Below are positions 1-36,744 of a DNA stretch of 36,744 bases, piece by piece. Source of the stretch: Actinomycetes bacterium (GTDB taxonomy: Bacteria > Actinomycetota > Thermoleophilia > Solirubrobacterales > Solirubrobacteraceae). A program made the position numbers and the translations under genes. The notes below the pieces were generated by a model that was not told where the DNA came from, did not search any database, and saw nothing but the letters and a program-made list of their open reading frames with translations. The first letter of the stretch is position 1; each line of letters begins with the position of its first letter. The stretch spans positions 1 through 36,744 of the forward strand of contig JAJZWB010000023.1 in assembly GCA_021846845.1 (NCBI GenBank). The letters are read 5' to 3'.

Positions 1-85
1 GTTCCCGGCGTATGTGAGGTCGGGCGCGCCCGGACACAGCGCGCTGAGGCGGGCGGTTGGCGTCGTGCGCATGTCCGGTGGGGAT

Positions 86-173
86 GCCGGGCTGGTCACG
101 CGGGGGTGCCGGGCTGGTCACGCGGGGGTGCCGGGCTGGTCACGCGGGGTTGCCGGGCTGGTCACGCGGGGTT
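86..173. repeat. Tandem repeat, 22-bp unit x 4
   Basis: Four head-to-tail copies of a 22-bp GC-rich unit beginning GCCGGGCTGG. Copies 1 and 2 are identical; copies 3 and 4 differ from them by one base near the 3' end. It lies in the otherwise featureless stretch 1-354. Open frames cross it in all phases, as expected at this GC content, but none gives a recognisable protein. Confidence 0.9.
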
Positions 174-354
174 GCCGCGCGCATCGCCATGGGCGTGGCG
201 TGCGCGCATGCAGCCTGTTCCAGATCGGGATCGCTGCCTGCGATCTGGCCCGTCAGCACCATCAGGCGTCCGATCTGTCCCGAATCGAGCCGTCGGCTTT
301 CGATTTGGAGCAGCCCGGCTGCTCGGATGCAAGGCTGCGCGGATACCCGGCTGC

Positions 355-381
355 TCAAATCTGGCGGCCGTCAGCCGATCA
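355..381 (+). promoter_or_regulatory. Sigma-28-type promoter upstream of orf77-fliS
   Basis: TCAAATCT at 355-362, an 11-base spacer, then GCCGATCA at 374-381. The FliA/SigD/WhiG consensus is TAAAGTTT-N11-GCCGATAA, so the -10 matches 7 of 8 and the -35 keeps T-x-A-A. The ATG of the next small ORF is at 390, only 8 bases beyond the -10, so the transcript may be leaderless. No primer-extension data; inferred from sequence only. Confidence 0.55.
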
Positions 382-389
382 CAGCGGCC

Positions 390-623
390 ATGAGCCGCGA
401 TAGGTCCCGTTCTGCGCGGGGGAGCGTCCAGGTCGGACCTCCCCGGAGCCCGTCTCGCCGCTCGGCGGCGGGCCAGGTCTCCGCGAGCACCGCGCGGACT
501 GGCCTGTCGGGCATCGGGTGGACGGGTGCGTCGGCCGGGCATATCGCGGCCCCGGCGGGCGGGCTGGCCGAAACGGCCGAGACACTGCAGAGCATCGTGC
601 GCCAGCTGGAGCTGGCCGCCTAG
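390..623 (+). CDS. Small unknown protein (77 aa) with chemoreceptor-like C-terminal tail
   Basis: I do not recognise this as a named family. The start at ATG 390 is chosen because it sits 8 bases after a sigma-28-type -10 box; there is no Shine-Dalgarno sequence, so a leaderless mRNA is possible. The first ~55 residues are Arg/Ser/Ala/Gly-rich and probably disordered. The last ~18 residues (LAETAETLQSIVRQLEL) look like the amphipathic tail that ends many methyl-accepting chemotaxis proteins. It could be a genuine small flagellar-regulon protein or the remnant of a decayed chemoreceptor gene. The stop at 621-623 is 15 bases before fliS, and the stop region carries the fliS ribosome binding site, so the two are probably cotranscribed. 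The frame stays open upstream to base 18, but that part runs through the tandem repeat and looks non-coding. Confidence 0.4.
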   Translation: MSRDRSRSARGSVQVGPPRSPSRRSAAGQVSASTARTGLSGIGWTGASAGHIAAPAGGLAETAETLQSIVRQLELAA

Positions 624-638
624 GAGGAACCTGACCAG

Positions 639-1022
639 ATGAGCGCCTTCGCCTCCCCCGTCAAGACGCCGGACGCCTACCGTGTGAGCGCCGTGCTGAC
701 CGCCTCGCACGGGGAGATGATCGTGATGCTCTACGACGGCGCCCGGCGGTTTCTGCACCAGGCTGGGCTGGCGATGAGCGACGGCCAGACCGTCCTTGCG
801 CACAACAAGCTGACGGGGGCGGAGGAGATCATCCGTCACCTGCGCGGCACGCTGGATATGCAGCAGGGGCAGCTGCCCGAGCGCCTGCTGGCGATCTACA
901 CGTTCTCGCTCGATCACCTGCGCCGGGCGCGGATCGAGCGGGATCCGACCAAGATCGCGCAGGTGTCGGAGCTCCTCGGGAGCCTGCGCGACGCTTGGGC
1001 GGCCGTCGCCGAGGCGTCGTGA
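639..1022 (+). CDS. fliS: Flagellin export chaperone FliS
   Basis: A cytoplasmic chaperone that binds the C-terminus of newly made flagellin, keeps it unfolded and delivers it to the export gate. The 127 residues are the normal FliS length. The family pattern is visible: an early AYR motif (residues 12-14), the helix EMIVMLYDGARRFL, the segment HNKLTGAEEIIRHLRGTLD, and a final helix with LLGSLRDAW. A strong ribosome binding site (AGGAGG, 623-628 region) precedes the ATG. The stop overlaps the GTG start of the fliT-like gene (GTGA), so the two are translationally coupled. FliD, which usually precedes fliS, is not upstream within the window. Confidence 0.93.
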   Translation: MSAFASPVKTPDAYRVSAVLTASHGEMIVMLYDGARRFLHQAGLAMSDGQTVLAHNKLTGAEEIIRHLRGTLDMQQGQLPERLLAIYTFSLDHLRRARIERDPTKIAQVSELLGSLRDAWAAVAEAS

Positions 1023-1369
1023 GCGACGGTCCCGGCATCTCGCACGGCGACCCGGTCGCCCCCTACGAGCGGATCGCGACGCTCATCGAGCGTGAGCTCC
1101 AGCTGGTGGGCGAGCGGCGGTTCGACGAGTTGCGGGACGTCAGCCTGGAGCGGCTCGCGCTCCAGCACTCCCTTCCGCCGACGCCTCCGGCGCAGGCACA
1201 CGATGAGCTGTTGCGCTGCTGGCGCCTGAACAAGCGGGTGGAGATCGAGCTGCTGCGGGTGCGGGAGCAGTTGCTGCTGGAGCTCGCCCAGGTGGGCCGC
1301 GCACAGCGCGCGGCCGCCGGTTACGCGCCCGTTCGCGGCGGCGGGCGGCGGGTCGCGGCCTCCGCCTGA
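1019..1369 (+). CDS. FliT-like flagellar chaperone / small helical protein
   Basis: The 116-residue protein is mostly helical. It starts at GTG 1019, which overlaps the fliS stop as GTGA; an ATG at 995 lies inside fliS and is less likely. Residues ~15-50 (APYERIATLIERELQLVGERRFDELR) and ~68-100 (AHDELLRCWRLNKRVEIELL) form two long amphipathic helices of the kind seen in FliT/FlgN-type export chaperones. Position directly after fliS is the usual place for fliT. The match is by size, helical pattern and location, not by a diagnostic motif. The C-terminal 20 residues are basic and Gly/Ala-rich. After its stop, about 190 bases without a gene lead to the flgB promoter. Confidence 0.6.
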   Translation: MSDGPGISHGDPVAPYERIATLIERELQLVGERRFDELRDVSLERLALQHSLPPTPPAQAHDELLRCWRLNKRVEIELLRVREQLLLELAQVGRAQRAAAGYAPVRGGGRRVAASA

Positions 1370-1557
1370 CCAGCTCCGGGCGAGCCGCCGCGACGCCCGG
1401 GAGAGCCGCGGCAACGGGCTGCTGCGGCCGGGATCGATGGCGCGTGGTCGGTGAGGCTCGGGCGAGGTGTGTCGGGTCGGCCGGCCCTGAGGAGGGATCG
1501 CCGCGACATGGGGCATGCGGTCGGCGATCCCAGGCCGTGCGCCGCGTCAGCCGGCTC

Positions 1558-1584
1558 TAAAGGGATCGCCGCGGCGGCCGACAA
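1558..1584 (+). promoter_or_regulatory. Sigma-28-type promoter for the flgB operon
   Basis: TAAAGGGA at 1558-1565, an 11-base spacer, then GCCGACAA at 1577-1584; the -10 matches 7 of 8 and the -35 has a perfect TAAAG. The expected start of transcription is about 1590-1592. This is the best-looking element for the hook-basal-body operon. It is notable because in enterics those genes use a different promoter class. Sequence inference only. Confidence 0.65.
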
Positions 1585-1651
1585 CAGGAGTGACCGCATG
1601 GAGCGGTCACCGGATGGCCCAGGGAGGGCCAGTGCGACCAGACCTTCCCTC

Positions 1652-2008
1652 ATGTCCATTCTCGACACGACCCAACTCGCCCTCGAGTCAGCGATGAGCG
1701 GCTCGGCCCTGCGCCAGACGCTGCTCACCAACAACCTCGCCAACGCCAACACCCCCGGCTACAAGCCGCAGGACGTCAACTTCCAGGGCACGCTTGCAAG
1801 CGCGATGGCGACCGGCCAGTCGCCGACCTCGGTCCAGTACACCCCGTACACGGTGCAGAGCACCGTGAGCGCCGACGGCAACGGGGTCAACGCCGAGCAG
1901 ACCTCCGCGCAGCTGGCCTCCAACGGCCTGCTCTACGAGGACCTGACCGCGGTCGCGGCGCAGCGTGAGCAGATCCTCCTGTACGCGATCGGCGGGCCCG
2001 GCGCATGA
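1652..2008 (+). CDS. flgB: Flagellar basal-body rod protein FlgB
   Basis: Proximal rod subunit, exported by the flagellar type III apparatus without a cleaved signal. The 118 residues contain the N-terminal rod/hook helix with SALRQTLLTNNLANANTPGY at ~16-35, the classic NNLANANTPGYK motif, and a C-terminal helix with LYEDLTAVAAQREQILLYAI. I chose ATG 1652 because family members begin just before the ILD segment. An in-frame ATG at 1598 has a better ribosome binding site (CAGGAG) and would add 18 residues. A hairpin can form between 1621-1628 and 1643-1650, just upstream of the chosen start. The stop overlaps flgC as ATGA. Confidence 0.92.
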   Translation: MSILDTTQLALESAMSGSALRQTLLTNNLANANTPGYKPQDVNFQGTLASAMATGQSPTSVQYTPYTVQSTVSADGNGVNAEQTSAQLASNGLLYEDLTAVAAQREQILLYAIGGPGA

Positions 2009-2445
2009 GCTTCTTCGACGCGATCGACATCGCGGCCAGCGGCCTCACGGCCGAGCGCACGCGGATGGACGTGACGGCCGAGAACCTCGCCAACGCGCAG
2101 ACCACGAACGGCCCCGGCGGCCAGCCCTACCGCCGCCAGGAGGTCGTCCTGCAGTCCGTCGGCGGCTCGCAGTTCCAGACCACGCTCGCGGGCGCGATGG
2201 GAGGCTCGCCGACGCCCGGCGGCGTGCAGGTCGCCGGCATCGTCGCCGACCCGACTCCGGACCAGCTCGTCTACGACCCCGGCAACCCGGCCGCCAACGC
2301 CCAGGGATATGTCCGGATGCCAAACGTCAACCCCGTCACCGAGATGACAGACCTGATCGACGAAGCCGACTCATACCAGGCTGACGTGACCGCGATGCAA
2401 ACCGCGAAGACGATGTTCACCAAGACGCTGGGCCTGCTCAAATGA
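2005..2445 (+). CDS. flgC: Flagellar basal-body rod protein FlgC
   Basis: Proximal rod subunit that stacks with FlgB between MS ring and hook. The 146 residues show the N-terminal flg_bb_rod motif (IAASGLTAERTRMDVTAENLAN, residues ~8-29) and the family C-terminus with PNVNPVTEMTDLIDEADSYQADVTAMQTAK. That is the usual VNPVxEMxxLIxAxRxYxANxxA pattern in slightly altered form. Length is normal. The start overlaps the flgB stop and its own stop overlaps the fliE start (ATGA both times), which fits tight operon coupling. Confidence 0.95.
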   Translation: MSFFDAIDIAASGLTAERTRMDVTAENLANAQTTNGPGGQPYRRQEVVLQSVGGSQFQTTLAGAMGGSPTPGGVQVAGIVADPTPDQLVYDPGNPAANAQGYVRMPNVNPVTEMTDLIDEADSYQADVTAMQTAKTMFTKTLGLLK

Positions 2446-2777
2446 TCCCCGCCATCTCAGGCGTCATCGGACCGCTTGGAGCGTCGGAGTGGAGCGTCGG
2501 CTCGCTGAGCGGCTCGGGCGCCACGAACGCCGGCGGCGTAAGCGGCTCGGGCTCGGGCGGCGGGTTCGGCGGCGCGCTCGCCAACGCGCTCAACTCGCTG
2601 GAGGCCAGCCAGGCGAACGCCACGAGCGCGGCGCAGGCCCTCGCCACCGGTCAGGCCGCCGATCCGACCAAGGCGATCACGGCGGTCGAGAACGCGTCGC
2701 TGTCGATGGACTTCGCGGCCCAGATCCGCAACCAGCTGAACACCGCGGCCACCACGATCTTCTCGACCCAGGTCTAG
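2442..2777 (+). CDS. fliE: Flagellar hook-basal body complex protein FliE
   Basis: FliE joins the MS ring to the rod and helps to open the export gate. The protein has 111 residues. The first half is Gly/Ser-rich (GSGSGGGFGGALANALNSLEASQ). The conserved C-terminal helix carries VENASLSMDFAAQIRNQLNTAATTIFSTQV, matching the family pattern KAxLSLQxxxQIRNKLVxAYxEIMxMQV. It sits in the standard flgB-flgC-fliE-fliF order. The start is coupled to flgC by ATGA, and fliF follows after 3 bases. Confidence 0.93.
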   Translation: MIPAISGVIGPLGASEWSVGSLSGSGATNAGGVSGSGSGGGFGGALANALNSLEASQANATSAAQALATGQAADPTKAITAVENASLSMDFAAQIRNQLNTAATTIFSTQV

Positions 2778-2780
2778 CCC

Positions 2781-4310
2781 GTGTCCGACCTCGGCGCAAC
2801 GATCAAGAACCTGTCGCCCAAGGGCTGGGCGATGATCGGCGGGTCCGTGCTCATCGGGATCGTGTTCCTGGTGATCGTCATGCAGATGGCCTCCGCGCCC
2901 AGCTACACGACGCTGATGGCCGGGATCGACCCATCCCAGACGGGGAAGATCACCTCCACGCTGTCGGCCCAGGGCATCGCCTATCAGCTGCAGAACAACG
3001 GCACCGCGATCGCCGTCCAGCCGAGCCAGACCGCGCAGGCCCGGGTCGCGCTCGCGACCGCCGGGCTGCTGACCACCCAGCAGCCGGGGTTCTCGCTGAT
3101 GAACAGCCAGTCTCTGGGACAGAGCAACTTCCAGCAGCAGGTGACCTACGAGCGCGCGCTCGAGGGCCAGCTGGCATCGACGATCGACACGATCAACGGC
3201 GTCTCCTCGGCCGTCGTCAACCTGGTGCTGCCCAACAGCCAGAACCAGCTCTTCTCAAACGTCGCGCAGCCCGCGACCGCCTCGGTGCTGCTCGGGTCCA
3301 ACTCGCTGGGCGCATCCTCGATCCGCGGGATCGCGCAGCTGGTCTCCTCCAGCGTCCCCGGGCTGGCACTCGACAAGGTCACCATCACCGGCGCCGACGG
3401 CAGCCTGCTCTGGCCGGCGCCGGCGGGCGACTCGGGCAGCCAGCTGCTGGCACAGGACGCGGCTCAGCAGCGTTACAACGAGGTCATGTCCAACGAGGCC
3501 AACGCGATGCTCGCGCAGACGCTCGGGCCCGGCAAGGCGCAGGTGATGGTCAGCGCCAACCTGAACGCCAACCAGACCACCCAGGACACGCTCACCTACG
3601 CCAAGAAGGGCGTGCCGCTGACCCAGCAGATATCGACCGAGTCGCTCAAGGGCGGCGGCGCGGCGCCCGGCGGGGTGGCCGGGACAGCCACCAACATCCC
3701 CGGCTACGCCGCGACCGGTGGCGCCAACTCCAGCTACAACAACAAGACGACCAACACCACCTTCGGGGTGGACAAGACGATCACGCACACGGTCGTGGCG
3801 CCGGGGGCGGTCAACAATCAGACGATCTCGGTGCTGATCGACAAGTCGGTCCCCGCGTCGGCGCTGCCGGCGATCAAGGCCGCGGTCGAGAACGCGGTCG
3901 GCTTCAACCCCAAGCGCGACAAGATCTCCATCGGCCAGCTGACGTTCGCCAAGCAGCCGGTCGCGGCCGCGCCCACGGCCTCCTCGACCAGCTCGATGCT
4001 CAGCTACGCCAAGTACGGGCTGGCGGGGCTCGGCTCGCTCATCTTCCTCGTGCTGACCACCCGGATGCTGCGCAGGCGCGAACGCGAGACGGTCGCCGGC
4101 CAGCCGACCTGGCTGCGCGAGCTGGAGGCGCCGCGTTCGCTGGCTTCGCTCGAGCGCCGCCAGCAGCAGCTCGCGGCCTCCACCGAGGAGCAGCAGGTCC
4201 ACGCCCTGCGCCCGGCGGTCAACGTCGCCAGGCGGCAGGTGGAGGATCTGGTCCAGCGCGATCCCGAGCGCGTCGCGCAGCAGGTGCGCGCCTGGATGGC
4301 CGAGGACTGA
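2781..4310 (+). CDS. fliF: Flagellar MS-ring protein FliF
   Basis: FliF forms the membrane ring on which the rod, C ring and export gate are built. The 509 residues include a first transmembrane segment (~16-36, MIGGSVLIGIVFLVIVMQM), ring-building motifs with YTTLMAGIDPSQTGKI and VALATAGL (~45-95), a long periplasmic part, and a second transmembrane segment at ~411-428 (YGLAGLGSLIFLVLTT). The cytoplasmic tail after ~470 (VNVARRQVEDLVQRDPERVAQQVRAWM) is the FliG-binding helix. The start is GTG 2781; ATG alternatives lie inside the first membrane segment. A Gly/Asn/Thr-rich stretch at ~290-325 is where this family is usually disordered. Confidence 0.95.
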   Translation: MSDLGATIKNLSPKGWAMIGGSVLIGIVFLVIVMQMASAPSYTTLMAGIDPSQTGKITSTLSAQGIAYQLQNNGTAIAVQPSQTAQARVALATAGLLTTQQPGFSLMNSQSLGQSNFQQQVTYERALEGQLASTIDTINGVSSAVVNLVLPNSQNQLFSNVAQPATASVLLGSNSLGASSIRGIAQLVSSSVPGLALDKVTITGADGSLLWPAPAGDSGSQLLAQDAAQQRYNEVMSNEANAMLAQTLGPGKAQVMVSANLNANQTTQDTLTYAKKGVPLTQQISTESLKGGGAAPGGVAGTATNIPGYAATGGANSSYNNKTTNTTFGVDKTITHTVVAPGAVNNQTISVLIDKSVPASALPAIKAAVENAVGFNPKRDKISIGQLTFAKQPVAAAPTASSTSSMLSYAKYGLAGLGSLIFLVLTTRMLRRRERETVAGQPTWLRELEAPRSLASLERRQQQLAASTEEQQVHALRPAVNVARRQVEDLVQRDPERVAQQVRAWMAED

Positions 4311-4315
4311 GCCGG

Positions 4316-5353
4316 ATGGCCGTCGAGGTCTACAAGCCCGCCGGCTCCCTGTCGCTGAGCAAGATCAAGGGCCGCCAGAAGGCGGCCGTGCTGCTCGTCT
4401 CGATCGGGACCGAGCGCGCCGCGCAGGTGTTCGAGCGCCTGCGCGACGACGAGATCGAGACCCTCTCGCTGGAGATGGCCAAGCTCCAGTTCCTGGAGCC
4501 GGGGGTGGCCGACGGGGTCCTGGACGAGATGGCCGCGACGGTCGAAGCCTACGACTCGCTCAACGCCGGCGGCGTCGAGTACGCGCGCGAGGTGCTGGAG
4601 CGGGCGCTCGGACCCGAGCGCGCGAAGGAGATCATCGGCCGGCTGGCGAGCGTGATCGAGAAGCGCCCGTTCGAGTTCCTGCGCCGGACGCCGCCCGAGC
4701 AGGTCGTCACGTTCCTGCGCAACGAGTCGCCGCAGACGGTCGCGCTCGTGATCGCCAACCTGCACACGACGCTCGCCGCGCAGGTGCTGTCGAGCCTGCC
4801 CGACTCCGAGCAGCCGGAGATCGCGCTGCGGATCGCGAGGATGAGCGAGACCAGCCCGGATGTCGTCAAGCAGGTCGAGGCGGTGATGCGCCAGAAGCTC
4901 GCCAACATCGTCCAGCAGGACTTCTCGGCGGCGGGCGGGGTCAAGTCGCTGGCCGAGATCCTCAACCACGCGGACCGCTCGACCGAGCGCAACGTGCTCG
5001 ACTCGATCACGGAGACCGACGAGAGCCTGGGCGCCGAGGTCCGGCGACTGCTGTTCATCTTCGAGGACATCACCAAGCTTGACGATCGCTCGATCCAGCT
5101 GATCCTGCGCGAGGCGGACCAGAAGGACCTGGCGCTCGCGCTGCGCGGGGTCGGCGACGACGTCAAGGACCGGATCCTCTCCAACATGTCCGAGCGCGGC
5201 GCGCAGATGCTGGTGGAGGAGATGGAGTACCAGCCTCCGCAGCGCAAGCGCGACATCGAGGAGGCCCAGGGGCGCGTGGTCGCGATCGTGCGCAAGCTGG
5301 AGGAGTCAGGTGCCGTCGTCCTCTCCCGTTCCGATGACGACATCGTCTACTGA
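4316..5353 (+). CDS. fliG: Flagellar motor switch protein FliG
   Basis: Rotor protein of the C ring that meets the stator and generates torque. The 345 residues start at ATG 4316, five bases after the fliF stop. Features seen: N-terminal FliF-binding domain (KIKGRQKAAVLLVSIGTERAAQVFERL); the middle domain motif RNESPQTVALVIANL, in which the usual EHPQ is ESPQ; and the C-terminal torque helix with ADQKDLALALRGVGDDVKDRILSNMSERG, which keeps the alternating charged residues. The reading frame is open far upstream through fliF, but that part is an artefact of high GC. The 3' end overlaps fliH by about 44 bases. Confidence 0.95.
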   Translation: MAVEVYKPAGSLSLSKIKGRQKAAVLLVSIGTERAAQVFERLRDDEIETLSLEMAKLQFLEPGVADGVLDEMAATVEAYDSLNAGGVEYAREVLERALGPERAKEIIGRLASVIEKRPFEFLRRTPPEQVVTFLRNESPQTVALVIANLHTTLAAQVLSSLPDSEQPEIALRIARMSETSPDVVKQVEAVMRQKLANIVQQDFSAAGGVKSLAEILNHADRSTERNVLDSITETDESLGAEVRRLLFIFEDITKLDDRSIQLILREADQKDLALALRGVGDDVKDRILSNMSERGAQMLVEEMEYQPPQRKRDIEEAQGRVVAIVRKLEESGAVVLSRSDDDIVY

Positions 5354-5999
5354 GTCCGCGGCCGCGACCGTCGAGGCCTACACGTTCCGGCAGCTTGAGG
5401 CGCCGGCTGGAAGGACCGGGCGTGCGACCGACGTCCTCGCGGCAGCGCATGCGGAGGCCGACCAGATCCGGGCCGCGGCGCGCTCCATGGGAGAGGCGGA
5501 GGGACGGGCGGCGGCGGAGGCCGCGGCCCGTGCGCAGCTCGAGCCGGCGCTGCGCGCGGCGGCCGCGGCCGCGGCCGCGCTGGAGCAGCTCGCCGACGCG
5601 GTGACGGCCGAGCTCGAGCACGATGCGGTCGGGCTCGCGCTGCGGCTCGCCGAGCAGATCGTCGCCGGCGCGATCGACGTCGAGCCCGAGCGGCTGGTGG
5701 AGATCGCCGCGCAGGCGCTGCGCCGGATCCGAGATCGCCGCAGCGTCACGCTGGTCGTCAATCCGGCCGACCTGGAGCTGCTGTCGGGCTCGGTCTCGGC
5801 GCTGCGCGCAGCGCTCGGCGGCATCGAGCAGCTTTCGGTCCAGGCCGACCGCCGGGTCGGACGGGGCGGGGTGCTGGCGCGGACCGAGGATGGCGAGATC
5901 GACGCGTCGCTCGAAGCCCAGCTCGCGCGCGCCCGGGAGGTCGTAGCGGCTCAGCTCGGCCGCGCCGCTTCCGACGGCCCGGACGGCGATGAGAGCTGA
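5310..5999 (+). CDS. fliH: Flagellar assembly protein FliH
   Basis: FliH dimers regulate the export ATPase FliI and tether it to the C ring. The protein has 229 residues from GTG 5310; ATG 5334 is an equally good alternative, giving 221. The N-terminal third is Ala/Glu-rich and helical (AEADQIRAAARSMGEAEGRAAAEAAARAQLEPAL), as in FliH. The C-terminal domain carries LRLAEQIVAGAIDVEPERLVEIAAQALRRI, VTLVVNPADLELL and GRGGVLARTEDGEIDASLEAQL, which closely follow the FliH/YscL pattern. The gene overlaps fliG at one end and fliI (11 bases) at the other. Confidence 0.9.
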   Translation: MPSSSPVPMTTSSTESAAATVEAYTFRQLEAPAGRTGRATDVLAAAHAEADQIRAAARSMGEAEGRAAAEAAARAQLEPALRAAAAAAAALEQLADAVTAELEHDAVGLALRLAEQIVAGAIDVEPERLVEIAAQALRRIRDRRSVTLVVNPADLELLSGSVSALRAALGGIEQLSVQADRRVGRGGVLARTEDGEIDASLEAQLARAREVVAAQLGRAASDGPDGDES

Positions 6000-7461
6000 G
6001 GCGCCGATGCGCCCGGCGCTGGCGCGGGTCTCGCGGGCACTGGCGGACGAGGACCTGGCGCGCCGCCGCGGCCGCGTGCGGGACCTGATCGGGCTGATCA
6101 TCGAGGCGACCGGCCTCCAGGTGGAGATGGGTGAGATCTGCCTCGTGGGCGACGGTCGCGACCGGCCGGCGGTGGCCACCGAGGTGGTCGGCTTCCGCGG
6201 CGGCAGGACGCTGCTGATGCCGCTCGGCGAGCTGGCCGGGATCGGGCCGGGGACCACCGTTGACCCGACCGGGAGCCCGTTCCGGGTCGCGGTCGGGAAC
6301 GCCCTGCTGGGCCGGGTGATCGACGGGCTCGGCCGGCCGCTGGACGGGCTCGGAGAGCTCCAGCCCGTCAGCTGGCGGCGAGCCCAGGCGGCGCCGCCAG
6401 ACGCGCTCAGCCGCCCGCGGATCAGCGAGCGCGTCGGGCTCGGCGTGCGCGCGCTCGACGCGCTGGTCCCGTGCGGCCGCGGCCAGCGGCTCGGGATCTT
6501 CGCCGGCTCGGGCGTCGGCAAGTCCTCGCTGCTGGGGATGATCGCCCGCTCCACGACGGCCGACGTCAACGTGATCGCGCTCGTCGGCGAACGCGGCCGC
6601 GAGGTGCGTGAGTTCATCGAACGTGACCTCGGCGCGGCTCTGGCGCACTCGGTCGTGGTCGTCGCCACGTCGGACCAGCCGGCGCTGGTCCGGATCCAGG
6701 CCGCCTTCACCGCGACCGCGGTCGCCGAGCACTTCCGGGACCGCGGCCGCGACGTGATGCTGATGATGGACTCGGTCACGCGCCTGGCGATGGCCCAGCG
6801 CGAGGTCGGCCTGGCGATCGGCGAGCCACCGGCGACCCGTGGCTACACGCCGAGCGTGTTCGCCCTGCTGCCGCGGCTGCTTGAGCGCGCGGGCAACAGC
6901 CCTGAGGGCTCGATCACCGGCCTCTACACCGTGCTGGTGGACGGTGACGACATGAACGAGCCGATCGCCGACGCGGTCCGCTCGATCCTCGACGGACACG
7001 TGGTCCTGACGCGCTCGCTCGCCCATGCCGGCCACTACCCGGCGATTGACGTGCTCCAGTCGGTCAGCCGCCTGATCGGGGAGATCACCGAACCGGAGGT
7101 GCGCGATGCCGGTCAGCGGCTGCGAGCCGCGCTCGCCGCCTACCGCGAGAAGGAGGACCTGATCTCGATCGGCGCCTACCAGAGCGGCACCGATCCGCTG
7201 CTCGACGCGGCGGTGCTGCTGCGCCCGCGGATCGACGCTTTCCTGCGCCAGCGGGTGCAGGACGCCAGCACCCTCGCCGAGGCCGACGCGCAGCTGCTGG
7301 CGCTCGGAGTCGAGCTGCCCGGCCCTCCCGGCGAGTCGCGCCCTCACGGCGACCCCGACTTCGACGTCCAAGCGCCGGCGCAGATCACGCCGCCGGTGCT
7401 CCCCGTCGGCGCGCCGGTCGGCGCTCCGGCCGCGATCCCGTCCTTCGCCCTGGGCCGATGA
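5989..7461 (+). CDS. fliI: Flagellum-specific export ATPase FliI
   Basis: A cytoplasmic hexameric ATPase, related to the F1 beta subunit, that readies substrates for the flagellar type III gate. The 490 residues include a Walker A (AGSGVGKSS, K178), a Walker B region (VMLMMDSVTRLAMAQREVGL), and the family signature PATRGYTPSVFALLPRLLERAG. The start ATG 5989 overlaps fliH; ATG 6007 is possible. The C-terminus has a ~45-residue Pro/Ala-rich tail beyond the catalytic fold. The stop overlaps the start of a 24-codon ORF that leads into fliJ. Confidence 0.96.
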   Translation: MRAEAPMRPALARVSRALADEDLARRRGRVRDLIGLIIEATGLQVEMGEICLVGDGRDRPAVATEVVGFRGGRTLLMPLGELAGIGPGTTVDPTGSPFRVAVGNALLGRVIDGLGRPLDGLGELQPVSWRRAQAAPPDALSRPRISERVGLGVRALDALVPCGRGQRLGIFAGSGVGKSSLLGMIARSTTADVNVIALVGERGREVREFIERDLGAALAHSVVVVATSDQPALVRIQAAFTATAVAEHFRDRGRDVMLMMDSVTRLAMAQREVGLAIGEPPATRGYTPSVFALLPRLLERAGNSPEGSITGLYTVLVDGDDMNEPIADAVRSILDGHVVLTRSLAHAGHYPAIDVLQSVSRLIGEITEPEVRDAGQRLRAALAAYREKEDLISIGAYQSGTDPLLDAAVLLRPRIDAFLRQRVQDASTLAEADAQLLALGVELPGPPGESRPHGDPDFDVQAPAQITPPVLPVGAPVGAPAAIPSFALGR

Positions 7462-7532
7462 GCGCTCCCGTGTCGAACACCCGTCCAGGCAGTCTGAGCC
7501 CGCTCGCGGGGCGGCCGAGTAACCGACCGTGA
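7458..7532 (+). CDS. Linker mini-ORF between fliI and fliJ (24 aa)
   Basis: ATG 7458 overlaps the fliI stop as ATGA, and the stop TGA (7530-7532) overlaps the GTG start of fliJ as GTGA. The peptide is Ser/Pro/Arg-rich and resembles nothing I know. Its value may lie in handing ribosomes from fliI to fliJ across the gap rather than in the peptide. Chance is possible for a single case, but similar linkers recur in this cluster. Confidence 0.35.
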   Translation: MSAPVSNTRPGSLSPLAGRPSNRP

Positions 7533-7981
7533 CCGGTCCCTCGTACCGATTCAGGCTGGAGCGCGTGCGCGCGCTGCGCGAGCGCGCCGAGGACGCCGCC
7601 AAGCAGGCGTTCGCCTCGGCCATGCAGGAGCGGATCCGCTCCGAGCTGGCGCTGGAGGAGGCCGCCCTGCGGGTCGAGCTCGCGCGGGAGGCCCAGCTTG
7701 CGGCGGCCGTTCAGACCACGACGGCCGCGGAGCTGGTCGCGCGCCAGGCCTACCTGGAGCGCTCCGAGCGGGCCCATCGCGCCAGCCAGGAGGACCTGGG
7801 GCGGTGCGAGATGGCGCTCGAGCAGCGCCGCGGCGAGCTGACCGAGGCCTCGCGGGAGCGCGAGGCTCTGGAGCGCCTCAAGGAGCAGCGGCGGCTCGAG
7901 CACGAGCGCGAGCAGTCGCGAATCGAGGCCCTGACGCTCGATGAGATCGCGCTCAACGGCTTTCGCAGGAGGGCGGCATGA
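7529..7981 (+). CDS. fliJ: Flagellar export protein FliJ
   Basis: FliJ is a small coiled-coil protein that fits into the FliI hexamer like the gamma subunit of F1 and activates the gate. The 150 residues begin with YRFRLERVRALRERAEDAAKQAF, the usual FliJ opening (F-x-L-x-x-V-L-x-x-R). The rest is almost entirely heptad-like, charged and Ala-rich, with LKEQRRLEHEREQSRIEALTLDEIAL near the end. No membrane segment is seen. The GTG start is coupled to the preceding linker ORF, and the end overlaps fliK as ATGA. Confidence 0.88.
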   Translation: MTGPSYRFRLERVRALRERAEDAAKQAFASAMQERIRSELALEEAALRVELAREAQLAAAVQTTTAAELVARQAYLERSERAHRASQEDLGRCEMALEQRRGELTEASREREALERLKEQRRLEHEREQSRIEALTLDEIALNGFRRRAA

Positions 7982-9894
7982 CCGCCGGGCTCGCGATGAT
8001 GCCCACGGTCGAGGTCGCCGTCGCCCCGGGCCCGTCCGCCCCGCCGACCCCTCCGACGGCCTCCGCCCAGTCGGGCGCGCCGCCCATCGGGGCCGCGGGC
8101 TCGGCCGGCGGGCCCGCGCAGGGGACGTCGGTCACCCCGGGGTCGGGGCCGCCCGGCGGCGCAGGTCCGCCGGGGGGGTTCTCCAACGTCCTCTCCGAAC
8201 AGGTGGCCCGGACCGCAGCTGCGGAAGGCCAGGTTGGGGGCGGCTCCACGAAGGGAGCCGCCGGTAGCGGTGCCGATCGCCGTCGTGGCGACGGCTCGAA
8301 CGCGCGGCAGGGCGGCGCCGCCTCGGCGCCCTCCGGAGCTGGCTCGGCGGACGCGTCCGCGGTCGTTGGCGCCGCTGCGGCCGCGGCTGCCGCGGCGACC
8401 GCAGCCGCGCGACCGGTCGACGTGACGGCCGCGGTCAGGAGCGCGTCCATGGGCACGGCTGCCGGACCGGGGGCGCGGGCGAGCGCGCTCGTGACGCAGT
8501 CGGCATCCGCATCGGCGTCTTCGGCGTCTCTCGCCGGCGCGGCTCACGCCGGTCCGCAGCCGGGCTCCGCCGCCTCCGCCGCGCACCCTGCGGCCGGGCC
8601 AGGAGCCGCCGGGCTTCAGACCGCCGGACTCGCAGCCGCCGCGCCCGATCCTCTCACGCCGAGCGCCGCGACCGCGTCCTCGCCCACCGGTCCGACCGCG
8701 AACCGCGCCCTCACCGGACCGGCCGGACCAGGCTCTGGCACAGCCGCCACCGCGGCTGCGCGCACCGCCGCGGGCTCGCCCGCCGGTGCGGCCGCCAGCG
8801 CGGCCGCCGGAGACCTCGCCCGGGGCGCCGGCTCCACGCTCGCCGCCGTGAGCGGTGCAGGCGAGGCGCTCAGCTCCGCGCGTCCGGGATCGGCTCAGGC
8901 CGCTCCGTCGCCCCGCGCGGGTGTCTCGCCGGCCCCGGGCTCGCGGCCTGGGTCGCCCGCCACGGCCTCCGTGTCCCAGGCTCCGGGCTCGCGGACGCTC
9001 CCGTCCGGCGCCGCCTCCGTTACCCACGCCACGGCGGTCCCCTCCGGGTCCGCGGGTCCGGTCGCCGGCGGCGGATCGGGCGGACCGGGCGGACCGGGTG
9101 GATCGGGCGGACCGGTCGGGCCGGCCGCCCCGCCAGCCGCCGCGCCGGCGCCTGGGCCCCTCGCGCAGGCCGGCCACGGGCGCGCCGCCGGATCGGGACG
9201 GGCCATCGACACCGCCGGATCGGCCGGCGGCCCTCAGCCCCCGCGGGCGGACCGTCCGCAGCCGCCCGCGCCGTCGGCCAGCCCGGCGGCCCAGCCGGCG
9301 GCGCTGCACGCAGACGTCGCCGGCCAGGCCGGCCCCTCGCCTACCGGCCCCGCGCCCGCCGGCGCGCATGTGGCCGGCCCCGAGCCGGTCGCACCGCAGG
9401 CCCCGCCCCCGACCCAGGGCTCGGCGCCGAGCGGCGCGCCGCCGGCCGCGGCCGCCGTCTACGGCGCGCGGCTCGCGCACGCCGCCGAGACCGCCTCCAA
9501 CGCGATCGCGATGGGCGCGCGCCACGGTGTCTCGATCGCCCGCATCCAGCTCTCGCCGGCCTCGCTGGGCTCGATCCAGATTCACCTCCAGCACACCGCG
9601 GGCGGTCTCGTGGCACGGGTCCTGACCGAGCACCCCGAGGCTGCGGAGACGCTGATGCGCTCCAGCGACGACCTGCGCCAGTCGCTGGCTCAGAACGGCA
9701 CGCCGCTCCTGCGGCTCGACATCCAGACATCCGACCAGCAGCGCCCCGCGCCGGAGCGCCAGCCGTCGCAGGCCGGGCCGTCGGCGGGCGGGCGCGGGGG
9801 CGCGAGCTCCGATGCCGGCGCCGCGGTGGCCCCGGCCTCCGAGATCCAGCTGCACGGCCTCACCGGAGCCTCGCTGATCAACGTGCTGGCCTGA
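7978..9894 (+). CDS. fliK: Flagellar hook-length control protein FliK
   Basis: FliK is exported to measure hook length and then switches FlhB specificity. The 638 residues are long for the family. Residues 1 to ~495 are extremely Ala/Gly/Pro/Ser-rich and surely disordered, which suits a molecular ruler. The C-terminal ~140 residues hold the Flg_hook domain: VSIARIQLSPASLGSIQIHLQ, then LVARVLTEHPEAAETLMRSSDDLRQSLAQNG. This is the LxLxPExLGxVxVxL pattern with the following helix. Start overlaps fliJ; flgD follows after 31 bases with its own ribosome binding site. Confidence 0.9.
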   Translation: MTAGLAMMPTVEVAVAPGPSAPPTPPTASAQSGAPPIGAAGSAGGPAQGTSVTPGSGPPGGAGPPGGFSNVLSEQVARTAAAEGQVGGGSTKGAAGSGADRRRGDGSNARQGGAASAPSGAGSADASAVVGAAAAAAAAATAAARPVDVTAAVRSASMGTAAGPGARASALVTQSASASASSASLAGAAHAGPQPGSAASAAHPAAGPGAAGLQTAGLAAAAPDPLTPSAATASSPTGPTANRALTGPAGPGSGTAATAAARTAAGSPAGAAASAAAGDLARGAGSTLAAVSGAGEALSSARPGSAQAAPSPRAGVSPAPGSRPGSPATASVSQAPGSRTLPSGAASVTHATAVPSGSAGPVAGGGSGGPGGPGGSGGPVGPAAPPAAAPAPGPLAQAGHGRAAGSGRAIDTAGSAGGPQPPRADRPQPPAPSASPAAQPAALHADVAGQAGPSPTGPAPAGAHVAGPEPVAPQAPPPTQGSAPSGAPPAAAAVYGARLAHAAETASNAIAMGARHGVSIARIQLSPASLGSIQIHLQHTAGGLVARVLTEHPEAAETLMRSSDDLRQSLAQNGTPLLRLDIQTSDQQRPAPERQPSQAGPSAGGRGGASSDAGAAVAPASEIQLHGLTGASLINVLA

Positions 9895-9925
9895 CCAATC
9901 CACGACGCACGAGGAACGCCACCAG

Positions 9926-10345
9926 ATGAGCACACCCGTCACTCCCACCGCCACCGGCGCGCAGGGGACGCTCGGCACGCAGGGCACGACGCTGTCGCCC
10001 ACGAACAGCGGCCTGGGCCAGAACGCCTTCCTGCAGCTGATGATGGACCAGCTCAAGAACCAGGACCCGCTCAATCCGTCCAATCCCACCCAGTACCTGT
10101 CCGAGCTCGCCCAGTTCTCGCAGCTGGAGCAGCAGACCAACATCGCCACCTCCGCCGCGTCGACCGCCACCCAGGCTTCGGCCTCCTCGGCGCTCGCTCT
10201 CCTGGGGCGCACGGTCAGCTACACCTCGGCCGGCGCCACCCTGAGCGGGACGGTCTCCTCGGTGCAGTTCGGCTCCTCGGGCCCGACGCTCACGATCGGC
10301 GCGGCGAGCGGGATCCCGCTCTCGTCGGTCACGGAGGCTTCGTGA
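9926..10345 (+). CDS. flgD: Flagellar hook capping protein FlgD (short form)
   Basis: FlgD is the scaffold cap that guides FlgE polymerisation. The 139 residues are close to the short Gram-positive form. The conserved N-terminal part is clear: AFLQLMMDQLKNQDPLNPSN and YLSELAQFSQLEQQTN, followed by LLGRTVSY and a small beta-rich end (LSGTVSSVQF, LTIGAASGIPLSSV). The larger C-terminal Fn3-type domain of enteric FlgD is absent. Ribosome binding site GAGGAA precedes the ATG. The stop overlaps the next gene as GTGA. Confidence 0.92.
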   Translation: MSTPVTPTATGAQGTLGTQGTTLSPTNSGLGQNAFLQLMMDQLKNQDPLNPSNPTQYLSELAQFSQLEQQTNIATSAASTATQASASSALALLGRTVSYTSAGATLSGTVSSVQFGSSGPTLTIGAASGIPLSSVTEAS

Positions 10346-10752
10346 GCCAGGTCCTTCCGACCGGTCCCCTGGTCCCGCCCGGCGTGGGCGGGGTCGGGGT
10401 CGGCGCGCAGGCCGCGAACGCCGGCGGCGCCCGGGGGCCGGGTCCGGCGACGGGGCCGTCGTTCGCCGAGGTGCTGGCGCGCAGCGCCACGCCGGCCGCC
10501 GCCCCCACCTTCTCGCGCCACGCGCTCGAGCGCGTCAGCCGGCGGGGGATCCCGCTGGACCAGGCGACCCTGAGGCGTCTCGCCGGAGGGATGTCGCGCG
10601 CCGCCGCCAAGGGCTCGCGTGACGCGGTGGTCTTCGTGGACTCGACCGCCTTCGTGGTGTCGGTCCCAAACAACACCGTCATCACGGCGGTGGGCTCCGA
10701 GCACATGCGCGAGCACGTGTTCACCAACATCGACAGCGCCGTGATCGCATGA
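10342..10752 (+). CDS. Flagellar operon protein, TIGR02530 type
   Basis: The 136-residue protein starts at GTG 10342, coupled to flgD. After a Gly/Pro-rich start (~1-50), residues ~57-136 match the uncharacterised flagellar operon protein family TIGR02530 as I remember it: TFSRHALERVSRRGIPLD, then AAAKGSRDAVVFVDSTAFVVSV, NNTVITAV and a terminal HVFTNIDSAVI. The family sits between flgD and flgE in many Firmicutes and thermophiles, exactly as here. Its function is not established; position suggests a role in hook assembly. The end overlaps the start of a 23-codon linker ORF. Confidence 0.85.
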   Translation: MSQVLPTGPLVPPGVGGVGVGAQAANAGGARGPGPATGPSFAEVLARSATPAAAPTFSRHALERVSRRGIPLDQATLRRLAGGMSRAAAKGSRDAVVFVDSTAFVVSVPNNTVITAVGSEHMREHVFTNIDSAVIA

Positions 10753-10820
10753 CCGCGACCGGCTCCAACCCCGGCCGGACCTCTCCGAGGAGGCCGAGAA
10801 AGGAAGTGATGCCCCGATGA
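10749..10820 (+). CDS. Linker mini-ORF before flgE (23 aa)
   Basis: ATG 10749 overlaps the stop of the previous gene as ATGA, and the TGA at 10818-10820 overlaps the flgE start at 10817 as ATGA. The peptide is basic and Pro/Arg-rich and not recognised. The 3' part of the ORF contains the flgE ribosome binding site (AAAGGAAG). It fills the only gap between these two genes, so it may serve translational coupling. Confidence 0.35.
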   Translation: MTATGSNPGRTSPRRPRKEVMPR

Positions 10821-11686
10821 TGCGAGGCATGTACGCCGCGATCAGCGGCCTGGAGGCGTCCCAGACGATGCTCGACGTGACGGCCAACAACCTGGCCAAC
10901 TCCAACACGATCGGCTACAAGGCGCAGTCGACCTCGTTCGTCGACGAGCTGTCTCAGACGCTCGCCGCCCCGACCGGCCCCAACGGATACAACGGCGGCA
11001 CCAACGCCATGCAGGTCGGCCTCGGCGTCCAGGTCGGGTCGATCGACAACGTGATGGGCACCGGCTCGCTGCAGACGACCGGCAACGCCCTGGACATCGC
11101 GATCCAGGGCAGCGGGTTCCTCCAGGTCGGCAACGGCAACCCGGGCACGACCGCCCCCTACACCTCGAACCTCCCCGCCAACCCGCAGTACACGCGGGCG
11201 GGCAACCTGACGCTCAACTCGCAGGGCTTCCTCACAACCCAGAGCGGCGAGTACGTGATCGGCTACACGCAGCCTTCGAGCAGCGCGTCCGCGGTACCCA
11301 CCTACATCAACGTGCCCCCGGGCTCGACCAACATCGCGGTCGGCCAGGACGGCGCGGTCAGCTACACGGACGAGAACCCGACCAGTCCGACCTACGGCCA
11401 GACCGTCACCGCGGGCTACATCACGCTCGCGACCTTCCCCAACTCGGCCGGCCTGGAGCGTCAGGGCGGATCGCTGTGGAGGTCCACGGCCAGCTCCGGG
11501 CCCGCCACGATCGGCACCCCGAGCGTCGGGGGATTCGGGCAGACGATCTCGGGCTCGCTGGAGATGTCCAACGTCGACATGGCGACCGAGTTCACCAACA
11601 TGATCACCGCGGAGCGCACCTATCAGGCCAACTCGACCGTGATCTCGACGGCCAACACGATGCTCCAGACGCTCGTCCAGCTGTGA
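10817..11686 (+). CDS. flgE: Flagellar hook protein FlgE
   Basis: Hook subunit, exported by the type III gate. The 289 residues correspond to the short Gram-positive FlgE. The N-terminus MMRGMYAAISGLEASQTMLD followed by VTANNLANSNTIGYKA is the rod/hook signature. The C-terminus (SNVDMATEFTNMITAERTYQ, then ANSTVISTANTMLQTLVQL) is the flg_bbr_C motif. The middle contains YTRAGNLTLNSQGFLTTQSG, which FlgE shares with FlgG. I call FlgE because of its place after flgD and before flbD; a FlgG-like rod protein is the alternative. ATG codons at 10817 and 10820 are both usable. Confidence 0.88.
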   Translation: MMRGMYAAISGLEASQTMLDVTANNLANSNTIGYKAQSTSFVDELSQTLAAPTGPNGYNGGTNAMQVGLGVQVGSIDNVMGTGSLQTTGNALDIAIQGSGFLQVGNGNPGTTAPYTSNLPANPQYTRAGNLTLNSQGFLTTQSGEYVIGYTQPSSSASAVPTYINVPPGSTNIAVGQDGAVSYTDENPTSPTYGQTVTAGYITLATFPNSAGLERQGGSLWRSTASSGPATIGTPSVGGFGQTISGSLEMSNVDMATEFTNMITAERTYQANSTVISTANTMLQTLVQL

Positions 11687-11793
11687 TGACGACGGTCACG
11701 GCCCAGTCGCGGCGGCGGCGATCCGCTTACGCCGCCTTCGTCCCATCCCTCGCCGCGCGGCGGCGCCAAGCAACCTCCAGGAAAGGCAAGCCG

Positions 11794-12108
11794 ATGATCA
11801 CCCTTCACCGCCTGGGACACCAGGTGGACCCGTTCCAGATCAACCCGGACGTGATCGTCACGGTCGAGGCGACGCCCGACACCGTGCTGACGATCGTCAA
11901 CGGGCAGAAGATCGTCGTCGCCGAGCCGCCCGAGCGGGTCGCGGACGAGATCTCCAACTACCGCTCCACGATCCTCGCGGAGGCGCTGCTGCGCCGTCAC
12001 GAGCTGCGCGAGGAGCGCGGCCAGCTGCGGCGGGTCGTGCCGCTGCGCAAGCAGAGCGCGGCCGCTTACGCGATCCACGCCGTGGGCGAGCCGGAACAGA
12101 CCGCTTGA
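11794..12108 (+). CDS. flbD: FlbD/SwrD family flagellar protein
   Basis: The 104-residue protein has a ~60-residue core typical of Gram-positive FlbD/SwrD: MITLHRL at the start, then INPDVIVTVEATPDTVLTI and NGQKIVVAEPPERVADEI. In Bacillus this small protein is needed for full motor power and swarming. Here a basic tail of ~40 residues is added (ALLRRHELREERGQLRR). A ribosome binding site (AGGAAAGG) favours ATG 11794. An in-frame ATG at 11686 overlaps the flgE stop as TGATG and would add 36 basic residues, so coupled translation from there is possible. The gene lies directly before motA, which fits a motor role. Confidence 0.85.
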   Translation: MITLHRLGHQVDPFQINPDVIVTVEATPDTVLTIVNGQKIVVAEPPERVADEISNYRSTILAEALLRRHELREERGQLRRVVPLRKQSAAAYAIHAVGEPEQTA

Positions 12109-12132
12109 AGAAATCGCGCCGAGTGTCGATCT
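12106..12132 (+). promoter_or_regulatory. Possible sigma-28-type promoter for motAB
   Basis: TGAAGAAA at 12106-12113, an 11-base spacer, then GTCGATCT at 12125-12132. The match is weaker than the others (T-x-AAG kept; -10 5 of 8). The motA ATG is at 12143, 10 bases beyond, so the mRNA would be almost leaderless; no ribosome binding site is seen there. It overlaps the flbD stop codon. Confidence 0.35.
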
Positions 12133-12142
12133 ATGGGTTGAG

Positions 12143-12952
12143 ATGAAGCCCGCAACAGCAATCGGCATCGGCGTCGCGGCCGGGGGGATCATGATGTCCG
12201 CCCTGATGGGCGGCACCAGCCCCGCCGCCTTCATCGACATCCCGGCGCTGCTGATCATCATCGGCGGCACCGGCGGTGTGACGCTCGCGAGCGTCGGTAT
12301 GCCGGCGATGAAGCGCATCCCGGCGCTCTACAAGCTCGTCTTCGGACCACCGGAGATCGACCTCAACGCGCGGGTGCAGCAGCTCGTCGGCTTCGCCGAG
12401 CAGGCGCGCCGCGAGGGCCTGCTGGCGCTCGACTCGAAGGCCTCGGAGATCGAGGACGACTTCACCCGCAAGGGCCTGCAGCTGGTCGTCGACGGCTCGG
12501 ACCCGGAGCTGGTCCGGGACGTGCTGGAGGCGGAGATCGACGGCATGATCGCACGCCACCACGAGGGGGCGATGCCGTTCGAGAAGGCGGGCGGCTTCGC
12601 GCCCACGATGGGGATCATCGGGACGGTGATGGGGCTCGTGCACGTGCTCCAGAACCTGGCCGCGCCGGCGACGCTCGGACCCTCGATCTCCTCCGCGTTC
12701 ATCGCCACCCTGATGGGCGTCGGCTCGGCGAACGTGATCTACCTTCCCGTCGCCAACCGCCTCAAGGCGCTGTCGGCGGCCGAGGTGGAGCTGCGCACGC
12801 TCACGCTGGAGGGGATCCTCTCTGTACAGGCGGGCGACAACCCGCGTGTCGTGGCCGAGAAGCTCGGCTCGTTCGTGCCGCCGAGCGAGCGCGGCTCCGG
12901 CGAGGACGAGGCTGGGAAGGTCACGCAGATGCCGCAGCAGGAGGCCGCCTGA
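12143..12952 (+). CDS. motA: Flagellar stator protein MotA
   Basis: MotA surrounds MotB in the inner membrane and couples ion flow to torque on FliG. The 269 residues show four membrane segments: ~4-22, ~29-50, ~150-172 (GFAPTMGIIGTVMGLVHVLQ) and ~182-204. The third includes the conserved proline of the MotA/TolQ fold. The cytoplasmic loop between segments 2 and 3 has the charged helices that touch FliG. The C-terminal tail is short and acidic. motB follows after one base. Confidence 0.95.
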   Translation: MKPATAIGIGVAAGGIMMSALMGGTSPAAFIDIPALLIIIGGTGGVTLASVGMPAMKRIPALYKLVFGPPEIDLNARVQQLVGFAEQARREGLLALDSKASEIEDDFTRKGLQLVVDGSDPELVRDVLEAEIDGMIARHHEGAMPFEKAGGFAPTMGIIGTVMGLVHVLQNLAAPATLGPSISSAFIATLMGVGSANVIYLPVANRLKALSAAEVELRTLTLEGILSVQAGDNPRVVAEKLGSFVPPSERGSGEDEAGKVTQMPQQEAA

Positions 12953-12953
12953 G

Positions 12954-13802
12954 ATGGCCGGCCGCGGCGGGCGGCGTTCGCGTGCCGCCGCCCCCGAGAA
13001 CGAGGAGCGCTGGCTGCTGACCTACGCCGACATGATCACGCTGCTGATGGCGCTGTTCATGGTCCTGTTCTCGATCTCGTCGGTCAACATCTCCAAGTAC
13101 CAGACGCTGCAGCAGTCCCTGAAGTCGGCCTTCAGCGGCTCGATCCTCACCGGCGGACGCGCGATCATCCAGTCTGGCTCGGAGTCCACCAGCGCCCACA
13201 CGCCGGCGACCGCCGAGGTGCCGGCGATCGTGCCGCTGACGCCGAACATCCCCAAGCCCGTCAGCACCTCGGCGCAGCAGATCGCCAGTGCGATGCTGGC
13301 CCAGTCTGCCGCGGAGCAGGAGCAGCAGAGCTTCGTCAAGCTCGCGCGCGAGCTGAACTCGTACGCGCGCTCCCATGGCTTCGCCAGCCAGGTGCGGGCG
13401 GTGATCGACCAGCGCGGCCTCGTCGTCCAGGTGCTGACCGACAAGCTGCTGTTCTCGTCGGGGCAGGCGACGCTGGAGCCGGCGGGGCTGCCGCTGCTCA
13501 ACGAGGTCGCATCGCTGCTGAACGTCGACCACACCCATCCGATCACCGTCGAGGGATTCACCGACAACCAGCCCATTCACACGGCGCAGTTCCCCAGCAA
13601 CTGGGAGCTCTCGACCGATCGCGCGACGACGGTCGTCCGCTACCTGATCGCTCACGGCGTGGCCGAGCAGCGCCTGTCCGCTGCCGGCTACGCCGATCTG
13701 CACCCGATCGCCAGCAATGCGACCGCGGCCGGCAGGGCGCTGAACCGCCGGGTCGACATCGTGCTCGACCGCATGTACCCGAACCCGAACCCCAAACCAT
13801 AG
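12954..13802 (+). CDS. motB: Flagellar stator protein MotB (OmpA-like domain)
   Basis: MotB carries the ion-binding aspartate and anchors the stator to peptidoglycan. The 282 residues start at ATG 12954. The single membrane helix follows the motif WLLTYADMITLLMALFMVLF, with the essential Asp at residue 26. A plug and linker follow. The OmpA-like peptidoglycan-binding domain occupies ~160-280: VEGFTDNQPIHTAQFPSNWE, LSTDRATTVVRYLI, and RALNRRVDIVL. Whether H+ or Na+ drives it cannot be told from this sequence. fliL follows after 10 bases. Confidence 0.95.
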   Translation: MAGRGGRRSRAAAPENEERWLLTYADMITLLMALFMVLFSISSVNISKYQTLQQSLKSAFSGSILTGGRAIIQSGSESTSAHTPATAEVPAIVPLTPNIPKPVSTSAQQIASAMLAQSAAEQEQQSFVKLARELNSYARSHGFASQVRAVIDQRGLVVQVLTDKLLFSSGQATLEPAGLPLLNEVASLLNVDHTHPITVEGFTDNQPIHTAQFPSNWELSTDRATTVVRYLIAHGVAEQRLSAAGYADLHPIASNATAAGRALNRRVDIVLDRMYPNPNPKP

Positions 13803-13812
13803 GTCGCCGGAG

Positions 13813-14253
13813 ATGAACAAGAAGAAGCTCGTGATCCTGCTCGTGGCCGCTGTGGCGGGTGGCGGCTACGCCGCCAAGACGTTCCTGATGCCCAAGCCGG
13901 CAGCCGCCAAGCCGAAGATCGCCGGGACGATCTACGTGCTGCCGAAGGGCTTCACGCTCAACCTCGCCGACGGGCGCTACGCGACGATGACGGTCGCGCT
14001 GATCCTCGCTCCCGGGCAGACGGACGGGGTGGGCGCGGCGGGCGTGACCACGGACCCGGCGGGTATCGGTCCGCTCCCCGAGGAGCCGGCGATCAGGGCG
14101 ATCATCACCAACCTGGTCACCAACCAGACCTCCCAGACGCTGCTCAGCGCCAGCGGCCGAGCGTCGCTGCAACAGCAGATCCTGTCCCAGATAAAGAGCA
14201 CGACCGACATCAAGGTGACGGGGGTGCTGTTCACCGACCTTGCGGTCCAGTGA
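13813..14253 (+). CDS. fliL: Flagellar basal body-associated protein FliL
   Basis: FliL is a single-pass inner membrane protein that sits around the stator and supports its function. The 146 residues show a basic start (MNKKK), a membrane helix at ~6-27, and a periplasmic domain with YVLPKGFTLNLADGRYATMTVALILA. The C-terminal part has AIITNLVTNQTSQTLLSASGRASL and a closing VTGVLFTDLAVQ, which match the FliL pattern of IxxLLSxxxxxxLxxxxGRxxL and VxxVxFTxFVxQ. It follows motAB, as in many flagellar operons. A GGAG motif lies just before the ATG. Confidence 0.93.
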   Translation: MNKKKLVILLVAAVAGGGYAAKTFLMPKPAAAKPKIAGTIYVLPKGFTLNLADGRYATMTVALILAPGQTDGVGAAGVTTDPAGIGPLPEEPAIRAIITNLVTNQTSQTLLSASGRASLQQQILSQIKSTTDIKVTGVLFTDLAVQ

Positions 14254-14263
14254 GGAGGCGGGC

Positions 14264-14680
14264 GTGAACCAGAGCGTCGACTACGGGCAGCTGACACCCG
14301 GCGAGGGAAGATCGACCCCGCCGACCGCCGGGGACCTGCGGCGCCTGAGCGCCGTCCCGGTCGAGCTCAGCGTCGAGATCGGCCGCACCCGCATGTCGGT
14401 CGGCGAGACGCTGGAGCTCCGGGAGGGGTCGGTCGTGACGCTTGACCGGATGGCCGGCGAGCCTGTCGATCTGCTGGTCAACGGGACTCCGATCGCGCGT
14501 GGCGAGGTCGTCGTCATCGATGAGCAGTTCGGGCTGCGGCTGACGCAGGTCCTGACCGCCGGCGAGGCCGGCGACCCGGCCCCCGCCGCGGGGCGCGACG
14601 AGGTGGCCGCCGCGTCCGTCGTCGACGACCCGACGCCGGTCGGCTCCGCGCCGGGGCCCGTCGAGCCGGCGGTCGCCTGA
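14264..14680 (+). CDS. fliN: Flagellar motor switch protein FliN (SpoA domain)
   Basis: FliN forms the base of the C ring and binds FliH. The 138 residues start at GTG 14264 behind GAGGAGG; a frame extension upstream overlaps fliL. The SpoA domain spans ~28-100: VPVELSVEIGRTRMSVGETL, LREGSVVTLDRMAGEPVDLL, VNGTPIARGEVVVIDEQFGL. The N-terminal 25 and the last ~38 residues are low-complexity. The final codons and the stop lie inside a direct repeat that recurs 83 bases downstream. A second SpoA protein (FliY) is encoded at 22140, so the C ring may contain both. This is the last gene before a ~395-base gap. Confidence 0.9.
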   Translation: MNQSVDYGQLTPGEGRSTPPTAGDLRRLSAVPVELSVEIGRTRMSVGETLELREGSVVTLDRMAGEPVDLLVNGTPIARGEVVVIDEQFGLRLTQVLTAGEAGDPAPAAGRDEVAAASVVDDPTPVGSAPGPVEPAVA

Positions 14681-14785
14681 TCCGCGCCTGAGCGGTTCGC
14701 GCTCCGGTCCCCTCCGCGAGGGTCGCCTCCGCGCCGGGGCCCGTCGAGCCGGCGGTCGCCTGACCCGCGCCTGAGCGGTTCGCGC
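14638..14785. repeat. Direct repeat covering the fliN 3' end (65 bp x 2)
   Basis: Bases 14638-14702 recur at 14721-14785 with two mismatches. The first copy encodes the last FliN residues plus stop; the second is non-coding. The 83-base offset is not a multiple of three, so the copy is out of frame. This looks like a recent local duplication. Confidence 0.9.
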
Positions 14786-14985
14786 GCGGCCGTCACGCCG
14801 TCCGGGGCACCGGCGAGAGGCCGGGATCGGGCCGAGCCCGTTGGGCATCCCGTGCCTGGCGGTCCGCGGGCGCGGAGCGCTCCCACCGCGCGCGGGGTTC
14901 CTTGCGCCGCGTGCGCGCCGGGGTGCGGCGCCGGACCGGGAGCCGGGGCGCGGCGGTCCAAGCGGCCGCCCGGGCCGACCCACTC
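14786..14985. other. Gene-free spacer between fliN and the cheW promoter
   Basis: Together with the duplicated segment this makes ~395 bases (14681-15075) without a supported gene. It is very GC-rich with several short inverted repeats. I see no RNA gene and no convincing T-tract terminator. It ends at the sigma-28-type promoter for the chemotaxis block. Confidence 0.6.
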
Positions 14986-15013
14986 TAAAGCTGTAGCTCG
15001 GAGGGCCGAATAA
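14986..15013 (+). promoter_or_regulatory. Sigma-28-type promoter for the chemotaxis/switch operon
   Basis: TAAAGCTG at 14986-14993, an 11-base spacer, then GCCGAATAA at 15005-15013. This is among the two best matches in the window. The cheW ATG is 62 bases downstream, leaving room for a leader with a ribosome binding site (AAGGAG at 15061-15066). It may drive cheW through cheY. Confidence 0.7.
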
Positions 15014-15075
15014 CCCACCAGACGGCCGAGCCGACGACCGCCGCCGGTGACCAGGAGAACAAGGAGCACGACAAG

Positions 15076-15519
15076 ATGTCAGAGCAGGTCAATCACAAGC
15101 AGCTGGTGGTCTTCACGCTCGGCGGCGAGCACTACGCCCTGCCGATCCAGGTCGTCAACGAGATCATCCGCTACACCGAGCCGCGTTCGGTCGCCTCACG
15201 CACCGATTGGGTGCGCGGCGTCATCAGCCTCCGCGGCCGGATCGTGCCCGTCTACGACGTGGCCGCCCGGCTCGGGCTCTCATCGGAGCTGACCGAGCAG
15301 TCGAAGATCGTGATCGTGGAGGCGGGCGCGGAGACCGCGGGTGTGATCGTCGACTCCGTTGAGGAGGTCCTGACCGTCTCCGACAGCCAGGTGGAGGACG
15401 CGCCCGGCGCCGACTCGGCGATGATCGAGGCGATCGTTCGGATCGACGAGCGGCTGATCGTGCTGCTCACGCTCGGCGCGATCTTCGCCGAGTCGGGCGA
15501 GTTCTCGATGGCTGCGTGA
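15076..15519 (+). CDS. cheW: Chemotaxis coupling protein CheW
   Basis: CheW links chemoreceptors to the CheA kinase. The 147 residues form a single CheW domain: QLVVFTLGGEHYALPIQVVN, EIIRYTEPRSVASRTDWVRG, VISLRGRIVPVYDVAARLGL, and VIVDSVEEVLTVSDSQVED. These are the expected family motifs (VxEI, GVINLRGxVIPVxDLRxRLG). A good ribosome binding site (AAGGAG) precedes ATG 15076. It heads the chemotaxis block behind a sigma-28-type promoter. Its stop overlaps a 12-codon linker ORF leading to cheB. Confidence 0.96.
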   Translation: MSEQVNHKQLVVFTLGGEHYALPIQVVNEIIRYTEPRSVASRTDWVRGVISLRGRIVPVYDVAARLGLSSELTEQSKIVIVEAGAETAGVIVDSVEEVLTVSDSQVEDAPGADSAMIEAIVRIDERLIVLLTLGAIFAESGEFSMAA

Positions 15520-15554
15520 GCACAGGTCGCGTGACCGGGGGAAGCGACCGATGA
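15516..15554 (+). CDS. Linker mini-ORF between cheW and cheB (12 aa)
   Basis: GTG 15516 overlaps the cheW stop as GTGA, and its TGA at 15552-15554 overlaps the cheB ATG at 15551 as ATGA. It exactly bridges the gap and contains the purine-rich GGGGGAAG region before cheB. The peptide is too short to interpret. Confidence 0.3.
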   Translation: MSTGRVTGGSDR

Positions 15555-16630
15555 GCATCGCCACCAGGCCGCGTGTGGTCGTCGCCGACGACAGCGCACT
15601 GATGCGTCGGATCGTCTCCAACCTACTGACGCGCGGAGGGGTCGAGGTCGTCGGCACCGCGAAGGACGGCGACGAGGCGCTCGCCGTCTGCGACCGTGAG
15701 CGGCCCGACGCGATGACGCTCGACCTCGCGATGCCGGGGATGGGCGGCATCGAGGTCCTGCGGACCCTGCGTGGCCGTGGCGCCGACCTGCCCGTCGTGG
15801 TCGTCTCGGCGTTCTCGCCGTCCCAGGGCGCGCGCGCCGTCGACGCGCTCGCCGAGGGCGCGTTCGAGCTGGTGCCCAAGCCGACGGGCAGCGGCGACGT
15901 GAGCGCCTTCGAGCAGAACCTGCTCGGCAAGATCCAGCTCGCCGTCCGGAACGGGCGGCCGTCACGCGCCTCGACACGGGTGTCGGCCGGCGTCAGGGGT
16001 GCCGTTGGCGCCGTTCAGGGTGCCGGGGGCGCCAACGGCCGCGCGGGCGCGCGGCCGGCGAGACGCGGGGTCTCCCGCGCCCTGCTGATCGCAACCTCGA
16101 CCGGAGGACCGCGCGCCCTGGCCACCGTCGTACCGGGGCTGCCTTCGCCGCTTGGCCTCGGCACGATGATCGTGCAGCACATGCCGGCCGGATTCACCGC
16201 CTCGCTGGCGGCGCGCCTGGACCGCGCGAGCGCCCTGAACGTGCGCGAGGCGCGGGGAGGCGAGAGCTGGGACCCGACAGTCGCCCTGGTCGCGCCCGGC
16301 GGCCGCCACCTTCGACTCGGTCCCGGGGGCGGCGCGATGCTCTCCGATGAGGACGCGATCGGCGGCCTTCGTCCTCGAGCCGACCTGCTGATCGAGGATG
16401 CGGCCGCCAAGTGGGGCGACCGCCTGACGCTGGTCGTCCTGACCGGAATGGGCAACGACGGGCTGCTCGGGGCGCGTGAGGTCAAGCGCCGCGGCGGGCG
16501 TGTCCTCGTCGAGGCCGAGCAGACCTGCACGGTTTACGGGATGCCGCGCGCGGTCGCGGAGGCGGGACTCGCCGACGAGGTCGTGCCGATCGGCGAGATG
16601 GCGGGCGCGATCGCTGCGGAGGTGGCGTGA
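15551..16630 (+). CDS. cheB: Chemotaxis response regulator / methylesterase CheB
   Basis: CheB removes methyl groups from receptor glutamates after phosphorylation by CheA. The 359 residues have an N-terminal receiver domain (~8-125) with acidic pair D13/D14, phospho-acceptor D58 (TLDLAMP) and K110 (VPKPTG). A Gly/Ala/Arg-rich linker (~140-175) follows. The methylesterase domain shows the catalytic triad: S183 in ATSTGGP, H211 in QHMPAGF and D303 in GMGNDG. Ending with EQTCTVYGMPRAV is standard. The stop overlaps cheR as GTGA. Confidence 0.96.
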   Translation: MSIATRPRVVVADDSALMRRIVSNLLTRGGVEVVGTAKDGDEALAVCDRERPDAMTLDLAMPGMGGIEVLRTLRGRGADLPVVVVSAFSPSQGARAVDALAEGAFELVPKPTGSGDVSAFEQNLLGKIQLAVRNGRPSRASTRVSAGVRGAVGAVQGAGGANGRAGARPARRGVSRALLIATSTGGPRALATVVPGLPSPLGLGTMIVQHMPAGFTASLAARLDRASALNVREARGGESWDPTVALVAPGGRHLRLGPGGGAMLSDEDAIGGLRPRADLLIEDAAAKWGDRLTLVVLTGMGNDGLLGAREVKRRGGRVLVEAEQTCTVYGMPRAVAEAGLADEVVPIGEMAGAIAAEVA

Positions 16631-17634
16631 TGGGCGCCGTCGTCGACCGTCGCGGCGCCGCGACCCCGACCCGGCCCGGCCCGACGCCTGCGACCGTGTC
16701 TCCCGCCGCTCGCCCGACCCGTCCCGCCCCGACGCCTGCGCCCGCTTCTCCCGCCGCTCGCCCGACCCGGCCCGGCCCGACGCCTGCGCCCGCGTCTCCC
16801 GCCGCTCGCCGGTCCGTGGCGCCGGCGGCCGCGACCGTGTCTCCCGCCCCTCTCCAGTCCACCGGGGACGACTACACGGCGTTCTGCGAGGCGCTTCACC
16901 GGTTGAGCGGGATCGACCTGAGCCAGTACAAGCGGCCTCAGATGGAGCGGCGCCTGCGCGCCTATTTCGCCCGCAAGGGGATCGATCGGCTCACCGACTC
17001 GCTGGAGCTGCTTCGCCGCGACCCGGCCGAGCTCGACGCGCTGCTGGACCGGATGACGATCAACGTCTCGCAGCTGTGGCGTCACCGCGAGCAGTGGGAC
17101 CGTCTGGAGCGAGAGGTGCTGCCCGAGCTCGCCCGCGGCGGCCGCGTGCGCGCGTGGAGCGCCGGCTGCTCATACGGCGCCGAGGCCTTCACGCTCGCGG
17201 CCGTCTGCCTGAAGGCGATCCCCACCGCCGGCGTGCGAATCCTCGGCACCGATATCGATCGCCGGATGATCGAGCGCGCGCGCGAGGGGGTCTTCTCCGA
17301 TCAGGACGCGCGCGGAGTCAGCCCCGCCGAGCTTGAGCGCGGGTTCGAGCGCGTGCCCGAGGGCTGGCGTGCGCGCGACGTGCTGCGGCGGATGACGACC
17401 TTCGAGCACGGCGACCTGCTTCGGATGCGTCCCGCTGCGGCCGCTCACGATCTGATCCTCTGCCGCAACACGGTCATCTACTTCGCCGAGCCGATCCGCG
17501 ACGAGCTCCACGCGCGGCTCGCGCATGCGCTGCGGCCTGGGGGCTACCTGATCGTCGGCGCGACCGAGCGCGTTGCGTCTCCAGCCGATCTCCACCTGGA
17601 GATGGCATACCCATTCATCTACCGGAAAGCATGA
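16627..17634 (+). CDS. cheR: Chemotaxis methyltransferase CheR with repetitive N-terminus
   Basis: CheR methylates receptor glutamates using S-adenosylmethionine. The 335 residues start at GTG 16627 (ATG 16630 also possible). Residues ~13-60 are three tandem 16-residue repeats rich in Pro, Thr, Ala and Arg, absent from ordinary CheR. The all-helical N domain (~80-135, DYTAFCEALHRLSGIDLSQY, MERRLRAYF) and the MTase domain follow. Motifs: MTINVSQLWRH (usually TTNETxFFR), WSAGCSYGAEAFTLA (usually CSTGEEPYSLAM), LGTDIDRRMIERAREG, HDLILCRNTVIYF and LRPGGYLIVGATE. The altered motif I (GAE for GEE) is noteworthy. The stop overlaps cheA as ATGA. Confidence 0.92.
   Translation: MMGAVVDRRGAATPTRPGPTPATVSPAARPTRPAPTPAPASPAARPTRPGPTPAPASPAARRSVAPAAATVSPAPLQSTGDDYTAFCEALHRLSGIDLSQYKRPQMERRLRAYFARKGIDRLTDSLELLRRDPAELDALLDRMTINVSQLWRHREQWDRLEREVLPELARGGRVRAWSAGCSYGAEAFTLAAVCLKAIPTAGVRILGTDIDRRMIERAREGVFSDQDARGVSPAELERGFERVPEGWRARDVLRRMTTFEHGDLLRMRPAAAAHDLILCRNTVIYFAEPIRDELHARLAHALRPGGYLIVGATERVASPADLHLEMAYPFIYRKA
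16663..16806 (+). repeat. 48-bp coding tandem repeat (3 copies) in cheR
   Basis: Three head-to-tail 48-bp units encode three 16-residue repeats of the type RPTRPxPTPAPxSPAA at the N-terminus of CheR. The unit is a multiple of three, so copy number can change without frameshift. Confidence 0.85.
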
Positions 17635-19904
17635 TGGACACCTCCGAATACATGCCCATGTTCCTGGCCGAGGCGCAGGAGCACCTGCAGGAGCTCAACC
17701 TCGCGATCGTGCGGTTGGAGGAGAACCCCCATGATCGCGACACGGTCGATGAGATCTTCAGGATCGCGCACTCGCTGAAGGGGATGAGCGCGACAATGGG
17801 CTTCGCCCAGATCGCGAAGCTGACGCATGAGATGGAGGACGTGTTCGAGCTTCTGCGCCAGCGCAACGAGGGCCTTCCGCGGGAGGCGATCGACACCGTG
17901 CTGGCCTGCCTGGACGCGCTCGGCGGCGCCTTCGACGCGATCGAGGCCGATGGCGCCGAGTCGCTGGATCCGGCGCCACTGGTGGAGCGGCTTCACGGCC
18001 TGGTTCGCGCTCGCACGGCCGAGCAGGAGCTGGACCGGGCCGGAGGCGTCGCGATGCCCGATCTGGTCGCAGCCTCGCAGGCGGGCGAGCGGGTGCTGCA
18101 CGTGGTCGCGCTGCTCTCCGAGAAGGCCCTGATGCCGGCGGTTCGCGCGCACATGGTGTTCGCGGCCCTCGGGGATCACGGAGAGGTGATCGGCAGCGTT
18201 CCGGCGGTCGAGGAGGTGGAGCAGTTCTCCGGCCAGAGGATCGAGGCTTGGGTCACGACCGACCACGAGGCGGAGGTCGTCGCGAGCGCGGTCGGGGAGG
18301 TCTCCGACGTGAGCGGGGTCGAGGTCGGCGAGGTCGCGGCCCCGCGCGCGGTGCCCGACCCCGAGCCCGCGGATCCCGGGAGCCGCGCGGAAGCCCAGCG
18401 GGTCGCCACGCTGCCCGCGGACGCCGGCGCCGCCGCCGCGGATGCGGCTGGGGTCGCCGAGGACGGCGCGGCCGCGCTGCCGGGAGCGGCCTCGGCGAGC
18501 GCGCACGACGCGGCCGGACCGGGCGTCCCCACGGCTCCGGCAGCCCCAGCCGAGGTCTCCTCGCCTGCCGCGGCCGTGGGGGACACGCCCGCGGGTGCCG
18601 TGCACGCCGAGCACTGCGAAGTGGCTCCGGCCGAGCACGACGCTGCGGCGTCCGCGCCGAAGGCGGCCGCCAAGGCGGCCTCGGCCGCCCGCACCGTGCG
18701 GGTCGACGCCGAGCGGCTCGACGCGCTGATGCACTCGATGGGCGAGCTGGTGATCCACCGCACAGCCGTCGAGGCGCTCGTCGCGAACCTCGAGGTTCCC
18801 GGGCTTCAGCAGGCGATGCAGGAGCTCACCCGCAGCTCGCAGGCGCTGCAGTCGATGGTCATGCAGGTTCGGATGATCCCGGTCGACGTCGTCTTCCTGC
18901 GCTTCCCGCGGCTGGTCCGCGATCTCTCCTCCAAGCTCGGCAAGGAGGTCCACCTGAAGCTCGTGGGGTCCGAGACCGAGCTTGACCGGACGGTCGTGGA
19001 CGCGCTCGGCGACCCGCTGGTCCACCTGGTCAGAAACTCGCTGGATCACGGCCTCGAGCCCGTCGCGGAGCGGCTCGCGGGTGGCAAGCCGGAGGCCGGG
19101 ACGCTGGAGATAGCGGCCCGTCATGCGGGCGGAAGCGTGGTGATCGAGGTTCGCGACGACGGCCGCGGCATCGACCCCGAGGTCGTCGCGCGCAAGGCGC
19201 TGGAGCGCGGCCTGATCGATGCCCAGGCCGCCGCGGAGATAACGATGAAGTCGGCCGTCGAGCTGCTGTTCGCGCCCGGCTTCTCGACCGCCGACACCAC
19301 CAGCGACATCTCCGGCCGCGGGGTCGGCATGGACGCGGTCCGCACCAAGATCCGCGAGCTGGGCGGCGAGGTCGTGCTCGAGTCCGTCAAGGGAAAGGGG
19401 ACGACCGCGCAGATCCGCCTGCCCCTTACGCTCGCGATCGTCTCGGCGCTCCACGTCGACGTCGCGGACGGCCCCTACGCGGTGCCGCTGGACAGGATCG
19501 AGCGCACCCTGCGCCTCTCCGAGCAGACGGTCCGCTCGGTCGCGGGTCGCCGGATGCTTGTGCTCGACGACGGCGTCCTGCAGCTGCTGGAGGGAGCGAC
19601 CGTCTTCGGGCGTCCGCACGTGCGCGAGCACGAGTTCGTCGTGATCGTGCGCTCGAAGGATCAGCGTCTCGCGCTCGCGGTCGACGACCTGATCGGCCAG
19701 CGTGAGCTGGTCACCCGTCCGCTTCCGCCGGTCGTCTCCAGCGGAGAGCCGGTCTCCGGCGGAGCGGCGCTGTCGGACGGCAGGATCGCCCTGATCGTCG
19801 ACTGCGACGCGCTCGCCGGGCTGACCCGCGGCACCATGCGCCGCGACGCGGGGGCGAGGACGAGCGGCGACAGCGATGCCGTGGAGCTGGCAGCGGCGGC
19901 ATGA
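17631..19904 (+). CDS. cheA: Chemotaxis histidine kinase CheA
   Basis: CheA autophosphorylates in receptor arrays and passes phosphate to CheY and CheB. The 757 residues show, in order: P1 Hpt domain with H47 in RIAHSLKGMSATMGF; a P2-like region (~155-235); a long Ala/Pro-rich linker (~240-345); P3 dimerisation helices (VDAERLDALMHSMGELVIHR); P4 ATPase with the N-box HLVRNSLDHGLEP (N469), DDGRGIDP and GRGVGMDAV; and a C-terminal P5 CheW-like domain (LPLTLAIVSALHVDVADGPY onward). It overlaps cheR and cheC by 4 bases each (ATGA). All domains appear intact. Confidence 0.96.
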   Translation: MMDTSEYMPMFLAEAQEHLQELNLAIVRLEENPHDRDTVDEIFRIAHSLKGMSATMGFAQIAKLTHEMEDVFELLRQRNEGLPREAIDTVLACLDALGGAFDAIEADGAESLDPAPLVERLHGLVRARTAEQELDRAGGVAMPDLVAASQAGERVLHVVALLSEKALMPAVRAHMVFAALGDHGEVIGSVPAVEEVEQFSGQRIEAWVTTDHEAEVVASAVGEVSDVSGVEVGEVAAPRAVPDPEPADPGSRAEAQRVATLPADAGAAAADAAGVAEDGAAALPGAASASAHDAAGPGVPTAPAAPAEVSSPAAAVGDTPAGAVHAEHCEVAPAEHDAAASAPKAAAKAASAARTVRVDAERLDALMHSMGELVIHRTAVEALVANLEVPGLQQAMQELTRSSQALQSMVMQVRMIPVDVVFLRFPRLVRDLSSKLGKEVHLKLVGSETELDRTVVDALGDPLVHLVRNSLDHGLEPVAERLAGGKPEAGTLEIAARHAGGSVVIEVRDDGRGIDPEVVARKALERGLIDAQAAAEITMKSAVELLFAPGFSTADTTSDISGRGVGMDAVRTKIRELGGEVVLESVKGKGTTAQIRLPLTLAIVSALHVDVADGPYAVPLDRIERTLRLSEQTVRSVAGRRMLVLDDGVLQLLEGATVFGRPHVREHEFVVIVRSKDQRLALAVDDLIGQRELVTRPLPPVVSSGEPVSGGAALSDGRIALIVDCDALAGLTRGTMRRDAGARTSGDSDAVELAAAA

Positions 19905-20533
19905 CCACAACCTCGAACACTGGAGAGAACGTGAACCAGTCCCTGTCCGACATCCAGTTGGACGCGCTTCGAGAGCTGGCGAACATAGCTTCCGGCACCG
20001 CCGCGACGGCCCTGTCGCAGATGCTCGGTCGCGAGGTCGAGATCAGCGTTCCCAAGGCCCTCGCGCTTCCTCCCGCCGATGCGGTGGACGCCTGCGGCGA
20101 CGCCGAGGCGCACGTGGCCGGAGTCGCGGTCCCGCTGCAGGGCGACATCAGCGGCCTGGTCCTGCTGCTGATCCCGTTCGAGCACGCCGAGGCACTGTGC
20201 GCGCTGCTGGGCGTCGAGCCGCACACGGAGGTCGGCGACTCGGCGCTGCGCGAGATCGGGAACATCCTCGCGACCTCCTACCTGATGGGTCTCGGCGCGA
20301 TGACCGGGCTCGATCTGGAGCCCTCGCCGCCGGAGCTGCACGCCGACATGCTCGGCGCGATCGTCTCGACGCTGCTGGTCTCGGTCTCGGGGGCGCACGA
20401 GCTCGCGCTCGTGCTCGACTCCGAGCTCGACGTGTCCGGGGAGCCGTGCTCCATCTCCTTCCTGCTGCTGCCGACCTCCGGCCAGATCTCCGATCTGCTG
20501 GCGCCGCTTGGTCTCGCCGAACCGGCGGTCTGA
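19901..20533 (+). CDS. cheC: CheY-P phosphatase CheC
   Basis: CheC dephosphorylates CheY-P and is stimulated by CheD. The 210 residues contain both active-site motifs of the form D/S-x3-E-x2-N: D21-E25-N28 in LDALRELANI and S114-E118-N121 in DSALREIGNIL. Length fits CheC. ATG 19901 overlaps the cheA stop, but GTG 19931 has a better ribosome binding site (GGAGAG) and may be the real start, 10 residues in. cheD follows after 3 bases, consistent with the CheC-CheD partnership known from Bacillus and Thermotoga. Confidence 0.93.
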   Translation: MTTTSNTGENVNQSLSDIQLDALRELANIASGTAATALSQMLGREVEISVPKALALPPADAVDACGDAEAHVAGVAVPLQGDISGLVLLLIPFEHAEALCALLGVEPHTEVGDSALREIGNILATSYLMGLGAMTGLDLEPSPPELHADMLGAIVSTLLVSVSGAHELALVLDSELDVSGEPCSISFLLLPTSGQISDLLAPLGLAEPAV

Positions 20534-20536
20534 GCG

Positions 20537-21172
20537 ATGTCCGGGGTGAGGATGGGAGAGATCGCCCTCGCCACCGTGGGCACGGAGCTGGTGGCCCTCG
20601 GGCTCGGGTCCTGCATCGGGCTGGCGATCGTCGACTGGTCCGCGGGCGTGGCCGGGCTGGCTCACGTGGTGCTGCCGGAGTCCGGGGGGCGCAGCGACGA
20701 GCCCGGGAAGTTCGCCGACACCGCCGTCCCCGAGCTGCTTCGGCTGCTCGCTCGCGCCGGGGCACGGCGCCTGGAGGCGGCGATGGCCGGCGGCGCGCGG
20801 ATGTTCCAGACCAGCGGCGGCCTTGACATCGGGGCACGCAACGAGCAGGCGGTCCGCGCCGCGCTGAGCGCCGAGCGGATCACCGTGCGCGCCGCGCAGA
20901 CCGGCGGCGGTCAGGGCCGCACGATCAGGGTCTCGCTCGCCGACGGCCTCGTGACGGTGCGGGTCGCCGGAGAGCAGCCCGTGAAGCTGATCGAGTCGGG
21001 CGCGCGCGCCGGCTCGTCGCCTGGAGCCTCCGCGTCCTCGCGCGGAGGGCGTCCGGCGGCGACGGCGCGCGGTGGCGGTCAGCCTCAGCCTCCGGGCGTG
21101 CGCGCTCAGGCGGGCCTGCGGGCAGGTCTCGGCTCGCCTGAGGCGGTCGCGATCACAGGGGGGCTGCGGTGA
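20537..21172 (+). CDS. cheD: Chemoreceptor glutamine deamidase CheD
   Basis: CheD deamidates receptor glutamines and is sequestered by CheC. The 211 residues carry the catalytic Cys26 in LGLGSCIGLAIVD and His43 in LAHVVLPES, then KFADTAVPELL, MAGGARMF and DIGARNEQAVRAAL, all typical for CheD. The fold ends near residue ~158. The remaining ~50 residues are Gly/Ala/Pro/Arg-rich, an unusual tail. The stop overlaps fliM as GTGA. Confidence 0.93.
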   Translation: MSGVRMGEIALATVGTELVALGLGSCIGLAIVDWSAGVAGLAHVVLPESGGRSDEPGKFADTAVPELLRLLARAGARRLEAAMAGGARMFQTSGGLDIGARNEQAVRAALSAERITVRAAQTGGGQGRTIRVSLADGLVTVRVAGEQPVKLIESGARAGSSPGASASSRGGRPAATARGGGQPQPPGVRAQAGLRAGLGSPEAVAITGGLR

Positions 21173-22143
21173 GCGAGATCCTGACTCCGGAGCAGATCGC
21201 GGCTCTGGTCGAGGCAGCCAAGCACGGCGAGCTGCCCGACCCCGGGACCGAGCAGCGGACGGTGCGCCGCAGCCACCGGATGAGGACCGTCGACTTCAGC
21301 CGTCCAACGAAGTTCTCCGCCGAGCAGCAGCGGCGGATCTCGCGCGCCACCGAGACCTTCTGCCTGACCGCCGGCACGCGTCTCTCCTCCGAGCTGCGCT
21401 GGCCGGTCGAGTTCGAGCTGCTCAACACGGTCCAGCTGACCTGGTCGGCGGCCCAGGCCCAGCTGGCGTCCAACTCGCTCTCGGCCCTGGTGGAGGTCTC
21501 GCCGCTCAACACCAGGATGCTGCTCTGCGCGGAGCGGTCGTTCGTGCTCTCGTGCATCGAGGCGCTGCTCGGCGGCTCGCCTGAGCGCCCGCCGCGGGAG
21601 CGGCGACTGAGCGAGATCGACTGGAGCCTGACCAACCGCCTGTTCGAGACGCTCGCGCACCAGCTGTCCCTGGTCTGGCACGAGCTTGCCGGCGTCACGC
21701 TGGGCGTCGTAGAGATCGGCGATCACGACTCCAGCCAGGTCGCGTCGGTCTCCGAGCCGACGTTCACGCTGCTGATCGAGTGCCGGATGGCCAAGCAGTC
21801 GTTCGCGCTGGCGATGCTGATCCCATGGGTCGCGGTCGCGCCCATCGAGCGCAAGATCTCGGGCCGGGAGTCCAAGGGCGAGCGTGACCCCCGCGCGGGA
21901 GAGCCGATCCAGCGCGCGATGTCCGCGGTGCCGGTCGTGATGCGGGCCGAGGTCGCGGCGACCGAGCTCGACGTGCGCGACATCCTCGCGCTCGCGCCCG
22001 GCAGCGTGATCGAGTTCGGCGCCCGTGCGAAGGACGGGGTGACGCTGTTCGCGGAGAACGTGGAGCTGGCGCGCGCTCAGCCCGGAGCCAACGGCCCCCG
22101 GCGCGCGGTGCAGGTGTGCGGCTCGCACGGAGATGATCTGTGA
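21169..22143 (+). CDS. fliM: Flagellar motor switch protein FliM
   Basis: FliM binds CheY-P and forms the wall of the C ring. The 324 residues begin with ILTPEQIAALV, equivalent to the LSQxEIDALL helix that captures CheY-P. The middle CheC-like domain includes VDFSRPTKFSAEQQRRISRA, and the usual GGxG region reads LLGGSPERPPRERRLSEID. The C-terminal SpoA domain (~245-310) has VPVVMRAEVAATELDVRDIL and LAPGSVIEF. Start and end overlap cheD and fliY as GTGA. Being downstream of cheD and before fliY-cheY is the Gram-positive arrangement. Confidence 0.94.
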   Translation: MSEILTPEQIAALVEAAKHGELPDPGTEQRTVRRSHRMRTVDFSRPTKFSAEQQRRISRATETFCLTAGTRLSSELRWPVEFELLNTVQLTWSAAQAQLASNSLSALVEVSPLNTRMLLCAERSFVLSCIEALLGGSPERPPRERRLSEIDWSLTNRLFETLAHQLSLVWHELAGVTLGVVEIGDHDSSQVASVSEPTFTLLIECRMAKQSFALAMLIPWVAVAPIERKISGRESKGERDPRAGEPIQRAMSAVPVVMRAEVAATELDVRDILALAPGSVIEFGARAKDGVTLFAENVELARAQPGANGPRRAVQVCGSHGDDL

Positions 22144-23084
22144 GCGGTGACCCCGGTCAGCGGGACGCGCTGATGCGCCTCGGCGCCGCGAGCGCGGAGG
22201 CCGTCGCGCAGGTTCTTGACATGTTCGCCCCGGGCGCCGTGGAGCGTGGCGAGGTGTCCGTGCTGGCCGAGGGGGCGCCGCCGTTCGCCGGGGTGACCGC
22301 CGGCTCGGTCGCGGCCAGCGTCTCCTATGTCGAGGGCGTCACCGGCGCGAACGTGTTCGTGCTGCCAGCCGTCGCCGTGCGCAAGCTCGCGCAGGGGATG
22401 GGCATGCCCGCGCCCGAGGACGGGCCCGACGCGGAGCTCTCCGAACTGGAGATGTCCGCGGTCGGCGAGGCGGCCAACCAGATGATGGCCGCCGCGGCGA
22501 GCGCCATCGGCGTCGTGATGGGGCAGGAGATCGAGATCTCGGTTCCGGACATCCGCGTGCTCTCGGACCCATCCTCGGCCGCCGAGATCTACGGGACCTC
22601 GCCCTACGCCACATCGACCACCTTCCTGATCGGCGGAGAGTCCTGCCGCCTGATCTGCCTCGTACCCAGCGCGTTCCTGGTCAGGATGGCGCGTGCGCTG
22701 GACGAGCTCTCGGCCGAGCGCGCGGCTGACGAGGGCGCTCAGCTCGACGAGGGCCAGACCGATGCTCGGGCGATGGCGATCGCCGAGGCGCTCGGCGAGA
22801 TCAAGCTGCGGGTGTGGGCCGAGCTCGGTCGCACCGAGCTGGCGCTGGGCAGCGCGCTCGGGCTTCCGGTCGGGTCCGTCGTCGAGCTGGACCGCGCGGC
22901 CGAGGCGCCGGTCGATCTGTTCGTCAACGGTGTCCGCTTCGCTCAAGGTCGCGTGCTGGTCACCGATGACGGTGAGTGGGCGTTCGAGTGCGAAGCGATC
23001 GGACGCCAGGACCCCGCCCGACTCTCTCCGCCGTTCCAAGCCTCGTCCCAACCGTCAATCGAGCAAGAAGGAGCAGCCATCTGA
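22140..23084 (+). CDS. fliY: Flagellar motor switch phosphatase FliY (CheC-like + SpoA)
   Basis: FliY replaces FliN in many Gram-positive C rings and dephosphorylates CheY-P at the switch. The 314 residues hold a CheC-like domain (~8-200) and a C-terminal SpoA domain (~218-285; IKLRVWAELGRTELALGSAL, VVELDRAAEAPVDLFVNG). The central phosphatase motif S-x3-E-x2-N is kept in MSAVGEAANQMM. The N-terminal counterpart reads DALMRLGA, lacking the Glu and Asn, so only one site seems active. The GTG start overlaps fliM, and the TGA overlaps the cheY ATG as TGATG. Confidence 0.88.
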   Translation: MSGDPGQRDALMRLGAASAEAVAQVLDMFAPGAVERGEVSVLAEGAPPFAGVTAGSVAASVSYVEGVTGANVFVLPAVAVRKLAQGMGMPAPEDGPDAELSELEMSAVGEAANQMMAAAASAIGVVMGQEIEISVPDIRVLSDPSSAAEIYGTSPYATSTTFLIGGESCRLICLVPSAFLVRMARALDELSAERAADEGAQLDEGQTDARAMAIAEALGEIKLRVWAELGRTELALGSALGLPVGSVVELDRAAEAPVDLFVNGVRFAQGRVLVTDDGEWAFECEAIGRQDPARLSPPFQASSQPSIEQEGAAI

Positions 23085-23443
23085 TGGCCCGTGTACTCGT
23101 AGTCGACGACGCCGCTTTCATGCGCAAGGTCGTGAGCGACGCTCTCGCCTCCGGCGGCCATGATGTGATCGGCGAGGCAGGCAACGGCGTGGAAGCCGTC
23201 GATCGTTTCCGCGAGCTCAAGCCTGAGCTGACGATGCTGGACATCACGATGCCTGAGAAGACGGGGCTCGAGGCGCTGGCGGAGATCATGTCGATCGACC
23301 CGTCCGCTCGCGTGCTGATGTGCTCCGCGCTCGGCCAGGAGTCGAAGGTGATCGAGTCGATCAAGCTCGGAGCCAAGGACTTCGTCGTCAAGCCCTTCCA
23401 GCCGGAGCGCCTGCTGGAAGCCGTCGGCAAGGCGCTCTCGTAG
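23084..23443 (+). CDS. cheY: Chemotaxis response regulator CheY
   Basis: A single receiver domain that carries the signal from CheA to FliM. The 119 residues have the acidic pair D8/D9, phospho-acceptor D53 (MLDITMP), the Ser81 position (VLMCSALGQ) and K103 (VVKPFQP). Start ATG 23084 overlaps the fliY stop, and AAGGAG lies at 23067-23073. It is the last gene of the chemotaxis block; a gene-free spacer of ~390 bases follows. Confidence 0.96.
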   Translation: MARVLVVDDAAFMRKVVSDALASGGHDVIGEAGNGVEAVDRFRELKPELTMLDITMPEKTGLEALAEIMSIDPSARVLMCSALGQESKVIESIKLGAKDFVVKPFQPERLLEAVGKALS

Positions 23444-23779
23444 CGCGAGGCGGCCGCCCGCGCAGGGGGCGCCCCCCGCGGGCGCCCGCTGGTTGCGGCT
23501 GCGCGGCCGTCGGGTGGCCGTCCGGGGTGTGCCGCAGTGCCGCCGCGGTCGTGCGCCGCCACGCCGCGGTCGTGCCGGGCATGAGCCGTCCTGCCGCGGG
23601 CGTGCCGCCGTCCTGCCGCGGGCGTGCCGCCGTCCTGCCGCGGGCGTGCCGCCGTCCTGCCGCGGGCGTGCCGCCGTCCTGCCGGCGCCGCCGTGCCGCC
23701 GTCCAGTCGCCGCTCCGCCCCCGGCTCGGGCGACCGCCGGCCTGGCCTGCGTATGGACGCCGTCACTCAAACATTCGGC
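23444..23779. other. Gene-free spacer between cheY and the fliO promoter
   Basis: This stretch holds GC-rich palindromes just after cheY (for example GCGGGCGCCCGC near 23476), then the 22-bp tandem repeat. Open frames run through it on both strands, but their products are monotonous Arg/Pro/Gly/Ala strings caused by the repeats. I see no supported gene. The palindromes might help end cheY transcription, but there is no T-tract. Confidence 0.6.
23585..23672. repeat. Tandem repeat, 22-bp unit x 4 (plus a degenerate copy)
   Basis: Four perfect copies of a 22-bp unit starting GCCGTCCTGCCGCGG, followed by a partial, diverged copy up to about 23697. The period equals that of the repeat at 86-173 but the sequence differs. 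Non-coding. Confidence 0.92.
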
Positions 23780-23807
23780 TAAAGCCGCGCCTTCATCCGG
23801 CCGATCA
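23780..23807 (+). promoter_or_regulatory. Sigma-28-type promoter for the fliO-flhF operon
   Basis: TAAAG starts at 23780, and GCCGATCA lies at 23800-23807. TAAA to the -10 box is 16 bases, within the range known for SigD/WhiG promoters. The likely transcription start is ~23813-23815, at the edge of a perfect inverted repeat and at an in-frame GTG. Confidence 0.6.
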
Positions 23808-23810
23808 AGT

Positions 23811-23835
23811 GGGTGACTTTCCCTCGAAGTCACCC
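23811..23835. promoter_or_regulatory. Perfect inverted repeat (9-bp arms) at the fliO start
   Basis: GGGTGACTT at 23811-23819 and AAGTCACCC at 23827-23835, separated by 7 bases. It begins 3 bases after the -10 box and ends 4 bases before ATG 23840. It could be an operator for a dimeric regulator overlapping the transcription start, or a 5' hairpin in the mRNA. Confidence 0.6.
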
Positions 23836-23839
23836 CTCG

Positions 23840-24352
23840 ATGCGTTGGATCACGTTGACACGTGGCGCCGCCCTGGGCGGCGCCCTCGCCCTCTGCTGTG
23901 AGCGACCGGCGCTCGCCGCCGCGCCGACCGGCGAGAGCACGCCGCTGCATCTCGGCTCGACCGGCGCGGTCCACTCCGCCGCAGGCGGCGGATCGAGCAT
24001 CCTGCGCACCCTGGTCGCGCTGGTCGTGGTCGTCGGGATCATCTACGCGGTGGCGCGCATCCTGCGCGCGATCAAGGGGCGTGACGCCGTCCGCGCCTCC
24101 GGCAGCGGCCTGGAGCAGATCGCGGCGCTCCCGCTGGGGCCCGGCAAGTCGGTCGCGCTGGTGCGCTCCGGCCGCGACATCGTGCTCGTCGGCGTCGGCG
24201 AGCACGGCGTGACCGCGATCAAGACCTACACCGAGGCGGAGGCGCTCGCCAACGGGATCGAGATCCCGCAGCCGGGAGCGGTGGGCGACGACGCCGAGCG
24301 CCCGCTGGACCGGGTGCTGGAACGCCTGCGCCGGATGACTGTGCGCCCGTGA
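23840..24352 (+). CDS. fliO: Flagellar biosynthesis protein FliO
   Basis: FliO helps assemble the FliP core of the export gate. The 170 residues begin at ATG 23840 with a basic hydrophobic leader (MRWITLTRGAALGGALALCC, possible signal peptide ending near ALAAAP). A membrane helix follows at ~55-73 (ILRTLVALVVVVGIIYAVARIL). The cytoplasmic domain carries LEQIAALPLGPGKSVALVRS and RDIVLVGVGEHGVTAI, the FliO/FliZ pattern. An in-frame GTG at 23813 would add nine residues and could start a leaderless mRNA; neither start has a clear ribosome binding site. The stop overlaps fliP as GTGA. Confidence 0.88.
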   Translation: MRWITLTRGAALGGALALCCERPALAAAPTGESTPLHLGSTGAVHSAAGGGSSILRTLVALVVVVGIIYAVARILRAIKGRDAVRASGSGLEQIAALPLGPGKSVALVRSGRDIVLVGVGEHGVTAIKTYTEAEALANGIEIPQPGAVGDDAERPLDRVLERLRRMTVRP

Positions 24353-24984
24353 AGATCGACTCCTCCAACGCGCTGCAGATCCTGGTCCTGGTCGGCGGCC
24401 TGTCGCTGATCCCCGCGATCCTGTTCACCGTCACCGGCTTCACGCGGATCCTGATCGTGCTGGGCTTCATCCGCTCCGCGATGGGTACCACCACCACGCC
24501 GCCCAACCAGGTGCTGGTCGGGATCGCGCTGTTCCTCACCCTGTTCGTGATGAAGCCGACGATCGGCGCGATCGTCAACGACGCCTGGGACCCGCTTCAG
24601 CGCCACCAGATCACGATGTCCACGGCGATCACGCGCGCCGAGGAGCCGCTGCGCGAGTTCATGTTCAACCAGGTTCAGTCCCAGGACCTGACGCTGTTCG
24701 TGTCGCTGGCCAAGATCCCGACGCCGCAGACCCGCGCCCAGGTCCCGACCTACGTGCTGATCCCGGCGTTCATCCTCTCCGAGCTCAAGACGGCGTTCCA
24801 GATCGGCTTCCTGATCTTCCTGCCGTTCCTGATCATCGACCTGATCGTCTCCTCGACGCTGATGAGCGTCGGGATGATGATGCTCCCGCCGACGTTCGTG
24901 TCGCTGCCGTTCAAGATCCTGCTGTTCGTCCTGGTCGACGGCTGGGACCTGATCACCCGCTCGCTGATCGCGAGCTTCCACTGA
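24349..24984 (+). CDS. fliP: Flagellar export gate protein FliP
   Basis: FliP forms the pentameric core of the export channel. The 211 residues begin directly with the mature domain, lacking the cleavable signal peptide of enteric FliP. Motifs: LSLIPAILFTVTGFTRILIV, LGFIRSAMGTTTTPPNQVLV, IALFLTLFVMKPT, then VPTYVLIPAFILSELKTAFQ, IGFLIFLPFLIIDLIVSS, SVGMMMLPPTFVSLPFKILL and FVLVDGW. Four membrane helices are predicted. The start is GTG, coupled to fliO. fliQ follows after 18 bases. Confidence 0.97.
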   Translation: MKIDSSNALQILVLVGGLSLIPAILFTVTGFTRILIVLGFIRSAMGTTTTPPNQVLVGIALFLTLFVMKPTIGAIVNDAWDPLQRHQITMSTAITRAEEPLREFMFNQVQSQDLTLFVSLAKIPTPQTRAQVPTYVLIPAFILSELKTAFQIGFLIFLPFLIIDLIVSSTLMSVGMMMLPPTFVSLPFKILLFVLVDGWDLITRSLIASFH

Positions 24985-25002
24985 TCCGGAGGTCCGCGAG
25001 CG

Positions 25003-25278
25003 ATGAACCAGGACACCGTCGTCAGCCTCGCCACCCAGGCGATGACCCTCGCGATCGAGGTCGCCGGCCCGATGATGCTCGTCGGCCTGGTGATCGGCCT
25101 GGTCGTCTCGATCTTCCAGGCGGTCACATCGATCCAGGAGCAGAGCCTCTCCTTCATCCCGAAGATCATCGGGCTGGCCGCGCTGATCGTGCTGCTCGGG
25201 CCCTGGATGCTCGACCAGCTGGTCAACTACGCCTCGAACCTGTACCTCTCGATCCCGCAGCTGATCAACGGCGGATGA
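25003..25278 (+). CDS. fliQ: Flagellar export gate protein FliQ
   Basis: FliQ is a two-helix subunit wrapped around the FliP-FliR core. The 91 residues include two hydrophobic helices at ~14-38 and ~50-72. The family segment GLVVSIFQAVTSIQEQSLSF is present, followed by IPKIIGLAALIVLLGPWML. A GGAGG ribosome binding site precedes the ATG. The stop overlaps fliR as ATGA. Confidence 0.95.
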   Translation: MNQDTVVSLATQAMTLAIEVAGPMMLVGLVIGLVVSIFQAVTSIQEQSLSFIPKIIGLAALIVLLGPWMLDQLVNYASNLYLSIPQLINGG

Positions 25279-26060
25279 GCCAGGCGAGCCTCAGCACGCT
25301 GGTCTCCGCGATCGGGCCCCAGAAGGTGACCGGCTTCTTCCTGGTGCTCGCGCGGGTCGCGCCGCTGTTCGTCGTGGCGCCGGTCTTCTCGTCGTCGATG
25401 CTGCCGCCGAAGGCCAGGAGCGTCGGCGCGGTCGGGCTGGCGATCGGACTGACGCCGCTGGCCGTCCACGGGCAGCGGATCCCGACCGACCCCCTCTCGG
25501 TCGCCGGGCTGCTCGCGGAGCAGATCCTGATCGGACTGGCGTTCTCGTTCGCGGTCGGCGCGGTGCTGTACGCGGTGCAGGCGGCCGGCGGTCTGAACGA
25601 CATGCTGTCCGGTTTCTCGTTCGGGGCGCTGGTGGACCCGATCAACGGCAACCCGGGCGGCGTGATGACGAGCCTCTACGGGCTGATCGGCATGGCGCTG
25701 TTCATCGCGATCGGCGGCGACGCCTGGATGCTGCGCGGGCTCGCTCGCACGTTCGCCCTCGTGCCCCTGGCCGGGGCGGCCCCGATCGCGGGGATCGCAT
25801 CGGGCGCCGAGCAGGCGCTCGGCATGGTCTTCATCGGCGCGGTCGAGGTCGCGGCGCCGGTCCTGCTGGCGATGGTCGTCACCGACATCGCCTTCGGGAT
25901 GGTCTCCAAGGTCGTGCCGCAGGTGAACGTGTTCGGGGTCGGGTTCGCGCTCAAGGTCGGGGTCGCGATGCTGGTCGTAGCCGCCTCGCTGCCGTTCATC
26001 GGCGACTTCATGTCCAACCAGATCGCGAGCGCGGTCTCCAACGCGCTCGGCTCGCTCTGA
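25275..26060 (+). CDS. fliR: Flagellar export gate protein FliR
   Basis: FliR completes the helical FliPQR channel. The 261 residues are hydrophobic with about six membrane segments. Motifs: LVLARVAPLFVVAPVFSSSM, LPPKARSVGAVGLAIGLTPL, and the characteristic GFSFGALVDPINGNPGGVMT. In the second half, MALFIAIGGDAWMLRGLART and APVLLAMVVTDIAFGMVSKV, then VPQVNVFGVGFALKVG. Overlaps fliQ at its start; flhB follows two bases after its stop. Confidence 0.95.
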   Translation: MSQASLSTLVSAIGPQKVTGFFLVLARVAPLFVVAPVFSSSMLPPKARSVGAVGLAIGLTPLAVHGQRIPTDPLSVAGLLAEQILIGLAFSFAVGAVLYAVQAAGGLNDMLSGFSFGALVDPINGNPGGVMTSLYGLIGMALFIAIGGDAWMLRGLARTFALVPLAGAAPIAGIASGAEQALGMVFIGAVEVAAPVLLAMVVTDIAFGMVSKVVPQVNVFGVGFALKVGVAMLVVAASLPFIGDFMSNQIASAVSNALGSL

Positions 26061-26062
26061 CG

Positions 26063-27133
26063 ATGGCTGCCGACGACCGGACAGAGAAGCCGACCGCCAA
26101 GCGCCGCCAGGAGGCGCGGCGCAAGGGCCAGGTCGCCAACAGCTCGGAGCTCAACGGCGTCGTCGTCCTGATCGCCGGGCTGGCCGCCTTCCTGATGCTC
26201 GGCCCGGCGATCGTCTCGGCCTCCGGGGACGCGATGCAGGCCGCCTTCTCGCTCGCCTCCAAGCCGCACACCGTGACCTCCGCGGCCGGCCTGCACGGGC
26301 TGCTCTCGCTGGTGCTCCACACGCTCGAGTCGACCGTCGGGCCGATCGCCGCAGTCTGCCTGGCGGGCGCGCTGATCGCCAACATCGCGCAGGTCCGCTT
26401 CCGTCCCGCATGGTCCAAGCTCAAGCCCGACTTCCGTCACGTGTCGCCGATCGACGGCTTCAAGCGCGTGTTCGGCAAGCAGGTCGGCTTCCAGCTGCTG
26501 AAGACGCTGGCGAAGGTGGTGATCGTGGGCGGCGTCACGGCGATGGCGCTTGTGCCCCAGATCACCGGCATCAGCGCCGCGGTCGGGACCACGCCGGGCG
26601 CGCTCGGGTCGCTGATGAGCTCCAACGCCGTGTCGATCGTCGAGCGGGTCGTCGCCGTCTACCTGCTGATCGGGCTCGCCGACCTGATCTGGTCTCGCCG
26701 CCAGCACGCCAAGTCGCTGAAGATGACCAAGCAGGAGGTCAAGGACGAGTCGAAGAACGCCGAGGCTCCACCCGAGGTGCGGGCGGCCATCCGCCGTCGC
26801 CAGTACCAGGTGATGCGAGCGCGGATGATGGCCGCCGTTCCGACCGCGGACGTGGTCGTCACCAACCCGACCCACTACGCGGTCGCCCTGCGCTACGACG
26901 GGACCCTGCCGGCGCCGGTCGTGGTCGCCAAGGGCAAGAACCTGATCGCGGCGCAGATCAGGCGGGTCGCGGCCGAGCACGACGTGCCGATCGTCCCCGA
27001 TCCGCCCCTGGCGCGCTCGCTGTACGCGACGGTCCCGCTCGAGGCGATGATCCCGCCGGAGCTGTACGCCGCCGTCGCGCAGGTGCTTGCGTTCGTCTAC
27101 CGGATGGCGGGGCGCAGGAAGGTGGCGGCATAG
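26063..27133 (+). CDS. flhB: Flagellar export switch protein FlhB
   Basis: FlhB regulates substrate specificity of the gate and cleaves itself. The 356 residues begin with DDRTEKPTAKRRQEARRKGQ, the family opening, followed by four membrane helices up to ~215. The cytoplasmic domain carries the autocleavage motif NPTH at residues 268-271 (TNPTHYAVALRY). YDGTLPAPVVVAKGKNLIAA and ARSLYATVPLEAMIPPELYA follow. The C-terminal end stops soon after the folded domain. A short ORF of 8 codons separates it from flhA. Confidence 0.96.
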   Translation: MAADDRTEKPTAKRRQEARRKGQVANSSELNGVVVLIAGLAAFLMLGPAIVSASGDAMQAAFSLASKPHTVTSAAGLHGLLSLVLHTLESTVGPIAAVCLAGALIANIAQVRFRPAWSKLKPDFRHVSPIDGFKRVFGKQVGFQLLKTLAKVVIVGGVTAMALVPQITGISAAVGTTPGALGSLMSSNAVSIVERVVAVYLLIGLADLIWSRRQHAKSLKMTKQEVKDESKNAEAPPEVRAAIRRRQYQVMRARMMAAVPTADVVVTNPTHYAVALRYDGTLPAPVVVAKGKNLIAAQIRRVAAEHDVPIVPDPPLARSLYATVPLEAMIPPELYAAVAQVLAFVYRMAGRRKVAA

Positions 27134-27135
27134 CG

Positions 27136-27162
27136 ATGTCCGGTTCGGAGGTGCGGCGCTGA
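27136..27162 (+). CDS. Tiny linker ORF between flhB and flhA (8 aa)
   Basis: ATG 27136 is two bases after the flhB stop and its TGA overlaps the flhA ATG as TGATG. It contains the flhA ribosome binding site (CGGAGGTG). Very short, so chance is quite likely; listed because it fits the linker pattern elsewhere. Confidence 0.2.
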   Translation: MSGSEVRR

Positions 27163-29231
27163 TGGAACGCGGGCTTCGCCGGATCCTGGCGCACACCGAC
27201 CTGCTCGCCGCGGTCGGCGTGGTGCTGGTCGTGACGATGCTCGTGATCCCGCTGCCCTCGACGCTGCTGGATCTGCTGATCACGATGAACATCTCCGGCG
27301 CGCTGGCCGTCGTCGTCGCGACGATGTACGTCGACCGGTCGCTGGAGTTCTCGTCGTTCCCGACGCTGCTGCTGCTGACCACGATGTTCCGTCTCGCGAT
27401 CAACGTCTCGGTCACGCGGCTGGTGCTGACCACCGGCGACGCGGGGAGCGTCGTGCGCGACTTCGGTCAGTTCGTGGTCGGCGGCAACGTGATCGTCGGC
27501 CTGGTGATCTTCCTGATCCTGGTCGTGATCCAGTTCGTAGTCGTCACCAACGGCGCCGGCCGCGTCGCCGAGGTCGCCGCCCGGTTCACGCTGGATGGGA
27601 TGCCGGGCAAGCAGATGGCGATCGACGCAGACCTGAACGCGGGTCTGATCACCGACGAGCAGGCGCGCTCTCGGCGCGCCGAGATCGGTCGCGAGGCGGA
27701 CTTCTACGGCGCGATGGACGGCGCCTCGAAGTTCGTCAAGGGCGACGCCATGGCGGCCGTGGTGATCACCGCCATCAACCTGATCGGCGGCATCACGATC
27801 GGCATGCTCCAGCGCCACCTGGGGTTCAGCGCCGCGACCAAGCAGTACTCGCTGCTGACGGTCGGCGACGGCCTGGCGGAGCAGATCCCGGCGCTGCTGA
27901 TCTCGGTCGCGACCGGCATCCTGGTCACCCGCTCGGCGTCAAGTCGCGACCTCGGCTCGGAGATCACCAGCCAGATCCTCGGCCAGCGCCGGGCGCCGCT
28001 GGTCGCCGGTGGGGCGATCATCTGCTTCGCGCTGATCCCTGGGCTTCCGAAGCTTCCGTTCCTGCTGATCGGCGGGCTCATGTTCGCCGTCGGTTGGGCG
28101 CTGCGCAAGCACGGGGTGGAGCTGCTCTCGCCCAAGGCCGCGACGCCGGAGCTGCCGGCCGCGGACTCCGAGCCAAAGGTCGCGGCCCGTGACGAGGTGC
28201 TCAAGGAGCTGCCGATCGACCCCCTGGAGCTGGGCATCGGCTTCGGGCTGGTCCCGCTCGTGGACCGCGGCTCGGGCGGCACGCTCGTGCGGCGGATCTC
28301 GCTGATCCGCCGTCAGATCGCCGGCGAGCTGGGAATGGTGATCCCGCCGGTCCGCATCCACGACGAGGTCGACCTGGACTCGCACGAGTACGTGTGCAAG
28401 GTGCGCGGCACCGAGGTCGCCCGCGGCAGGGTGATGGCCGGCCACAAGCTGGCCATGGACCCGGGCGACGCGGTCGGCAACCTCCCCGGGATCCCGACCA
28501 CCGAGCCCGCCTTCGGTCTGCCGGCGGTCTGGATCGCCGACGCGCAGCACTCGGAGGCGGAGGCGCTCGGCTACACGGTCGTCGACGCCGAGTCGGTGAT
28601 CGTCACCCACCTGACCGAGATGATCCGCACCAACGCGGCGCAGCTGCTTACCCGTCAGGACGTGCGCGCGCTGCTGGACCAGCTCAAGGAGACCAACGAG
28701 GCGGTCGTCAACGAGGTCGTGCCCGACATCCTGTCGGTCGGCGAGATCCAGCGCGTCCTGCAAGCGCTGTTGTCGGAGGGCGTGTCGATCAGGGATCTGG
28801 GCGCGATCGTCGAAGCAGTGGGCGACAAGGCGAAGATCACCCGCGACACCGGGCTGCTGGCGGAGTACGCTCGCCAGGCGCTTGGCCGTGCGATCACCGC
28901 TCCACATCTCGCCCCCGACCACAGGTTGTGCGTGATAACCCTGGACCCAGCGATTGAGCAGGAGGTGGCCACGTCGATCACCCAGACGACCGACGGCGAG
29001 TATCTCGCGCTGGACCCCGTGCGCGCCCAGGCGCTGCTCGGCGCGGTGCGCAGCCAGTCAGAGCAGGCGACCGCGCGCGGCGGGGCCCGTCCTGTGCTGC
29101 TGTGCTCGGCGCGTGTGCGCCGCCACCTGAGGCGTCTGGTCGAGACGGCGATGCCCCATCTCGCGGTCTGCTCCTACAACGAGATCGCGGCCGGCATCAG
29201 CGTTGAGACGCTCGGGGTGGTGAGCGCGTGA
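27162..29231 (+). CDS. flhA: Flagellar export gate protein FlhA
   Basis: FlhA forms a nonameric ring below the gate and docks chaperone-substrate complexes. The 689 residues start at ATG 27162. About eight membrane helices occupy ~14-325. The FHIPEP-type signature is seen as LLLTTMFRLAINVSVTRLVL and the loop MPGKQMAIDADLNAGLITDE, then ARSRRAEIGREADFYGAMDG and ASKFVKGDAMAAVVI. The C-terminal cytoplasmic domain (~340-689) includes DPLELGIGFGLVPLVDRGSG and the export-chaperone docking region. Length matches the family. Stop overlaps flhF as GTGA. Confidence 0.97.
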   Translation: MERGLRRILAHTDLLAAVGVVLVVTMLVIPLPSTLLDLLITMNISGALAVVVATMYVDRSLEFSSFPTLLLLTTMFRLAINVSVTRLVLTTGDAGSVVRDFGQFVVGGNVIVGLVIFLILVVIQFVVVTNGAGRVAEVAARFTLDGMPGKQMAIDADLNAGLITDEQARSRRAEIGREADFYGAMDGASKFVKGDAMAAVVITAINLIGGITIGMLQRHLGFSAATKQYSLLTVGDGLAEQIPALLISVATGILVTRSASSRDLGSEITSQILGQRRAPLVAGGAIICFALIPGLPKLPFLLIGGLMFAVGWALRKHGVELLSPKAATPELPAADSEPKVAARDEVLKELPIDPLELGIGFGLVPLVDRGSGGTLVRRISLIRRQIAGELGMVIPPVRIHDEVDLDSHEYVCKVRGTEVARGRVMAGHKLAMDPGDAVGNLPGIPTTEPAFGLPAVWIADAQHSEAEALGYTVVDAESVIVTHLTEMIRTNAAQLLTRQDVRALLDQLKETNEAVVNEVVPDILSVGEIQRVLQALLSEGVSIRDLGAIVEAVGDKAKITRDTGLLAEYARQALGRAITAPHLAPDHRLCVITLDPAIEQEVATSITQTTDGEYLALDPVRAQALLGAVRSQSEQATARGGARPVLLCSARVRRHLRRLVETAMPHLAVCSYNEIAAGISVETLGVVSA

Positions 29232-31726
29232 CCGATCGCCCCGCTCGCCCGTCGCAGCCCGCCGGCGCCGACCGCGTCGATCAGAGCGGCGTGCGCACCT
29301 ATCGCGGGCGCACGATCGAGGAGCTGATCCCGAGGATCCGCGCCGAGCTCGGCCCGGACGCGATCATCCTCCGCGAGCGCGAGGGGCTCACCGGCGGGAT
29401 CGGCGGCTTCTTCGCGCAGCGATGCGTGGAGATCGACGCGCGGCCGGCGCCGCGGATCAGCCTCTACGACGACGACGACGGGGAGCTGGAGGACTGGGAG
29501 GACGACGAGGGCAGCCCCGAGGGCGACGAGGAGCTCGGACCCGTCGATGACGTCGCGTCTCCGTTCGGGGGCGCGCCGGCGTTGGCGTCCGGGGGCGCGC
29601 CGGCGTATGCGTCCGGGGTCGCGCCCGTGCCGGGGCGGCCGGTCGGCGAGCCCGCGCACCGCGCGTCGCCGCCGATCGCCTGGGGCGAACCGTGCGAGGC
29701 GCCCGCCGGTTCGGGCGGGCCGTTCGAGGCGCCGGCCGCGTCGGCGCCGCCAGCGCGCATGAGCGCGCCGTTCCTCGACGAGGCATCGTTCGCTGCCCGA
29801 CTGGAGGAGGCCACCTACGCGGCCGAGCAGGCAGAGGTCGACTCCGTGGAGATCGAGCCCGGCTCCCCGAGGGCGCCGGCACCGACGCCGGCGTTCATCG
29901 CCTTCGACGAGCTCGGCGAGCCCGAGCCCGATGCCAAGCGGGTCGCCGCGCCCGTGCCGCTGTCCGAGGTGCCCGGAGCGCCGGTGCCGCTGCCGGAGGG
30001 GGTCGCCGCCGAGGCGCCATCCGCGGTGCCCGTCGTCCCGTCTGCGGCCATCGCCGAGCCCGCGGCCGCAGCCGCGGTGCCCGTCGTTCCGCCTGCGGCC
30101 GCGGCCATCACCGAGGCCGCGGCCTCTGCACGCCCAGTCCCCGATCCCGTTCCCGAGCGGTTGCCGGAAGCGCCGTGGGTCAGGTTCGCGGAGCAGGGCT
30201 CATTCGCATCCGCGCAGGGTTTGGTCCGGCCGCCGATAGCGCCGGCGGCCACGGCGGCTCCGGCTCCGGTGCCGCCGCCCGCGGCTGTGCCTGCGGCGTC
30301 GTCCCTGCAGCCAACGCTCAGCCGGCCCGCCGCCCCGGTCGCTTCGGTCTCGGATCCCGTCTTCCCGGTCTCGGAGCCTGCGTCCCCGGCCGCTCGGCCA
30401 GCTGCTCCGGTTGTGGAGCCTCCCACGATCGTGCAGCCCGCTGCCGAGGCGGCTGGACCGGATCCGTGGCGCTCGCTCTCGGCCGCCCCGCGTGCACAGG
30501 CTCCGCGCGATCCGGCGGCGGTTCCGTCGGGCGTCGCGGAATCCCGTCCGTCGCCCTACGGCTATGGGGTTCGCCGCCGCGGCGGCATCCTCCCGGCGGC
30601 CGAGCGGATGCTCCGCGCCGCGCTCGATGCAGCAAGCGAGCACCGATCGCATGGCATTGGGGCTCCGGCAGCCCGTGTACAGGCTCCGGAGCCGCCCGCG
30701 CCGCTCACGGCTGGCCCCGGGACGACGAGCTGGCTCGACCGCGCCTCCGCGCCGGAGCGGATCACGCCAACGCCGCTTTCTCAGATCGAGCACGTGACCG
30801 AGCAGATTCGCCCTGCGCCGGTCGCGCCGGCTGCCTCTGCGGGCGGGCAGGTACCGCCGATCCCCGCCACGCCCACCGTCCCGGCGCCGGGGCCGGCGCC
30901 GGCGATCCACCCGGAGCCGCTTGCGGGCGGGCCCGAGCCCTCCGTGGCGCCGGCGCCATCGGCCGCCTCTGCGCTCGAGGGCGCGGCCGAGATCGAGCGA
31001 CGACTGGTCCTGGGCGGTCTGACGCCGAGCAACGCCTCGGCGCTTGTGCTGGCGACCGTCTCACGCGGCCGTCCGGCGACCGGCGCCGATGAGCTTCGCC
31101 GTGAGGTGCGGGACACCATCGCACGCACGATCCCCGTCCCGCGCCATCTCCCGGCGACGCACGGCGCGGTCGCGATCGTGGGCGCTGGCGGCTCCGGCAA
31201 GACGCGCGCGATCGCCGCCCTCGCCCTCGCGCACGCCAGCGCCGGCGGGCTGGTCAGCGTCGCCAGCCTCGGCGCTCCGGGCCGGGAGGCCGAGCTCGGC
31301 TCGCTTCTGCGCGGGGAGCCGGTCAACGTGATCCCGGCGATGCGCACCCGCGCCACCGCTCGCGCCGTCGCGTCGGCGCGAGAGCGCGGGCTCGTGCTGA
31401 TCGACACCGCCGCGGTGACGCCGCGGGACACGGCGACGATCGACGTGGTCGCCGAGGCTCTCGACGGCTTCAGGCTCGACGGCGTCTACCTTGCTGTCCC
31501 CGCGACCGTGAGCCTCCCGGCCGGCACGAAGCTGGTCGACGGCTTCTCGGCCTTCGACCTCAGCGGCCTGATCGGGACCCACATGGATGAGACCGATCAG
31601 TTCGGCGCGCTGGTGGAGCTGTCGATCGCGACCGGGGTTCCACTCGCCTACACGCTCTCGGGCGGCCGTCTCGCGGACTCGATCGCGGCGGTTGACCGAT
31701 CCGCCATCGCCGACCGTCTGCTGTAG
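29228..31726 (+). CDS. flhF: Oversized FlhF-like SRP-type GTPase
   Basis: FlhF proteins set flagellar position and number through an SRP-like NG GTPase. This one has 832 residues, about twice the usual. Residues ~20-75 are the FlhF N-terminal domain (VRTYRGRTIEELIPRIRAEL, GPDAIILREREGLTGGIGGF). An acidic stretch (~78-105) and a ~450-residue Pro/Ala/Val-rich disordered region follow. The NG domain lies in ~575-832. Its P-loop GAGGSGKT (652-659) is intact. G2 lacks the DTxR motif, G3 is DTAA (726-729) instead of DTAG, and G4 is THMD (784-787) instead of TKxD. GTPase activity may therefore be weakened. No flhG follows. The GTG start is coupled to flhA. Confidence 0.85.
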   Translation: MTDRPARPSQPAGADRVDQSGVRTYRGRTIEELIPRIRAELGPDAIILREREGLTGGIGGFFAQRCVEIDARPAPRISLYDDDDGELEDWEDDEGSPEGDEELGPVDDVASPFGGAPALASGGAPAYASGVAPVPGRPVGEPAHRASPPIAWGEPCEAPAGSGGPFEAPAASAPPARMSAPFLDEASFAARLEEATYAAEQAEVDSVEIEPGSPRAPAPTPAFIAFDELGEPEPDAKRVAAPVPLSEVPGAPVPLPEGVAAEAPSAVPVVPSAAIAEPAAAAAVPVVPPAAAAITEAAASARPVPDPVPERLPEAPWVRFAEQGSFASAQGLVRPPIAPAATAAPAPVPPPAAVPAASSLQPTLSRPAAPVASVSDPVFPVSEPASPAARPAAPVVEPPTIVQPAAEAAGPDPWRSLSAAPRAQAPRDPAAVPSGVAESRPSPYGYGVRRRGGILPAAERMLRAALDAASEHRSHGIGAPAARVQAPEPPAPLTAGPGTTSWLDRASAPERITPTPLSQIEHVTEQIRPAPVAPAASAGGQVPPIPATPTVPAPGPAPAIHPEPLAGGPEPSVAPAPSAASALEGAAEIERRLVLGGLTPSNASALVLATVSRGRPATGADELRREVRDTIARTIPVPRHLPATHGAVAIVGAGGSGKTRAIAALALAHASAGGLVSVASLGAPGREAELGSLLRGEPVNVIPAMRTRATARAVASARERGLVLIDTAAVTPRDTATIDVVAEALDGFRLDGVYLAVPATVSLPAGTKLVDGFSAFDLSGLIGTHMDETDQFGALVELSIATGVPLAYTLSGGRLADSIAAVDRSAIADRLL

Positions 31727-31861
31727 GTGAATGCCCCGGTGAGTCCCGCCAGTTCCGCTTCCGCGCCCAGCCATGATCCGCTGTCCGCACGCCGCTCGAC
31801 GATCCCGCTCCCGTGCCGCTCGACGATCCCGCCCAGACCTCTTGAGATGAGCGCCCTGTGA
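31727..31861 (+). CDS. Linker ORF after flhF (44 aa)
   Basis: GTG 31727 directly abuts the flhF stop, and TGA at 31859-31861 overlaps the next ATG (31861) as TGATG. The peptide is Pro/Ser/Arg-rich with a duplicated RSTIP segment and no known motif. Either a real small coupling ORF or a chance open stretch; it and the next ORF together fill the 232-base gap before the PilZ gene. Confidence 0.3.
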   Translation: MNAPVSPASSASAPSHDPLSARRSTIPLPCRSTIPPRPLEMSAL

Positions 31862-31959
31862 TGATCCCGCCCCCGCGCTTCGTGACGATCCAGCGCACGA
31901 GACTCGCTTCGAGCCCATCGAGACGTCCCGCCGAGCGCCGGCTCCCGAAGGCAGCGTGA
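31861..31959 (+). CDS. Linker ORF before the PilZ gene (32 aa)
   Basis: ATG 31861 overlaps the stop of the previous small ORF, and its own TGA (31957-31959) overlaps the ATG of the PilZ gene as TGATG. The peptide is basic (IQRTRLASSPSRRPAERRL) and unrecognised. Its 3' end includes the GAAGG site before the PilZ start. Confidence 0.3.
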   Translation: MIPPPRFVTIQRTRLASSPSRRPAERRLPKAA

Positions 31960-32606
31960 TGAGCCAGCTCGGAGGATCAGGGTCGGTGCAGACGGCGACC
32001 GCCGACAATGTCCGCCCCTTCCCCGGCAGCGGCCAGGGGATCCTGACCACGCTTGAAGGGGAGCGGCTGCCGGTGCGGACCTTCGAGCGGGGACGTGAGG
32101 TGGTGCTGGTCGTGCTCGTGGATGTCGAGGGTGCGGGTCCCGGCTGCACTCGCGACGCTGACCTTGAGTACACGTCCGTCCGCGGTGTGGTGAGGCTCCA
32201 CGGCCAGGCGCTGTTCGAGGATCGCTCGCTGGTTCGCTTCAACGCCGTCGGCGACCCGGAGGTGACGCAGCGCCGCTCGTTCGTCCGCGTCCACACGCCT
32301 GAGGCTGTGACGTTGGATTGCGGCGAGGGGGCCGCGAGCTGCGTCTACACCGTCGATCTAAGCGGTGGCGGGATGCTGCTCGCGGGCGCCGAGTCGCTTG
32401 CGGTCGACCAGGTCGTGCGCTTCTCGGTGGCGCTGGGCGCCGAGCCTCCGATCGAGGGGGCCGGCCGGGTGGTGCGAATCGGTGCCGATGAGCGGCGGGC
32501 CCTGGTGTTCGAGCAGATCGGCGAGGACGATCGGGAGCGGCTGATCCACTACGTGTTCGAGTGCATGCGAAGGGCGCGGGCGAAGACGCGCGGCGACTGC
32601 ATGTAG
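31959..32606 (+). CDS. PilZ-domain protein, YcgR-like flagellar brake
   Basis: The 215 residues comprise an N-terminal YcgR-like beta domain (~30-100: LEGERLPVRTFERGREVVLV, VRGVVRLHGQALFEDRSLVR) and a C-terminal PilZ domain. Both c-di-GMP-binding motifs are intact: R106-x3-R110 in RRSFVRV and D133-x-S135-x2-G138 in DLSGGG. In Escherichia coli (YcgR) and Bacillus (MotI/DgrA), such proteins slow or disengage the motor when c-di-GMP is high. A position right after flhF supports a motor-brake role here, by inference. ATG 31959 follows GAAGG at good spacing; GTG 31956 is possible. Confidence 0.85.
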   Translation: MSQLGGSGSVQTATADNVRPFPGSGQGILTTLEGERLPVRTFERGREVVLVVLVDVEGAGPGCTRDADLEYTSVRGVVRLHGQALFEDRSLVRFNAVGDPEVTQRRSFVRVHTPEAVTLDCGEGAASCVYTVDLSGGGMLLAGAESLAVDQVVRFSVALGAEPPIEGAGRVVRIGADERRALVFEQIGEDDRERLIHYVFECMRRARAKTRGDCM

Positions 32607-32615
32607 GAGCGCGGG

Positions 32616-33089
32616 ATGGCCAAGAGCGACAAGGACAAGGCCAAGACGGCCAAGGATGCCAAGAAGGGCAAGGGCAAGGGCAAGGGCAAGAAGGGCGGCA
32701 AGGCCGACGGGGCGGCGTCGGAGGGGATCAGCGTCGCTGCGCATCCGCGTGCGGCGGCCGCCGTGAAGCGCTCCAAGGGGTTCGGTGGGCTCGCCGGATT
32801 CGGGTTGGCGGCCTACCTCTCCTACAGCGCCGGGGTGCCGGCAGACCAGATCGCACTGCGGGCGCTTGCGTTCGGGATCGCCGGATACATCGTCGCGTGG
32901 GCGTGTGCGGTCGCGATCTGGCGCCACCTCGTGCTGGCCGAGTTGCGCCACGCGCTTGAGACGGGTCAGGCGACCTACGCGCCGCCGCCTAAGCAGGGCG
33001 GTCGTTCCGGTGCCCGGCGGGCGGGCGCGGAGGGGTCGACGGCCGACGCGGAGCCGCAGCCCGTCGCCGATGATGCAGGGGATTCCTAG
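32616..33089 (+). CDS. Unknown lysine-rich membrane protein (157 aa)
   Basis: Not recognised. Residues 1-32 are almost only Lys, Gly, Ala and Asp, encoded in part by an AAGGGC hexamer repeated four times (32664-32687). Two hydrophobic segments follow, at ~55-75 (GFGGLAGFGLAAYLSYSAG) and ~83-107 (LRALAFGIAGYIVAWACAVA). The tail is Gly/Arg/Ala-rich and then acidic. A ribosome binding site (AGGAG at 32606-32610) sits before the ATG. The gene follows the PilZ gene by 9 bases and is probably cotranscribed with it. A polybasic cytoplasmic arm on a small membrane hairpin could bind nucleic acid, acidic lipid or a protein partner; this is speculation. Confidence 0.75.
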   Translation: MAKSDKDKAKTAKDAKKGKGKGKGKKGGKADGAASEGISVAAHPRAAAAVKRSKGFGGLAGFGLAAYLSYSAGVPADQIALRALAFGIAGYIVAWACAVAIWRHLVLAELRHALETGQATYAPPPKQGGRSGARRAGAEGSTADAEPQPVADDAGDS

Positions 33090-33391
33090 GCGGCGTCGAA
33101 CAGCATCGCGGCTCTCCGACCCGAGGGCCGAAACCGCACCCGCACCTCACGGACATGGATCCGATCGGTCCGATCGAGTCGCGGCCTCCGGCGGTCCCGC
33201 CGGTGACCGGGCCCCCGCGCGTTGAGCGCGCAGGCGATCGGCCACGCCGGCGTCCCGAGCAGGAGCGGCGGGATCGGCGGCGCCGTCCGGCGGACGATCG
33301 GTTCGGCGAGCCGGCCGGCGACGAGCTCGCCGACGAGGCGCAGGACGCAGGGCATGGCGGCGAGGGCGGGTACGACGACGGCCGTCCGCAT
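33086..33391 (-). CDS. Possible small minus-strand protein (101 aa)
   Basis: An ORF on the opposite strand whose TAG overlaps the end of the lysine-rich protein gene within a CCTAGG palindrome. The first ~60 residues are hydrophobic and protein-like (MRTAVVVPALAAMPCVLRLV, GELVAGRLAEPIVRR), with very high third-position GC. The remainder is Arg-rich. No clear ribosome binding site or homologue is evident. It may be real, but a GC-driven spurious ORF cannot be excluded. The forward ORF on the other strand here looks less protein-like. Confidence 0.35.
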   Translation of the reverse strand: MRTAVVVPALAAMPCVLRLVGELVAGRLAEPIVRRTAPPIPPLLLGTPAWPIACALNARGPGHRRDRRRPRLDRTDRIHVREVRVRFRPSGRRAAMLFDAA

Positions 33392-33432
33392 GTCGACCTG
33401 ACCGCCTGACGCCTGCCGTCCGGCCCGCGGTC

Positions 33433-33483
33433 TCCGCCAGTTTGGCCCGTCCGCCAGTTTGGCCCGTCCGCCCGTTTGGCCCG
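33433..33483. repeat. Tandem repeat, 17-bp unit x 3
   Basis: Three head-to-tail copies of a 17-bp unit (TCCGCCAGTTTGGCCCG); the third copy has one change. It is in the non-coding region 33392-33599 upstream of the flagellin promoter. The segment GGCCCGCGGTCTCC also flanks it on both sides. Apart from these repeats I see nothing else there. Confidence 0.88.
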
Positions 33484-33599
33484 GCCACGGCCCGTCCGGC
33501 CCGCGGTCTCCCGGCCGTCCGCTGTCGACCTGACTGCTCGGCCCGGTCGGCCGGCCCTCGGTCCCCGGCCGGATGTGTCCAGGTCGATCTGGACGCCGC

Positions 33600-33626
33600 T
33601 CAAGTCATGGCGCGGAACGTCGATAA
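33600..33626 (+). promoter_or_regulatory. Sigma-28-type promoter for flagellin
   Basis: TCAAGTCA at 33600-33607, an 11-base spacer, then GTCGATAA at 33619-33626 (7 of 8 to consensus). Transcription should start near 33633, giving a ~60-base leader before the fliC ribosome binding site GGAGG (33682-33686). Flagellin is the classical target of sigma-28, which supports the assignment. Confidence 0.65.
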
Positions 33627-33692
33627 ACGTGAGTGCCGGCCGCATGGAGCAGCCGGGGGACAACCAAACGACTCACACCACGGAGGTGTCTA

Positions 33693-34556
33693 ATGTCCCT
33701 TTCGATTCTGACCAACATCTCGGCGATGCAGACGCAGCAGAACCTGCTGCAGACGTCGAACCAGGTCGCACAGTCGATGCAGCGCCTGTCCTCGGGCCTT
33801 GCGATCAACACGGCCGCGGATAACGCCGCCGGCTACGCGATCTCCGAGAGCCTCACCTCTCAGACCAACGGCCTCAACCAGGCGTCGTCGAACGTCAACG
33901 ACGCCATCTCGATGGTCCAGACGGCGTCTAGCTCGCTGAACAACATCCAGAACATGCTCCAGCGCGTCTACGAGCTGGGGGTCCAGTACAACAACGGAAC
34001 GCTCTCGTCGCAGGACCAGACGGACATCCAGGCGGAGGTCAACCAGCTCACGCAGGAGATCAACCGCCAGCAGAGCGCGTCCAACTTCAACGGGATCAAC
34101 CTGCTCAACGGGACCGCCGGTTCCGCCAGCAACGGCACGGTCACCTTCCAGGTCGGCGCCAACTCCGGCGACACGCTGAGCGCCACGTTCTCGTCGGTCG
34201 AGGGCAACAGCGGCCTCGGTGGGCTCGGGTTCACCTGGACCAACGCCACGTCGGGCGGCACCGTGATCGACCTCAGCCAGTCCGGCGCGCTGGCCAGCCT
34301 GAGCGACGCGATCAACAACATCTCGAGCATGGCGGCCACGCTTGGCGCGGTCCAGAACCGTCTGCAGTACACCTCGGATGCGATCGCCTCGACCGACCAG
34401 AACCTGACTGCCACCAACAGCCAGATCAAGGACGTCAACATGGCCCAGCAGATGACCGACCTGACCCAGCAGCAGATCCTGGAGCAGGCGGGCACGGCGA
34501 TGTTGGCCCAGGCACAAGCCCAGCCACAGCTGCTGCTGAAGCTGATCGGCGGCTGA
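33693..34556 (+). CDS. fliC: Flagellin FliC
   Basis: Filament subunit, exported by the type III gate with FliS help. The 287 residues start at ATG 33693 behind a strong GGAGG site. The N-terminal D0/D1 region is canonical: LSILTNISAMQTQQNLLQTS, MQRLSSGLAINTAADNAAGY, and AISESLTSQTNGLNQASSNV. The C-terminal part is also typical: LGAVQNRLQYTSDAIASTDQ, NLTATNSQIKDVNMAQQMTD. It ends LLLKLIGG. The central variable part (~150-225) is short and Ser/Thr/Gly-rich, and might carry glycans. Preceded by a sigma-28 promoter and followed by a hairpin terminator, it is probably a single-gene unit. Confidence 0.97.
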   Translation: MSLSILTNISAMQTQQNLLQTSNQVAQSMQRLSSGLAINTAADNAAGYAISESLTSQTNGLNQASSNVNDAISMVQTASSSLNNIQNMLQRVYELGVQYNNGTLSSQDQTDIQAEVNQLTQEINRQQSASNFNGINLLNGTAGSASNGTVTFQVGANSGDTLSATFSSVEGNSGLGGLGFTWTNATSGGTVIDLSQSGALASLSDAINNISSMAATLGAVQNRLQYTSDAIASTDQNLTATNSQIKDVNMAQQMTDLTQQQILEQAGTAMLAQAQAQPQLLLKLIGG

Positions 34557-34567
34557 CCTCTCCTCCT

Positions 34568-34615
34568 CCCCACGGCCGGGTGGCGCCTCCCCAGGCGTCG
34601 CCCGGGCGGTGGGGG
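34568..34615 (+). terminator. Long hairpin after fliC
   Basis: Bases 34568-34588 can pair with 34593-34615 around a CCCC loop, giving a stem of about 20 pairs with two G-U pairs, one mismatch and a one-base bulge. It begins 11 bases after the flagellin stop. There is no T-tract, but such strong GC hairpins are common terminators or 3' stabilisers in high-GC bacteria. Confidence 0.65.
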
Positions 34616-34789
34616 AAGATCTTCGCCGCATCGGCGGCGGCGCCACCCGCGCCGCGCCGCGCGGCGTCCAAAGCTCGGACGCGGCCGGCCTCGGCAGGCC
34701 GCACTTCGAGAACAACAACGCCTCGTGCTCACCCCAGGTCGCAAACGCGAGGCCACATCAGATCCGATCCATCGAGGGAACGGTTGGAG

Positions 34790-34827
34790 GAGGCGGGCCG
34801 CTCGCACCGGCCCGCCTCTCTCCGTTT
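34790..34827 (+). terminator. Intrinsic terminator-like hairpin before the hydrolase promoter
   Basis: GAGGCGGGCC at 34790-34799 and GGCCCGCCTC at 34809-34818 form a perfect 10-bp stem with a 9-base loop, followed by TCTCCGTTT. It lies just before the promoter of the next gene. Between the two hairpins (34616-34789) I see no supported gene. Confidence 0.6.
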
Positions 34828-34852
34828 AAGGCGTCGGGCTGGCGGCCGATCA
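34826..34852 (+). promoter_or_regulatory. Sigma-28-type promoter for the peptidoglycan hydrolase gene
   Basis: TTAAGGCG at 34826-34833, an 11-base spacer, then GCCGATCA at 34845-34852. The ATG at 34866 is 13 bases past the -10, so the leader would be only ~7 bases, although AGGAAG is present directly before the ATG. Confidence 0.5.
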
Positions 34853-34865
34853 CCAGCGCAGGAAG

Positions 34866-35840
34866 ATGAGCTACACGGATGCGCTCTCCCGGGTCTCGCA
34901 GATCTCGGCCGAGGTCTCGGGCCTTCAAACGGCCTTTGAGCCTCAATCCGGCGCGGGTGCCACGGCGGCCTCCTCCGCTTCCTCCACGCCCTCGGCGACT
35001 GCGAACGCCGGGGCGCTGGCCGCGGCGAGCTTCTCGAACGCGCTCGCCAGCGCGATCTCAGGATCGGGCGCCGGCAGCGGCACGTCCGCGCTGAACCCGA
35101 GCCTGACGGGGGCTCTGAGCGGCTCCGGCCTGACGGGGGCTCTGAGCGGCTCCGGCCTGACGGGGGCTCTGGGCGGCTCCGGCCTGACGGGGGCTCTGGG
35201 CAGCTCAGGTCTGACGGGGGCTCTGGGCAGCTCCGGCCTGACGGGGGTGATCGGTGCCTCCGGGCTGTCGGGCCCCCTAGGCGCTTACGGGACCGCTGGT
35301 CTGACGGGAGCCGGCGGCACAGCGAGCTCTCTTGGCATGCTCGGTGGCCTCTCCACGCAGAGCGGGGTGGTCGGATCCGGGGCCGGGACCGGCGCGAGCA
35401 CCGTGGCGTTGCCGATGAGCGCCTCGACGATGCTGACCTCCGCGCAGCAGCAGTTCGCGGGGCGGCTCGCCGCCGACACGGGTCTGGATCCGGGGGTGGT
35501 GACCGCGTGGCTGCTGGCCGAGGAGAGCGGCGGTGCGGCCGCCGCGCGCCAATCGGCCGCAAACAACGACTGGCTCAACATCGGCTACACGGACTCGGCC
35601 ACCTACGGCTCGGCCGACGCGGTCTGGAGCAACCCGATCACCGCCGCCGACGCGACGGCCGGCTGGCTGGCTGGTCAGAGCACGATCCCGGGGTACGGAA
35701 CCGCCAGCGCGGGCATCCAGTCGATCCTCTCCACCGTCGGACAGCCCCCCGCCGTCCAGATCGCCGCGCTGCAGAACTCCGGCTGGGCGTCGAGCGGCTA
35801 TCCCAGCCTCCCCGCGCTCTACCAGCAGGTCGCCGGGTAG
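34866..35840 (+). CDS. Flagellar-cluster lysozyme-like hydrolase with nonapeptide repeats
   Basis: The 324 residues have three parts. Residues 1-25 (YTDALSRVSQISAEVSGLQ) form a helix like those that open flagellar-associated lytic transglycosylases in actinobacterial clusters. Residues ~26-180 are Ser/Gly/Ala-rich and include seven 9-residue repeats of the type GLTGALxxS (79-141). Residues ~185-324 look like a lysozyme-type peptidoglycan hydrolase: FAGRLAADTGLDPGVVTAWL, then LAEESGG with candidate catalytic E219/E220, and NNDWLNIGY. It may open the wall for the rod or filament, in the role of FlgJ. No Sec signal is seen, so export through the flagellar gate is possible (inference). Confidence 0.65.
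   Translation: MSYTDALSRVSQISAEVSGLQTAFEPQSGAGATAASSASSTPSATANAGALAAASFSNALASAISGSGAGSGTSALNPSLTGALSGSGLTGALSGSGLTGALGGSGLTGALGSSGLTGALGSSGLTGVIGASGLSGPLGAYGTAGLTGAGGTASSLGMLGGLSTQSGVVGSGAGTGASTVALPMSASTMLTSAQQQFAGRLAADTGLDPGVVTAWLLAEESGGAAAARQSAANNDWLNIGYTDSATYGSADAVWSNPITAADATAGWLAGQSTIPGYGTASAGIQSILSTVGQPPAVQIAALQNSGWASSGYPSLPALYQQVAG
35100..35288 (+). repeat. 27-bp coding tandem repeat (5 good + 2 diverged copies)
   Basis: Head-to-tail 27-bp units encode the nonapeptide GLTGALxxS. The first five units are nearly identical in DNA; the last two are diverged. In-frame length means copy number can vary freely. Confidence 0.92.
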
Positions 35841-35855
35841 CCGGGTTCGCCGGCC

Positions 35856-35882
35856 TCAACGCTCGCCGGCGGCTGCCGATTA
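35856..35882 (+). promoter_or_regulatory. Possible sigma-28-type promoter for the glycosyltransferase
   Basis: TCAACGCT at 35856-35863, an 11-base spacer, then GCCGATTA at 35875-35882 (7 of 8). The ATG at 35890 is 7 bases past the -10, at the predicted transcription start, and there is no ribosome binding site. This would be a leaderless mRNA. The -35 is weak (TxAA only). Confidence 0.45.
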
Positions 35883-35889
35883 CCCATAC

Positions 35890-36744
35890 ATGTCCCTCGA
35901 CGGATCGCCGCGCGTCACGCTGGGCGTCGCGACCTACAACCGCCACGACTACCTGGAGGAGGCGCTCCGCAGCTGCCTGAGCCAGGACTTCGCCGACCTT
36001 GAGGTGCTGGTCGTGCTCGACGGCACCACCAACCCGGCCACCGACGAGATCCTCGTGCGCCTCTCGGCCGACCCCCGGCTGCGCGTCGTGCGCCACGAGC
36101 GCAACCGCGGGATCGCCGCGGCATACAACACGTTCATCTCCGAGGGGCGGGGCGAGCTGATCGCGATGCTCGGCGACGACGACCTCTGCCTTCCGGGGCG
36201 GATCCGCCGCCAGGTGGAGCTCTTCGACCGCTTCCCCGACACGGGTGCGGTGCTCGGCTCGGCGACGGTGATCGACGCGGATGGCGAATTCGTCGGCGAG
36301 TGGGACAGCGCCGAGTTCGCGCCCATCAAGCTGGTGCAACTGCTCTACCGCCGCCACAACCACCTGATCGATCCGACCAGGATGGTCCACCGCCGCGTGT
36401 ACGAGGCCGTCGGCGGGTACGACGACCGCTATCCGCTGGCCAACGACTTCGACTTCTGGCTGCGCGCCGCGCGCCGCTTCCGCTTCCGTCACTGCCAGGG
36501 AGGTCCGCTGGTGGCCGTACGCCGGCACGGCGAGAACACATCCGATGAGTCGGCAAGGGTGCGCGAGGCCGATGACGTCGAGCGCTCGCTGGAGGCCGGC
36601 CTAGAGCTCTACTCCCTGCGTGAGCTGCTGCCCGAGCTGGACTGGGCGCTCCTGGATCCCGCCGACGCCGAGCGCCAGGCGCTGGTGCGCTTCGCGGACG
36701 TGCTCGAGAAGCGCCTGCTGCCAGTCCCCGGGCTGGTCGCCAAG
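35890..36744 (+). CDS. Family 2 glycosyltransferase (partial, runs off the window)
   Basis: 285 codons are present and the gene continues past the end. The fold is a GT-A family 2 enzyme: VTLGVATYNRHDYLEEALRS and CLSQDFADLEVLVVLDGTTN at the start, the metal-binding acidic cluster D96-D98 in LGDDDLCLPGRI, and DFDFWLRAARRFRF later. It would transfer a sugar from a nucleotide-sugar donor. Its place after flagellin and behind a possible sigma-28 promoter suggests flagellin glycosylation, but this is inference; cell-surface polysaccharide synthesis is the alternative. No ribosome binding site is seen before the ATG. Confidence 0.85.
   Translation, partial: MSLDGSPRVTLGVATYNRHDYLEEALRSCLSQDFADLEVLVVLDGTTNPATDEILVRLSADPRLRVVRHERNRGIAAAYNTFISEGRGELIAMLGDDDLCLPGRIRRQVELFDRFPDTGAVLGSATVIDADGEFVGEWDSAEFAPIKLVQLLYRRHNHLIDPTRMVHRRVYEAVGGYDDRYPLANDFDFWLRAARRFRFRHCQGGPLVAVRRHGENTSDESARVREADDVERSLEAGLELYSLRELLPELDWALLDPADAERQALVRFADVLEKRLLPVPGLVAK

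What the first reader, a model, noticed from the sequence alone, without database searches (positions are those of the whole stretch)
29228..31726. Giant FlhF with degenerate GTPase motifs and a ~450-residue disordered insert
The N- and C-terminal FlhF domains are separated by a long Pro/Ala-rich region with an acidic start. The P-loop is kept, but DTxR is missing, DTAG is DTAA and TKxD is THMD. With no flhG next door, this protein may have become a nucleotide-sensing scaffold rather than a cycling GTPase, perhaps spanning a distance at the cell pole.
Basis: partly seen in the sequence, partly recalled or inferred. Interest (0 to 1): 0.55.

Follow-up and report, generated by a model that had tools for sequence, protein, structure and literature searches.

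The report
FlhF turned from GTPase to tether
This flagellum-placing protein still has the part expected to grip the motor, but its GTP-burning engine is eroded in the same bacterial lineages that lack its usual partner FlhG, which suggests that a molecular switch has become a passive tether.

Summary
Window 29228-31726 encodes an 832-residue FlhF directly 3' of flhA: FliG-interacting domain (FID, residues 22-74), a ~500-residue Pro/Ala-rich disordered linker, and an SRP-type NG domain (579-832) with the P-loop kept, no DTxR, DTAA for DTAG, THMD for TKxD. It is not a private oddity: all 26 tabulated FlhFs of its class (named relatives: Solirubrobacterales MAGs) lack an aligned DTxR; one probably foreign contig is the exception. 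Across Actinomycetota the motifs follow flhG: all 11 FlhFs of flhG+ families are intact; of 48 from families without adjacent flhG none shows DTxR at the G2 site and 16 lack the P-loop. Held-out loci agree where informative (9 intact, flhG in view in 8; 4 uncut ones with neither). Constraint is inverted: in the class the FID is more conserved than the G domain (250 of 253 pairs), in flhG+ FlhFs rarely (5 of 55). Best reading: an FlhG-free tether that grips FliG and uses a non-cycling, perhaps nucleotide-bound, NG domain as anchor. Polar action and a spanning linker are untested. A 2023 survey calls FlhF absent from later actinobacterial classes; FID proteins beside flhA suggest it was partly overlooked.

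The parts
27162..29231 (+). flhA, immediately upstream, overlapping the flhF start (start codon chosen by eye)
   Evidence: flhA found upstream of the FID protein in 62 of 63 loci, the other contig starting at flhF
29228..31726 (+). flhF-like gene, 832 aa
29291..29449 (+). FliG-interacting domain (FID, head of the B domain), residues 22-74, b-a-b-b
   Evidence: matches solved FID 9en1 by profile (E 4.5e-4) and weakly by fold (best E 0.058, prob 0.99)
29450..30952 (+). Pro/Ala-rich disordered linker, residues 75-575
29456..29542 (+). ISLYD motif (residues 77-81) and the acidic stretch after it; motif found in 14 of 16 f1/f2 linkers, 16 of 29 in the class
29780..29842 (+). predicted helix 185-205 in the linker carrying FAARLEEA (F..RL..A-type motif, 12 of 16 f1/f2 linkers, 13 of 29 in the class)
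30596..30640 (+). weaker predicted helix 457-471 in the linker
30962..31723 (+). NG domain, residues 579-832
   Evidence: Pfam SRP54; FlhF 8r9r Z 25.5, 2px3 Z 24.7
31181..31204 (+). P-loop GAGGSGKT, kept
31403..31414 (+). G3 site DTAA (DTxG in canonical FlhF)
31577..31588 (+). G4 site THMD (TKxD in canonical FlhF); T-H-x-D invariant in the 8 sequences of A3
31956..32606 (+). PilZ-domain gene in the place where flhG sits in flhG+ loci
   Evidence: Pfam PilZ 56 bits; BLAST match 3' of flhF in 14 of 30 class loci, some weak, some loci cut by contig ends

Best explanation
An FlhF that has left the FlhF/FlhG switch and works as a FliG tether. Shown here by sequence and models: FID and NG folds kept, catalytic and base-binding motifs lost in the lineages without adjacent flhG, conservation shifted from the G domain to the FID. 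Inferred: the FID binds FliG (as shown for Shewanella FlhF, PMC11236974) and so holds nascent FliF-FliG; the linker is a flexible leash whose short conserved motifs may dock partners; the NG domain is an anchor that may hold a nucleotide but does not run a GTP-driven dimer cycle released by FlhG.
For: Among 59 FlhFs (flhG status set by family after the locus check): Dx[YF]R after the P-loop 11 of 11 with flhG, 1 of 48 without (that one, G015, is a chance DAYR in the helix after the P-loop; the alignment shows no DTxR there); GQxVP[ED] 11 of 11 versus 0 of 48; DT[AIVEP]G 11 of 11 versus 10 of 48; [TS]KxD 11 of 11 versus 16 of 48; P-loop 11 of 11 versus 32 of 48. Held-out loci: 9 of 9 f29 FlhFs keep all motifs, 8 with a DQAxxLR FlhG in view; of 7 f21/f50 loci, 4 uncut ones have neither P-loop nor flhG and 3 are cut by contig ends. 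FlhG: true FlhGs score 155-181 bits; the best hit in the flhG-less genomes searched is 53.6 bits, and the hit ORFs inspected have no DQAxxLR. Constraint: FID identity exceeds G-domain identity in 250 of 253 class pairs and 20 of 21 f26/f32 pairs, in 5 of 55 pairs of flhG+ FlhFs. Folds. Roles of FID, linker and FlhG: PMC11236974 and PMC12826062, passages.
Against: In Vibrio, GTPase-motif mutants lose polar localisation and flagellar formation (PMC6092412, start of abstract in a listing), and in P. aeruginosa GTP binding regulates FlhF-FliG contact (PMC12713375, abstract), so a non-cycling FlhF would need rewiring. The P-loop is kept in 24 of 26 class sequences, so nucleotide may still matter. 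FID-FliG binding is untested in this lineage. The loci share ancestry: FlhG presence needs only 2-3 changes on the FlhA tree, so the Fisher p values overstate independence. For one flhG-less row (G641) only about 0.2 kb past flhF is in view.
Confidence: 0.6

Rival explanations
1. Still a nucleotide switch, but with a different activator: the PilZ protein encoded next door replaces FlhG and couples FlhF to c-di-GMP.
For: PilZ match 3' of flhF in 14 of 30 class loci (several others are cut by contig ends); P-loop residues, D-T of G3 and T-H-x-D of G4 invariant in A3.
Against: DTxR and the G5 motif are lost in the class, and the DTxG glycine in most f1/f2 rows. PilZ proteins are common flagellar regulators, so adjacency may only reflect the cluster (established knowledge, not tested). 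Two f2 genomes have arginine for the P-loop lysine and still have the PilZ match.
Confidence: 0.15
2. A decaying relict on the way to loss.
For: G-domain identity is far below FlhA identity in the class (0.34 versus 0.63); 16 of 48 flhG-less FlhFs lack the P-loop; published theme of degenerative evolution of actinobacterial flagella (PMC10746217, section 7).
Against: The FID is well conserved (mean identity 0.52 in the class, 0.65 in f1+f2), the place after flhA is constant, P-loop and G4 residues are invariant in A3, and the NG fold models with high confidence.
Confidence: 0.12
3. An ordinary FlhF with an unusual sequence that still cycles GTP by a variant mechanism.
For: NG fold and P-loop kept; the Asp of DTAA and the Asp of THMD kept.
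Against: None of the 48 flhG-less FlhFs shows DTxR at the G2 site and 0 of 48 has GQxVP[ED].
Confidence: 0.13

Closest known systems
FlhF of Shewanella putrefaciens (FID 9en1, NG 8r9r; PMC11236974)
   Same: FID + linker + NG layout and both folds
   Different: DTxR, DTxG, TKxD and GQxVP motifs lost; no FlhG found; linker about 500 residues
FlhF/FlhG switch of plasmid-borne reference loci and of actinobacterial families f15, f17, f29
   Same: place after flhA, FID, NG fold
   Different: those keep Dx[YF]R, DTxG, TKxD, GQxVP and an adjacent flhG with DQAxxLR
pseudoGTPases such as degenerate septins (PMC10731463, start of abstract in a listing only)
   Same: G-domain family in which catalytic motifs erode
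   Different: unrelated family; here the loss goes with absence of the activator gene

Membership tests
FlhF family | N-terminal B domain with FID | tested here: met
   profile match to 9en1, weak fold match, TIGR03499 best stretch at residues 22-71
FlhF family | C-terminal SRP-type NG domain | tested here: met
   PF00448 40.2 bits over cut-off 22.7; 8r9r Z 25.5
FlhF family | TIGR03499 equivalog cut-off (174.15 bits) | tested here: not met
   55 bits; in its class sample only 1 of 299 genomes, the probably foreign G118 contig, passes it
FlhF family | gene directly 3' of flhA in a flagellar cluster | tested here: met
FlhF as an active SRP GTPase | DTxR (G2), DTAG (G3), TKxD (G4), GQxVPED (G5) | tested here: not met
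FlhF as an active SRP GTPase | GTP binding, dimerisation and hydrolysis | not testable with these tools
   needs purified protein
FlhF/FlhG two-protein switch | FlhG with DQAxxLR in the genome | tested here: not met
   none found in the 95.3% complete assembly
FliG tether | binding of FID to FliG middle/C-terminal domains | not testable with these tools
   inferred from PMC11236974 (passages)

The most novel reading that the evidence does not exclude
Across Actinomycetota FlhF was converted from an FlhG-driven GTPase into a FliG tether: absence of flhG goes with loss of DTxR and the G5 motif, then G3 and G4 erode, and in several families even the P-loop is gone while the FID persists beside flhA, including a contig named Quadrisphaera (Actinomycetia), from a class where FlhF is recorded as absent. 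If so, the FliG-binding head, not GTP turnover, is the indispensable part of FlhF, and these lineages are natural separation-of-function mutants.
Probability: 0.5. Interest if true: 0.65.

Novelty: new variant of a known kind. Interest (0 to 1): 0.52.

Why it matters
What FlhF's GTPase cycle is for, and whether it is needed to place or build a flagellum, is an open question tied to FlhG. A lineage in which the catalytic motifs and FlhG are missing together while the FliG-binding head is preserved separates the two roles and can be tested directly. It also suggests revising the record that the later actinobacterial classes lack FlhF.

Tried and rejected
Shifted canonical motifs: rejected by alignment with canonical FlhFs. 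Second FlhF or an FlhG elsewhere in the genome: not found. Frame error in the linker: codon-position GC stays coding-like (GC3 0.80-0.92). The class genome G118 looked like an exception: it alone of 299 passes TIGR03499 (190 bits) and its sequence has intact motifs. Its contig carries an FlhF C-terminal half 42% identical to Burkholderia glumae FlhF, then a short FlhG-like fragment (52 aa, 54% identical to the Burkholderia one), and no flhA in the 9.4 kb read; I take it as chimeric or foreign and left it out of the 59-row table. It too pairs intact motifs with FlhG.

Rows left out: six cut at contig ends (G004, G008a, G013a, G090, G080, G178), Pontibacillus (no FID found by the profile) and G118; the C-terminal fragments G008b and G013b were kept. 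The named loci L214, L219 and L220 were not tabulated; they too lack DTxR and read TH[MAV]D at G4. flhG status was set by family; one search checked each locus, but G641 has only about 0.2 kb past flhF.

For f21, f50, f38, f44, f46, f33 the C-terminal part shows no profile similarity to NG (probability under 2%), and two f21 proteins (as well as one f36 and one f65) have no Pfam match, so 'degenerate NG' is not shown for the f21-type group; for f36/f39/f65 it is supported against the class NG (91%) and weaker against canonical NG (54%). Foldseek E-values for the FID alone are weak (best 0.058). The linker-motif shuffles ignore kinship, and neither motif was found in the f5, f10 or f12 rows. 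Of the 54 genomes with a FID match (396 searched; at most 17 candidates scored per genome), 38 were in the main set and 16 formed the held-out set. Of the 41 genomes, I count FlhF in 13, own genome included; other matches are Ffh/FtsY-type. My notebook entry 2 wrongly calls f26 canonical; searches show it lacks DTxR. The first genome-contig scan gave no locus.

Full report
Observation. The ORF 29228-31726 (+) is real and as described. It starts on a GTG overlapping the stop of flhA. The window is a large flagellar and chemotaxis cluster: Pfam finds CheD, FliM, FliN/CheC-type, PilZ and flagellin among the ten ORFs scanned; other gene names I read by eye from translations. The protein matches SRP54 (40.2 bits, cut-off 22.7) and FlhF TIGR03499 below its cut-off (55 of 174 bits). 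The best PDB sequence match of its C-terminal 253 residues is FlhF 8r9r (E 6.6e-11).

Architecture. AlphaFold2 on an eight-sequence alignment (mean pLDDT 57.7) gives a b-a-b-b head (23-72), a linker mostly under pLDDT 50, and a confident NG domain (579-832). The NG domain superposes on FlhF 8r9r (Z 25.5, rmsd 3.2) and 2px3 (Z 24.7, rmsd 2.5), but equally well on Ffh and FtsY (Z up to 26.2), so the fold says SRP GTPase and it is sequence, head and gene order that say FlhF. The head, folded alone, has the solved FliG-interacting domain 9en1 as its top fold match, weakly (E 0.058, prob 0.99), and a profile of 17 heads finds 9en1 as the only PDB hit at E up to 0.1 (E 4.5e-4). The linker is the longest of the 44 measured: 505 residues by the script's boundaries against 71-335 in the other class members. 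Two short linker motifs recur: [IVLF][DSE]x[YL]D just after the head (14 of 16 f1/f2 linkers, shuffle mean 0.05; 16 of 29 in the class) and F..RL..A (12 of 16, shuffle mean 0.7; 13 of 29), the latter lying in the predicted helix 185-205. The shuffles ignore kinship.

Relatives. FlhFs of this kind occur in the same genus, order and class; public titles of close ones are mostly Solirubrobacterales MAGs. In the class the P-loop is kept in 24 of 26 tabulated rows, the two others (f2) having Arg for Lys; DTxR is absent from the aligned G2 site of all 26; DTAGR survives in 3 of the 6 f5 rows and TKxDE in f5 and f10, but f1/f2 mostly read DTxx and THxD. f5 is sister to the rest of the class on the FlhA tree, so an order of G2 and G5 first, then G3 and G4, then the P-loop is the simplest reading (inference).

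FlhG. FlhFs of f15, f17 and f29 and of the plasmid references have flhG with DQAxxLR directly 3'; the other phylum loci fetched show no FlhG-like ORF (some are cut short, G641 about 0.2 kb past flhF). In whole genomes, five flhG+ ones score 155-166 bits with a Bacillus FlhG, and the best hit in any flhG-less genome searched (19, 13) is 53.6 bits; hit ORFs inspected score at most 50.2 bits and have no DQAxxLR. The window genome's ParA-type proteins read by eye as Soj-, Mrp- and ArsA-like, none of those read with DQAxxLR.

Co-loss. Of 59 FlhFs tabulated, 11 are of flhG+ families and 48 are not. Dx[YF]R: 11 of 11 versus 1 of 48 (a chance DAYR just after the P-loop of G015). GQxVP[ED]: 11 of 11 versus 0 of 48. 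DT[AIVEP]G: 11 of 11 versus 10 of 48. [TS]KxD: 11 of 11 versus 16 of 48 (one of these, G040, reads THAD at the aligned G4 site). P-loop: 11 of 11 versus 32 of 48. As a held-out test I fetched the 16 FID genomes not yet used. All 9 f29 sequences keep every motif and 8 show flhG; the ninth contig (G644) begins too close past flhF to tell. Of the 7 f21/f50 loci, 4 uncut ones (G436, G533, G572, G646) have neither P-loop nor flhG, and 3 (G417, G456, G475) are cut by contig ends and uninformative on flhG. Lineages are shared (2-3 changes on the FlhA tree), so Fisher p values overstate independence.

Constraint. Mean identities are FID 0.52, G domain 0.34, FlhA 0.63 in the class (253 pairs) and FID 0.36, G 0.45, FlhA 0.50 in flhG+ FlhFs (55 pairs). 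The FID beats the G domain in 250 of 253 versus 5 of 55 pairs, and in 20 of 21 pairs of the flhG-less f26/f32. So the GTPase has lost constraint while the head has kept it. Still, P-loop residues, the D-T of G3 and T-H-x-D of G4 are invariant across the eight sequences of A3, which argues that the site is not neutral wreckage and may hold a nucleotide.

Mechanism. In Shewanella the FID binds FliG, the NG domain binds the polar landmark HubP, a linker joins them, and FlhG stimulates hydrolysis, proposed to let the C ring be completed (PMC11236974, passages; review PMC12826062, passages). Without FlhG and without DTxR that release step is unlikely here. I therefore propose a non-cycling tether. 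What the NG domain docks onto in these bacteria, and whether at a pole, is unknown.

Literature. A 2023 survey states that non-FlgFG actinobacterial classes lack FlhF (PMC10746217, section 7). FID-bearing proteins after flhA in families f21, f50, f36, f39, f65 and others, and in a contig named Quadrisphaera (Actinomycetia), suggest some were overlooked; the Quadrisphaera FlhA is closest to f39 and f36. TIGR03499 itself finds the head weakly in the four such proteins tested (15.4-29.9 bits, profile positions 4-89). The f-families are unnamed, so placing them in the survey's classes is inference. Searches for FlhF with pseudoGTPase terms (15 of 53 papers listed), Solirubrobacter (0), Acidimicrobi (3) and Thermoleophil (2) listed no title or abstract start describing this; only open-licence papers are held.

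Noticed in passing
window 31956-32606 and 32616-33089: A PilZ gene and a small lysine-rich, possibly membrane protein follow flhF; each has a BLAST match 3' of flhF in 14 of 30 class loci.
   Followed up: partly
L221, ORF from 5989: A FID-type ORF directly after flhA in a contig named Quadrisphaera (Actinomycetia), a class recorded as lacking FlhF; it runs off the contig piece held.
   Followed up: partly
L043 and L044 (G025, G028): P-loop lysine replaced by arginine and the G3 Asp-Thr by Glu-Leu in a flhF still placed after flhA.
   Followed up: no
L177-L184 (families f26, f32): A conserved GRLSG stretch stands at the aligned G2 site in place of DTxR; may be a lineage-specific motif.
   Followed up: no
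L191, L192, L194, L202, L203, L205, L206, L208, L210: FID proteins whose C-terminal part resembles no NG profile tested; fold unknown.
   Followed up: partly
L095 (G118): Canonical FlhF C-terminal half and an FlhG-like fragment of Burkholderia type on a contig with unrelated upstream genes; probably a chimeric assembly.
   Followed up: partly
L108 5572-6577 (G000:C105 near 19832): A ParA-like gene with KGGVAKT instead of KGGVGKT beside an apparent ftsZ; KGGVAKT recurs in hits from four other genomes (L124, L131, L142, L145).
   Followed up: no
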